Notes under the pieces: generated by a model
Database searches by the model: none
The model's input: the letters and a program-made list of their open reading frames with translations, nothing else
What the model was told of the DNA's origin: nothing
Position numbers and translations under genes: made by a program
DNA from: Candidatus Zixiibacteriota bacterium
GTDB lineage: Bacteria; Zixibacteria; MSB-5A5; JAABVY01; JAHJOQ01
Assembly (NCBI GenBank): GCA_020053015.1
Contig: JAGVNY010000140.1
Location: 1 to 48,281 of the forward strand
DNA: 48,281 nucleotides
Reading direction: 5' to 3'
Part shown: piece after piece, positions 1-48,281 of the stretch
Numbering within the stretch: position 1 is the first letter of the stretch
How the letters are laid out: every line of letters starts with the position of its first letter

Positions 1-653
1 ATTGATTCAAGCATCCGCAATGTGCGCGCATCGAGTTTGTCGCGGTCGATAAGAAGAAGCTGAACGTTGCCGAGAACGGCAGTCAGAGGATTATTGATCT
101 CGTGATTCAGCGCTACTGCGGTCTCCACGATTGCCTCGGTCTTTGCCTTCCGGATATCGGCTCCCGCCGAGCCGATCTGTGATCCCATGGCAATTGCAAT
201 AGCAAGCTGAGATGATATAGCTCCGATGAATTCCTCCTCCGCGGACAAGTTGCGCTTGCCGGCGACGACTCCGGAGATCGTGCCGAGGTTTCGCCCGGCC
301 ACCGTCAACGGATACGAAAAGAGGCTGTGAGGGCTATCTTTCTCGAATGTCAGGAAGAGACTTTCGACGGAGAACTCACTTCTGAGCATCGAGATGAGCT
401 TTCCCTGCATCTCTGCCATCAAAGGAGTAAACTGATCCGAGCCGGAAGAGTAACTTGCGTACGGTAGGCCGTCATCACCATAGAGGGCGATAGCGCCGGC
501 ATCGACCCCGATCACGCTGACAGCATTCTCCACGGCCTTCCCGCAAATCTCATCCTGACTCGCCCCTGAAGCGGCTTTGACAGCGATGTCACGCAGGGAT
601 TCGTACTTGAGGCGAATTCTCTCAGCGCTTTCAATAGGGTCGGTCGGTCTCAT
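1..653 (-). CDS. Sensor histidine kinase with GAF domain (N-terminal 217 residues; cut by window edge)
   Basis: Reading the minus strand from an ATG at 651-653 gives an open frame that runs off the window at base 1. Residues ~15-165 resemble a GAF sensor domain (small-molecule or redox sensing). They are followed by a short coiled linker and a HisKA phosphoacceptor box with the motif HEINNPL; the phospho-accepting His is residue 184. This is the dimerisation and phosphotransfer domain of two-component kinases. The ATP-binding HATPase_c domain must lie beyond the window. No membrane segment is visible in the part seen, so a soluble cytoplasmic sensor is likely. It is divergent from purF and no response regulator is visible. 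The family assignment is firm; the signal sensed is unknown. Confidence 0.88.
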   Translation of the reverse strand, partial: MRPTDPIESAERIRLKYESLRDIAVKAASGASQDEICGKAVENAVSVIGVDAGAIALYGDDGLPYASYSSGSDQFTPLMAEMQGKLISMLRSEFSVESLFLTFEKDSPHSLFSYPLTVAGRNLGTISGVVAGKRNLSAEEEFIGAISSQLAIAIAMGSQIGSAGADIRKAKTEAIVETAVALNHEINNPLTAVLGNVQLLLIDRDKLDARTLRMLES

Positions 654-984
654 GCCATATCACAGCGCAAACGCTATGCCTGTGTCCATAATCCTGCGAT
701 AACCCATTTGCGGGTTGTCAAGGCACCGTTCCTCGTACAAAACTCAGTCGTGCGGCAAGAACATCGCACCGGGCAACGCGTTCTATAATATAGGGTTGAG
801 TTCGACAAAAGCGAGACAATTCGCTCTGTTGTTCGCATTGTCCCGAGTCGGGTACGCCGGTTGTGTACGATGCAATCCGGTTCACACTTGCTGCATTGCT
901 CAACCTGCTTATTTGCCTTGACTTGCACACTTGCAGCGGTAAATTGAAGCTTTCGCTCTTTGGCAGAGACGGGAAGAAATTCGA
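654..984. other. Intergenic region between divergent kinase and purF
   Basis: About 330 bases without a convincing gene. Four short overlapping open frames on both strands lack ribosome sites and recognisable sequence. The region should carry the two divergent promoters: the best purF candidate is at 918-945, and an isolated TATAAT at 784-789 has no good -35 partner. Confidence 0.5.
918..945 (+). promoter_or_regulatory. Candidate sigma70-type promoter for purF
   Basis: TTGACT at 918-923 and TAAATT at 940-945 are separated by 16 bases and end 39 bases before the purF start. Both boxes are imperfect. No purine-repressor or riboswitch-like structure was recognised. Confidence 0.4.
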
Positions 985-2367
985 ATGTTACATGATAACT
1001 GTGCTGTCTTCGCCATCTACGGCGTCCGCAAAGCCGCTAATCTGACCTATCTCGGACTCTACTCACTTCAGCATCGCGGTCAGGAATCGTCAGGAATCGT
1101 CACGAACGACAAGGGTGCCATTCATCTCCACAAGGGAATGGGCGAAGTCAGTGCGGTCTACGCGGACGAGGAGACGCTTGCGAATCTGCGGGGCACGATT
1201 GCGATCGGCCACAACCGTTACTCGACTACGGGATCGTCCACTGTCGGAAACGTTCAGCCTCTGGTAACCCGATTCCGGGGCAAGAATCTCGCCGTTGCGC
1301 ATAACGGCAATATCACGAACTCTCTGACGCTGAAGAGGAAACTCGAAGAATCGGGAGCGATTTTTCAGACGACGTCGGATTCTGAAGTGATCCTCCATCT
1401 CGCAGCTCGCTCAAAAGAACGGTTGATGCGACGTAAGATCGCCAAGGCGCTTCGGCGAGTGCAGGGAGCATACAGTCTTGTGTTCCTCACAGATGACAGC
1501 ATTATCGCTGCCCGTGATCCTCGAGGATTTCGTCCCCTTGCCCTCGGGAAACTCAATCGCTCCTGGGTGGTGGCATCGGAGACCTGCGCCTTCGATATCA
1601 TCGGCGCGAAGTATGTGCGGGACGTCGAGCCAGGCGAGGTTCTCGAGATCAACGATCACGGCCTCCACAGCGAGGTGATCGAACAGCGTTCGAAACACGC
1701 CTTCTGCATATTCGAGTTCATCTACTTTTCGCGTCCGGACAGCAAGATATTCGGAGAGAACGTAGATAAGGTGCGCAGACGCCTTGGGCGACAGCTTGCG
1801 CGGGAGCATCCGGCTGACGCGGATATCGTGATCAGCGTGCCGGACTCGTCGAATACCGCCGCTCTCGGTTATGCTGAGCAGTCGGGAATCAAGCTTGAGA
1901 TCGGGTTCATCAGGAATCACTACGTCGGGCGGACTTTCATAGACCCCGAACAGAAGATTCGCGACCTCGATGTCAAGATCAAGTTCAATCCCGTCCGAGG
2001 TGTTATTGCCGGAAAGCGCGTTGTCATAGTGGATGATTCGATCGTCCGTGGAACGACGTCTCGGAAACTGGTGAAGATGCTCTATGACGCTGGTGCCAAG
2101 GAAGTACATATGCGGATTTCGTCTCCACCCATCATCAGTCCGTGCTTCTACGGTATCGACATGCCGACCACACGCGAGCTTATCGCCTCCAAGCACACCG
2201 TCGAGCAGATTCGCAAAAGTCTCTGCGTGGATTCCCTTGGCTATCTATCGATCAAAGGCATGCTCTCCATGAACTCACTCCCCGATGAAGAGTTTTGCGT
2301 TGCCTGCTTCTCCGGCAAGTATCCCACTCCCATTGAGCGCAAGAACGGCAAGCTAAAGCTCTGTTAA
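985..2367 (+). CDS. purF: Amidophosphoribosyltransferase (glutamine PRPP amidotransferase)
   Basis: Catalyses the first committed step of purine synthesis: PRPP plus glutamine to phosphoribosylamine. The 460-residue protein has the class-II glutamine amidotransferase domain first, with the nucleophile Cys6 followed by AVFAIYG, and QHRGQESSG near residue 30. The phosphoribosyltransferase domain carries the PRPP loop VVIVDDSIVRGTTSR, with Asp350 and Asp351. Cysteines in FCIFEF, SPCFYG and CVAC match the four ligands of the structural Fe-S cluster of the Bacillus-type enzyme, so this is the cluster-containing, propeptide-processed class. The propeptide is only five residues (MLHDN). The ATG at 985 is preceded by a GGGAAG ribosome site. 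No other purine gene is adjacent, so it is probably expressed alone. Confidence 0.97.
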   Translation: MLHDNCAVFAIYGVRKAANLTYLGLYSLQHRGQESSGIVTNDKGAIHLHKGMGEVSAVYADEETLANLRGTIAIGHNRYSTTGSSTVGNVQPLVTRFRGKNLAVAHNGNITNSLTLKRKLEESGAIFQTTSDSEVILHLAARSKERLMRRKIAKALRRVQGAYSLVFLTDDSIIAARDPRGFRPLALGKLNRSWVVASETCAFDIIGAKYVRDVEPGEVLEINDHGLHSEVIEQRSKHAFCIFEFIYFSRPDSKIFGENVDKVRRRLGRQLAREHPADADIVISVPDSSNTAALGYAEQSGIKLEIGFIRNHYVGRTFIDPEQKIRDLDVKIKFNPVRGVIAGKRVVIVDDSIVRGTTSRKLVKMLYDAGAKEVHMRISSPPIISPCFYGIDMPTTRELIASKHTVEQIRKSLCVDSLGYLSIKGMLSMNSLPDEEFCVACFSGKYPTPIERKNGKLKLC

Positions 2368-2375
2368 TTACTGCA

Positions 2376-2403
2376 TTGACAGTTTCGATAATTGTATTAT
2401 AAT
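2376..2403 (+). promoter_or_regulatory. Consensus sigma70-type promoter for the secreted protease
   Basis: TTGACA (2376-2381) and TATAAT (2398-2403), both perfect consensus, with a 16-base spacer. It starts just after the purF stop codon and lies 57 bases before the TTG start of the protease gene. This argues that the protease is transcribed independently of purF. Confidence 0.8.
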
Positions 2404-2460
2404 CAACAAGGCGCGGCTATTGATCACATCCATTTCTGATAGTGACCCGAAGGAGTACTC

Positions 2461-5097
2461 TTGCGTAAGTACGTTTCTGTATTTCTGCTATTGGTAACGG
2501 TTTCGTTATTTGCGAATCCGGACGCGGAATCAGCCCGTGAGGATGCGGATCGCATTTCCTCCGGAATCAAAATAGCTCGGATAGTAGTCAAGTTCCGAGA
2601 GTCAGCTGTGGTGCGACTCAGAGAAAACGGACTGGCGAGTCTGGGCAATGCCGACCTAAGCGCAGTCAACTCCGCGCTCAAAGGTATCCCTTTGAAGCCG
2701 TTGTTCATCCGATCCGAAGAGGATATCGATTTTGAACGTATGGCACTGAAGGCTTCTGCGCCGTCTGCCGTTGCAGACAAGAACTCCTACTTCCAGATTG
2801 ACCTGAAAGACCACACTCGTGCAGAGGAGGTTTTGAAGAAGCTTAGGAGTACCGCTATTGTCGAGACTGTCTATATCGAACCTGAGGCCGAGCTTGCTCA
2901 GGATGTGCCTCCTCCCACCCCGGATTTCTCTGGCGACCAGGGGTACCTGTACTCCCCGCCCGGGGGAATCGGCGCCGACTTTTCGTGGTCGATACCGGGA
3001 GGTACGGGCCAGAACGTCCACATCATAGATATCGAGGGCAACTGGACACTGACCCACGAGGATTTTGGCAGCAACTTCGGATCGATGTTGGCGGGGAATC
3101 CGGTGCCGTTGGATGACTGGATTAATCACGGCACGGCCACGACCGGCGAGATCGGGGGAGATTCGAACAGCTACGGGATAACCGGTATTGCCCACGACGC
3201 GCAGATCGACTTGATTTCTATCGATGGTATCGGAATTGCCGCCGCAGTGGATTATGCGGCCTCGGTCCTGAATCCGGGCGATATCATTATGATTGAGCTT
3301 CATACTCCGGGTCCTCGCTACAATTTCGAATCACGCCCCGATCAGCTCGGTTATGTCCCGATGGAGTATTTTCAGGCGACGTTCGACGCCATTCAGATAG
3401 CAACGGCAAAAGGGATCTTCGTAGTCGAGGCCGCAGGGAACGGCGCGGAAAACCTTGATGACGAGATATACGAGAACAGATTCGACAGAAGCTTCAGGGA
3501 TTCCAGAGCAATCTTGGTGGGTGCAGGTGTGCCACCGAATGGCATTTATGGCATAGACAGAACAAGGCTCTACTTCTCGAATTACGGATCGAGAGTTGAC
3601 CTTCAAGGATGGGGCAAGAGCGTAACCACGACCGGCTATGGCGGACTCTTCAGCGGGGATGGTGACGAAAACCAATACTACACGCAGACATTCGGAGGCA
3701 CTTCGGGCGCTACCCCGATAGTCGCAGGCGCGGTGGCATGTATTGAGGGAATTTTCGAGGCTGCGTATGGTGTTCCGCTGAGCGTGGATGCACTCGCTGC
3801 GCTTCTGACCTATACTGGATCAATGCAGCCGAATCCGAACGAATGGATCGGACCGAGACCCAATCTGCCCGAGGCGTATCAATTCCTGCCAGGTCCTGGG
3901 CTGAGCGCGCAGCCTGGGTTGATTCAAGCTTCAGGCTCCGACTACCCGATTCAGGTGTACGTAACTTTGATAAACGAAGATAGCCAATCGCCAAGGAATT
4001 TCGTGGTGACGATCGATGACACGCTTGAAGGCTTAGGTCAGGCGGGCTGGCTTGAGGTCTCGCCAACGTCGGGTACGATTGTGGCGGGAGGTTTGGCGGA
4101 TCTGACGGTTACGCTTGACCCGACTCTGCTCGATGACACTACCTACCACTACAAAGGAATGATCTCGGTCAGTTACGGCGCCTGGACATCGCTCAAGGTT
4201 CCGGTCTTCTTCACGGTTATTTGCCAGGAGACAGACTACGCAGTCGATGACAGTGATAATGAGTCCGGTCCCGACTTCCAGTGGATCGACATCACGGCGA
4301 TTGGGACGAAACTGCTCCCCTCCGACTTCCATAATGATCTTCATCCTACACTGGCGCTCGACGACGGGACTTCGAAGGCCATCCCAATAGGTTTCCCGTT
4401 CAATTTCTTCAATGATGTATTCGCGTACGTTTACGCAGGCGTGAATGGCGGCCTGTCTTTCGTGACTGACGAGGTGAATGTCAACGGTTACTTTGCGAAC
4501 ATTGATCTTCCGGCTCCCGGGATTGAAGCTCTGCTTCTCCCCTTCTGGAATGACCTCACGATCGATGCCGCCAGTGCAGGACACGGCGCTGTGTACTACT
4601 ATAATTCCCCCGGGCACGATTCACTGGTCATCGAATACTTCCAGATCGGGAATTTCGGCAGCCAAGAGGATAGCTTGATCACATTCGAGGTCGTGCTTAC
4701 GAGTAATCACAAGATCACTTATCAGTTTCTTGACGTAGGACTGCTTGATTTGGACTACGCAGCTCTCGTCGGGCTTAGTCGCGATCAGGGATGCAGAATG
4801 GTCGAGTACTATGAGCCGGGGTACCCGCTGGATAACACTCCCCACGATCAACTCCGGGTAGACTTCATGCCGGCGTATCAGATTGAGATGCGTTCCGGCG
4901 ATGCCAACAGCTCAGGGAACATTGATATTGACGACATTGTGTTTCTGATAACCTACGTCTTCGGTGGGGGACCGGCTCCGCAGCCGCCCGAGTCGGGTGA
5001 CTGCGATTGCCTGAGCGGTATCGACATTGACGATATTGTCTATCTCATAGTCTACGTATTTTCAGCGGGACCTGAACCCTGTTTGTACTACCCCTGA
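2461..5097 (+). CDS. Secreted subtilisin-like (S8) serine protease with C-terminal dockerin-like repeats
   Basis: 878 residues. A signal peptide (about residues 1-18) is followed by a prodomain-like stretch (~35-145) and an S8 catalytic domain (~160-470). The catalytic triad is Asp190 (IIDIEG), His223 (NHGT) and Ser415 (GGTSGATP), with the oxyanion Asn327 in AAGNG. Residues ~480-590 form an Ig/BACON-like beta domain, and ~590-815 is an extracellular beta domain I could not assign. Residues ~817-878 carry two dockerin-like calcium loops, each followed by DIDDIVxLIxYVF. The TTG start is chosen because AAGGAG lies 5 bases upstream and a typical signal peptide follows directly. It is probably exported to the surface or medium, where the dockerin pair may anchor it. 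The substrate is unknown. It converges on the nuo operon with 123 bases between. Confidence 0.92.
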   Translation: MRKYVSVFLLLVTVSLFANPDAESAREDADRISSGIKIARIVVKFRESAVVRLRENGLASLGNADLSAVNSALKGIPLKPLFIRSEEDIDFERMALKASAPSAVADKNSYFQIDLKDHTRAEEVLKKLRSTAIVETVYIEPEAELAQDVPPPTPDFSGDQGYLYSPPGGIGADFSWSIPGGTGQNVHIIDIEGNWTLTHEDFGSNFGSMLAGNPVPLDDWINHGTATTGEIGGDSNSYGITGIAHDAQIDLISIDGIGIAAAVDYAASVLNPGDIIMIELHTPGPRYNFESRPDQLGYVPMEYFQATFDAIQIATAKGIFVVEAAGNGAENLDDEIYENRFDRSFRDSRAILVGAGVPPNGIYGIDRTRLYFSNYGSRVDLQGWGKSVTTTGYGGLFSGDGDENQYYTQTFGGTSGATPIVAGAVACIEGIFEAAYGVPLSVDALAALLTYTGSMQPNPNEWIGPRPNLPEAYQFLPGPGLSAQPGLIQASGSDYPIQVYVTLINEDSQSPRNFVVTIDDTLEGLGQAGWLEVSPTSGTIVAGGLADLTVTLDPTLLDDTTYHYKGMISVSYGAWTSLKVPVFFTVICQETDYAVDDSDNESGPDFQWIDITAIGTKLLPSDFHNDLHPTLALDDGTSKAIPIGFPFNFFNDVFAYVYAGVNGGLSFVTDEVNVNGYFANIDLPAPGIEALLLPFWNDLTIDAASAGHGAVYYYNSPGHDSLVIEYFQIGNFGSQEDSLITFEVVLTSNHKITYQFLDVGLLDLDYAALVGLSRDQGCRMVEYYEPGYPLDNTPHDQLRVDFMPAYQIEMRSGDANSSGNIDIDDIVFLITYVFGGGPAPQPPESGDCDCLSGIDIDDIVYLIVYVFSAGPEPCLYYP

Positions 5098-5220
5098 TCT
5101 GATTCGGAATCGTAGCTCAAACGGTTCGATGCTTGACTTTGCCCTATCAGAAGCATCAAGCCCCAAGATGGCCTGACCAGCAATCTCCCGACAACGCATC
5201 TTGTCATTGCGGAGCGGTGT

Positions 5221-6684
5221 CTATCTTCCGGATGCCAACAGCGGGATATCAAACGGGAAGAATGAAGTCGGGAATACGCCGAGAACAATGGTTCCAAGCA
5301 CGGCTACCACAAGGGCGACATATAGAAAGGCGGGGTAAGAAACAGGACGAAACTCAGTCTGCGTATCGATCATGAACATCACTACTACGACGCGAAGGTA
5401 GTAGTAGACCGAGATGAGGCTGTTAATGACTGCGATCACAACCAGCGGAATCTGACCCTTCGCCACAGCCGCCTTGAACAGGAAAAACTTGCCTGCAAAT
5501 CCGGCTGTTGGTGGAATACCCGCCAGCGAGATCAGGAAGAGCGTCATCGCAGCTCCAAGGAACGGGTGTCGTCGTCCCAATCCGGTGAAGCTCGTAATCT
5601 CATTGTCACCATCCTCTTTGCCTTCCACGACGAGGAGAACCATGAAAGCGCCGAGATTCATCACCGTATACGTCAACAGGTAAAACACGACTGAGTTGAC
5701 CGCCTCGGCGGTGCCCGTCGCGAATGCGATCAGCATATAACCTGCATGAGCGATGGACGAGTAGGCCAGCATTCGTTTGATGTTGGTCTGAGAGATGGCG
5801 ATCAGATTGCCGGTGAACATAGTTAACACCGACAGGCTCCAAAACATCGGAGAGAGTTGGGTGATGTGTTGCCCGAATGCGACGACGAAGACTCTCGCGA
5901 GCACCGCGATAGCAGCTGCCTTTGGGCCGGATGACATGAACGCTGTGACTGCCGTCGGGGCGCCCTCATACACGTCAGGAACCCACATGTGAAACGGGAA
6001 CGAAGCCAGCTTGAATGCGAGGCCTATCAGAAGCAGCCCGCCTCCGACCATGAGGTAGAAGAAAGAGTTCGCGAGCGTGTATTGCTGAGGATCGAACATC
6101 TGCGCGATCGAAGTAGTACCCACTGCTCCGAAGACGAATGCGATTCCGAGAACGATGAAGCCGGTTGCAAAAGCCCCGAGAAGGAAGTATTTCAGCGAGG
6201 ATTCATTGGACTTCGGATCGGATCTTCTGAATCCTGCGAGCACGTAGAGTGCGACCGACATAATTTCGAGGCCGACGAAAAAGACGACAAGATCGGCTGC
6301 CGAGGCCATCATCATCATGCCGAACAACGAGAAAATGATCAGTGCGTAGTACTCTCCCGCCTCGAGTTTATGAAGCCGGATGTAATTCTCCGACATGAAA
6401 ACCACCAGCAATGAGCCGAGAAGAAAGATGAGTTTCAACACCGAGGAGAACAGGTCGATGCTGTACATCCCGGCAAAAGTTCGCGTGTCTGTTCCCCAGT
6501 TCATCCAGACGGCGAACGACGCAACGATTATCCCGAACCAGGCAATGTGACCGGTAATCCAGCGTCTGTCGCGTGGCAGGAACGCCGCGAACAACATGAT
6601 GAGCAGTGCAAGACCGCAGATGATGATCTCAGGCAAAATCGCAACGTAGTCAATCTGGGGGAATTCCAACTCTGCTTTCTCCAT
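5221..6684 (-). CDS. nuoN: NADH-quinone oxidoreductase subunit N
   Basis: Antiporter-like membrane subunit of respiratory complex I, part of the proton-pumping arm in the cytoplasmic membrane. The 487-residue length and about 14 hydrophobic helices fit NuoN. Recognisable pieces are the SLKYFLLGAF segment, the proton-channel stretch around KLASFPFHMWVPDVYEGAP with its conserved lysine, and ISQTNIKRMLAYSSIAHAGYM. It is the last gene of the nuo operon, 34 bases beyond the glutaredoxin stop. The protease gene converges on its 3' end and no clear terminator was seen in the 123-base gap. Confidence 0.97.
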   Translation of the reverse strand: MEKAELEFPQIDYVAILPEIIICGLALLIMLFAAFLPRDRRWITGHIAWFGIIVASFAVWMNWGTDTRTFAGMYSIDLFSSVLKLIFLLGSLLVVFMSENYIRLHKLEAGEYYALIIFSLFGMMMMASAADLVVFFVGLEIMSVALYVLAGFRRSDPKSNESSLKYFLLGAFATGFIVLGIAFVFGAVGTTSIAQMFDPQQYTLANSFFYLMVGGGLLLIGLAFKLASFPFHMWVPDVYEGAPTAVTAFMSSGPKAAAIAVLARVFVVAFGQHITQLSPMFWSLSVLTMFTGNLIAISQTNIKRMLAYSSIAHAGYMLIAFATGTAEAVNSVVFYLLTYTVMNLGAFMVLLVVEGKEDGDNEITSFTGLGRRHPFLGAAMTLFLISLAGIPPTAGFAGKFFLFKAAVAKGQIPLVVIAVINSLISVYYYLRVVVVMFMIDTQTEFRPVSYPAFLYVALVVAVLGTIVLGVFPTSFFPFDIPLLASGR

Positions 6685-6718
6685 TTCAAATCGGGCAGCC
6701 TGCCCGAAATCAGAAGCC

Positions 6719-6931
6719 TCAGCCTCCGTTGAAGCCGAGCTTCACCTCTGTGCCGGAAACGATGATCGGCACTATGCGTTGTCCCTTCGAGTGCGACAGC
6801 GCTTCGCCGGCTATCTTCTTAGTCGATGTGACGTCAAACTCGTCGTATGCAATGCCGCGCTTGACCAGATCTTCTTTGGCTGCCGCGCAATAAGGGCATC
6901 CGGGTTTCGTGTAGATCTTCACATTTGCCAT
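6719..6931 (-). CDS. Short CPYC glutaredoxin embedded in the nuo operon
   Basis: A 70-residue protein with a thioredoxin fold. It begins KIYTKPGCPYCAAAKEDL, with the redox motif CPYC near residue 12, and has the cis-proline segment RIVPIIVSG and a terminal GFNGG. It should reduce disulfides or glutathione/other low-molecular-weight thiol adducts in the cytoplasm. The ATG at 6931 is preferred over the longer open frame to 7027, because the extra 32 residues lie inside nuoM and look non-coding. GGTGAG sits just upstream and the gene starts 1 base after nuoM ends, so it is translationally coupled. The protein ends right after the GF-GG turn and so lacks the last helix of ordinary glutaredoxins (~75-85 residues). 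Its place between nuoM and nuoN is unusual. Confidence 0.88.
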   Translation of the reverse strand: MANVKIYTKPGCPYCAAAKEDLVKRGIAYDEFDVTSTKKIAGEALSHSKGQRIVPIIVSGTEVKLGFNGG

Positions 6932-6932
6932 T

Positions 6933-8498
6933 TCACTCACCTTGATCCCGATATGTCCCCATTGGACCGTCGTTTCGGTCGACCTCTGCAATCGGGATTT
7001 CGGGCGTAGCGATCTGTGTATAAGCAACCCGTTTGAGAAGCGAGTCGATCGACCGTTCCATCGGTCTGAAGAATGTGCTTGGATAGATGCCGATCCAAAA
7101 GATCAACACCACGAGCGGCACAAGAATCAGCTTCTCGCGCAAATTGAGGTCGCGAATCGACCTGTTCTTCTCGTCAGTGATTTCGCCGAAGACGACTCGC
7201 TGGAGCATCCAGAGCATGTAGCAAGCGGCGAGTATCATCCCTGTGGCGGCAATGATCGCATAGGCAGCGTTTACTTTGAATGTGCCGAGCAAGATAAGAA
7301 ACTCGCCAACAAAACCGTTGGTGAAAGGCAGGCCGATCGACGAGAGCGCCACGATAACGAAGAAAGTCGTCCAGACGGGCATCGACGTGAAGAGCCCGCC
7401 CAAGTCCGCTATCATCCTCGTGTGTCGTCTCTCGTATAACATTCCCACGATGAGAAACAGCGCGCCGGTTGAGATGCCATGGTTGATCATCTGAATGATC
7501 GATCCCTGCATGCTCTGCATATTGAATGCCGCCATCCCGAGCATGACGAAACCGAGGTGAGACACCGAGGAGAATGCCACCAACGATTTCACGTCTTTCT
7601 GCACCATGGCGACAAGGGCGCCATAGATAATCCCTATTATGGCGAGCACCGAGATGACCGGGATGGATTCCATGAACGCATCTGGGAAGAGCGGAATGCA
7701 GAATCTCAGGAACCCGTATGTTCCCATCTTCAGCAGCACGCCCGCAAGAATCACGCTTCCGGCAGTTGGCGCTTGCACGTGGGCATCGGGCAGCCATGTG
7801 TGAAACGGAAACATAGGTACCTTGATGACAAACGCCAGCGCGAATGCGGCAAACAGCCACCTCTGGGCCTGAGAAGAAATCGCAAAGTCGTCCATCACGG
7901 TCAGATCGAACGAATAGACACCGGTTGCATAGTAATGCATTACGAATAGTGCGATTATCGCGACCAGCATCAACAGTGATCCCACAAGCGTAAATAGCAC
8001 GAACTTGATGGTTGCATAGATACGGTTGACTCCTCCCCAGATTCCGATCAGGAAGTACATCGGGACGAGCATCATCTCCCAAAAGACATAGAACAAAAAT
8101 AGGTCGAGTGACATGAAGACCCCGAGCATGCCTGTCTCAAGAAGGAGCAGCGAAATCAGATAACCCTTCAGTCGATCTTTGATGGCGTTCCATGATGACC
8201 AAATGGAAATCCATGACAGGAAAGTGGTCAGCAGGAACAACCACAGGCTGAGCCCGTCTATACCAACGTGGTAGTTCGCTCCCAGGCTGCTGATCCACGG
8301 CACGTTGACGGAAAACTGCATGGCGTCGGTCGAGGAATCGAAATTGATGCAGAGGTAGAGCGACAGCACGAAGGCCGCGAGACTTGTCGTGAAGGCGATT
8401 CCTTTCAGCACGGATTCGGCTTTGCGACTGATCGGCAGCATGATCAGAATGCCGATCAATGGCAAAGCAGTCACGATTGTAAGAACGTATTGATCCAT
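6933..8498 (-). CDS. nuoM: NADH-quinone oxidoreductase subunit M
   Basis: Antiporter-like proton-translocating subunit of complex I, 521 residues with about 14 membrane helices. Recognisable are the FYVFWEMMLVPMYFLIG helix with its conserved Glu, KVPMFPFHTWLPDAHVQAPT, and the discontinuous-helix segment MVQKDVKSLVAFSSVSHLG. The C-terminus extends as a hydrophilic tail. It begins 1 base after nuoL ends, and its own stop is 1 base from the glutaredoxin start, indicating tight translational coupling. Confidence 0.97.
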   Translation of the reverse strand: MDQYVLTIVTALPLIGILIMLPISRKAESVLKGIAFTTSLAAFVLSLYLCINFDSSTDAMQFSVNVPWISSLGANYHVGIDGLSLWLFLLTTFLSWISIWSSWNAIKDRLKGYLISLLLLETGMLGVFMSLDLFLFYVFWEMMLVPMYFLIGIWGGVNRIYATIKFVLFTLVGSLLMLVAIIALFVMHYYATGVYSFDLTVMDDFAISSQAQRWLFAAFALAFVIKVPMFPFHTWLPDAHVQAPTAGSVILAGVLLKMGTYGFLRFCIPLFPDAFMESIPVISVLAIIGIIYGALVAMVQKDVKSLVAFSSVSHLGFVMLGMAAFNMQSMQGSIIQMINHGISTGALFLIVGMLYERRHTRMIADLGGLFTSMPVWTTFFVIVALSSIGLPFTNGFVGEFLILLGTFKVNAAYAIIAATGMILAACYMLWMLQRVVFGEITDEKNRSIRDLNLREKLILVPLVVLIFWIGIYPSTFFRPMERSIDSLLKRVAYTQIATPEIPIAEVDRNDGPMGTYRDQGE

Positions 8499-8499
8499 G

Positions 8500-10431
8500 C
8501 TACCTCATCGACATGAAGAACGCGAGAACGACAATCGCACCGCCCAGAAACATCAGGGCGTAATTGCGCAAATACCCGGTTTGCATGACACGAGTGCTTC
8601 CGGAAAACGACTGCACCATATACGCAAGTCCATTTGCGATGCCGTCTATTATGGCGACGTCTATTACTTTCCACAGAAACATCGATATGACAATGAGCGG
8701 CCTGACAATGACCGCGGCATAGATCTCGTCAACGTAATACTTGTTGTACACGACTTTGTGGATGCCCGCAAACCGTTCTCTCAGACTTGTCGCAAGTTGA
8801 GGCCGCCGAATGTAAGCGACATAAGCGAAGTAGATCATCAGTAACACGAAGAGCACAGAGATTGTCATCAGCAGATATTCGGTCACGTGGGAGTGATGAT
8901 TCTCGCCGTGTGAAGCAAGTGCCGCGGAAGACGCGAACACCGGCTCCATGAAACGCTCGAAATGATTGCCGCCACCCATCGAGGCTGGAATGCCGATCCA
9001 TCCGCCGATTGCCGACAAGACCGCGAGTGATGCGAGCGCGAATAGCATGTTGCGAGGAGATTCGTGCAAATGCTCAGACTTGTGTTTGTCGTAACGTGGC
9101 TTCCCGAAGAATGTGAGAAACAACAGCCGGAACATGTAGAATGCCGTCAGACCGGCGGTCACGACACCGATCAGCCAGAAGACAACTCCGCCGTGTTCAG
9201 ACGAGAAAGCCTTCCAGAGTATCTCGTCCTTCGAGAAGAAGCCTGACAGACCGGGAATGCCTGCAATTGCAAGCGTGCCGACGAGCATCGTCAGGTAAGT
9301 AGTCTTGATCTTGGAGCGCAAACCGCCCATGTTGCGCATATCCTGCTCGTTGGACATCGCGTGTATCACCGATCCCGCCCCAAGAAAAAGCAGCGCCTTG
9401 AAGAACGCGTGCGTCATTAGGTGAAATATCCCGGCAGTGAATGCCGCGACACCGCATGCCAAAAACATGTATCCCAGTTGAGAGATCGTAGAATATGCAA
9501 GTACTCTCTTAATGTCATTCTGCGCGAGTCCCATGGTCGCAGCAAAGAGGGCTGTAGCTGCCCCTATTAACGCTACCACCAAGAGAGAAGTCGGCGCGAG
9601 CGTGTAGAGGACATTGCACCGCGCCACCATGTAGACACCTGCGGTTACCATGGTCGCGGCGTGAATCAAAGCTGATACCGGAGTGGGACCTTCCATGGCG
9701 TCGGGAAGCCACACGTACAGGGGTATCTGTGCGGACTTACCGGTCGCTCCGACGAAGAGCAGCAGAGTGATTGCGGTGATCACCGAACTGCCAATCTGGA
9801 AAGAACTCGCAGCGGACTCAAACACCTGACTGAAATTCAGGGAGCCGAACGTCCAGAATATCATGAAGATGCCAATTGCAAATCCGAAGTCGCCAATCCG
9901 GTTGACGATGAAAGCTTTCTTACCGGCATCGGATGCGGACTGCTTCTTGTACCAAAATCCGATCAACAGATAAGAGCAAAGCCCGACTGCCTCCCAACCT
10001 ACGTAGAGGAGCAGGAAGTTGTTCGCCAACACGAGAATCAGCATCGAGCCGGTGAAGAGATTGAGATATGTGAAGAACCGTGAGAATTCCTTGTCATGGG
10101 CCATGTAGCCGATCGAGTAGACGTGTATGAGGAACCCGACTCCGGAAACAACGAGCATCATCACAGCGGAGAGCGGGTCCAGCAGGAAAGCAATGTCGAC
10201 CTGAAATGCGCCTGACGGAATCCACGAGAATAGCAGAGTCTCGATAGAACGGTACTCAGGATCAAGCCCGAGGAGTTCAATTAGCGCTAAGACCGCGGCG
10301 ACGAGTGAAAAGAAGACCGAACCGCATGCGATCGAGCTGACTACGGGTTTCGGAAATCGTTTGCCGAAGAGCCCGTTGATCAGGAACCCGGCCAGAGGAG
10401 CCGCAGGTATTAGCCAGATATAGTTGGACAA
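8500..10431 (-). CDS. nuoL: NADH-quinone oxidoreductase subunit L
   Basis: The largest antiporter-like subunit of complex I, 643 residues, normal for NuoL. The N-terminal helices include LLYVGWEAVGLCSYLLIGFW and the channel region contains QIPLYVWLPDAMEGPTPVSA. LGYMFLACG and THAFFKALLFLGAG follow. The C-terminus (~residues 480-643) matches the long amphipathic lateral helix that bridges NuoM and NuoN. It lies 12 bases beyond nuoK in the operon. Confidence 0.97.
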   Translation of the reverse strand: MSNYIWLIPAAPLAGFLINGLFGKRFPKPVVSSIACGSVFFSLVAAVLALIELLGLDPEYRSIETLLFSWIPSGAFQVDIAFLLDPLSAVMMLVVSGVGFLIHVYSIGYMAHDKEFSRFFTYLNLFTGSMLILVLANNFLLLYVGWEAVGLCSYLLIGFWYKKQSASDAGKKAFIVNRIGDFGFAIGIFMIFWTFGSLNFSQVFESAASSFQIGSSVITAITLLLFVGATGKSAQIPLYVWLPDAMEGPTPVSALIHAATMVTAGVYMVARCNVLYTLAPTSLLVVALIGAATALFAATMGLAQNDIKRVLAYSTISQLGYMFLACGVAAFTAGIFHLMTHAFFKALLFLGAGSVIHAMSNEQDMRNMGGLRSKIKTTYLTMLVGTLAIAGIPGLSGFFSKDEILWKAFSSEHGGVVFWLIGVVTAGLTAFYMFRLLFLTFFGKPRYDKHKSEHLHESPRNMLFALASLAVLSAIGGWIGIPASMGGGNHFERFMEPVFASSAALASHGENHHSHVTEYLLMTISVLFVLLMIYFAYVAYIRRPQLATSLRERFAGIHKVVYNKYYVDEIYAAVIVRPLIVISMFLWKVIDVAIIDGIANGLAYMVQSFSGSTRVMQTGYLRNYALMFLGGAIVVLAFFMSMR

Positions 10432-10443
10432 GTCGTCTCTCCC

Positions 10444-10755
10444 CTACCACCGCATGATGTTGAAGTCGTCTGCATTGACACTCTCCCTGTTCCTGAACAC
10501 CGCGAGGATGATCGCCAGACCAACTGCTGCCTCGGCTGCCGCGACGGCAAACACGATGAAAACAAAGGCATGCCCAGAGACGTCACCGAGAGCTCTCGAG
10601 AACGCGATAAGAGCGAGATTCCCGGCATTGAGCATGATCTCGATTGACATGAAGATCACGATCAGATTCCTGGACGTCAGGACTCCCAGCACTCCGATCG
10701 CGAAGATCACAGCGGACAACGTCAGATAGTATTCCAGGGGTACCATTTCAATCAT
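10444..10755 (-). CDS. nuoK: NADH-quinone oxidoreductase subunit K
   Basis: A small 103-residue membrane subunit with three helices. It shows SAVIFAIGVLGVLTSRNLIVIFMSIEIMLNAGNLA, the second helix carrying the conserved membrane-buried Glu that takes part in proton transfer. The start ATG at 10755 overlaps the nuoJ stop (ATGATTGA), giving translational coupling; a second in-frame ATG at 10746 is an equally good start in family terms (MVPLEYYL). Confidence 0.96.
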   Translation of the reverse strand: MIEMVPLEYYLTLSAVIFAIGVLGVLTSRNLIVIFMSIEIMLNAGNLALIAFSRALGDVSGHAFVFIVFAVAAAEAAVGLAIILAVFRNRESVNADDFNIMRW

Positions 10756-11251
10756 CCAGTCTCTTCTTCGCGAGCACTACAGCGCCGAGTATAGCGGCCA
10801 TCAACAGGATTGATGTGGCCTCGAAAGGAAGCAAGTACTTCGTAAACAGGATTTCTCCGATCGATTCCACCGATCCGAAGTTCTCCGGAAGGCTAACAGA
10901 CGGAGAGCGAGATCCGTCTCTCAGCGCCACAATTACCAGCTCGAATGCGAGCAACGCTGCAAGCGCAACTGCTGCAAACTTCTGAAATGGGTGTCTATCT
11001 CCGCCGAATTCGTCTTTGCGCAGATTGAGCAGCATAATGATGAACAGGAAGAGAACCATTATCGCGCCAGCGTAGACGATTATCTGGAGTGCGGCGACGA
11101 AGACGGCAGACAACTGCACGAAGAGAATCGCCTGTGCCACGAAAGCCATGATGAGAAACAGCACTGCTCGCACTGGGTTCTTCTGGGTGATGACCATCAG
11201 GCAGCAGGCCACCGACGCGATTGCAGCGAGTATGAAGATGAACATTTCCAA
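10748..11251 (-). CDS. nuoJ: NADH-quinone oxidoreductase subunit J
   Basis: A 167-residue membrane subunit of complex I with five predicted helices. The segment FVAALQIIVYAGAIMVLFLFIIMLLNL is the typical NuoJ TM3 region with its pi-bulge and conserved Tyr/Gly. It follows nuoI after 22 bases and overlaps nuoK by 8 bases. Confidence 0.96.
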   Translation of the reverse strand: MEMFIFILAAIASVACCLMVITQKNPVRAVLFLIMAFVAQAILFVQLSAVFVAALQIIVYAGAIMVLFLFIIMLLNLRKDEFGGDRHPFQKFAAVALAALLAFELVIVALRDGSRSPSVSLPENFGSVESIGEILFTKYLLPFEATSILLMAAILGAVVLAKKRLDD

Positions 11252-11273
11252 GCGAGTGAACCTTCTCTTCGAG

Positions 11274-11756
11274 CTACTTCATGTAAGGTCTTCGTTTCTT
11301 GCGGATGAAATTCACCGGAGACGGCTTTGTGCGTGGCCATTTCACCAGCAAGTCTTCCTTAGTATAGATGAACTTCTCCCGCGCGTCATCAGAGAACTCG
11401 TATTCTTTTCCGAGAAAGATGGCCTCCTCCGGACATGCCTCTTCGCAGAATCCACAGAAGATGCACCGGAGCAAATTGATTTCATAAATCCTTGCTTTGC
11501 GCTCGCCCTTCTCTGTCTCTTCCGGCTCCATGTATATGGCATCCGCGGGACAGGCTGCCGCACAGAGTCCGCAACAGACGCATCTTTCGGAGCCATCTTC
11601 ATATCGCTCAAGAAAGTGCAATCCGCGATAGCGCGGAGCCATCGGGATCTTGACCTTTGGGTACTGCACGCTGACCGGTTTGCGGATCAGGTTCTTCAGC
11701 GTGGTGTAGAACCCTATGGGGATCGCAAGGATATGTCTCTTTATGAAGTCGTTCAT
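11274..11756 (-). CDS. nuoI: NADH-quinone oxidoreductase subunit I (two [4Fe-4S] ferredoxin-like)
   Basis: A peripheral-arm subunit carrying clusters N6a and N6b that pass electrons towards NuoB. Of 160 residues, the first ligand set is Cys59, Cys62, Cys65 and Cys69 (CVCCGLCAAACP) and the second is Cys98, Cys101, Cys104 and Cys108 (CIFCGFCEEACP). The N-terminal amphipathic segment is the usual membrane-attachment part. It lies 9 bases downstream of nuoH. Confidence 0.97.
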   Translation of the reverse strand: MNDFIKRHILAIPIGFYTTLKNLIRKPVSVQYPKVKIPMAPRYRGLHFLERYEDGSERCVCCGLCAAACPADAIYMEPEETEKGERKARIYEINLLRCIFCGFCEEACPEEAIFLGKEYEFSDDAREKFIYTKEDLLVKWPRTKPSPVNFIRKKRRPYMK

Positions 11757-11765
11757 GTCTTCAGT

Positions 11766-12749
11766 CTACAGCACAAAGAACGCCGTTACCATCACGTTGA
11801 TCACCGCAATCGGGAGCAGTACCTTCCATCCAAAGCTCATGAGCTGGTCGTACCGTAACCGGGGCAGAGTGCCTCTCGCCCAGATGTAGAAGACCTGGAA
11901 CGCTGCCACTTTGATCAGGAACCACACGATAGGCGGAAGAAACGGACCATGCCAACCTCCGAAGAACAGCGTGGTTGCGATCGCCCCGACTGTGATCATG
12001 TTGGCATACTCCGCCACGAAAAACATTCCGAATTTCATCGACGAGTACTCTGTGTGGTACCCTGCGACGAGCTCACTCTCAGCTTCGGGTAGATCGAACG
12101 GCGACCGGTTCGTCTCAGCGACGGCACAGATGAAATAGACGACGAACGCAACTGGGTTCCTGAACACGTACCAACCTACGAACGAGCCCTGCTTGTCAAC
12201 TATGTCTACGAGATTCAGAGATCCGGATAGGAGAATAACGACAACTATCGCGAGACCCATTCCGATCTCATAGGATATCATCTGGGCCGATGATCGCAAT
12301 CCGCCCAGAAGCGAATACTTGGAATTCGATGAATAACCTGCCATGATAATCGAATAGACCCCGATTGACGTTATCGCAAGTACGTACAGGATGCCGACGT
12401 TCAGATTGGAGATCACCAAATCGTACGTCCTGCCGAACAGCGTTATGCTGTCGCCGAATGGGACCACCGCAATTGAAAGGGTGGCCGGAATAAACGATGC
12501 AAGCGGAGCGATGCCGTAAATGAACTTGTCGACGTGCTTCGGAGTAATATCTTCTTTGAAAAGCAGCTTTATCATGTCGGCAACGGGTTGCAGCAACCCT
12601 TGATACCCAGCGTTCATCGGTCCGAGCCGAGACTGGATGCGCGCGACAAGCTTTCGCTCCAGCCAAGTCATGTATGCGCATCCCGTCAGCAGCACCGCGA
12701 ATACTGCGATTACCTGGATAAGCTTCACGATTAGGAACGTCCAGTCCAT
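11766..12749 (-). CDS. nuoH: NADH-quinone oxidoreductase subunit H
   Basis: A membrane subunit that joins the peripheral arm to the membrane arm and helps form the quinone chamber. 327 residues, eight helices. Signature stretches are WLERKLVARIQSRLGPM, SLLGGLRSSAQMISYE, and NRSPFDLPEAESELVAGYHTEY. It starts 1 base from the nuoG stop. Confidence 0.97.
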   Translation of the reverse strand: MDWTFLIVKLIQVIAVFAVLLTGCAYMTWLERKLVARIQSRLGPMNAGYQGLLQPVADMIKLLFKEDITPKHVDKFIYGIAPLASFIPATLSIAVVPFGDSITLFGRTYDLVISNLNVGILYVLAITSIGVYSIIMAGYSSNSKYSLLGGLRSSAQMISYEIGMGLAIVVVILLSGSLNLVDIVDKQGSFVGWYVFRNPVAFVVYFICAVAETNRSPFDLPEAESELVAGYHTEYSSMKFGMFFVAEYANMITVGAIATTLFFGGWHGPFLPPIVWFLIKVAAFQVFYIWARGTLPRLRYDQLMSFGWKVLLPIAVINVMVTAFFVL

Positions 12750-12750
12750 G

Positions 12751-15363
12751 CTACACCTTAACGAGACTCACCATATCTATGTCGAAGTTGCGATTCCTGA
12801 GCGCATTGGCCTGCATCTCAGGGAAATTGTCCGGAATCCAGACGCAATCGTCCGTGAGTCGCTCAATGTATCTGACTTTTCCGATCAGTTTGCCCGACTT
12901 GTTTTCGACCTTTACAAGATCGCCTTCGGACAGCGCGTGCTTCGTCGCGGTCTTTGCGCTGAGACCCACATACGGTCCGTCCATGAATCTATTCAGACTC
13001 TCTGCCCGAGTAGTCCGCCCTGAGCCGATATGATGATCTCCGTTTCCTGTCAGAAGCACGTACTTATGCGCGGCGTCCAGTTCGGGCGGTTTGAATCGGA
13101 CTTGCTGAAGCCCAGCTGCGCGGTCAAGCGTCTTCCGAGCCGGTACTCGAAGTCCATCCTCCGGGAAGCCGGCAAACGAAACTCGGCTCTCCGGAAAGAA
13201 CCGGGAGTACTCGTCGAACACCTGCTCGGCGCAGCTATAGGCGAATTTGTCGCCTGCGGCAGCTGCGAGATCGTTGAAAATGAGCCATGCGGGTTTCGAC
13301 GAGCCAATCGGCTTGATCGCTTGCTGAAAAGTCTGCACGCGTCCTTCCCAATTGCAGAAGGAACCGGAAGTCTCCATGTGACTCGCCATCGGGAGCACGA
13401 CGTCTGCAAGCTTGGCGGTATCAGTAAGATACAAATCCGTCACAACGAGGAATTCGAGTTTTGACAACGTCGCATGAATGTAGTTGCGATCTGGATATGA
13501 CCGGATGGGATCGGCTGCCACCACAAATGTCATTTCGATCCTGCTCTCGTCTATTTCCCGCAGAATATCAATCGTATCGAATCCTGTTCGGTCAGGTACT
13601 CCACCCTGCCATACAGGTGTGAGAGCATCCTTCTCCGTGATCGACCTGCCAAACGGAAGGCGGTCCGGTCTCATGCCCAGGAGATAACTTCCACGGTTGT
13701 TTCCGCCAATCCTCTGCACCACGATGCATTTTGGTTCATTCTTCAAGTGGCCCGTGACGAGCGCGAGATTGTAGAGCGCAGTGAGGATCATGTCGCGCTG
13801 ATAGTGAAGAGCTACATAAGCGCCTGTTATGAAGACAGCTCTCTTCGCGCCGGCGATCTGCCTGGCAAGGGCTCGAAGCTCGGATTCAGAGATACAACAC
13901 TCGGCAGCAACGTCCTTGACGTCGAGATTGTCAGTCTCATTGAGGAATCTCTCAACGCCTGGATCATCCAGACCCGTCGTTCCGGGATCGAACAACTTCT
14001 CCTGCAGAACGATTCTCGCGACTGCCGTAAGAAGAGATATTTCCGTGTTTGGCTTGTGGACATACTCGTCCCCCGATCTCGCTAACCTTGTGGGAGCAGG
14101 GCCAATAGTAATCAGCTTCGCATTGTTGTATCGTTTCGCCTTCAGCAGTCTGAGAGCAGAGATCGGATTCTCAGTGTGGAGATCGGAACCGAAGATCACC
14201 GCAAGATCGCATTTCTCGAGATCATCGAATGACATGTCAGATCCGATCACTCCCAACTGCGTAAGCTGCGGAGAATGCGTCAGCTTGAGTTTGCGATGCA
14301 GGCGATGATCGATGGAGTTCGAACCGACGACCGAGCGCATGAACTTGCCGATCACGTAGAAATCTTCGTTAGTGCCGTCCTCGCCCACGAGAGCGGCGAC
14401 ACTCTGAGGACCGAGCTTCTCCTTGACCGATTTCAACTTTGCAGCAATAGCGCTGTAGGCATCCTGCCAAGTGCATTCGACAAGCTCTCCTCCCCGCCTG
14501 ATTAGCGGAGTCTTGAGCCTGTCGGCATGATGAACGAACTGATATCCGTAACGTCCGACATCGCAGATGAATCCTTCGTCGACCCGGTCGTTACGTCGCG
14601 AAGTAGCCCGGAATATCCTCTCCCGAGCCGTCCACAGCGTAAGGTTGCAACCATCGGGACAGAAGCCGCACACGCTCTTCTTTTGTTTTGTGAGCCAAAC
14701 ACGGACTTTGTAGCGCCAGTCCCGGTTTGTGAGGGCGCCGACAGGGCAATACTCCACGACGTTGCCGGAATACAGATTTCTGATTTCTCTGCCGGGAGGT
14801 GGGAGTATCTCGGTGCCGTGACCTCGCTCAAAGGCGCCGAGATCGTCTTCTTCGCATATCTCATCGACAATTCGGGTGCATCTGTAACAGTGAATACACC
14901 TGTTCTGATTGCGGATGATCTCGGGACCTATGGGCAGGTCGTCGAATGTAGAGTTCTCGTCGACAATAAATCTCTGCCGAGGCTCTCTCGTCCTGGCAAA
15001 GTCGAGACCGTAGTGATACGTGATGTTCTGCAGCGGGCATTCACCGCCTTTGTCGCATGTCGGGCAGTCGAGTGGATGATTCAGAAGAATGAACTCTATG
15101 ACTGCCTGTCTTGCCTTCACGACGCGCTGATTGCTCGCATACACAATCATTCCGTCTGCTGCAAGCGTCGCGCAGGATACCTGCAATTTGGGCCACTTCT
15201 CAACCTCGACAAGACACACTCGGCATGCGCCGATTGATTTCAGCTTCGAGTGCCAGCAGAAAGTCGGAATCTCGATGCCATTGTCGAGTGCAGCTTCGAG
15301 GATGGTCTTGCCGGCAGTCGTGGTAATCTCTCGGCCGTCTATGGTGAGTTTAATCTGGCTCAT
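12751..15363 (-). CDS. nuoG: NADH-quinone oxidoreductase subunit G
   Basis: The large Fe-S subunit of the peripheral arm, 870 residues. Residues 1-~80 are a [2Fe-2S] ferredoxin domain (Cys in PTFCWH, GACRVCLVE and QVSC). The His/Cys-ligated N5 region contains HPLDCPTCDKGGECPLQ, and CIHCYRC with a later Cys gives N4. From about residue 220 there is a molybdopterin-oxidoreductase-like domain opening with CGFCPDGC, so the extra distal cluster N7 may be present. The C-terminus is an Mo-co dinucleotide-binding-like fold, normally without cofactor in NuoG. It overlaps nuoF by 1 base. Confidence 0.96.
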   Translation of the reverse strand: MSQIKLTIDGREITTTAGKTILEAALDNGIEIPTFCWHSKLKSIGACRVCLVEVEKWPKLQVSCATLAADGMIVYASNQRVVKARQAVIEFILLNHPLDCPTCDKGGECPLQNITYHYGLDFARTREPRQRFIVDENSTFDDLPIGPEIIRNQNRCIHCYRCTRIVDEICEEDDLGAFERGHGTEILPPPGREIRNLYSGNVVEYCPVGALTNRDWRYKVRVWLTKQKKSVCGFCPDGCNLTLWTARERIFRATSRRNDRVDEGFICDVGRYGYQFVHHADRLKTPLIRRGGELVECTWQDAYSAIAAKLKSVKEKLGPQSVAALVGEDGTNEDFYVIGKFMRSVVGSNSIDHRLHRKLKLTHSPQLTQLGVIGSDMSFDDLEKCDLAVIFGSDLHTENPISALRLLKAKRYNNAKLITIGPAPTRLARSGDEYVHKPNTEISLLTAVARIVLQEKLFDPGTTGLDDPGVERFLNETDNLDVKDVAAECCISESELRALARQIAGAKRAVFITGAYVALHYQRDMILTALYNLALVTGHLKNEPKCIVVQRIGGNNRGSYLLGMRPDRLPFGRSITEKDALTPVWQGGVPDRTGFDTIDILREIDESRIEMTFVVAADPIRSYPDRNYIHATLSKLEFLVVTDLYLTDTAKLADVVLPMASHMETSGSFCNWEGRVQTFQQAIKPIGSSKPAWLIFNDLAAAAGDKFAYSCAEQVFDEYSRFFPESRVSFAGFPEDGLRVPARKTLDRAAGLQQVRFKPPELDAAHKYVLLTGNGDHHIGSGRTTRAESLNRFMDGPYVGLSAKTATKHALSEGDLVKVENKSGKLIGKVRYIERLTDDCVWIPDNFPEMQANALRNRNFDIDMVSLVKV

Positions 15364-16649
15364 TAGGTGAAGCTTGGCATCCTATTGATTGTCATGCACT
15401 TCTTGTGCTTAATGTGATACTCGAATTCATCGCGAAAGGTCTTGGTGAAAGCCCGCACAGGCATCGCAGCGGCATCGCCGAGCGGACATATCGTGTGCCC
15501 TTCGATCTTGTCGCACACATCAAGCAGCAACTCAATGTCATTCTCGCAGCCCTTGCCGCTTTCGATCCTGTCCAGGATTTGAAACATCCATTGCGTTCCC
15601 ATTCTGCAAGGCGTGCACTTGCCGCAGGACTCGTGCATATAGAAATGGGCGAGTTTGCGCGCAGCCCACACCATGCAAGTGTCCTCGTGCATAACGACCA
15701 CGCCCCCAGATCCGAGCATCGACCCTGCTTGGGCGACGGACTCGAAGTCGAGATGAACGTCCAGCTTGTCCGGAGTCAATACCGGAGTCGATGAGCCTCC
15801 GGGGATAATAGCCTTGATCTTCTTGTCCCCCAGCACTCCACCTCCGAGATCGTTGATCAGGTAGCTGAGAGGGGTTCCGAGCTCCAACTCATAGTTGCCG
15901 GGCCGCTTGACGTGACCCGAAAGACAGAAGATCCGAGTGCCGGTCGATTTCTCCGTGCCCATCTTCGCATACCACTCGGGGCCGTTAGTGATTATCCCGG
16001 GCACATTCGCCAGGGTCTCCACATTGTTTACGACCGTGGGGCTGGCATACAAACCCTCGACCGCAGGGAACGGCGGTCTGATACGCGACAGCCCTCGTTT
16101 TCCCTCGAGCGACTCAAGAAGCGCAGTCTCTTCTCCGCAGATATATGCTCCCCCGCCCGTGTGCACTGCCATCTCGAGATCATAACCTGCGCCGAAGAGG
16201 TTCTTTCCGAGAAAGTCCTTGTCATATGCTTCCTGTACGGCTTTTCTCATTTGTGCCGCGGGATATGCGAATTCGCCGCGTATGTAAATGTATGCGTTGT
16301 GTGCGCCGATAGCGAACGCCGCTATGGCCATGCCCTCCACAACTCTGTGCGGGTCTCTCTCGAGCAGCACTCGGTCCTTGCAGGTACCCGGCTCCGATTC
16401 GTCGCCGTTGCAGACAAGATATTTGGGCTTCGGCGAGTCCTTGGGAACAAAGCTCCACTTCACACCCGCAGGGAATCCAGCCCCTCCCCGTCCGCGCAAA
16501 CCTGATCGTTTGACGATGTCGATCACATCGGCGGGCTTTAGCTCTCGCAGTACCTTCTCCCAAGCCTTGTATCCGCCCGTGGAGATATATGTAGCAATCT
16601 TATGCTGATCGGGATTGTCGATGTATTTGAAAAGGACTCTGAGTTCCAC
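15363..16649 (-). CDS. nuoF: NADH-quinone oxidoreductase subunit F (NADH- and FMN-binding)
   Basis: This subunit holds FMN and cluster N3 and accepts hydride from NADH. In 428 residues it shows the nucleotide-binding glycine-rich loop GLRGRGGAGFPAGVKW, the FMN/NAD region GAGAYICGEET-like (GGGAYICGEETALLESLEG), and the [4Fe-4S] ligands ESCGKCTPCR with a later Cys in HTICPLGDAA. It lies 4 bases after nuoE and is coupled to nuoG by a 1-base overlap. Confidence 0.97.
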   Translation of the reverse strand: MELRVLFKYIDNPDQHKIATYISTGGYKAWEKVLRELKPADVIDIVKRSGLRGRGGAGFPAGVKWSFVPKDSPKPKYLVCNGDESEPGTCKDRVLLERDPHRVVEGMAIAAFAIGAHNAYIYIRGEFAYPAAQMRKAVQEAYDKDFLGKNLFGAGYDLEMAVHTGGGAYICGEETALLESLEGKRGLSRIRPPFPAVEGLYASPTVVNNVETLANVPGIITNGPEWYAKMGTEKSTGTRIFCLSGHVKRPGNYELELGTPLSYLINDLGGGVLGDKKIKAIIPGGSSTPVLTPDKLDVHLDFESVAQAGSMLGSGGVVVMHEDTCMVWAARKLAHFYMHESCGKCTPCRMGTQWMFQILDRIESGKGCENDIELLLDVCDKIEGHTICPLGDAAAMPVRAFTKTFRDEFEYHIKHKKCMTINRMPSFT

Positions 16650-16653
16650 TCTT

Positions 16654-17130
16654 CTATCCCTTTTTCCTCAGCTCGTCGATTATTGCGTCGACTTTCTCTC
16701 GCGTCAAATTCTCGTAGAACAGGTCATTGATCTGCATCATCGGCGCTGTCGTGCACGATCCGAGGCACTCAACCGTAACGACCGTAAACAAACCATCCGG
16801 AGTTATTGCGCCCTTCTTCACGTCGAGCTTGCGTAGCAGATATTCCACCAGCGACTCGGCTCCGAGCAACGAACAAGACAGATTGTGACAGACTTGAATG
16901 AAGTACTTCCCGACAGGCTGCTTCGGAAACATCGTATAGAATGACGCTGCTTCTGCGATCTGGATTGTATCGAGATCGAGTACGTCGGCAATCTCGCGAT
17001 AGACCACCTCGTTCAGGTGGCCAACCTGTCTGTATGCGTGTGTCAAAGCCGGCAGGATGCACGACCGTCTCTGCGGGTATTTGGGAATGTCAGCACGTAT
17101 TGCCTTAACGGTCTGCTCGTTGAGTATCAT
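16654..17130 (-). CDS. nuoE: NADH-quinone oxidoreductase subunit E ([2Fe-2S] thioredoxin-like)
   Basis: 158 residues, thioredoxin-like [2Fe-2S] protein of the NADH-dehydrogenase module. Cluster N1a ligands are Cys81 and Cys86 (CHNLSC) and Cys122 and Cys126 (CLGSC). The N-terminal helical domain has the conserved ASFYTMF segment. The start overlaps the nuoD stop by 4 bases. Confidence 0.97.
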   Translation of the reverse strand: MILNEQTVKAIRADIPKYPQRRSCILPALTHAYRQVGHLNEVVYREIADVLDLDTIQIAEAASFYTMFPKQPVGKYFIQVCHNLSCSLLGAESLVEYLLRKLDVKKGAITPDGLFTVVTVECLGSCTTAPMMQINDLFYENLTREKVDAIIDELRKKG

Positions 17131-18299
17131 CTGTCGACTTCTCCGAGCACAATATCGATTGAGCCAATTGCCGCGATCACGTCGGCGACCAGTCCACCTT
17201 TGCAGAGCTTATCGAGTGCCGCCGTGTGGACGAAGCTCGGCGGTCTCACGCGCATCCGATAGGGATACGGGCCGCCGTCGGACACGATGTAGAATCCGAG
17301 TTCGCCCTTGGGCGACTCGATTCCTTGATAAACCTCGCCAACCGGTGGATGAATGCCCTCGGTTATTATCTTGAAATGGAATATGAGCGCTTCCATCTCC
17401 TTGAGCGCCCTCTCCTTCGGGGGAAGGATTACTCCCGGAGCGTTAGCGCGGTAATCACCGTCGGGCATTCCGTCAAGCGCCTGCCGGACTATTCGCAGAC
17501 TCTGCCTCATCTCCTGCACTTTGACCAGATACCGAGCGTAAACATCGCAACCGTCGTTGGTTGGAATGTCGAAATCAAACTTTTCGTACGACGAATACGG
17601 ATTTGCCTTCCGCAAATCGTGCTTGATTCCACAGGCTCGAAGAAGCGGCCCTGTGAATCCGCAGCTCAGAGCGTCCTCAGGCGATATCTTTGCCACGCCA
17701 ATAGTCCGGCTTCGCCAAATCGGGTTGTTGGTTAGAAGATCTTCATACTCGTCAAACTTAGATGGGAACTCCTCAAGGATCTCGCGCACCCGCTGATCAA
17801 AATCGGCAGGAAGGTCTTCTGCCAGTCCGCCGAGCCTAAAATATGTCGACATCATGCGCTGCCCGGAGACGAGTTCATATACTGCCAGAATCTTCTCCCT
17901 CTCTCTGAAAGCGTACAGCAGCATGCTCATAGCGCCAATGTCAAGGGCATGTGTTCCGATCCAGACGAGGTGCGAGTTAAGCCTTGTGAGTTCCGTCAGG
18001 CAGACTCTTGCCCACTGTGCCTTGGGGGGGATTTCGACACCGAGCAACTTCTCGACGGCAAGACAAAACCCGAGATTGTTCGACATCGGAGCCAGATAGT
18101 CCATTCGGTCCGTTGTCGGAATGACTTTGTAGTAATGCTTCGATTCCGCGGTCTTCTCGATGCCGGTGTGCAGATAACCGATAATAGGATATGCTCGCAC
18201 GACTGTCTCGCCGTCGAGCTCAAGCTGAACTCGGAGCACGCCGTGGGTGGCAGGATGCTGAGGACCCATGTTCAAGGTCATCGTTCTGGCTTCTATCAC
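17127..18299 (-). CDS. nuoD: NADH-quinone oxidoreductase subunit D (49-kDa type)
   Basis: Forms the quinone-binding pocket with NuoB. 390 residues, separate from NuoC (not the fused NuoCD of enterobacteria). Signature segments are NMGPQHPATHGVLR near the start, EKTAESK, and the Ni-Fe-hydrogenase-like SDGGPYPYRMRVRPPSF near residue 340. It overlaps nuoC and nuoE by 4 bases on either side. Confidence 0.97.
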   Translation of the reverse strand: MIEARTMTLNMGPQHPATHGVLRVQLELDGETVVRAYPIIGYLHTGIEKTAESKHYYKVIPTTDRMDYLAPMSNNLGFCLAVEKLLGVEIPPKAQWARVCLTELTRLNSHLVWIGTHALDIGAMSMLLYAFREREKILAVYELVSGQRMMSTYFRLGGLAEDLPADFDQRVREILEEFPSKFDEYEDLLTNNPIWRSRTIGVAKISPEDALSCGFTGPLLRACGIKHDLRKANPYSSYEKFDFDIPTNDGCDVYARYLVKVQEMRQSLRIVRQALDGMPDGDYRANAPGVILPPKERALKEMEALIFHFKIITEGIHPPVGEVYQGIESPKGELGFYIVSDGGPYPYRMRVRPPSFVHTAALDKLCKGGLVADVIAAIGSIDIVLGEVDR

Positions 18300-18808
18300 T
18301 TGATGACCTCGGGTGGCTCTTCGATATTGTGAGAAAACTGCGGGACTTCATATGTAAGCGGAAAATCCTTACGCAGCGGATATCCGTCGAATCCCTCGGG
18401 TGTCAGAATCCTCGTCATGTCCGGATGACCCTGAAATTCGATTCCAAACATGTCATACACTTCTCGCTCAAGCCAGTTGGCGATATCCCACAGGCCTGTC
18501 AGAGTGGGGACCTTCTCCCTTTCTTTCGCTCTGATCTTTATTCGGACGTACGTGTGCGAGTCGAGTGAATAGAGCAAGTACACTATCTCGTGCCGCTCAC
18601 TGCGACCTGGCCAGTCAGTTGCCGTCAAATCGGTAAGCATCCCAAAGCGCAGGTCAGGAGATGTCTTCAGGTGGCTTAGAATCTCTATCAACGTGTTCTT
18701 CTTGACAATGATAGTCAGTTCGCCGCGAAAGTACGACGATTCTATGAGAGCGTCAGGAAAATTCTCTCTAAGCTGCGATTCGACTTTCTGAAGAACCACG
18801 TTGATCAT
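18296..18808 (-). CDS. nuoC: NADH-quinone oxidoreductase subunit C (30-kDa type)
   Basis: 170 residues of the connecting module. The family signature is present as ANWLEREVYDMFGIEFQGHPDMTRIL and the C-terminal GYPLRKDFPL. It follows nuoB after 62 bases, the largest gap in the first half of the operon; that gap holds a weak GGTGA/TCACC hairpin but no terminator. Confidence 0.96.
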   Translation of the reverse strand: MINVVLQKVESQLRENFPDALIESSYFRGELTIIVKKNTLIEILSHLKTSPDLRFGMLTDLTATDWPGRSERHEIVYLLYSLDSHTYVRIKIRAKEREKVPTLTGLWDIANWLEREVYDMFGIEFQGHPDMTRILTPEGFDGYPLRKDFPLTYEVPQFSHNIEEPPEVIK

Positions 18809-18870
18809 CTTGCTACACTTTTCACAATCAGCGGCGGTGGTCCCTAACGCTGAGGTGATTTCTCACCAGA

Positions 18871-19353
18871 CTATTTCTTCGTTGTTTGGATGGATTCCTT
18901 CTTGATCTTCTCTTGCAGTTTCACGATGCCATCGATAAGCTGTTCCGGTCTCGGAGGGCAGCCGGGAACATAGACGTCAACCGGGAGTATCTTGTCAACT
19001 CCCTGCAGGATTGCATAGTTGTTGAACACACCACCGGTCGATGCACAGGCTCCCATAGCGATCACCCACTTCGGAGAGGGCATCTGATCGTAGAGGAGTT
19101 TGATGATCGGCGCCATCTTGTTGGACACGCGACCGGAGATTATGATGAGGTCTGCCTGTCTCGGGGACGGGCGCATTACTTCCATGCCAAATCTTGCGAG
19201 ATCGAATCGTGGTCCGAATGTCGACATCATTTCGATCGCACAGCATGCGAGACCGAATCCGAGAGGCCACAGGGAATTCTTACGTCCCCAATTGACCATC
19301 TTGTCGACGGTCGTCAGAAGTATACCCTCCGGGATCTTTTCCTCTAATCCCAC
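18871..19353 (-). CDS. nuoB: NADH-quinone oxidoreductase subunit B (cluster N2)
   Basis: 160 residues, carrying the terminal [4Fe-4S] cluster N2 next to the quinone. All four ligands are visible: Cys37 and Cys38 ([10 protein letters not shown]), Cys103 (GACASTGG) and Cys132 (VPGCPPRPE). It overlaps the nuoA stop by 10 bases. Confidence 0.97.
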
Positions 19354-19703
19354 TTCAGCGCCCCTCGTTTTAATATGTAGATGTAGCCGACGACCAGTAT
19401 GCCGATGAATACGAGCATCTCAATGAATCCGAAAAGCGCGAGCTTCCTGTAGACGACAGCCCAAGGGTACATAAAGACAACTTCGATATCAAAGACGATG
19501 AACAGGATTGCGATCAGGTAGAACTTGATCGGAAATCTCTCCTTGGTCGTGCCGACTGGCTCGATTCCGCACTCATAAGGTGTGTCCATATACTGGGAGT
19601 CAGTTGTCTTCCTTCCAAGGAACTTGGACAGAAGATACAGACCACCACCGGCAGCTGTCGACACGCACAAAAGCAAGAAGATCGGGAGATATGTCTCAAG
19701 CAC
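19344..19703 (-). CDS. nuoA: NADH-quinone oxidoreductase subunit A
   Basis: A three-helix membrane subunit with the family segments KKT-like turn, YECGIEPVG, and [15 protein letters not shown]. It heads the operon. I chose the GTG at 19701-19703 (protein ~119 residues, V-L-E-T-Y-L-P start) instead of the TTG at 19751, because GGAG lies 6 bases upstream of the GTG, the shorter product matches normal NuoA length, and the best promoter (19742-19770) would overlap the longer version. Confidence 0.93.
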
Positions 19704-19741
19704 CAACTTCTCCGAATCAGCCCCCGCCGAGATTAGCGGGG

Positions 19742-19770
19742 AATCTACCAATGGTACGAGGGGGTGTCAA
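19742..19770 (-). promoter_or_regulatory. nuoA: Candidate promoter of the nuo operon
   Basis: On the minus strand, a perfect TTGACA (19770-19765) and TAGATT (19747-19742) are 17 bases apart, about 40 bases before the GTG start of nuoA. The -10 box is only a partial match. No other promoter-like pair was seen nearby. Confidence 0.5.
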
Positions 19771-19870
19771 CAAGTATTTGGTGAACGCACGTGCAGCGCA
19801 TGTCGACAAACCGCCTGATTCTCAATCGGGCGGATAGATGGCGGCGCTGTATGCGACTTGGCCCTCGCGT

Positions 19871-21322
19871 CTAACCGAAGATGAACTCGATCAGCGCAAC
19901 AATGTCATCGATGTCGATGAAGAAGTCATTGTTGAAATCACCGGTTTCGAAGATGCCCGGCGCAGGACCTCCTGCAAAGACGTACTCGATAAGAAATACT
20001 ACGTCGTCAATGTCGATGAATCCTGAACCGTCCGCGTCACCCCTAATGAAACTGAACCTTACACGGCTATCGATCTGTTGTAACGACACCAGATTCCACA
20101 TCGGGGGCTCGTCAGAAGCCGCATAGGCGTTCACTTGTCCTCGCGTCTGAAGCCGCTCGAACTGAAACGGGATGGTTGTCTCAGGTGGATGGAGCACGGC
20201 AAACTTGAGCGTAACAAGATGCCCAGATCCTGGTGGGATGGAGTCCATATCGGTTCCGGGATAGAGATTGGGCATCGCTACAAACGCGAAGCCGTCGGTC
20301 GTCTCGACGCCCGGATATATGCCCCACGAAAGAGGAATTCTACTTCCTTCCATAGAGTGCGAAACGAATGTCAATGCAGTAGCGGGATAGCAGAGCCTGA
20401 AAGAAACGGCACCCGCCCAGAGGGAGTTTGAGAAGTAGACAGGTATCAATAGAGTATCCACCGGTGTTCCATCAAAGCCGGTATACCAAATCGAATCGGA
20501 CTGCAGATGCAGTATGGACCTGACCGGGATATAGGGCAGTGGTGGGGCTGGAGCTGTTCCCAAGATCACGTCTTCGAAAACCCGGAGATCGGCAATTGTC
20601 CATGGCATAAGATCTCGGTTGACATCGGAGAGCGCTGACTGGAGATCGTTCTGCGGATAGTCTGCATCTGAAGTGATGGCGAGGATTCTGTTGAGAGTCC
20701 AGACGTAGTCAGCGACCTCCCATCCAATGCCGCTGAGATTAACGTCACCTGCATTCCACGGGTCAATCACCGGAAGTGAATCGATCGGGAAGAATATGGA
20801 GCCTTGAATCACATCAGGGACATGGAAATGCAGACCATCCGGCTCGGATGTCTCGTTACGTCTCCCCGGCTGCTCGTCGAAGAAGATGAGCGGAGCCAAT
20901 GAGCCCTTTCGAATACTGGGGTTTGTATTCACGAGCAATCTCGTCATCGGCCCGTCGCCCGGTGATACGGAGTGCATTATGCTGAACACTACGACACCTG
21001 TGACGAGATCGGGTGTAGGCTGCTCGAAGCTGGATACGAACGTCGGAATCCCCTCGCATCGTGTTCCATCAAGTGTGAAGCCGCTCAGGTTGAGAGCCGA
21101 TCTCTCATGCCTGAGTATGAGACTGAATCCGCCGACGTCATAGAGCGAGTTAATTGAGAAGATGATTGTATCGCTCATTCCCGGAACGGCCGTTGAGTGA
21201 CTCAGGTAGAACAACGTCGAATCGGAGAGGAACTGGCCAGTTGCAGCGCCTGGGAACAGCACGATACACAGCGCAGCAGTGGCTACCTTGCAAAGACAAT
21301 TCTTTAGGCCCGAAAAGCACAT
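19871..21322 (-). CDS. Secreted protein with two cohesin-like domains and dockerin-like repeats
   Basis: 483 residues, start ATG at 21322 with GGAGGAG upstream. A signal peptide ends near residue 29 (GAATGQ). Residues ~35-185 look like a cohesin-type beta-sandwich; ~190-255 contain two D-x-N loops (GDVNLSG and SDVNRDL) resembling a degenerate dockerin pair. Residues ~265-410 form a second cohesin-like domain, and ~420-483 are a clear dockerin pair (GDADGSGFIDIDDVVFLIEYVF, second copy DIDDIVALIEFIF). It thus reads cohesin, dockerin, cohesin, dockerin. It is probably extracellular and may act as a linker between surface proteins. It has its own promoter and lies between the nuo operon and the seven-gene unit upstream. 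Confidence 0.85.
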   Translation of the reverse strand: MCFSGLKNCLCKVATAALCIVLFPGAATGQFLSDSTLFYLSHSTAVPGMSDTIIFSINSLYDVGGFSLILRHERSALNLSGFTLDGTRCEGIPTFVSSFEQPTPDLVTGVVVFSIMHSVSPGDGPMTRLLVNTNPSIRKGSLAPLIFFDEQPGRRNETSEPDGLHFHVPDVIQGSIFFPIDSLPVIDPWNAGDVNLSGIGWEVADYVWTLNRILAITSDADYPQNDLQSALSDVNRDLMPWTIADLRVFEDVILGTAPAPPLPYIPVRSILHLQSDSIWYTGFDGTPVDTLLIPVYFSNSLWAGAVSFRLCYPATALTFVSHSMEGSRIPLSWGIYPGVETTDGFAFVAMPNLYPGTDMDSIPPGSGHLVTLKFAVLHPPETTIPFQFERLQTRGQVNAYAASDEPPMWNLVSLQQIDSRVRFSFIRGDADGSGFIDIDDVVFLIEYVFAGGPAPGIFETGDFNNDFFIDIDDIVALIEFIFG

Positions 21323-21412
21323 TTCAACTCCTCCTGGAACTCTGACTGTCTAACTGTAATCAGACCATTCGAGACAAACGTGCGGAAGCGTCTCAACAGT
21401 ACCGTATAAGTC

Positions 21413-21440
21413 ATAATAATGCAGTTTTGCAGGTTGTCAA
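21413..21440 (-). promoter_or_regulatory. Promoter for the cohesin/dockerin protein
   Basis: Minus-strand TTGACA (21440-21435) and TATTAT (21418-21413) with a 16-base spacer; the -10 box matches consensus at 5 of 6. It sits between the end of the MFS gene (21473) and the ATG at 21322. Confidence 0.65.
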
Positions 21441-21472
21441 TATGGTTTCTGATTTGAGACGTTGCGCTTTTG

Positions 21473-22819
21473 TCATGTATGCTGAGGATCGTCCGCGATG
21501 TGGACAATCCGAGGTATCCGCAAGTAGACGACCAGTCCGAGAAACATCAGACCGGCCAGCGCGATCACTGCAAGTCGGTACTGAATCGTCGCCGACGTAG
21601 TAACGGAAATCGACAGTCCTAAGGCATCAAGGAACCAGAGGGCAGCCCGCCCCATATGGCTTGACTCAGTCCACCACATCGTAATAGATCCCCAGACAAG
21701 CGGACCGATGATGGCTGCTGTTCGTCCGGATAGGCTATAAAGCCCGTAGAAGAGACCGAGCTTCGATTCTGGTGCCAGCGTGTTCAGCAGCGGCCGTGAA
21801 ATTGACCATGTCGAACCAAGTAGTATTCCGAAGACGGAACCGATCACCCAGAAGACGGTGACACTTGTCGTGAAACTCGCTGTGATCAGAAGAACCACCC
21901 ATGAGAACACCACTATTCTCAGCGCCCGATAATGCCCGATCCTGTCGGATAGTCTGCCGGACACGATTGATCCCCCTACCGCTGAGACAGTAGAGACGAT
22001 GAAGAGTGTGACCTTGACATCGTCGGGCAGACCCATCACTTTCTGCGCATAGACTGCCATGAAGATGATGAGCGTGGCGATGGCGTCCTCAAACATGAAA
22101 TCCGCGACCAAGAATGTGAACGCTGCTCGATGTGAGGCAGCCTCCTTAAGACTCTGGCGAAGTGTCGAGCGGCGATAGACACCGGTAGCCGGTGTCACGG
22201 AGTGTTTCTCTCGAAGGAACGCAACTGTCGGGATGAAGAACACGAGGAACAGAATTGCTGTCGGAAAGAACGCCGAAGGTCGGCCAGCCGGAAGAAAGGC
22301 GAATCCGTGATTCACGATAGGCTGGACGAGCAGCAGTCCTGCTATGGAGCCAACGTACCCGATCCCTACACCGAGCCCTGATATCGCACCTGCATTCGCA
22401 GGGGTCGAAACAGACGGTAGCAGCGCGTTGTAGAAGACGAGACCTCCTTCGAAGAAGTAGTTGGCTGCTGCCACGCAAACGAGCCCCATCACTGCAGCCA
22501 TCACCGGGTCATCAACAGCGAGCGATGCGATTCCCATCACTGTTGTAGTCAGAATGCAGCCGACGGTGAATCCCACGAGCAGACCTTTTTTGTTGCCCAA
22601 ATAATCAGATCGATCTCCGAGAACCGGAAGAGTGAGAGCCACCAGCGCCATCGAGCCGGAGTACGCAATGCTGTAATAAATGTCGGGGCACTCCAGATCC
22701 ACGATTATCCACTGAGCAAAGTACATTGTAAGAATGTTCATGGAGAAGATCGTATTGGCGAAGTCGTAGCCTAGCCATCCGATGAGCGAAAGTCGATTCT
22801 GTGCTCGCTCAGAGACCAT
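21473..22819 (-). CDS. UMF1/Atg22-type MFS transporter
   Basis: 448 residues with 12 predicted membrane helices. The opening WLGYDFANTIFSMNI and the DRSDYLGNKKGLL loop resemble the UMF1 (vacuole effluxer Atg22-like) branch of the major facilitator superfamily, and SGRLSDRIGHYRAL is the second MFS loop. It is likely an exporter in the cytoplasmic membrane; the substrate cannot be read from sequence. It is the last gene of the minus-strand unit, 6 bases after the HD-domain gene. Confidence 0.88.
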   Translation of the reverse strand: MVSERAQNRLSLIGWLGYDFANTIFSMNILTMYFAQWIIVDLECPDIYYSIAYSGSMALVALTLPVLGDRSDYLGNKKGLLVGFTVGCILTTTVMGIASLAVDDPVMAAVMGLVCVAAANYFFEGGLVFYNALLPSVSTPANAGAISGLGVGIGYVGSIAGLLLVQPIVNHGFAFLPAGRPSAFFPTAILFLVFFIPTVAFLREKHSVTPATGVYRRSTLRQSLKEAASHRAAFTFLVADFMFEDAIATLIIFMAVYAQKVMGLPDDVKVTLFIVSTVSAVGGSIVSGRLSDRIGHYRALRIVVFSWVVLLITASFTTSVTVFWVIGSVFGILLGSTWSISRPLLNTLAPESKLGLFYGLYSLSGRTAAIIGPLVWGSITMWWTESSHMGRAALWFLDALGLSISVTTSATIQYRLAVIALAGLMFLGLVVYLRIPRIVHIADDPQHT

Positions 22820-22825
22820 ACAGGG

Positions 22826-23380
22826 TTATAGACCGAGCTCGCGTGAGATTCGACTCATTCCGTCCAGGGCGAGGCCGAAGAATTGCTCGAGTGAGAGACT
22901 GAGCTTACTGCATGCCGCGATGCCCTCTCGGTCTGCTCCTGCAGCAAATCGTTTTTCTTTGAAGCGGCGAAGCATGTATTCAGGTGAGACGCTTGATAAC
23001 TTCTTGTCAGGATGCATGAGAGTTCCTGCGACAATCAATCCTGTGACCGGATCTGAGCAGAACAGAGCCCAATCGAGCTTGCTCTCGCAGGGGATATGTC
23101 CCGGATGCGCGCGGATAGCATGCATCATCTCGGGCGTCAGCTCCGCGCCGTTGTCTTTGAGCCAGTCTTCAGTCACGAATGTGTGCTTGTCCGGTTGGTC
23201 TGCCGTGACGCTGTAATCGAGATCGTGCAGCAGGCCGACAAGTCCCCAGACCTCTATGTCTTCACCGAGCTCTTCGGCGAGACGAACCATCACGGCCTCG
23301 ACGGCCAGTATGTGCTTGATCAGGTTCTTCTGCTCGACACGATCAAGAACAAGTCTGTATGCTTCATCTCGGGAGATCAA
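22826..23380 (-). CDS. HD-domain metal-dependent phosphohydrolase-like protein
   Basis: 184 residues. The HD motif is visible as GLLHDLDY, preceded by a conserved His in KHILAVEAVMVRLAEEL and followed by His in RAHPGH and an Asp in FCSDPVTGLIVA. This is the H..HD..H..D metal site of HD/HDIG proteins, which usually act on nucleotides or other phosphoesters. No partner domain is present. It sits 10 bases after the TonB-receptor-like gene, with ATG at 23378-23380. Confidence 0.85.
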   Translation of the reverse strand: MISRDEAYRLVLDRVEQKNLIKHILAVEAVMVRLAEELGEDIEVWGLVGLLHDLDYSVTADQPDKHTFVTEDWLKDNGAELTPEMMHAIRAHPGHIPCESKLDWALFCSDPVTGLIVAGTLMHPDKKLSSVSPEYMLRRFKEKRFAAGADREGIAACSKLSLSLEQFFGLALDGMSRISRELGL

Positions 23381-23390
23381 TGATGCCTCC

Positions 23391-25382
23391 TCAATTCAGG
23401 AACAGCCACCTGATTCCCCACCATACTCGTCTTCGAGACGGATATTCGTAGACGGTCTCGTGGGGTTTGTCAAACACGTTTTCCATTGTATAGAAATAGG
23501 TGAAGTTCTTGAGTTTGATCGATAGTCGAAAATGAACGATGAAGTAAGCGCCAAGATCAACTGGGTTAGCGTAGCTGCTGTAATTGATCGAATGGTACTC
23601 GACCTCGATGCTTGGCCGCACATCGAGTTTCAGTCCGGCGATCCGCTGTTCTGACGACAGGATAGCGTATACATTGTGCCGAGGCATCAGCGAGGCGTTT
23701 CTGTCGGAGCCAGCCTCTGATAGCCTTGCATATGTATATGATGGCGAAAACAGAAGATTGACTGGCAGTCTCACAACTCCGGACGCTGAAAGCGAATAGA
23801 GATTGAAGTTGGAAGCTTCCGAACGATATAGGTGACTGCCGTCAGATTCCCGGTCCTGCCAGACCGCAAGATCGTCAAGCCGTGATGCCCTGGCTGACAC
23901 GATCAGGCTGTCGTCTTCCGTGTGAACCACTATCGCTGCAGATGCTGTCTTTGCAACGACAGGTTTCAGGGATGGATCTCCGCTGTGGGCGTATTCATCG
24001 GCGCCGTCAAAGTCAAAATCGTAGCCGCGTGGCTTGAGGAATCGTGCCATGTCCGACGGCGGTATGTAATCGAGCGAGGCGATTAGGCTCGCCGAGACAT
24101 GATCCGATGCTCGCATTGATGATCCGAGTGTCGCGCCGACTCGCGAAGCATCGCCGTAATCGAACAAGTAGTGCCCAGCGGCAAGGAATCTGACGGGACT
24201 ATCCTCTCTCATCGCAAGACTGCCTTCGACTCTGAACCTTGTGTAGTATACGTAGCCCGGATCAAACGTCACCCTGTTGCGGAGCAGCCGTCCCACCAGA
24301 GCTAGCCTTCCCAGCGGTATTCTGCGAACCAGCTCGGCACTCGCCGACATGCTCTCATGTTGCTGCCGCAAAAACAGGTATGGCGACCGGAGCTTCTCGT
24401 CGAATCGACCGTACGATACCGTAAGTCTTGTCGCGTTCCCCGCACTATCCTCGCTGAGCGCGTCGACGGTTGCCTGGCGGAGTCCAACCTCGCGTTCCGC
24501 CGTGACATCTGTCCAGCGTCCAAGCTGGGCGACGTCGTCATCGCAGCTCATTAGGCGCAAGTCTGAGCGGATTTGCCATTTGTTGTTCAATTTCCAGCGC
24601 AGGTCAAGGTTGTAGTTCTCGCGTTCCTTGCGGGAGGAGTACTTCAGGTAGCCGTTGCTCTGTTCGACGCCGATATTCATTCCCCACGCGAACCTATCCC
24701 CCACTGCCTGTCTGAATATGACATCCGTGTTGGCGAAAGAGTAGTCGCCTTTGAACATCGAGACGTCAGCAAGGGCAGTACTGTCATTAAACGCCGATCG
24801 ATGCGCTGCGACCGAAGCCATAGCGCCTGCCGATCCGTTGCGGCTCACACGCAAAACGTCTCCCTGCTCGAGGCTGAAGAGCCGGTAATCCGCCAATCCC
24901 GTCGGAGGGAACTGGTAGAGATCGTATGAGTCCGGAGAGTCGGGCCTTGTCGCTATCATGTATGAGGGTAGACCGAGGTACGAGAGACTGAATGCTTGAC
25001 CCATTGGCCCAAAGGTCAATCCGTAGAAATCAGTAGACGGTCTCATTGCGTCCCGAAGCGAATAGTGGATTCGCGCCCGATTCCCGCTCAGATCAATCCG
25101 CTCAGCCGACGTTTCGTCGTCGAAGAGAGACAAGTCGTCCATCTCAAAGAACAAGGGGAGCACAACTATCGAGTCGCCATCTGTCTTTTCGGTGTATGTG
25201 GAATCCTGGCTGAACGGAACACCTTTCAGCGAGTCACCAGGTGCATCCTGAGCAGTACCAACTTGCGTTGAGACGAACGGCAGAGTCATCAGCAAGAGAA
25301 GTCGGGCACAGAGAACGCCAGTGCGGTTCGGTCGCAACTTCAGAATCCTGAACGTGCTTTTCTTGGTCGAGATCAAGGACAA
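23391..25382 (-). CDS. Outer-membrane beta-barrel protein, TonB-dependent-receptor-like
   Basis: 663 residues. An N-terminal signal segment runs to about residue 44 (TQVGTAQ). Residues ~90-230 look like a reduced plug region (GDVLRVSRNGSAGAMASVAA resembles the plug stretch just before the barrel). The rest is a run of alternating aromatic/polar beta strands, ending NFTYFYTMENVFDKPHE and RRVWWGIRWLF, the usual C-terminal shape of TonB-dependent receptors. No clear TonB box or carboxypeptidase-like domain was seen. It follows the S-component gene by 66 bases in the same direction, which suggests the barrel supplies that transporter with its ligand across the outer membrane. Ligand unknown. Confidence 0.75.
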   Translation of the reverse strand: MSLISTKKSTFRILKLRPNRTGVLCARLLLLMTLPFVSTQVGTAQDAPGDSLKGVPFSQDSTYTEKTDGDSIVVLPLFFEMDDLSLFDDETSAERIDLSGNRARIHYSLRDAMRPSTDFYGLTFGPMGQAFSLSYLGLPSYMIATRPDSPDSYDLYQFPPTGLADYRLFSLEQGDVLRVSRNGSAGAMASVAAHRSAFNDSTALADVSMFKGDYSFANTDVIFRQAVGDRFAWGMNIGVEQSNGYLKYSSRKERENYNLDLRWKLNNKWQIRSDLRLMSCDDDVAQLGRWTDVTAEREVGLRQATVDALSEDSAGNATRLTVSYGRFDEKLRSPYLFLRQQHESMSASAELVRRIPLGRLALVGRLLRNRVTFDPGYVYYTRFRVEGSLAMREDSPVRFLAAGHYLFDYGDASRVGATLGSSMRASDHVSASLIASLDYIPPSDMARFLKPRGYDFDFDGADEYAHSGDPSLKPVVAKTASAAIVVHTEDDSLIVSARASRLDDLAVWQDRESDGSHLYRSEASNFNLYSLSASGVVRLPVNLLFSPSYTYARLSEAGSDRNASLMPRHNVYAILSSEQRIAGLKLDVRPSIEVEYHSINYSSYANPVDLGAYFIVHFRLSIKLKNFTYFYTMENVFDKPHETVYEYPSRRRVWWGIRWLFLN

Positions 25383-25448
25383 GTCTCCTTCGATCGGTTC
25401 AGCAAGAATTTGCCGAGAGATGTCCGGTCGCGATTGGGCCGGACACCG

Positions 25449-25967
25449 CTACGCCAAAGCTCCTTTCAAGAGGCGCAGCGCCGGTAGAAGCACAACGAAG
25501 ATAACGATATTGGATACGACAGTCACCAATGAAGATAGCAACCCGAGTTGAAGTCGCACCCAGAACGGCCCAAACAACCAAGCGTCGACAGCGTCGACCA
25601 GCAGGTGATAGAGAACCGCAGTGATCATTCCAAGCAAACCCATGACCACGTACCGCCCCGCGCTCGGCTTCCCGCCGACAACGATTCGGCTCGTGGCCCC
25701 TCCGACTATACCGGCCAATCCCGCACCGAGCATCTGCGCAGCCATTATGGGAGGAAGTGCGGGTCCGAGAGGATTGAAGAATGAACAGATGAACGTCCCC
25801 ACAATGCCCGTTATGAAACCCCAACCTGGGCCGAGCAACACTCCCGCAGAGTAACAGATGAAGAGAGTAAGAAACACATTGTACAGCGCCAACATAGGTA
25901 GCATGGCGACGTAGCAAAGAGCCGCGAGAATGGCCGAGAGCGCCATCGAATAGAGAGGAGACTTCAT
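25449..25967 (-). CDS. ECF-type transporter substrate-binding S component
   Basis: 172 residues, six hydrophobic helices. The N-terminus (SPLYSMALSAILAALCYVAM) and the segment LGPGWGFITGIVGTFICSFFNPLG are typical of the integral-membrane S components of energy-coupling-factor importers, which bind vitamins or metal ions. Its start overlaps the end of the metallopeptidase gene by 4 bases. No ECF ATPase (A) or transmembrane T gene is in the window, so it probably shares a common energising module encoded elsewhere. Substrate not determinable from this sequence. Confidence 0.82.
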   Translation of the reverse strand: MKSPLYSMALSAILAALCYVAMLPMLALYNVFLTLFICYSAGVLLGPGWGFITGIVGTFICSFFNPLGPALPPIMAAQMLGAGLAGIVGGATSRIVVGGKPSAGRYVVMGLLGMITAVLYHLLVDAVDAWLFGPFWVRLQLGLLSSLVTVVSNIVIFVVLLPALRLLKGALA

Positions 25968-27898
25968 TCGATTACGGCGATTTTGAAAACCTCTGATTCC
26001 GAGCCCACGCGCACGTAAGCCAGATATAATCCGGAAGCTACCTCCGCGTTGCTCTCATTGCGACCATTCCAATCGATGAAGATGTCCTGCCCAACTCTCG
26101 CAGTTTTGACTGGAATCGTCCGGCCATAGACCTTTTCGCCTGCAACGGTGAATACCTCCAGGTGAATCTCATCCTCGCTTGTCGCATCGGTCTGCACCTT
26201 GAATTTTACGCTGCGGTTTTGGGATAGCGACAGAGGATTCGGAAATGGATCGTGGAAAACCGTCCCTTGCGCGTACTCTGTCGAATCGGGAATGGTCAGG
26301 CGATACTTCACGTCTTGGTGGATGTACTTGTAGTCCGTTTCCGCATAGGGTGCAATGGACAGTATTACTTCGGAGGAAGCTCCGAGTTCCCGGATCGTAA
26401 ACTGCTCGATGTTTGGATGATTGACAGGATCGATCTCAACGGACTTCTCGCCTACCTGAAAATTGACTTTTGCAGCTCGGACATTCCAAACGAAATCGAC
26501 ATCGCCCTGCGTGCGGTGCTGCTCTCCGTCCAGTTGAAATCTCAGCGAATCAAGGCCGACGGGGATAATTCTGACGTAGTTAGCTGCCAGGTAGTCAGGC
26601 CATGACTGGAAATCGTCGTCTCCGGGATAGTAATCGATGCGCGGAAGCGTCTGGAAAGTCTGGATGTACGGCGTGACAGTAGTTCCGTTGTCCCAGTTTT
26701 CTGGAATGACCGGGTAACTGGCTGCTTCACTGTATCCGATGCCGTCGATCGCACGGCTGCCTGTGAAGTAGTTCCAGAGAGCAAACTCCCCGAGCGCACT
26801 CGGGAAGTCCGACCCCCCGTCGGATTCCTCGGCAATGGCATCCTTGAAGGCGTTTTCGAACACATTTGGTCCGTAGATGACTGCGCAGCTGTCCCAAATC
26901 GTTTTCACGATCTGCCTCCCGTATTTCTGCGACAAATAGAGAGGCCATGTTACGGCTGCATACTGGAAGAATTCGCCCGGAGGAGGATCGATGTCGCAAG
27001 TTCTCAAAGACAAGTGTGGGTTGCCGAAGAAGAAGCCGAGATAGCCATAATAGTCGTTTATGGCATCGTAATTCTGTTCTTCCATCCAGACGCTAGACAT
27101 CTCAAGCCAATGCGTTCGAACATCGCCATTGGGAGTGTGCATATTGGACTCATTCGGGTCATAGCCGAACTGAATTGCGTGAAAGAACTCGTGAGCAGCC
27201 GTGACCCTCAGAGCGTCGAGAGGTCTGGTTCTATAAACTGTTATGTTCGCGTAGTCATTGTCGAGAATGATAAAGGACGTGGCTTTCCATTTGGTTCCGA
27301 CCTTGAACAACTCGTCTTCATAGGTTCCGCCGTAAATGTTCTGATATCCCGTAGCCGTGGGGATGTCGAGCACGTACATGTCATACCGGTCATCACCGCC
27401 TGACGTATAGAAGCCATCGGCTGGAGGTGACGTGAATCCGAGCGTATCGACCTCAAAAGCCCAGACCGAATCGAGAATCATGGCCGTTCTGTCAATGTAG
27501 TCTGGTATGCCGTTGCTGTTGTCATCGACATCAGACTGGTACGGGGCATGAGCGCCTTGTTTCGCGTAGTGAACGAGAAACTGTCCTGCGGGCGATCCGA
27601 TGGTGTCAGGACATTGGCTGTTGAATCGCTGCTTGGCAAATGTCTCGTAAAGCTGCTGGGTGTTGAGCGAGGCGTATTGCATCATGTTCTTGATCGTCAG
27701 GAAAGCAGGGGTGCCACACTTCGGCGGCTGAGAGCCGACAATTCCTGCGGCTGCGGACTGAGAAACGTCCGACATGCCGATCCATCCTTCCAGAACGGAT
27801 CTTAGTTGTTCTTCCTTCTCAGGACTGAGGGACTCGGCTCTCGATGCGCAAAACACCGAACAGACAAAGAGACCTGCAAGAACCAGTGAACCTTTCAC
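25964..27898 (-). CDS. Secreted zinc metallopeptidase (MXAN_6640-like) with C-terminal FlgD-like Ig domain
   Basis: 644 residues. A signal peptide (to ~residue 21) is followed by a catalytic region with the zinc motif HEFFH at His236, Glu237 and His240 (AAHEFFHAIQFGYD). A downstream WLEMSSVWMEEQ may supply a third ligand, as in gluzincin-like enzymes. The C-terminal ~85 residues (from about 560) form a FlgD-Ig/T9SS-sorting-like beta domain with FTVAGEKVYGR and a WNGRNESNAEVASGLYLAYV segment. This domain often ends exported proteins of Bacteroidota-Fibrobacterota-like phyla and may be a secretion signal. It lies 9 bases after the PHP gene. The resemblance to the MXAN_6640 family is from memory of motifs, not a search. 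Confidence 0.85.
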   Translation of the reverse strand: MKGSLVLAGLFVCSVFCASRAESLSPEKEEQLRSVLEGWIGMSDVSQSAAAGIVGSQPPKCGTPAFLTIKNMMQYASLNTQQLYETFAKQRFNSQCPDTIGSPAGQFLVHYAKQGAHAPYQSDVDDNSNGIPDYIDRTAMILDSVWAFEVDTLGFTSPPADGFYTSGGDDRYDMYVLDIPTATGYQNIYGGTYEDELFKVGTKWKATSFIILDNDYANITVYRTRPLDALRVTAAHEFFHAIQFGYDPNESNMHTPNGDVRTHWLEMSSVWMEEQNYDAINDYYGYLGFFFGNPHLSLRTCDIDPPPGEFFQYAAVTWPLYLSQKYGRQIVKTIWDSCAVIYGPNVFENAFKDAIAEESDGGSDFPSALGEFALWNYFTGSRAIDGIGYSEAASYPVIPENWDNGTTVTPYIQTFQTLPRIDYYPGDDDFQSWPDYLAANYVRIIPVGLDSLRFQLDGEQHRTQGDVDFVWNVRAAKVNFQVGEKSVEIDPVNHPNIEQFTIRELGASSEVILSIAPYAETDYKYIHQDVKYRLTIPDSTEYAQGTVFHDPFPNPLSLSQNRSVKFKVQTDATSEDEIHLEVFTVAGEKVYGRTIPVKTARVGQDIFIDWNGRNESNAEVASGLYLAYVRVGSESEVFKIAVIE

Positions 27899-27907
27899 AC
27901 GAACTCC

Positions 27908-28738
27908 TTACGCTGCGTATCTTTCCTTTGCCCTTAGCAGATTCTCATAGCACTCCTTGGGAACGGTTATTCCGCCTATCGATACTTTGTCCGTCTTCCG
28001 GCCATGTGAATCGGATCCGCCGGTGAAGATGATGCCGTACTGCTCAGTGAGTTTCTGGTATTTCAGAGTTGTCCGATTGTCGTGCAATGGATGAATTGCC
28101 TCGATTCCGTCGAGCCCTGATTCAACAAGAGATTGTATCAGATCGTCCCTGCCGAGAGTCCCCGGATGAGCCAGAACCGCGACTCCTTGGGCATCGTGTA
28201 TGAGCCTGATTCCTTCCTCGGGACCGATGTGCTGCTTCGGAACGTACGCCGGAGCATGGTATCCAAGAAACCGGGCAAAGGCCTCATCGAATGATCTGAC
28301 GAATTCCTCCTGCACCAAGGCGTCGGCGACATGAGGCCTGCCGAGCGGTGAGCCACCGGCCACCCGTAGGACTGTCTCCATCGACAGCTCTATTCCCAAC
28401 TCGTTCAGTTTTTCAACTATTCTCTCACCTCTGCTGTGCCTGTCTTTTCGGAATTCCTCGATTCTTCGCACGAATACCGAGTCCTCATGATCTATCAAGT
28501 AGCCCAGAATATGGATTTCCATGCCTTCGCTTGCCGTCGATAGTTCTACAGCCGGCACCACTTCCAGTTCCGAGCCAATTGCTTGACTTCGCGCTTCCTC
28601 GTAACCGGACACCGTGTCATGATCGGCAAGAGCAATGACTCGAAGCCCCATGGCGACAGCTCGCTTGACAACTTCCTCCGGTGACAGAATCCCATCGGAT
28701 CGACTGGAGTGAACGTGCAGGTCTGCGTATCTTCTCAT
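27908..28738 (-). CDS. PHP-domain phosphoesterase
   Basis: 276 residues. The first PHP metal motif DLHVHSSRSDG is at residues 6-16 (His8, His10) and the second is ALADHDTVSGYEEA; further histidines occur in GRPHVADALV, LAHPGT and GGSDSHGRK. This trinuclear-metal fold hydrolyses phosphoesters; relatives act on 3'-5' nucleoside bisphosphates or short RNAs. The ATG at 28738 is chosen because it overlaps the ftcD stop by 4 bases; the longer open frame to 28915 runs inside ftcD and its extra 59 residues look non-coding. Confidence 0.9.
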   Translation of the reverse strand: MRRYADLHVHSSRSDGILSPEEVVKRAVAMGLRVIALADHDTVSGYEEARSQAIGSELEVVPAVELSTASEGMEIHILGYLIDHEDSVFVRRIEEFRKDRHSRGERIVEKLNELGIELSMETVLRVAGGSPLGRPHVADALVQEEFVRSFDEAFARFLGYHAPAYVPKQHIGPEEGIRLIHDAQGVAVLAHPGTLGRDDLIQSLVESGLDGIEAIHPLHDNRTTLKYQKLTEQYGIIFTGGSDSHGRKTDKVSIGGITVPKECYENLLRAKERYAA

Positions 28739-30267
28739 ACTTTCGAGAGAACAATCTCGTAGACCGATTGTGCCAGCTCTTCTATCTGGCTCTTGATTTG
28801 ATCGGCCTCCGCTACGATCCTGCTTCTGACCGCCTCGTCCTCGATGCCCGGCAGGTTGATTCTGACGTTGAGATAAGCGCCCAGCGCGCCGGATCGGCAA
28901 TTCAGCGCTGCGCATCCCGCGTCAGAAACTGAGTTCACGTTGCCTTTCTCTGCGGCTACTTTTGCGACTTTGAGAACTTCCGCGCACGTCTTCATAACTT
29001 TGAGAGGGACTTCTGCCGCCACAATCGTAGCCCTTTGAATTGCCTCTGCCCTGCTCGCCACCTGCTTCTCATTGTCCTTCGGAAGCTTGCGGGCGGCCAT
29101 CACGGCATCGAAGGCTTTTGCGTCTTCGTCGATCAGACCGAAAAGCTGCCGTTTGAGAGAATCGGCTATCTTCATTGTATCGGAGATTTCATCCTGCACA
29201 TCAGCGTATTTCTTCTTCCCGAGAGTCAGCCTGCAAACCATCCCGGTAAGGGCTGCCGCCAGCGTGCCCGCGCAGGCCGAGACGGAGCCGCCTCCGGGGG
29301 CAGGCGATGATGACGCTACGGATTCCACAAAATCGAGGAGGCCCCGACTCGTCGACTGGGTCTCCAGAGACTTCCGCAGCTTCTCCTCGAGAATCTGGTC
29401 CTTAGAGAAGTTCTCGAGCCTGAGATAGAACTCGGCCACATCGATCAGCGCGGCGTTCGGAACAAGGCCGACGATCTCAGACGATGTCGCACGCGCTCCC
29501 CATCGCTCGGCCTCCGATTTGACAGTCTCGAAAACACGGAATATGGGCGTCTTGGGATGATTCACCAGGTTCATCGAGACCTGCGCCTGATTCCGCTCTT
29601 TGATTTCGAATCCGAGCGCTTTGCAGAACATGTATCCGCCGGATCGAGATCTGATGCCGTTGGCGATCCGCTTTGCGACGTTCACGTTTGGCGTGTCGAG
29701 GTAAACGTTGTAAGCCACCAGAGGCAGTCTGACCCCTATCGCAGTGGCCCCTCCCCTCACGTGCATTTTGGATGGACCGAAGTCCGGCTTTCTCGCCGGA
29801 TTCGTCTCAATGTCATCCCGAATGCCTTCGTACTCCCCTGCTCGAACATCTGCCAAATTCGTTCTTTCTGGACGTGTCGCAGCCAGTTCATATAGATATA
29901 CAGGAATTTCAAGCTCTCGACCGACACGCTCTCCGAGCTGGCGAGCGAGCTCAATGCACTCCTCGGTCGTGACACCGGAGATCGGGACGAAAGGGCAGAC
30001 GTCGGTAGCGCCCATACGCGGGTGCTCACCCTTGTGCGTCGATATGTCGAGCGCTTCTGAAGCTGTCTTTATTGCGCGAAATGCGGCCTCCAAAGTTGCC
30101 TGCGGTTCCCCCACGTAGGTAACGACCGCCCTGTTGTGATCCGCATCCATCTCTCGGTCGAGAAGTACGACACCCTGCACTGATAGTATTGCGTTGATTA
30201 TCTGATCGAGTACCTCTGGTCGGCGTCCCTCCGAGAAATTCGGGATTACTTCCACTAACTTGGCCAT
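28735..30267 (-). CDS. ftcD: Bifunctional glutamate formimidoyltransferase / formimidoyl-tetrahydrofolate cyclodeaminase
   Basis: 510 residues. Residues 1-~300 are the formiminotransferase (VEVIPNFSEGRRPEV start, DADHNRAVVTYVGEP with the catalytic-type His), which moves the formimino group from formiminoglutamate to tetrahydrofolate in histidine breakdown. Residues ~315-510 are the cyclodeaminase, with SSPAPGGGSVSACAGTLAAAL, which releases ammonia to give methenyl-THF. The fusion matches the architecture of the mammalian-type enzyme (~540 residues). Start ATG at 30267 with AGGA 8 bases upstream; the 29-residue longer frame is rejected. No hutH/U/I gene is nearby. It heads the seven-gene minus-strand unit. 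Confidence 0.95.
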   Translation of the reverse strand: MAKLVEVIPNFSEGRRPEVLDQIINAILSVQGVVLLDREMDADHNRAVVTYVGEPQATLEAAFRAIKTASEALDISTHKGEHPRMGATDVCPFVPISGVTTEECIELARQLGERVGRELEIPVYLYELAATRPERTNLADVRAGEYEGIRDDIETNPARKPDFGPSKMHVRGGATAIGVRLPLVAYNVYLDTPNVNVAKRIANGIRSRSGGYMFCKALGFEIKERNQAQVSMNLVNHPKTPIFRVFETVKSEAERWGARATSSEIVGLVPNAALIDVAEFYLRLENFSKDQILEEKLRKSLETQSTSRGLLDFVESVASSSPAPGGGSVSACAGTLAAALTGMVCRLTLGKKKYADVQDEISDTMKIADSLKRQLFGLIDEDAKAFDAVMAARKLPKDNEKQVASRAEAIQRATIVAAEVPLKVMKTCAEVLKVAKVAAEKGNVNSVSDAGCAALNCRSGALGAYLNVRINLPGIEDEAVRSRIVAEADQIKSQIEELAQSVYEIVLSKV

Positions 30268-30385
30268 TGTTCGATTCCTGTTCTCTTGTTGCTCTTGCGT
30301 CGCGGTAAGGGTTGTGAATGCTCTCCGTGACGACACATCTAAAGCCGCGATCACAATCCAGTTGTGGCCACCGGCTGAATTTGCT

Positions 30386-30414
30386 AATATACCTGAGTGT
30401 CAACATTCTGTCAA
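30386..30414 (-). promoter_or_regulatory. ftcD: Strong candidate promoter for the ftcD-led operon
   Basis: Minus-strand TTGACA (30414-30409) and TATATT (30391-30386) with an ideal 17-base spacer; the -10 box matches 5 of 6. It lies 119 bases before the ftcD ATG. It overlaps the first codons of the longest reading of the plus-strand hydrolase gene, which is one reason to think that gene starts further in. Confidence 0.7.
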
Positions 30415-31320
30415 AACTCAAAATTCCAAGATCACCCCATTCTAAGCTCTAAATTACGAGTCTGCTTGGTCACCGCCATCGGGGCTTTGGTAGCGTCAGC
30501 TGTCCTCGCTTGGCCAGCTAAGGCCCGACCGCCTTTGGAAATCACATATGTCGCAAATGCGGGATTCCTAATAGAGTGCGATACGACCAAAATCCTGATT
30601 GATGCGCTCTTTGGCGGCTGGGAATCGAACTGGTACCAAGTTCCATCAGATAGTCTGATCAGCCTGATGAAGTCTGCTCAGCCCCCCTTTGACAACGTAG
30701 ACCTGGTGCTGGTGACGCACAATCATGTGGATCATTTCGACCCAGGGATAACCGCCGACCATCTCGCAAACAGCGGTGGCGCTACACTCGTATGCACGGA
30801 GCAGACCGAAGAGCTGCTTGCCGTCTCATGTGAGTACTCTGCAATTGAGGGGCGGATTATGGCAGTATCCGCTTTGCCTGATTCGGCAGTGATTCTGCGA
30901 ATGCAGGGAGTTGAGCTTCGAGTTCTATCCACGCACCACACGCCTTCTATTGAAAGGGACACTCTAACAGGCGAGACGGTCGACCGAAATCGAGGTTTGC
31001 AGCATCTGGAGTTCGTAATAGGAATGAATGGCTACAGACTTTTCCACTGCGGGGACGGCGACCTGAGCAAGGAAGCCAAGTACGTCGCTTTCGGGTTCGG
31101 CAAGGACTCCGTCGATGTTGCATTCCTGCAAGCTTGGAATGCCGGGGAACAACTCAGCTATCGTCAGCTTCTGGTCCGGGACGTGATCAAACCCGTTCAG
31201 ATAATACTCATGCACCGCCACCCTGACCGACCCCTGAGGGGCGATCCGGAGAAGCAACGAGGGATCGCCAGGGAGATCACTGTACCGCGCAGATCAATGG
31301 AAGCGTGGATTGTCAATTAA
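30397..31320 (+). CDS. Exported metallo-beta-lactamase-fold hydrolase
   Basis: Up to 307 residues. The metal motif THNHVDHF (His108, His110, Asp112, His113 counted from 30397) defines the MBL fold, with a later THHT and HCGDGDLS supplying further ligands and a final HRHPD. It resembles the UlaG/YtnP-like soluble branch. A hydrophobic stretch (VCLVTAIGALVASAVLA, ending PAKA) looks like a Sec signal, so the enzyme probably works in the periplasm. The GTG at 30397 has no ribosome site and overlaps the opposing promoter; a TTG at 30466, right before the signal peptide, is a better but still unproven start. Substrate unknown. Confidence 0.85.
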   Translation: MSTFCQNSKFQDHPILSSKLRVCLVTAIGALVASAVLAWPAKARPPLEITYVANAGFLIECDTTKILIDALFGGWESNWYQVPSDSLISLMKSAQPPFDNVDLVLVTHNHVDHFDPGITADHLANSGGATLVCTEQTEELLAVSCEYSAIEGRIMAVSALPDSAVILRMQGVELRVLSTHHTPSIERDTLTGETVDRNRGLQHLEFVIGMNGYRLFHCGDGDLSKEAKYVAFGFGKDSVDVAFLQAWNAGEQLSYRQLLVRDVIKPVQIILMHRHPDRPLRGDPEKQRGIAREITVPRRSMEAWIVN

Positions 31321-31414
31321 CTCATGTCACGGCCGAGATTCGAAAACGAGCTGCGGGACTGTCAGCGTGCCGTAATCTCATCTGCGATGTCCCCCTCTGC
31401 GGATGGACAGAGGG

Positions 31415-31798
31415 CTAATGCCGTTTCGTGACTTTCCTTACCAGTTCCGAGCCGTGCGACAGCTTCATCCAGTTCTCTTCCGACGTAATCCGCAGGATAA
31501 TAACAACCGCAACGAGGCTGTAGATCCCACCGAGAACAAGAGATATGATGCCGATTGTCCGCAAATCCCATCCGGAAACGATGAAGACACCTACATGGAG
31601 CGCCACAAAGCCGACGAGAAGCAGCAACATCACCAGAAACAGTGCCATCACGGCAACAACCGACTTGCGGACAGCGTCGACAATCCGCAGGTACATAGAG
31701 ACGGCTTTGATTTCCGCTATGTCGACCGCGGAACGGAGGCTCCGCGAGATCAAACCCACGGCAACCGACCTGAACAGCGTATTGAGTAAGTCAAGCAA
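31415..31798 (-). CDS. Small membrane protein, holin/DUF-type partner of the DUF883 protein
   Basis: 127 residues with two strong membrane helices in the middle (VVAVMALFLVMLLLLVGFVAL and IGIISLVLGGIYSLVAVVIIL) and a basic tail. The start codon is TTG at 31796-31798, directly abutting the stop of the upstream gene, so translation is coupled. It resembles the small two-helix phage-holin-like proteins that accompany ElaB/YqjD genes, but I could not name its family. It probably works with the neighbour in stationary-phase or membrane stress. Confidence 0.72.
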   Translation of the reverse strand: MLDLLNTLFRSVAVGLISRSLRSAVDIAEIKAVSMYLRIVDAVRKSVVAVMALFLVMLLLLVGFVALHVGVFIVSGWDLRTIGIISLVLGGIYSLVAVVIILRITSEENWMKLSHGSELVRKVTKRH

Positions 31799-32149
31799 CT
31801 ATGAGCTCTTTCTTCCAAGAATGAAACCAAGCAACAATCCGCCGACGGCGGCCACTCCAATATAGGGCCACGGATTGCGGTGCACCTCTTTGTTTACGGC
31901 GGTGCCGACTTCCTTGGCTTTCTCTATGGCCGCTTCCTGGGCGTGGTGCGCCCGCTCGGAAGCATACGCTTTCGCCTTCTTCAATGCGTCCGAAAGATGC
32001 TCGCCCTCGCCGGCCAAGATCTCTTGGACGTTGCCGTATTTCTTCGCTATCATCTCGCGGATTTCATCCTTCTTGTCCTTTGCTGCCTCCTCAAGAAGCT
32101 GCAATGCTTCGCTGATCTTCTCCGAACTGTGTCGCGCATGCTCAGACAT
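31799..32149 (-). CDS. ElaB/YqjD-like (DUF883 or YtxH-type) membrane-anchored helical protein
   Basis: 116 residues. A long charged amphipathic helix/coiled coil (~residues 5-85, rich in Lys, Glu, Ala) ends in HRNPWPYIGVAAVGGLLLGFILGRKS, a single C-terminal membrane helix of the type seen in DUF883 proteins, some of which tether ribosomes to the membrane in stationary phase. The ATG at 32149 has AAGGAGG just upstream; the longer frame to 32200 is rejected. Confidence 0.85.
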   Translation of the reverse strand: MSEHARHSSEKISEALQLLEEAAKDKKDEIREMIAKKYGNVQEILAGEGEHLSDALKKAKAYASERAHHAQEAAIEKAKEVGTAVNKEVHRNPWPYIGVAAVGGLLLGFILGRKSS

Positions 32150-32163
32150 AATGTCCTCCTTGA

Positions 32164-32175
32164 ATATTCGAATAT
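32164..32175. promoter_or_regulatory. Perfect 12-base palindrome upstream of the DUF883-like gene
   Basis: ATATTCGAATAT, 15 bases before the ATG and partly before its ribosome site. It could be an operator, a mRNA feature or chance; no promoter pair was identified with it. Confidence 0.25.
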
Positions 32176-32319
32176 CCGAGAATTCGTCTCCATTCTTCAC
32201 CGGGCATATCCGTGATCCGAGTCTTGCTCCCTTCTGGTATGATTATTCGTCAGAATCCACCGCTTTATTTATTCCTCTCAAGGATAGATTGCAATAATCG
32301 CGAACGTGGTCACCGCAAG

Positions 32320-33276
32320 TCACACTCCTCCTGCACGCTCCTTGATCGCTGCCAGGAGCAGCGGTATCATTATCTCGTGATGACCCGCGAAGTTGAATCC
32401 CTCCGCGCCGAGAGCTTTTGGACGATTCACTACATTCATGCTCGGTCGATAGTGATTGATCATGTCGAAGTTCGCAGTCGTGAATCCAGACAAGCTCGCA
32501 TCAAGATTCTTGGCGACCGAAAGAGCTTTGAGAAACACTTCCGGCATCGTCACCGCAGATCCTATGTTAATGATAACGCCACCGTCCTTGATCCTCGACA
32601 CCGAATGACAAAACACTTGAAAGTCGATATGCGAGGCCTTACCGACCTTCGCGCCGTCATACTCGGGGTGTTGGCATACGATGTCGGTGCCGATTGCAGC
32701 ATGTACCGTGTATGGACTTCCCGCCGCGTACCATCCGTAGGCTATCGAATGGGACGCGAACTGGGGCGCTTCGCGCTCTATGAACAAGCCCGCTGCCTCT
32801 CCGAGGCCGACGTTCTTCGAATCGGATATCGCGAGTACTTCTGCGAATAGCTTCGCTGTCTCTGTCACCATTCCGAAACTGCCGTCTTTGAGATTCTCCT
32901 GGACGTCCTCAGACGTTGAACCAAAGAACGCGACTTCGAGGTCATGTATCAGTCCGGCGCCGTTTGTAGCAAAGTGCATATTGGAATAGCTGCTCAGGAA
33001 GTCGATGAAAAGCGGCGATAAGCCGACTTTGAGAGTGTGAGCGCCGCTCATCAGAATGATCGGTTTGTCAGTCCTGATTGAATTCACGCAGCGCGATACG
33101 ACCACACGAAAGTCATCCGCCTTCAGGAAGTTGGGCAAGCTGTCCACGAATTCTGACACGCGATTGCCATCGGATGGCCAAGCCTTGCCAAAACGGTATA
33201 CGTCGACCTTGTTCGCCCGATCTCTAATAGAGAATCGCTTCACTTTGGTTAGATCTGCTCTTTTGAACTTTGACAC
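32320..33276 (-). CDS. Deoxyhypusine-synthase-like protein
   Basis: About 318 residues from the GTG at 33274-33276; the open frame continues to 33483, but the extra part overlaps the ribosome site of the opposing acyl-CoA dehydrogenase gene and looks non-coding. It contains IILMSGAHTLKVGLSPLFID, ATNGAGLIHDLEVAFFGSTSEDV and GSFGMVTETAKLF. This resembles bacterial proteins related to deoxyhypusine synthase, an NAD-dependent Rossmann-type enzyme of spermidine transfer. Bacteria lack eIF5A, so these relatives probably make homospermidine-like polyamines or act on unknown substrates. Whether the catalytic Lys of deoxyhypusine synthase is present could not be established without an alignment. No polyamine gene is adjacent. 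The start is uncertain. Confidence 0.65.
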   Translation of the reverse strand: MSKFKRADLTKVKRFSIRDRANKVDVYRFGKAWPSDGNRVSEFVDSLPNFLKADDFRVVVSRCVNSIRTDKPIILMSGAHTLKVGLSPLFIDFLSSYSNMHFATNGAGLIHDLEVAFFGSTSEDVQENLKDGSFGMVTETAKLFAEVLAISDSKNVGLGEAAGLFIEREAPQFASHSIAYGWYAAGSPYTVHAAIGTDIVCQHPEYDGAKVGKASHIDFQVFCHSVSRIKDGGVIINIGSAVTMPEVFLKALSVAKNLDASLSGFTTANFDMINHYRPSMNVVNRPKALGAEGFNFAGHHEIMIPLLLAAIKERAGGV

Positions 33277-33472
33277 ATCGAATTCTATCGAACGGGGCTC
33301 GATTCCGCAAGAAGAATCGAAATGGTCTCTGTTGGTGGTTATCCGCTTGATCCAGGATTCGAAGGTGTGCCGTCTCTCGTTTCCCGCTTTTCTTGAAATG
33401 ACCTTGCGCCAGTAACAATGTTTTCGTAGATTTCTCGAAATTTGGCAGAAGCAGTCAACCCAAGGAGGAAGA

Positions 33473-34618
33473 ATGCCATTCAATGTTAGACCGGAGATTC
33501 AGCAGCCCGTTAGGGATATGATAAAGGAGATCGGCCCACAGATACAGGAGATGGGTCGCAGTGAGGACCGCAAGCCTGACTCATTCTCGTTTGACATCTT
33601 CAGGTTGCTTGCCGCAAAAGGCTGTGTGGGCTACGTTATGCCCAAGGAATACGGCGGCGGAGGTCGAACCGCCCTTGAGTATGCGACGATGATTGAAGAA
33701 ATCGCATACTGGGATGCTCCTTCCTCGCTGCTGGCTGCTGTTTCTCAGTTGGCAGTTGACCCGATAACAAGAGTTGGCACCGACGAGCAGAAGAAGGCGA
33801 TCATTCCCAAGTCCGCCAAAGGCGAGTTGATTCCTGCATTTGCTCTCACGGAACCCAATGCCGGCTCGGATGCCGCGAATCAGCAGACCACCGCAGAGGT
33901 CGACGGCGACAATTATGTCATCAACGGCGAGAAGATCTTCATCATGCACGGTGACGTCGCTCACGTGGGCGTTGTGTTCGTGAAGATTCAGGAAGAGGGC
34001 GTCCGCGACAAGATATCATCGGTACTTGTGGACTTGAATCTCCCGGGTGTCAAAAAAGCCACCCTGATGCACAAGATGGGGATGAAGTACGCTACTACCG
34101 GGCGGCTCTGGTTCGACAAGGTCAGGGTGCCGAAGAAGAACCTTCTCGGTGAACCCGGCAAAGGCTTCAAATACGCCATGCAAACGCTTGACGGAGCCAG
34201 AATCGGGATAGCAGCTCAAGCGACCGGAATCTCGCAACGCGCTCTTGATGAGTCGGTCAAGTATTCCAAGGAGCGCATTGCGTTCGGGTCGCCCATTGCG
34301 AAGCTACAGGCCATTCAATGGATGATCGCGGACATGTCGACCAAACTCGAAGCCTCGCGGCTTCTTACCTACAAGGCTGCAGCATTGCAGGATGCAGGCG
34401 AGAAGTTCACGGTTGAAGCCTCACAAGCGAAGCTGTTCGCATCCGAGGCAGCGAATTTCTGCGTGGACAGAGCGATGCAGATACACTCCGGCTATGGCTA
34501 CATCGGCGAGTTCTCTCCAATCGAGAAGCTGTATCGCGATCAGCGCGTCGCCGAAATATACGAAGGTACTTCGGAAGTACAGCGGCTCGTTATCGCGGGC
34601 AACGTGCTAAGAGGATAG
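33473..34618 (+). CDS. Acyl-CoA dehydrogenase
   Basis: 381 residues, FAD-dependent; oxidises an acyl-CoA to the trans-2-enoyl-CoA, passing electrons to an electron-transfer flavoprotein. FAD/substrate segments include AFALTEPNAGSDA (the ACAD signature 1) and signature 2 GYGYIGEFSPIEKLYRDQRV. The catalytic base is Glu364 in IYEGTSEVQRL, as in short/medium-chain members. ATG at 33473 follows a strong AAGGAGGAA ribosome site. It sits upstream of an MBL hydrolase and a carboxylase beta subunit on the same strand, suggesting fatty- or branched-chain acid breakdown. The exact chain-length preference is not readable. Confidence 0.94.
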   Translation: MPFNVRPEIQQPVRDMIKEIGPQIQEMGRSEDRKPDSFSFDIFRLLAAKGCVGYVMPKEYGGGGRTALEYATMIEEIAYWDAPSSLLAAVSQLAVDPITRVGTDEQKKAIIPKSAKGELIPAFALTEPNAGSDAANQQTTAEVDGDNYVINGEKIFIMHGDVAHVGVVFVKIQEEGVRDKISSVLVDLNLPGVKKATLMHKMGMKYATTGRLWFDKVRVPKKNLLGEPGKGFKYAMQTLDGARIGIAAQATGISQRALDESVKYSKERIAFGSPIAKLQAIQWMIADMSTKLEASRLLTYKAAALQDAGEKFTVEASQAKLFASEAANFCVDRAMQIHSGYGYIGEFSPIEKLYRDQRVAEIYEGTSEVQRLVIAGNVLRG

Positions 34619-34775
34619 AGGAGCAGTCGACCGCTGAACGCTATAGCACTTACGATTTAAGCAGGTCGGGTTTCGAAGCGCAAAACGGGCACTGAGGAAC
34701 CCGACTTACTTGTTTCCGAGAGATTCGGTGCCCAGCCTCTTGCGGCGGGATTCGATCGAATAGTCGCGGGATCGA

Positions 34776-35636
34776 ATGATGACCAGACTGATGCTTGCAG
34801 ATGCCGAGCTCATCTCCTTCGTCGAGAACCGCTGTTATCTCGACGGTGGCTCGATGTACGGCGTTATTCCCAAGATAATGTGGGAACAGCACGCGTCCGC
34901 TGACGCTGAGAACCGCATTCCGCTCGACACGAATGTTGTTCTGATTCGGGTCAATGGCAGAATTGCGCTTGTTGACTGCGGACTCGGCGACGGAACAACG
35001 AAGCGGGAGCGCAAGATCTACGGTTGTGAAACACCCTCACGATTGGAGGATGCCCTTGCACAGCTCGGAATCGATCGTCAGAGGGTCGACTTCGTGATTG
35101 CGACTCATCTGCATCTTGATCATATAGGTGGAGCGTTAGGAATCACCGCAGACGGCGCATTCAAACCCCGCTTCCCGAATGCTCGCCACGTATTCAGAAA
35201 GACAGAGTGGATAGCGGCGTTGAACCCGGACGATCGATCCTTGGCATCGTATCCGTCGGATCGCCTGCTGCAGCTCGAGCAGACAGGCTTGGTCGATCTG
35301 ATCGAAGATGACCGTGAGGTATTTCCGGGTGTCAGAGTCGAACTGACTGGCGGCCACACGGCCGGTCATCAGGCGGTGTTCGTGTCTGTCGGTGATGCAA
35401 CCGTCGCGATTCCCGGCGACATCATCCCGACTTCCGGGCACCTGCGACCGACGTACATCGCCGCTTCTGACCTCTTTCCCCTTGACACGCTCGAGTACAA
35501 GAAGCGATTATTGAACCGAATCGTTGGCGGCGGATGGATCGTCGCGTTTGATCATGATACTCAGGTGAAGTTCGCCCGCATCAGGCTCGACGGTGGTAGA
35601 TACTCAGCAACAACGGTGGGCGAGCTTGTTGTCTGA
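34776..35636 (+). CDS. Metallo-beta-lactamase-fold hydrolase (quorum-quenching/glyoxalase-II-like)
   Basis: 286 residues, cytoplasmic (no signal). Metal motif THLHLDHIGG (His111, His113, Asp115, His116), with GGHTAGHQAVFV and PGDIIPT giving the other ligands, and a C-terminal FDHDTQ. The layout resembles AHL-lactonase-like MBL proteins, but substrates of this branch vary. The start is one of three near ATGs (34776, 34779, 34791); 34776 is used. Located 157 bases after the acyl-CoA dehydrogenase. Confidence 0.88.
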   Translation: MMTRLMLADAELISFVENRCYLDGGSMYGVIPKIMWEQHASADAENRIPLDTNVVLIRVNGRIALVDCGLGDGTTKRERKIYGCETPSRLEDALAQLGIDRQRVDFVIATHLHLDHIGGALGITADGAFKPRFPNARHVFRKTEWIAALNPDDRSLASYPSDRLLQLEQTGLVDLIEDDREVFPGVRVELTGGHTAGHQAVFVSVGDATVAIPGDIIPTSGHLRPTYIAASDLFPLDTLEYKKRLLNRIVGGGWIVAFDHDTQVKFARIRLDGGRYSATTVGELVV

Positions 35637-35743
35637 GCATGTATCGCAGCAGGTTAATACGATTTCCGTTGGTACTTGGATCAGGATGGCGACAGGAATC
35701 CCATTCTTATTGAATATTGACGGTCAATTCACGGTAGGTAGAT

Positions 35744-37294
35744 ATGTCTATTGAACAGAAACTGGAGCTCCTTCGCAAGAAGCAGAAAGAGGCTGAACTT
35801 GGCGGTGGACAACAGCGCATCGATGAGCAACACAAGAAGGGCAAGCTGACAGCCCGTGAGCGACTCGATCTGCTTCTCGATAAAGGTTCGTTCGAGGAGT
35901 TCGATATGTTCGTCACACACCGCTCCAAGGATTTCGGGTTAGAGAAGCAGAAGTACTTTGGAGATGGAGTAGTGACCGGATGCGGGCTGATTAACGGCAG
36001 AATGACATTCGTGTTCTCCCAGGACTTCACGGTCTTCGGAGGATCACTCTCTAAGGCACACGCCGAGAAGATCTGCAAGATAATGGACATGGCAGTGAGA
36101 GTCGGCGCTCCGGTTGTCGGTCTGAATGATTCCGGCGGCGCTCGAATTCAGGAGGGTGTGGTATCGCTCGGGGGCTACGCGGACATCTTCCTCAAGAACA
36201 CGCTTGCGTCAGGCGTGATACCGCAGATATCGGTCATTCTCGGTCCCTGCGCTGGTGGTGCAGTCTACTCGCCCGCCATCACTGATTTTGTTCTGATGAC
36301 GAAAGGCACTTCGTATATGTTCGTCACTGGTCCCAACGTCGTCAAGACAGTTACTCATGAGGAGGTAACTTACGAAGAGCTCGGCGGCGCGATGACGCAC
36401 GCCACTAAATCCGGGGTAGCGCACTTCGTGGGCGGCAATGAAACTGAGACGATCCTCCTCACGCGAAAGCTCCTCAGCTTCATCCCGCAGAACAACGTTG
36501 ACGATCCCCCCTTTAAGGAGACTTCGGATCCTCACGATCGGCAGGACGCGCAATTGAATCACATCGTGCCGGACAATCCCAATAAGCCTTACGACATTAA
36601 AGACGTTATAACTCGAATCGTCGACGAAGGCGATTTCCTCGAGGTCATGCCTGACTGGGCACAGAACATAGTCATCGGTTTCGCCCGGCTCGGCGGAAGA
36701 TCGGTCGGCATAATCGCAAATCAGCCTGCGATTCTCGCAGGGGTGCTCGACATCGATTCTTCCGACAAGGGCGCTCGTTTCATCAGATTCTGCGACGCGT
36801 TCAACATACCGATCATAACGTTTGAAGATGTCCCCGGCTTTCTGCCCGGTACCGTCCAGGAATTCGGCGGTATTATCAGGCACGGCGCCAAACTTCTCTA
36901 TGCATATTGCGAAGCGACGGTGCCGAAGATCACAGTGATTACGCGCAAGGCTTATGGCGGCGCATACGACGTCATGAACTCCAAGCACGTTCGCGGCGAC
37001 ATGAATTATGCCTGGCCGACCGCAGAGATAGCGGTGATGGGCCCGAAAGGCGCTGTCGAGATCATATTCAAGAAGGAACTCGCGCAGGCTGAAGACCCTG
37101 AGAAGGCGACCGAGCAGAAGATCGAAGAATTCCGGGAGATGTTCGCCAATCCGTATATCGCGGCCGAGCGCGGCTATCTCGATGACGTCATCGAGCCGAA
37201 GTCAACCCGCCCGCGTTTGATCCGAGCGCTCAACATGCTCGAAACGAAGCGTGACACTAATCCTCCCAAGAAGCACGGGAATATTCCGCTGTAA
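35744..37294 (+). CDS. Acyl-CoA carboxylase beta subunit (propionyl-CoA carboxylase type)
   Basis: 516 residues with two crotonase-like carboxyltransferase halves. It transfers CO2 from carboxybiotin to an acyl-CoA (propionyl-CoA to methylmalonyl-CoA, or related). Characteristic pieces are [56 protein letters not shown] and [12 protein letters not shown]. No biotin carboxylase or biotin-carrier gene is in the window, so those subunits must come from elsewhere. The ATG at 35744 has GGTAGG upstream. Confidence 0.94.
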
Positions 37295-37364
37295 CATAGA
37301 AACAACTTGCCTCATACGATTCCGTTCTTAGATTGCACATATTAGCACTGACAGGAGTGAGTGT

Positions 37365-38618
37365 GTGGGACGGTTTGCCACTACGCTGTTGATCTTGTTT
37401 CTTCTGTTTTGTGGCTTGGCATTATTGGGATACGATGACGAGAATTGCGCAATCCCGATGCCGCTTGCCGAGTCGAGTGAAATCACCGTCTCTATCGAAC
37501 GAATCCATAATGAGCAGTTTCAGGGTTACGACTTCTTGCTTGATCTGTTCCTATCGAATCCGGATCTGAGTCTTTGCATGAAGTCGTTCGACTTGCGAAT
37601 CCAGTATGATGGAAGAGCTTTGGCGTACCAGAGCGCGAGTCTCTCCGAAACTCTTCGCGATTGCGGCTGGGGATCCCTCAGCGTGACAGCGACCGAATTG
37701 CCTGATTCTACGTCGGCGCTCAGAGTTACCGCACGAGCTGCGGACTCAATCGGCCCTTGCAGGCCAATCTACTTCCTTAACGGCGTATCAGATGTGATTG
37801 CGACGCTAAAGTTCCGCGTTAGTACTGAACGAAGATTCAACTGCACATTCGTGCCCATCCACTTCGCGTGGTTGGACTGTCAAGATAATGTGCTTTCGAG
37901 TCTTTCCAGCGACACAAGCAATCGCGTCTTGGATGTGATGTATTGGATAGGCGATGACAGCGTTGGGCATGTAGTCGGTGCGCCGGGTTATTCCGGTCCG
38001 TCGGACAGTTGTCCCGCCTCCCCTCTCTCTCGCAATAACATCCACTACATGAATGGCGGAGTCAGCATAGTCTGTTCGGACTCGATCGGGAATGATCCCA
38101 TCTATGGAGATCTGGACCTGAATGGACGTGCGTATGAAATCGAGGATGTTATACTGTATACACAGTACTTCATTTACGGGCTAGACATGTTCTGGGATGT
38201 GGATTCGCAGACGGTTGCGTCAGAAGCTAACCTCGACAACGAGTTCCTGACAACGGCTGATGTCGTTTACATGGTGAGGATTCTCACTTGTGATGCTCCA
38301 GTATACTCTCAGTTGCAGCACCACTCGCACACTGCTGTGATTGACCAGCAGGACGGAATCCTGACGATCACATCCGATGTCGAAGTGGGGGCGGTTTCTC
38401 TCGTGTTCTCGGGCGCAGCGGAGCCCGAGCTTCTGTACGACGAGATGTATTTGAAATACGATATTGTGAGCGGCAATCTGGGCGTGCTGATCTGGTCTGA
38501 TGGAAAAAACTGGATTCCGGCAGGCACATATCAGATGCTGCAATTGGGAATTGAGACTAAGTTGAAGGAGGCGCAGGCAGCTACCTACAATGGCGAGATC
38601 ATGAATGTCGAATTCTGA
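37365..38618 (+). CDS. Secreted cohesin-like protein with degenerate dockerin-like loops
   Basis: 417 residues. GTG start at 37365, with AGGAG 7 bases upstream and a hydrophobic signal (to ~residue 22). Residues ~35-175 are a cohesin/Ig-like beta-sandwich (SLCMKSFDLRIQYDG). Residues ~245-305 contain GDLDLNGRAYEIEDVILYTQYF and a second loop EANLDNEFLTTADVVYMVRIL, in which the usual DIDD is replaced by EIED and TTAD. The last ~100 residues look like a second beta domain. It is probably an extracellular relative of the cohesin/dockerin proteins elsewhere in the window. It converges on the next gene with a 20-base 3' overlap. Confidence 0.8.
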   Translation: MGRFATTLLILFLLFCGLALLGYDDENCAIPMPLAESSEITVSIERIHNEQFQGYDFLLDLFLSNPDLSLCMKSFDLRIQYDGRALAYQSASLSETLRDCGWGSLSVTATELPDSTSALRVTARAADSIGPCRPIYFLNGVSDVIATLKFRVSTERRFNCTFVPIHFAWLDCQDNVLSSLSSDTSNRVLDVMYWIGDDSVGHVVGAPGYSGPSDSCPASPLSRNNIHYMNGGVSIVCSDSIGNDPIYGDLDLNGRAYEIEDVILYTQYFIYGLDMFWDVDSQTVASEANLDNEFLTTADVVYMVRILTCDAPVYSQLQHHSHTAVIDQQDGILTITSDVEVGAVSLVFSGAAEPELLYDEMYLKYDIVSGNLGVLIWSDGKNWIPAGTYQMLQLGIETKLKEAQAATYNGEIMNVEF

Positions 38619-39483
38619 CCGCCATCGCCGCTATGTGTTCCGGCGTCGTCCCACAGCACCCACCAATGATTGAAGGTCGTGATTGGAGAAGAGCGGACAC
38701 ATGCCGAGCCATCGTGTCGGGCGTGTTGGGGTAGATCAGCCTCTCCCCTTGCCTGACGGGAATCCCCGCACTCGGTCTGAATAGCAGCGGCATCGGCGTA
38801 AATCTTCGGAATTCAGCGGCGACGCGAACCATCTGTTCTATTCCTCTGCCGCAAGTCGATCCGATGATGTCCGTTCCTGCTGCTTCCAAGCCATGTATGG
38901 CATCCCTGATAGAAACACCCCTGAGTGTTCGGAATCCGTTTGAAGTCTGATCAAACGTCATCATCGCAGCAATTGGAATGCCTGGAGTCACCGACTTCGC
39001 TGCTTCTATTGCGAGACAAGCCTCAGCAAGATCAATCATTGTTTCGATGCAGATCAAATCCACTCCTTCGGCAGAGATCGCTCGAAGCTGTCGCTCAATG
39101 CTGCTGAATATCTCCGCCGGAGTTATGTCTCCCACTGGCTTCAGAGTTCTGCCGCAAGGGCCGACCGAAGCAGAGATGTACGCCCCATTTCCAACAGCAC
39201 GTCGCGCTGCTTTTACAGCAGCTGCATTGATCTCCTCGGTCTTGTCATCAAGCCCGAATTGCGCAAGTCTGAGCGGCGAGGCGCCAAACGTATTAGTCTG
39301 GACTATCTGAGCCCCAGCCTCGAAATATCGCCTTGCTATTTCCTCAGGCAGCTCTGGATGTTCGAGATTTACAATCTCTGGGCAGTCTCCAATCCTGAGA
39401 CCCCGCTCGAAGAGCTGAGTGCCCATGGCGCCGTCTGCCATCAATGTCTCGCCGTCGCGTATGCAGTCCATCAGTTTCTTCAT
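38599..39483 (-). CDS. Homocysteine S-methyltransferase-family protein (MetH N-domain-like)
   Basis: About 294 residues. MKKLMDCIRDGETLMADGAMGTQLFERG opens as in the homocysteine-binding barrel of methionine synthase. Zn ligands are Cys in GSTCGRGIEQ and the adjacent pair in GGCCGTTPEH. It should bind homocysteine and accept a methyl group; the donor (B12-dependent partner, S-methylmethionine or betaine) is not visible, because the folate and cobalamin domains of full-length MetH are absent here. The ATG at 39483 is used; TTG/ATG at 39526-39531 would add 15-16 residues. Confidence 0.88.
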   Translation of the reverse strand: MKKLMDCIRDGETLMADGAMGTQLFERGLRIGDCPEIVNLEHPELPEEIARRYFEAGAQIVQTNTFGASPLRLAQFGLDDKTEEINAAAVKAARRAVGNGAYISASVGPCGRTLKPVGDITPAEIFSSIERQLRAISAEGVDLICIETMIDLAEACLAIEAAKSVTPGIPIAAMMTFDQTSNGFRTLRGVSIRDAIHGLEAAGTDIIGSTCGRGIEQMVRVAAEFRRFTPMPLLFRPSAGIPVRQGERLIYPNTPDTMARHVSALLQSRPSIIGGCCGTTPEHIAAMAVRIRHS

Positions 39484-39585
39484 GTTCTTTGCATGCTCAC
39501 TCCACTCTATGCCCCGAGAATCCGGCATCAAGCTGGCGGATCGGAGAGTTCCTGTGCCAATATGCGATTTTTTGGAATATCTGGC

Positions 39586-39613
39586 TTCACAAAAACCGAA
39601 TAATCGTTATATT
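39586..39613 (+). promoter_or_regulatory. Candidate promoter for the small dockerin protein
   Basis: TTCACA (39586-39591) and TATATT (39608-39613), spacer 16, 34 bases before the ATG at 39648. Each box matches consensus at 5 of 6. Confidence 0.5.
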
Positions 39614-39647
39614 GTATAGCATTCCGACCGCTCGCTAAAAGAAAGGT

Positions 39648-40112
39648 ATGCGTATTTTGCGACTCGCTTTCACCACGGCATGTGTAGTTGCCCTTGCGGC
39701 ATTCAGCCTGACGATGGGCTCCAGCCATGGCAGCCCAAAGTCTGACGATCTCGTGCTCGTGCGCTCAGTCGTCGCATCGGCAGGTCGGACCGGGAGCACG
39801 TCCGGCTTCAGGCTTTCCGGTACTCTCGGCCAGATGGCGACGGGGACAGGGTGGGCTGTCGGTCTGACAATGCACAACGGCTACTGGCAGGACTTCCGGC
39901 AGGTGATCTGCGGTGATCCCTCCAAGGATAAGTTCGTTGACATCGACGACATACTCTATCTGATCAACTACGTCTTTCTGGGAGGGGTAGCCCCAGACCC
40001 GGAATACATCGGCGATGTCAACTGCTTCGATGGGATAGACGTTGATGACATTATCTACCTCATCAACTATATATTCCTCGCCGGCCCGGTACCTTGTGCT
40101 GACTGTCCATAG
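39648..40112 (+). CDS. Small secreted dockerin-like protein
   Basis: 154 residues. A signal peptide (to ~residue 28) and a ~65-residue region with RSVVASAGRTGSTSGFRLSGTLGQMATGTG are followed by two dockerin-like repeats at ~85-150 (DIDDILYLINYVF and DVDDIIYLINYIF, each preceded by an Asp-rich loop and followed by GG-P or AGP). The SGFRLSGTLGQ segment and its GYWQDF end are shared with the 44787-45356 protein (SYVLNGTVSQ, GFWQDF), so these are two members of one family. It may dock onto cohesin-like surface partners. Confidence 0.87.
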   Translation: MRILRLAFTTACVVALAAFSLTMGSSHGSPKSDDLVLVRSVVASAGRTGSTSGFRLSGTLGQMATGTGWAVGLTMHNGYWQDFRQVICGDPSKDKFVDIDDILYLINYVFLGGVAPDPEYIGDVNCFDGIDVDDIIYLINYIFLAGPVPCADCP

Positions 40113-40220
40113 CGGTTCCGAAGCTTCAACGGCTGGAATCTTCCGAGGATTGAGCGGAAACCACTTACCTGAATTACTTGAGGGGAGCGAGCGTAATCTG
40201 CGACAGGGGAATTAAACAAG

Positions 40221-40293
40221 TGGAGATGAAGGGATTCGAACCCTCGACCTACGGCTTGCAAAGCCGCCGCTCTCCCAACTGAGCTACATCCCC
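40221..40293 (-). tRNA. tRNA-Ala (anticodon TGC)
   Basis: A 73-base cloverleaf on the minus strand. The acceptor arm GGGGATG/CATCTCC pairs with the diagnostic G3-U70 wobble of alanine tRNA. The D arm (GTAGCTCAGTTGGGAGAGC), the anticodon loop TTTGCAA (TGC) and GGTTCGAATCC in the T loop are normal. The 3' CCA is not encoded (CTT follows the discriminator A). It reads GCA codons. Confidence 0.97.
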
Positions 40294-40424
40294 ACGATTT
40301 GCGGGCAGTAATTTATCGATGACTTGCTGCATGCACAAGAGCTTTTTGATCTCTGAAGTGCGAAAGTGTGGGATGTTATGCGGACGAGTGCAACGCGTCG
40401 AATCTCACAAATGCAAAAAAAAGG

Positions 40425-40453
40425 TTGAGATACGGGTTACGAGACCATATATT
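40425..40453 (+). promoter_or_regulatory. Promoter for the TPR lipoprotein gene
   Basis: TTGAGA (40425-40430) and TATATT (40448-40453), spacer 17; each box matches consensus at 5 of 6. It lies 33 bases before the ATG at 40487. Confidence 0.65.
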
Positions 40454-40461
40454 TATGGTCT
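40442..40461. repeat. Perfect inverted repeat centred on the -10 box
   Basis: AGACCATA, loop TATT, TATGGTCT: an 8-base perfect stem whose centre is the -10 element of the promoter at 40425-40453. This placement is what one expects of an operator that blocks RNA polymerase, or of a hairpin near the 5' end of the mRNA. No regulator gene is adjacent. Confidence 0.5.
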
Positions 40462-40486
40462 TAACTCGTTTAGGGAGACTCAAGGA

Positions 40487-42016
40487 ATGAATCTGACTTT
40501 CCAAAAGAAGGCTATGTCATTCGCGATGCTCGGCATTGGGCTCGCGTTCTTGCTTTTCGCCGGTATGTCGTGTGACAGCACGGGCGACAAGAAGCTCTAT
40601 TCGGTCGAGCGGCTCCATTTCGCGGCTGAGAAACTCCATGACAAACGACTCGGAATCAAACCGGAGCTCGCCACTGAAGCTGATTATCGCGAAGTTATTG
40701 ACGAATACATAAAGGTCGTCACGACATTTGAACTCAACTTCTCTGATGTGAAAGACAAGGATTCGATCACCGTGAACGAAGGCCGTGCAGCCTTTCTCGC
40801 CGGATCAAGCCTTCTGGAGGCGGCAAGATTGAATCTTCTCAGTAGCGACACCATTGCGGCGGTCAAGCTGCTCGGTGAATTCGATTCTCGGTTCCCGCAC
40901 AATCGCGATCACGGCGCGATGGCTTTGCTGCAACTTGGGCGCATCGAAGAGCAACTCGGCCATGCGGAATCGGCAGAGCTGTCGTACATGAGGCTGCTCG
41001 AGAGCTACTACCCCCCGGCCGACAGATCTCTTCGACCCAATACGGATGTTCTTGAATTGCCGGTGAAGATGGCCCGGATGTACGAAGAACTTGAGGATAC
41101 TCGAAAGACTGAGGAGATGCTTGACCGCGCGGAAACGTACTACAAAGGCATCATCGAGAAGTTCAAATTCAGCCCGCTCGGTATGACAACGACGCGATTC
41201 CTTGCGGACACCTATATAATGCGCGATAAGCCAAACGAGGCAATTGGGCTTCTGGAAACGGTCATAGATTCGACCGGCACGATTATAGGCAGCGCGCAAA
41301 TTCTCATCGCTGGCATCTATGCTTCAGACAAGGCTGACACATCCGAGGCGAAGCGCAGATATCAGACTGTCATCCAATCAAGCGAGAACGACACTGCCTT
41401 GCTGGGAAGAGCCTACATGCAGCTCGCTGGAATAGAATTCGCATCCGGCAACTACGACGAATGCAGGAAGTTGATCTCGACCGTAAAGGAGAAGTTCAAG
41501 AAATTTCCTGCAGTGCAGGCAAAAGCCCAGCAGATCTTTGCAGCGTCGTTTGAGCAGGAGGATGATTTCAATCGGGCTTACAGCGAATACCAATGGCTTC
41601 TCACGAATTACCCGGACAGCCGTGAGGCAATCGACACATACCGCCGCTTGCCGGGCTTTCTACGTACTCACGGACAGGCGACTCTCGCGGACGAGTGGTT
41701 TCAAAAAGCCCAGACTTTTTTGACCGCCAAACGTGAGTCATCGAAGGGCAATCAGCTTGGACTTGCATCTCAGGCTGCTCTCGTGAATCTGTATGTGGAT
41801 GCAGAGCGCTGGGACGAAACTGTGTCCGAAATGGAGAGGCTCCAAACAGAGTATCCTCGGTCCGTCGCCGGATCGCAGGCACTCGCTCGCGCAGGAAACG
41901 TGCTGCGGGACAAGCTCGGAGACAGAACCAAGGCAAAGCTATACTACGAAAGGCAGTTGAGTTTGTACCCCGATGTGCCGATCTCAGAAGAAGTGAAAAG
42001 GCATCTCAATCCATAA
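40487..42016 (+). CDS. TPR-repeat lipoprotein-like protein (outer-membrane assembly or surface type)
   Basis: 509 residues. The ATG at 40487 has GGGAG 9 bases upstream; the longer frame from 40319 would start in the promoter and is rejected. A hydrophobic signal ends FAGMSC at Cys29, a weak lipobox, so a lipoprotein anchor is possible. The rest is repeated helix pairs (TPR/Sel1-like), such as AALAQLGRIEEQLGHAESAEL-type units. It resembles the tetratricopeptide lipoproteins of BamD or tol-pal type by shape only. It is co-transcribed with the following cohesin-like gene (31 bases apart). Confidence 0.82.
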   Translation: MNLTFQKKAMSFAMLGIGLAFLLFAGMSCDSTGDKKLYSVERLHFAAEKLHDKRLGIKPELATEADYREVIDEYIKVVTTFELNFSDVKDKDSITVNEGRAAFLAGSSLLEAARLNLLSSDTIAAVKLLGEFDSRFPHNRDHGAMALLQLGRIEEQLGHAESAELSYMRLLESYYPPADRSLRPNTDVLELPVKMARMYEELEDTRKTEEMLDRAETYYKGIIEKFKFSPLGMTTTRFLADTYIMRDKPNEAIGLLETVIDSTGTIIGSAQILIAGIYASDKADTSEAKRRYQTVIQSSENDTALLGRAYMQLAGIEFASGNYDECRKLISTVKEKFKKFPAVQAKAQQIFAASFEQEDDFNRAYSEYQWLLTNYPDSREAIDTYRRLPGFLRTHGQATLADEWFQKAQTFLTAKRESSKGNQLGLASQAALVNLYVDAERWDETVSEMERLQTEYPRSVAGSQALARAGNVLRDKLGDRTKAKLYYERQLSLYPDVPISEEVKRHLNP

Positions 42017-42047
42017 GTGTGCAACGGTTAAATACAAGGAGTAATCA

Positions 42048-42614
42048 GTGACACAGATCAGACTCTGCACGGTAATCGCGATTCTCGGAGTGTTGGCTAT
42101 CGCAGCGCCATCCTTCGCTCAGAGCGATGCCTACGGAAAACCAGACGCGTGTCAGGTAGTGCTGAAGGAAACAGCCAAACCGAACCACTGGGCCGTCGAA
42201 ATCAACTTCACAAATGATGAGGCGGTATTTGGACTTATCTTTCCCTTGATAATCTCCTCGAGCAAAGGCGAGCTTTCGTACGACTCGACTTCGTTCGCAG
42301 GTTCCCGCGTCGACTCTTTCGCGGTCAAGATCCCGTATGAAGATACTTCCTGGACGGCCAAGGAGGCCAGTCTGAGGATCAACCTCGGGATGATCGGGTC
42401 GATCTCTCCGTCACCGATCGAACTTCACCCCGGTTCCGGCTTGATCGCTCGCCATTACATCTCCGGAGCCAAGGACGTTACTACTGAGAGCATCTCGGTT
42501 GATACGACTTTCATAGGGCCATCGAACAGGCTCCTGGCCACCATGTATGACCCCGACAAGGGAAGTATTAAGCCAACATTTACGTTTGAGAGGGCTGGGG
42601 GAACCAAGAAGTAG
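42048..42614 (+). CDS. Secreted cohesin-like single-domain protein
   Basis: 188 residues. GTG start at 42048 with AAGGAG 5 bases upstream and a signal peptide ending near residue 25 (PSFAQS). The remaining ~160 residues are beta-rich, with FGLIFPLIISSSKGELSYDSTSFAGSR, similar in character to cohesin-like domains in neighbouring proteins; there is no dockerin repeat. It is the second gene after the TPR protein and is followed by a terminator. Function unknown; it could be a receptor for the dockerin proteins. Confidence 0.78.
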   Translation: MTQIRLCTVIAILGVLAIAAPSFAQSDAYGKPDACQVVLKETAKPNHWAVEINFTNDEAVFGLIFPLIISSSKGELSYDSTSFAGSRVDSFAVKIPYEDTSWTAKEASLRINLGMIGSISPSPIELHPGSGLIARHYISGAKDVTTESISVDTTFIGPSNRLLATMYDPDKGSIKPTFTFERAGGTKK

Positions 42615-42652
42615 CCACGGCCTAACACATCGATCATAAGATTCGCACGAAG

Positions 42653-42683
42653 AGCCTCTTTCAGAAGAGGCTTTTCTGTTCTT
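42653..42683 (+). terminator. Rho-independent terminator
   Basis: AGCCTCTT, loop TCAG, AAGAGGCT (42653-42672), then TTTCTGTTCTT. It lies 39 bases after the cohesin-like gene and ends the plus-strand unit. Confidence 0.82.
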
Positions 42684-42731
42684 CGCTTCTGAAGCTTTCT
42701 AATCCACCTGGGACCGTAGGCAAGCCGACTG

Positions 42732-43136
42732 CTACGGCAGTCTCTCCCCGCTCTTCTGGGGCAATAACTCTCCCCTGATGGCAAGCATCCAGAGCAGCAG
42801 ACGTCTGTAAGGCGCATAGGTGCACGCCTGCAGACAGTCTGAGAGGTCTGCGACATTGACGCAGTGGCATTTGCATTGTGCACTCAGGGTGAGCTTATGC
42901 GCTGGGATCTCTTTCTCCAGAATGTACGAGCGGAGTGATTCCACCGGAATCAGCAGACTCGACCCGCAGTCATCCAGATCATGCTGGAAGACATAATAGG
43001 CTACTTCGATCGAATCCTCCGACACTACCATGCCGATAGGTCGCAGCGAGGGATCGTATAGAAAGTCGGTTGCGAGGAGCCATCTGCGGCAATATGCGCA
43101 CTGTTTGATTCCCTGCTGTTCGGAAGAAGTCCCCAC
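42732..43136 (-). CDS. Cys-rich small protein of unknown function
   Basis: 134 residues. The GTG at 43134-43136 is chosen because GGAGG lies 8 bases upstream (43144-43149 on the plus strand); the open frame running to 43658 has a non-coding look. Eight Cys are present: a CAYC pair at 13/16, Cys57, CKCHC at 88/90/92, and Cys101/Cys105, with His52, His80 and His91. This suggests a metal- or cluster-binding or redox protein. There is no signal peptide. No family recognised. Confidence 0.65.
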   Translation of the reverse strand: MGTSSEQQGIKQCAYCRRWLLATDFLYDPSLRPIGMVVSEDSIEVAYYVFQHDLDDCGSSLLIPVESLRSYILEKEIPAHKLTLSAQCKCHCVNVADLSDCLQACTYAPYRRLLLWMLAIRGELLPQKSGERLP

Positions 43137-43493
43137 GTTGCGTTCCTCCTGCGTCCCTAACACATTGTTTCGGATTCGCGTTAGCCGACCAGCAGTGTTC
43201 TGAAGGTGCGTCAGTAATATGGCTCCGATGTGAAACGAAACGCTGTGGCGGTGGGCATGCCGCGAATTCCGGTCTTTCTTGAGACAACGTACGGCTGCCA
43301 CGGCTTTCACAATGTGTGAAATCAGATGCATACATCGATGTTGAAATGACGAAAGCCCGATCGCCGCCGCAGTAACTCGTTGATTACCACTGTGATGCGT
43401 GAATGCTTTTCTCGCCATTCGGGCATCGGAATTGCTTGATTGAATTGCATTAGGGTTCTTGTTGTACCATGCTTTGGCTAGGAGGTGCAATCT
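43137..43493. other. Intergenic region between divergent Cys-rich and PEP-CTERM genes
   Basis: About 350 bases. It must carry the promoters for both flanking genes, but no convincing -35/-10 pair was found. Minus-strand open frames across it have no ribosome site and look incidental. Confidence 0.4.
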
Positions 43494-44255
43494 GTGAGAA
43501 AAACATTGGTTCTTGCGTGTCTCGCACTCGTCTTTACTGCGCCGGCGTTTGGATTCAGCTGGACATTCCACGATTTTGGCGGGACGGTGTTTGACGACAA
43601 CAACAACACAAGCCCAATTGATTACCCAAATATAGGATATCTCCCCTCTCCCGGCCACGGCGGTGAGGGCGGCGAGGGATTTGATCTTGAGGGACTGTTC
43701 TTCGCAGAGGACGATGCCTATCTGTACATAGGATTGACAAGTTCATTTGGTCTCGGTGCGATGTCCGAAGATTTCGGCGTGTTTTCGTCGGGTGATGTGT
43801 TCTTCGGATTCGACGGAAATAAGTATGACTACGCAATTAACGTCGAGGAAGGCAGTCTGTATGCCGTTGACGAGTGGTCGTACATCCCTGAGCGCCCCGG
43901 ATCATACGGTGGCCGCCCGATGATCAAGAACATGGTCGGCGCATACCAGATCGTGTCTGGCGACATCATCGGAGAAGCGGGCTTGATGCTGACGTTCGAA
44001 AGAGGTCTCGAAACCAACCCGCTCAGGCCGCCGATGGATGCCAGCGGTGACACATGGGTGTGGGAGTTCAGGATCGCGAAAGAGGATCTTGATGTGTCGC
44101 AGTATAGCTCGATCACTATTCACAACACCCTTGAGTGCGGCAACGATCTTATCGAGGAGACATTCCCGCGCGACCCGATTCCCGAGCCGACAACGCTGAT
44201 GCTTCTCGGCTCAGGCCTTCTCGGCATGGGTGTGTTGAGAAAGAGATTCATGTAG
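43494..44255 (+). CDS. PEP-CTERM sorting-domain protein
   Basis: 253 residues. The GTG at 43494 is preceded by GGAGG 8 bases upstream; the GTG at 43485 lies inside that ribosome site and is rejected. A signal peptide (to ~residue 20) is followed by a ~200-residue beta-rich extracellular domain with Gly-rich and Asn-rich stretches. The C-terminus ends IPEPTTLMLLGSGLLGMG and RKRF, the standard PEP-CTERM tripartite signal (PEP, membrane helix, basic tail) recognised by exosortase. No exosortase gene is in the window. The domain between the signals resembles no family I can name. Confidence 0.88.
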   Translation: MRKTLVLACLALVFTAPAFGFSWTFHDFGGTVFDDNNNTSPIDYPNIGYLPSPGHGGEGGEGFDLEGLFFAEDDAYLYIGLTSSFGLGAMSEDFGVFSSGDVFFGFDGNKYDYAINVEEGSLYAVDEWSYIPERPGSYGGRPMIKNMVGAYQIVSGDIIGEAGLMLTFERGLETNPLRPPMDASGDTWVWEFRIAKEDLDVSQYSSITIHNTLECGNDLIEETFPRDPIPEPTTLMLLGSGLLGMGVLRKRFM

Positions 44256-44261
44256 GAGGTT

Positions 44262-44371
44262 GTAGGTCGAAACCCTCGCGGTTTCGACTTGTAGGTCCGA
44301 ACCACTGCGGATCGGACTCCGTAGGTCAGGAGCCCTGCACTTGTCCTGAGACTGCGAATGGCGCTCCTGAC
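44262..44371 (+). repeat. Three tandem GTAGGTC-headed hairpin units
   Basis: Unit 1 (44262-44290): GTCGAAACC/GGTTTCGAC, 5-base loop. Unit 2 (44291-44320): GTCCGAACC/GGATCGGAC with one mismatch. Unit 3 (44321-44371): GTCAGGAGC/GCTCCTGAC with a 29-base loop. Each begins GTAGGTC. Stem sequences differ between units but remain paired, so pairing rather than sequence is conserved. They start 7 bases after the PEP-CTERM stop codon. Confidence 0.75.
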
Positions 44372-44497
44372 GGACGAGACAAGACAGGAGGTTGTCATAC
44401 CGAAAGGTGTGATGCAAACATAAGTCAAACCTTAACGGAGAACAAAGCGCAGAGGACAAAACTGACGTAACCAACAAGACATTTCGAAGGGTAACAC
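44372..44497. other. Short non-coding stretch between hairpin units and terminator
   Basis: No gene, repeat or promoter recognised; it may be the 3' untranslated part of the PEP-CTERM transcript. Confidence 0.4.
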
Positions 44498-44530
44498 AAA
44501 GCCCGCCTGACGAAGGCGGGCTTTGCTTTT
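44498..44530 (+). terminator. Rho-independent terminator downstream of the hairpin units
   Basis: AAAGCCCGCC, loop TGACGAA, GGCGGGCTTT, followed by GCTTTT. It would end a transcript carrying the PEP-CTERM gene and the three hairpin units. Confidence 0.8.
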
Positions 44531-44566
44531 GCGGTTGTCGCTGCTCAGCGTCAAGTCACATCTTCG

Positions 44567-44596
44567 TAGCGGCACGGCACCGCCGTGCCCGTAACG
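44567..44596. repeat. GTAG-headed hairpin repeat
   Basis: GGCACGG (44571-44577), loop CACCG, CCGTGCC (44583-44589), flanked by GTAG and GTAAC. It resembles the widespread GGCACGG-type intergenic hairpins of uncultured bacteria. Confidence 0.6.
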
Positions 44597-44682
44597 ACCC
44601 TCACCCCCGTCCCCTCTCCCGCGGTGGGAGAGGGGTCGAAGACACTGAGTCCCGAAGAGTGGTCGAAGACCGGGGTGAGGGT
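44597..44682. repeat. Nested palindromic repeat (CCCTCACCCC type)
   Basis: Outer 11-base perfect stem ACCCTCACCCC (44597-44607)/GGGGTGAGGGT (44672-44682). Inner 10-base perfect stem CCCCTCTCCC (44611-44620)/GGGAGAGGGG (44626-44635). The direct repeat GGTCGAAGAC occurs twice between the inner stem and the outer right arm. Confidence 0.75.
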
Positions 44683-44723
44683 TCATTGGGTGCCCCGCGT
44701 TTTAGGCGGGTTCTCTGTCTTGT

Positions 44724-44775
44724 CGTAGGGCGGTACCCGAAGTCCCCGCGAGGGGACAGAGTGGTCCCGCCTACG
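44724..44775. repeat. Nested hairpin repeat with CGTAGG/CCTACG ends
   Basis: Inner GTCCCC, loop GCGA, GGGGAC (44742-44757) lies within imperfect outer arms CGTAGGGCGGTACC and GGTCCCGCCTACG. It ends 12 bases before the 44787 gene stop. Confidence 0.65.
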
Positions 44776-44786
44776 TGATCCCACGT

Positions 44787-45356
44787 TCAGCATGGATTCG
44801 GCATAGGCGGCCAGCCTCCGTTGAACACGTAATTGATCAGGTAGACGATATCATCAATATCTACCGCCGGATCGCCCCCGCTGCCATCGGCGTCGCCGCA
44901 GCAGATTGCCGGAATCGGCGCCGGACCGCCTGCGAAGACATATTCGATCAGGTACACAATATCGTCGATATCAACCGCCGGGTCTCCCCCGCTGCCGTTG
45001 GCATCGCCCGGTATGCAATACACTCCGAAGTCCTGCCAAAATCCGTGATTCGCCCGATAGCTCGTCGATACTCCCACACCAACCGCTGTCTGCGAGACCG
45101 TGCCATTGAGCACATAGCTTGTCGATGTGCATTCCGACCCGCCGGAAGAGATGACTTGCCAGTGGATTTGGTCGCCCGACAACGGCTCGCTGATTCTGAC
45201 TCGAGCTTGCGGCGGATCCTGCGCCTCCAAGCCAATCGTTGACGATTGATCGTCCACTGCCGCGGGTTTCATCTCAGAACTCTCGCTCAGTGCGGTTGCG
45301 CAGATGACAAGAGTTAGGGCAGCGACAATACACCGAAGCATGTGTGCTGTTTTCAT
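44787..45356 (-). CDS. Secreted dockerin-like protein
   Basis: 189 residues; ATG at 45356, AGGAG upstream. A signal peptide (to ~residue 24) is followed by ~90 residues with SYVLNGTVSQTAVGVGVSTSY and GFWQDF, matching the 39648 protein, and two dockerin-like repeats at ~115-185, each GDAxGSGGDPAVDIDDIVYLI-YVF. The inserted GGDPA makes the calcium loop longer than usual in both repeats. It is co-transcribed after the S74 protein gene (25 bases). Confidence 0.87.
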   Translation of the reverse strand: MKTAHMLRCIVAALTLVICATALSESSEMKPAAVDDQSSTIGLEAQDPPQARVRISEPLSGDQIHWQVISSGGSECTSTSYVLNGTVSQTAVGVGVSTSYRANHGFWQDFGVYCIPGDANGSGGDPAVDIDDIVYLIEYVFAGGPAPIPAICCGDADGSGGDPAVDIDDIVYLINYVFNGGWPPMPNPC

Positions 45357-45381
45357 TGGATGTATCTCCTTTCCGACTTGC

Positions 45382-47034
45382 TCATCTGTCCTCCAGGAGT
45401 TTGTGCAACAATGCCTCCATCTCTGCCAACTGTGCTTTTAGCATCTCGATCTCTTCACGTTGCAGCTGATTCTCGTTGTATAGCGCCTGAATGCCAGCCA
45501 GCGCGACACCATCCGGATCGATCGTAGTTATGTGCGTGTTGTCCTCACCGATGTCGAACGCGGCGTAGAAATCCTGGGCCATCGGGCCTATGTGACGGAT
45601 CGAAGGATTCTGAGCCTTGTAGTTCCAGGAACTTATGGGCAGCAAGGCGATTCTCTCAAGCAACTCCCGTGTGTCGACAAGCGCGAAATTCTCCTTGAGA
45701 TTCCGATCTGAGATGGACGACCATGATCCGCCACCGGCTGCAACCTGCACTCCGGCGTTCGGAGCGCCAGTTCCGTCAATTCCGGTGACGAATCGCACAC
45801 CGCCCGTGGCCCGTGCCGCAAACTCATTGTCAGCCACTGAAGTAAAATCGAAATCGCTCGTGTCTGCCCAGACAAACGCGCCATCGTCATTGGCCTTAGC
45901 TTTCCTGCCGGCAGCGAAGCTGTAGAATCCTCCCGCTACATTGTAGTTGCCGCCCGGGACTGTGGCGTAAGATCCGCTGGCTGTGTTGGTCTCCCCTCCT
46001 CCAATTGTGCTCCCCCAGCCGCTGGCCCTGTTAATCGTCCCACCACAAACTGCGGCGCCCCAGTTACTGGCAGTGTTGCCGGCGCCACCTCCCACAGTGC
46101 TGAAAAAAGAGCCGACTGTGTTCATGTTGCCACCTGCGACGGTACCATAAGCGCCGCTAGCCGTGTGCCCATGGCCCCCGCCGATTGCGGACGAACCACC
46201 CTGGGCGGTGATAGCATTCTCGCTTCCTCCAGCTATTGTGCCATTGCTTTCGATAACGTTCTCCTTGCCGCCACCGATTGTGCTCCAATTCCCACTGATG
46301 GAGTTATCGTGTCCACCTCCGATGGTCGACAAGAAATCACCACTAATGATGTTCCCTGTTCCACCGCCCACCGTATGGTACGAGCCTTCAGCAGTGTTAC
46401 CAGAACCTGCTACGAAGGAAAACTCGCCTGTGTTCGTATTGCCCGGTCCCAATGTAGCTCTGCCTCCAACCCAGCCATCAAGGTCTATGACGACTTCGTA
46501 ATTGTCGTTCATGACCTGTATACGCCCTGGATCTGGATCGAGGTTCATGTCGTCCTGGCCGATTACGAAGAGCGCTGGTTGCCGTTCGCCACCCAGATCG
46601 CCAGCAACTCGGAGATCGCCTTGGATTATCCCCCCCGACGCGCCATCCACCGTGCTTACGCGGTGTGAATAAGCGACAGAAGTCAGTCGCGTGCGCGGGA
46701 CTACATCCTCGCCTTCCACTGCAAGCTGAAGCCAGCGGTCCGGCTCCGCAAATACGGTGTCATCAATCGGAACCTGCGAGCCGAGGATGACCGAGAAGAT
46801 GCCTTCGTTGACGTAAACGTCTGAAGCTTCGGACCAAATCGGATTTCCACCGGTCGAGTCGTCGTAAATGGCGAATGTCATAGAATAAGTGCCGGATACT
46901 GGATCGCCTGAAGTGCCGGTTAAACGCCCCTGGTAGTTGAGCATCTGAGGAGCTGCACCGTATGCGACAGCCGTGAAAGCCAGCGTCAGCAGCCCCAGTG
47001 CAAAAACCATCGATGGCAAATTCGTCTTCTTCAT
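45382..47034 (-). CDS. Secreted YadA-head-like protein with S74 intramolecular chaperone domain
   Basis: 550 residues; ATG at 47034 with GGAGG upstream. A signal peptide (to ~residue 25) and a ~110-residue collagen/fiber-like N-domain (NYQGRLTGTSGDPVSG) are followed by ~residues 195-390 with repeats of the GGGxxNxAxGxxxxV type, the beta-roll head of trimeric autotransporters. A C-terminal ~110-residue peptidase S74 (endosialidase chaperone) domain has the self-cleaving pair Ser442 and Lys447 in SDRNLK, and a final coiled coil. It is probably a trimeric surface fiber that cleaves off its chaperone after folding. No autotransporter barrel or YadA anchor is present, so attachment must be by other means. 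Confidence 0.85.
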   Translation of the reverse strand: MKKTNLPSMVFALGLLTLAFTAVAYGAAPQMLNYQGRLTGTSGDPVSGTYSMTFAIYDDSTGGNPIWSEASDVYVNEGIFSVILGSQVPIDDTVFAEPDRWLQLAVEGEDVVPRTRLTSVAYSHRVSTVDGASGGIIQGDLRVAGDLGGERQPALFVIGQDDMNLDPDPGRIQVMNDNYEVVIDLDGWVGGRATLGPGNTNTGEFSFVAGSGNTAEGSYHTVGGGTGNIISGDFLSTIGGGHDNSISGNWSTIGGGKENVIESNGTIAGGSENAITAQGGSSAIGGGHGHTASGAYGTVAGGNMNTVGSFFSTVGGGAGNTASNWGAAVCGGTINRASGWGSTIGGGETNTASGSYATVPGGNYNVAGGFYSFAAGRKAKANDDGAFVWADTSDFDFTSVADNEFAARATGGVRFVTGIDGTGAPNAGVQVAAGGGSWSSISDRNLKENFALVDTRELLERIALLPISSWNYKAQNPSIRHIGPMAQDFYAAFDIGEDNTHITTIDPDGVALAGIQALYNENQLQREEIEMLKAQLAEMEALLHKLLEDR

Positions 47035-47431
47035 CTTCCTCCTCCAATGAGATACTATGTGAGACATTGCTCTGTCCCCTGCCTTCTCAGCACAGAGTCA
47101 GCACGATTAATGCGTGTCAGTACTCACGGCGGTGATGGGAAAACGAAACACACTCTACGGTCAAAGGCAAGTCATTGAAACAGCAGACTAATCTTGGCTA
47201 TATATCCTCCTTTCGCTCCATAGCTAAACCGGTTCGTACAAGCTTACTCCTTCCTGCTCCATTAGCCACCTCAGGGTCAAGTGCCTTTTCCGAGACGCAG
47301 ATTGAGAGAACTTTCGGTACTGTATTTCATACATAACCACCGAGGCACTTCTTGTCAAGGACAAATACCCGAGGCCTTTCCTCAAAACAAGGTCATGGTT
47401 AGGAGAGGAAGCACTGAGTTTGTGGCAAATT
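47035..47431. other. Intergenic region upstream of the S74 protein gene
   Basis: About 400 bases with no convincing gene; short open frames on both strands lack ribosome sites or recognisable sequence. A TAGTAT before the ATG of the S74 gene could be a -10 box, but no -35 was found. Confidence 0.4.
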
Positions 47432-47549
47432 GCAGGTCGAGCCCTCCTGTCGAAGGCCCTGACGAAGGAAGAGGGCTTGATGATTCGATGGGTATGCGTC
47501 AATCCCCCCTTCCTTCATCAGGGTCTCCGACAAGAGGGATTGATCTACT
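47432..47549. repeat. Two GTAGGTC-type hairpin units in inverted orientation
   Basis: Unit A (47432-47480, plus) pairs TCGAGCCCTC with GAGGGCTTGA; unit B (47499-47549, read on the minus strand) starts GTAGATC and pairs TCAATCCC with GGGATTGA. The units are about 80% identical over 40 bases when B is reversed. Their inner CTTGTC...CCTGNYGAAGG core also resembles unit 3 at 44321-44371. B overlaps the last codons of the next gene by a few bases. Confidence 0.75.
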
Positions 47550-48216
47550 GCGAATCTACTATCTCGTACTTGTGTTGGACTTCCGCTGCGCATTTGATCA
47601 TCGTCAGTGCGCCGCAGTATTTCTTGTCGGTGAGGTCGATCGCACGTTCGACGTCTGCGGGTTTGATTCCCTTGCCGGTGATCTTGTGTGTGAGCACAAT
47701 CTTCGTGAAGACACGCGGATGCTCTTCGGTCATATCCGCGTCGATCTCCATCTCATAGGAGTGCACGTTGAGTCTGCGTTTGATCAGGATCGACAGCACA
47801 TCCATCGCAGCGCATCCGCCCATTCCCACCAGCATCACCTGCATCGGGCGCGATCCCGCGTTGTGACCGCCCACATCCTCGGGCGCATCCATAGTGATCC
47901 AATGGTTGCTCTCCCCTTTCGCTGCCAGTGCGAGACCGTCGATTTGCTTGATATTGACCTTCATGCGTTCAGCCCTTACAAATGGTTGATTCTGGAATGT
48001 GCACTTAGTTTCATGCTGCGATTCAAGGATTGCTATTTCATTAAGGGTCTCTTTAATAACCCGATCCCTATCAAGATTATCGCTCCGTTTCTTCAACAAC
48101 GCAAGCGCGAAGATGCTTCCCTCACCCCGGTCTGGGACCATCCCCTCTCTCGAGAGCGAGTGGATCTGCAGACAATCCATGCCGTAGGGACATGGCGCTG
48201 TGCAGTGCCACGACAT
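47545..48216 (-). CDS. OsmC-family protein with possible N-terminal extension
   Basis: The C-terminal 139 residues from ATG 47964 are a clear OsmC/Ohr-type domain: KVNIKQIDGLALAAKGESNHWITMDAP, a VGMGGCAAMDVLS core with the single Cys of the OsmC group, and a KYCGALTMIKCAAEV end supplying the second conserved Cys. OsmC proteins detoxify hydroperoxides. Upstream in the same frame an uninterrupted 84- to 95-residue stretch (from ATG 48216 or GTG 48249) shows HCTAPCPYGMDCLQ, a charged helical region and ESQHETKCTF; it has normal codon use and no stop. I therefore list the long form; if the extension is not translated, the gene starts at 47964. The N-terminal part matches no family I can name. Confidence 0.75.
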   Translation of the reverse strand: MSWHCTAPCPYGMDCLQIHSLSREGMVPDRGEGSIFALALLKKRSDNLDRDRVIKETLNEIAILESQHETKCTFQNQPFVRAERMKVNIKQIDGLALAAKGESNHWITMDAPEDVGGHNAGSRPMQVMLVGMGGCAAMDVLSILIKRRLNVHSYEMEIDADMTEEHPRVFTKIVLTHKITGKGIKPADVERAIDLTDKKYCGALTMIKCAAEVQHKYEIVDSQ

Positions 48217-48281
48217 AGTATACAGGTTATGCCAAGAGATGGGTGACACATTGAGTGGCGGAGGAGGTATCTTTCTTCGTG
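48217..48281. other. Window-end sequence without a supported feature
   Basis: 65 bases; it may contain the upstream region of the OsmC-family gene. Nothing recognised. Confidence 0.3.

Follow-up and report, generated by a model that had tools for sequence, protein, structure and literature searches.

Tandem hairpins of three stem classes behind a PEP-CTERM gene in a Zixibacteria genome as very probable RAYT-linked REP elements

Described GTAG-tagged repeats and the array in the window

The closest described systems are the GTAG-tagged REP superfamily (Di Nocera et al. 2013, PMC3733652), the REPtron, in which a RAYT (TnpAREP) gene is accompanied by inverted REPs (Nunvar et al. 2010, PMC2817692; Quentin et al. 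2018, PMC6006769), and the REP/BIME sequences of E. coli with their TnpAREP (structure 4ER8). The RAYTs studied so far bind folded single-stranded REPs in a strand-specific manner and cut at CT, or at CT and CA in Marinomonas (PMC8266576), while the contacts of the E. coli enzyme with GTAG include Q95, D/E at position 100 and R104 of the WQxRFWDHxIR region (PMC8266576; PMC6006769). A head-to-tail arrangement of REPs has been reported to be rare (PMC3733652).

The 48,281-nt stretch of DNA analyzed here (the window) is contig C29 of a 3.1-Mb assembly that is 88% complete. On its forward strand a gene encoding a PEP-CTERM protein of 256 aa (43485-44255; PF07589, E = 5.6e-6) carries an array of three hairpins at its 3' end, directly downstream of the stop codon that ends at 44255. 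Unit 1 (class A, 44262-44288, + strand) consists of GTAG plus GTCGAAACC / CTCGC / GGTTTCGAC and has a 9-bp stem and a 5-nt loop. Unit 2 (class B, 44291-44317, + strand), GTAG plus GTCCGAACC / ACTGC / GGATCGGAC, shares this architecture and has a single A-A mismatch at stem pair 7, while unit 3 (class D-long, 44321-44371, + strand) is 51 nt in length and combines a 9-bp outer stem (GTCAGGAGC / GCTCCTGAC) with the long interior CCTGCACTTGTCCTGAGACTGCGAATGGC. The three stem classes are oriented head-to-tail in one array and separated by intervals of 2-3 bp that hold no genes. The original prediction of three tandem GTAGGTC-headed hairpins with different stems that still pair was thus borne out at this position, with the one mismatch in unit 2. 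All three units carry an unpaired GTAG at the 5' foot, their 9-bp stems compare with a REP criterion of about 6-13 bp, and the dinucleotide at the stem foot is CT in units 1 and 2 and CG in unit 3. The array strand folds with a z-score of -3.0 relative to dinucleotide shuffles. By itself the heptamer GTAGGTC is unremarkable in the window (four found, 3.2 expected); the unusual feature is the head plus the palindrome, not the head alone. An Rfam scan of the window returned tRNA only and no family for the hairpins.

With the superfamily described by Di Nocera et al. (PMC3733652) these repeats share the unpaired GTAG foot, the 9-bp stem and short loop, an intergenic location biased toward gene 3' ends, many co-existing families, inverted dimers and the linkage to RAYTs. 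In contrast to that superfamily, the head is longer here (GTAGGTC) and many classes have an invariant GTC/GAC pairing at the foot, and the window array is both head-to-tail and composed of three classes. Neither "Zixi" nor "GTAGGTC" occurs in the main text of that paper. The GTAG foot is also common to the E. coli REPs, but these have a bulged long stem, whereas classes A, B and C here form straight 9-bp stems with a 5-nt loop. We therefore consider it very probable that the three units are GTAG-tagged REP elements, that is, short non-autonomous mobile DNA repeats linked to RAYTs, and they were probably copied by RAYTs encoded elsewhere in the genome. As far as our searches show, REPs of the GTAG superfamily are new to this locus and lineage, the kind itself being already known; a literature search for RAYT and Zixibacteria yielded no paper on REPs by title.

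A repeat family with compensatory stem changes

Genome counts were obtained from pattern searches and from a 409-kb sample made up mostly of contigs with matches. The 27-nt pattern GTAGGTC-N17-GAC was present in 119 copies in the genome compared to nine for the reversed control pattern. Among the 818 outermost hairpins of the 409-kb sample (arms of at least 8 bp), GTAG was the foot tetramer in 83, with the next tetramer reaching 11. Since this pattern specifies nothing beyond the head and the GTC/GAC pairs, the six inner pairs provide an unbiased pairing test. For 100 copies among the matches listed, these six positions were paired in 92% of cells versus 12-42% when slid, 75 copies were fully complementary versus 15 with the arms shuffled, and at least 15 different fully paired stems were encountered; class B, the stem of unit 2, was the second commonest stem class among the own-genome copies listed. 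The covariation score of 43 distinct rows was 0.516 compared to 0.169 for shuffled and at most 0.16 for slid arms, and at six of the nine stem pairs both arms show changes. The compensatory stem changes, whose disappearance with more sequences had been set as the refuting outcome, consequently persist beyond the window. Copies are dispersed both singly and as inverted pairs, and pairs within 120 bp of each other in the sample comprised 19 GTAG-out, 15 head-to-tail and eight GTAG-in arrangements.

Besides these, two classes of 45 nt and 47 nt (copies containing GTAGGTCGGGTTCCGG and GTAGGTCGGCCTCCGG; loci L006, L021, L029, L052, L055, L058 and L061) occur together as inverted heterodimers, always 8 bp apart. 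Their inner hairpins vary in sequence while pairing is kept, and the stem of the 45-nt class is also found beside RAYTs of other genomes (L093, L102 and L112).

Nine own-genome copies of the 51-nt D-long class represented by unit 3 were read, with an almost constant interior (CTTGTCCTGAGCCTGCGAAGGG) and outer stems that vary between AGGAGC, ATGCGC, ACGCCC, ACGCGC and GGAAGC. Among 58 genomes the strict D-long pattern occurred in this one only, and none of the RAYT loci examined carried a RAYT with the D-long form; the outer stem of unit 3 does flank RAYTs in related genomes. Each own-genome copy of the unit 3 interior that was read lies within a GTAG or degenerate-GTAG hairpin. The interior (CTTGTCCTGAG) had been likened to common intergenic repeats, a description not borne out in this phylum: the 23-nt canonical form CTTGTCCTGAGCNTGTCGAAGGG is present in just four of 133 genomes of the phylum as well as in four viral contigs. 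No consistent complementary arms were detected around the phylum copies of the 23-nt form, and the literature search on the interior sequence returned only unrelated papers. It appears rather unlikely to us, if worth stating, that a RAYT recognition code can be read from these repeats (a fixed GTC/GAC foot in many classes, a differing upper stem, and CT or CA fixed per class) and that D-long is composite, with the loops of its REPs maintaining a second small repeat.

RAYT genes and their flanking repeats

The search for a RAYT-type transposase gene, proposed along with the original prediction, yielded seven genomic RAYT-like matches, of which five lie above the curated cut-off of the REP-associated tyrosine transposase model (match to NF047646, E = 7e-40). 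One of these genes, on contig C142, is flanked by the class A stem of unit 1, with GTAGGTCGAAACCCTTGTGGTTTCGAC beginning 59 bp before the match and the inverted GTAGGTCGAAACCCTTGCGGTTTCGAC located 103 bp after it. The C142 protein matches the E. coli TnpAREP structure 4ER8 with E = 1e-19 and keeps the HuH motif (DHVH), the YxxxNP motif (YIHYNP) and the WQxRFWDHxIR region (WQYRFWDHIIRD). This gene thus resembles a REPtron (PMC2817692; PMC6006769) in its inverted class A copies, its HuH and Y motifs, its conserved GTAG-contact region and its class-matched REPs. Unlike the REPtron, this genome has at least five types of flanking palindrome, some of them headed by GTGG or without a clear tag. The C152 RAYT has its own AATCCC/AAGCCT class upstream, the C123 RAYT (L044) is accompanied by GTAGCACGGGCG/GTAGCATGGCCG pairs, and the flanks of the C58 RAYT-like locus give no clear palindrome assignment. 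Unrelated palindromes flank other RAYT-like genes, namely GGGTGCCCCGCC at C240 (L041), GTGGCTGGCGCACC at C135 (L042), GTGGCCCGGAC at C257 (L043) and GTAGCACGGGCG at C123 (L044). These differing palindromes suggest that several REP systems coexist in the genome.

The nearest RAYTs are found in Zixibacteria records, which reveals the lineage of the genome. Tagged hairpins flank both sides in 29 of 51 RAYT loci, seven of which are from this genome and 44 from others. Class A stems accompany the closest RAYTs, and the unit 3 stem AGGAGC accompanies others in related genomes. For 39 RAYTs, protein identity and REP stem similarity were correlated with a Mantel r of 0.68 that was reached in none of 2000 permutations, a value uncorrected for shared ancestry. 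RAYTs flanked by class B, the stem of unit 2, were found neither in this genome, at 88% completeness, nor in the sampled relatives; class B may be served by another RAYT, or its RAYT may lie in the missing part of the assembly. In 30 of 36 copies of classes A-C the stem is followed by T, giving a CT foot, and in all 29 copies of classes E/G by A, giving a CA foot. These CT and CA dinucleotides straddling the stem foot are the ones cut by studied TnpAREPs, a suggestive hint at a putative cleavage site.

Where class A REPs adjoin RAYTs in other genomes (L067, L072, L075 and L086), their outer stems are conserved and their loops enlarged by unrelated, partly self-complementary sequence.

A dense multi-class REP/RAYT system is hereby placed in Zixibacteria, and its numerous pairs of RAYT and REP, whose stems diverge by degrees, represent a useful natural data set on repeat recognition by RAYTs. 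As far as the window is concerned, the result is ordinary.

Genomic context, insertion and rival readings

Only seven of 94 units fall inside predicted ORFs compared to 83% of random points, and units are closer to gene 3' ends than to 5' ends by 44 to 19, compared to an even split for random intergenic points. In gaps between tandem genes, 16 units have the same orientation as the genes and 14 the opposite; all three comparisons rely on codon-scored, heuristic gene calls. REPs are rare in the gaps of divergent genes. An earlier ORF-based count, which had placed 39 of the 94 units in ORFs, was dropped, as short spurious ORFs extended over the repeats, and replaced by the count on codon-scored genes. 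The avoidance of genes, the 3'-end bias and the lack of an orientation preference fit a DNA-level mobile repeat tolerated near 3' ends, unlike a sense-strand RNA element, against which the absent orientation bias argues.

The presence of the array was also compared across homologous loci. GTAGGTC hairpins follow the stop codon in none of 11 PEP-CTERM gene homologues of related genomes, two of which (L199 and L202) constitute weak evidence since a different reading frame was probably picked; tagged hairpins of other kinds do occur at that position in L201 and L205. In the closest homologue (G002, 65% identity) a terminator follows about 37 bp after the stop without any REPs, and its upstream flank resembles that of the window (CGAAGGGTARCAMAAAGCCCG). 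The predicted terminator downstream of the units is likewise present in the window as a terminator-like hairpin at 44497-44525 (+ strand), about 125 bp past unit 3, and is probably the native intrinsic terminator of the PEP-CTERM gene; about 240 bp including the array separate it from the stop codon. Because G002 has a similar terminator almost directly after the stop, the array has the appearance of an insertion specific to this lineage; the empty site is judged across 65% protein identity, the nearest genome being of another genus.

The two readings originally offered for the hairpins fared differently in the light of these data. A cis-acting structured RNA, conserved for its fold in the 3' untranslated region of the PEP-CTERM mRNA and acting in processing, stability or regulation, would account for hairpins between stop codon and terminator, their strong RNA fold (z = -3.0) and the preference of REPs here for gene 3' ends. 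However, the array is absent downstream of the homologues, the terminator of G002 stands without hairpins, many other genes have these repeats nearby in both orientations (16 to 14), no Rfam family matches, and copies flank RAYT genes, all of which makes this reading very unlikely. The alternative of a palindrome-dependent mobile repeat stood, with RAYT genes present and the C142 gene flanked by the unit 1 stem. Compatible with mobile REPs, though on balance improbable, is their co-option by the host as mRNA stabilizers or auxiliary terminators that were kept after insertion. For REPs elsewhere such functions have already been suggested (PMC3733652), and the 3'-end bias and the rarity between divergent genes are in line with them; the purging of insertions from promoters and genes would also yield a 3'-end bias, however, and no orientation preference is apparent.

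The array is bracketed by a 10-bp direct repeat (AGGAGGTTGT, 44254-44263 and 44386-44395, both + strand) that resembles a target duplication and could point to the tips of a classical MITE or IS mobilized by a DDE transposase instead of RAYT-linked REPs. Yet the direct repeat has no counterpart at other REP clusters: a flanking repeat of at least 7 bp was seen at one of 53 clusters, the window array, with 0.9 expected after shuffling, and the mean longest direct repeat at REP clusters was 4.23 versus 4.15 in shuffled sequence. Together with the copies flanking RAYTs, this renders a MITE or IS origin extremely unlikely. The direct repeat is not predicted by the RAYT-REP model and may be due to chance or local duplication. 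Tandem palindromes with variable stems further recall arrays of integron attC recombination sites, a reading that we find scarcely credible given the invariant GTAGGTC head, the lack of cassette genes between units only 2-3 bp apart and the dispersal of copies as single units and inverted pairs.

For RAYT-linked REPs, a mechanism can be proposed by analogy to the enzymes of E. coli, Stenotrophomonas and Marinomonas, according to which the RAYTs of this genome would bind, cut and move these repeats. The hairpin would form on single-stranded DNA, the HuH nuclease of the RAYT (TnpAREP) would recognize GTAG together with the class-specific stem and loop, and the cutting and joining of single strands would allow copies to spread. 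The three-class cluster would then be the outcome of several insertions, one after another, into a single permissive gap separating stop codon and terminator, and an effect on the PEP-CTERM mRNA, if any (3' hairpin stabilization or weak termination), would be a by-product.

Further palindromes are located downstream on the + strand, in the convergent gap spanning 44559-44780. A GTAG-headed hairpin of another stem class (GTAGCGGCACGGCACCGCCGTGCC) occupies 44566-44589, and its GTAGCGG head recurs in the 409-kb sample. The terminator-like sequence GGGTGCCCCGCGTTTTAGGCGGG at 44688-44710, with the hairpin GGGTGCCCCGC..GCGGG, is nearly identical to the palindrome flanking the C240 RAYT, while an imperfect palindrome that starts with GTAG and ends with CTAC (44725-44774) resembles a "double foot" REP (PMC6006769). 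The additional palindromes of this gap include a GTAGCGGCACGG hairpin and a nested repeat (CCCTCACCCC..GGGGTGAGGG).
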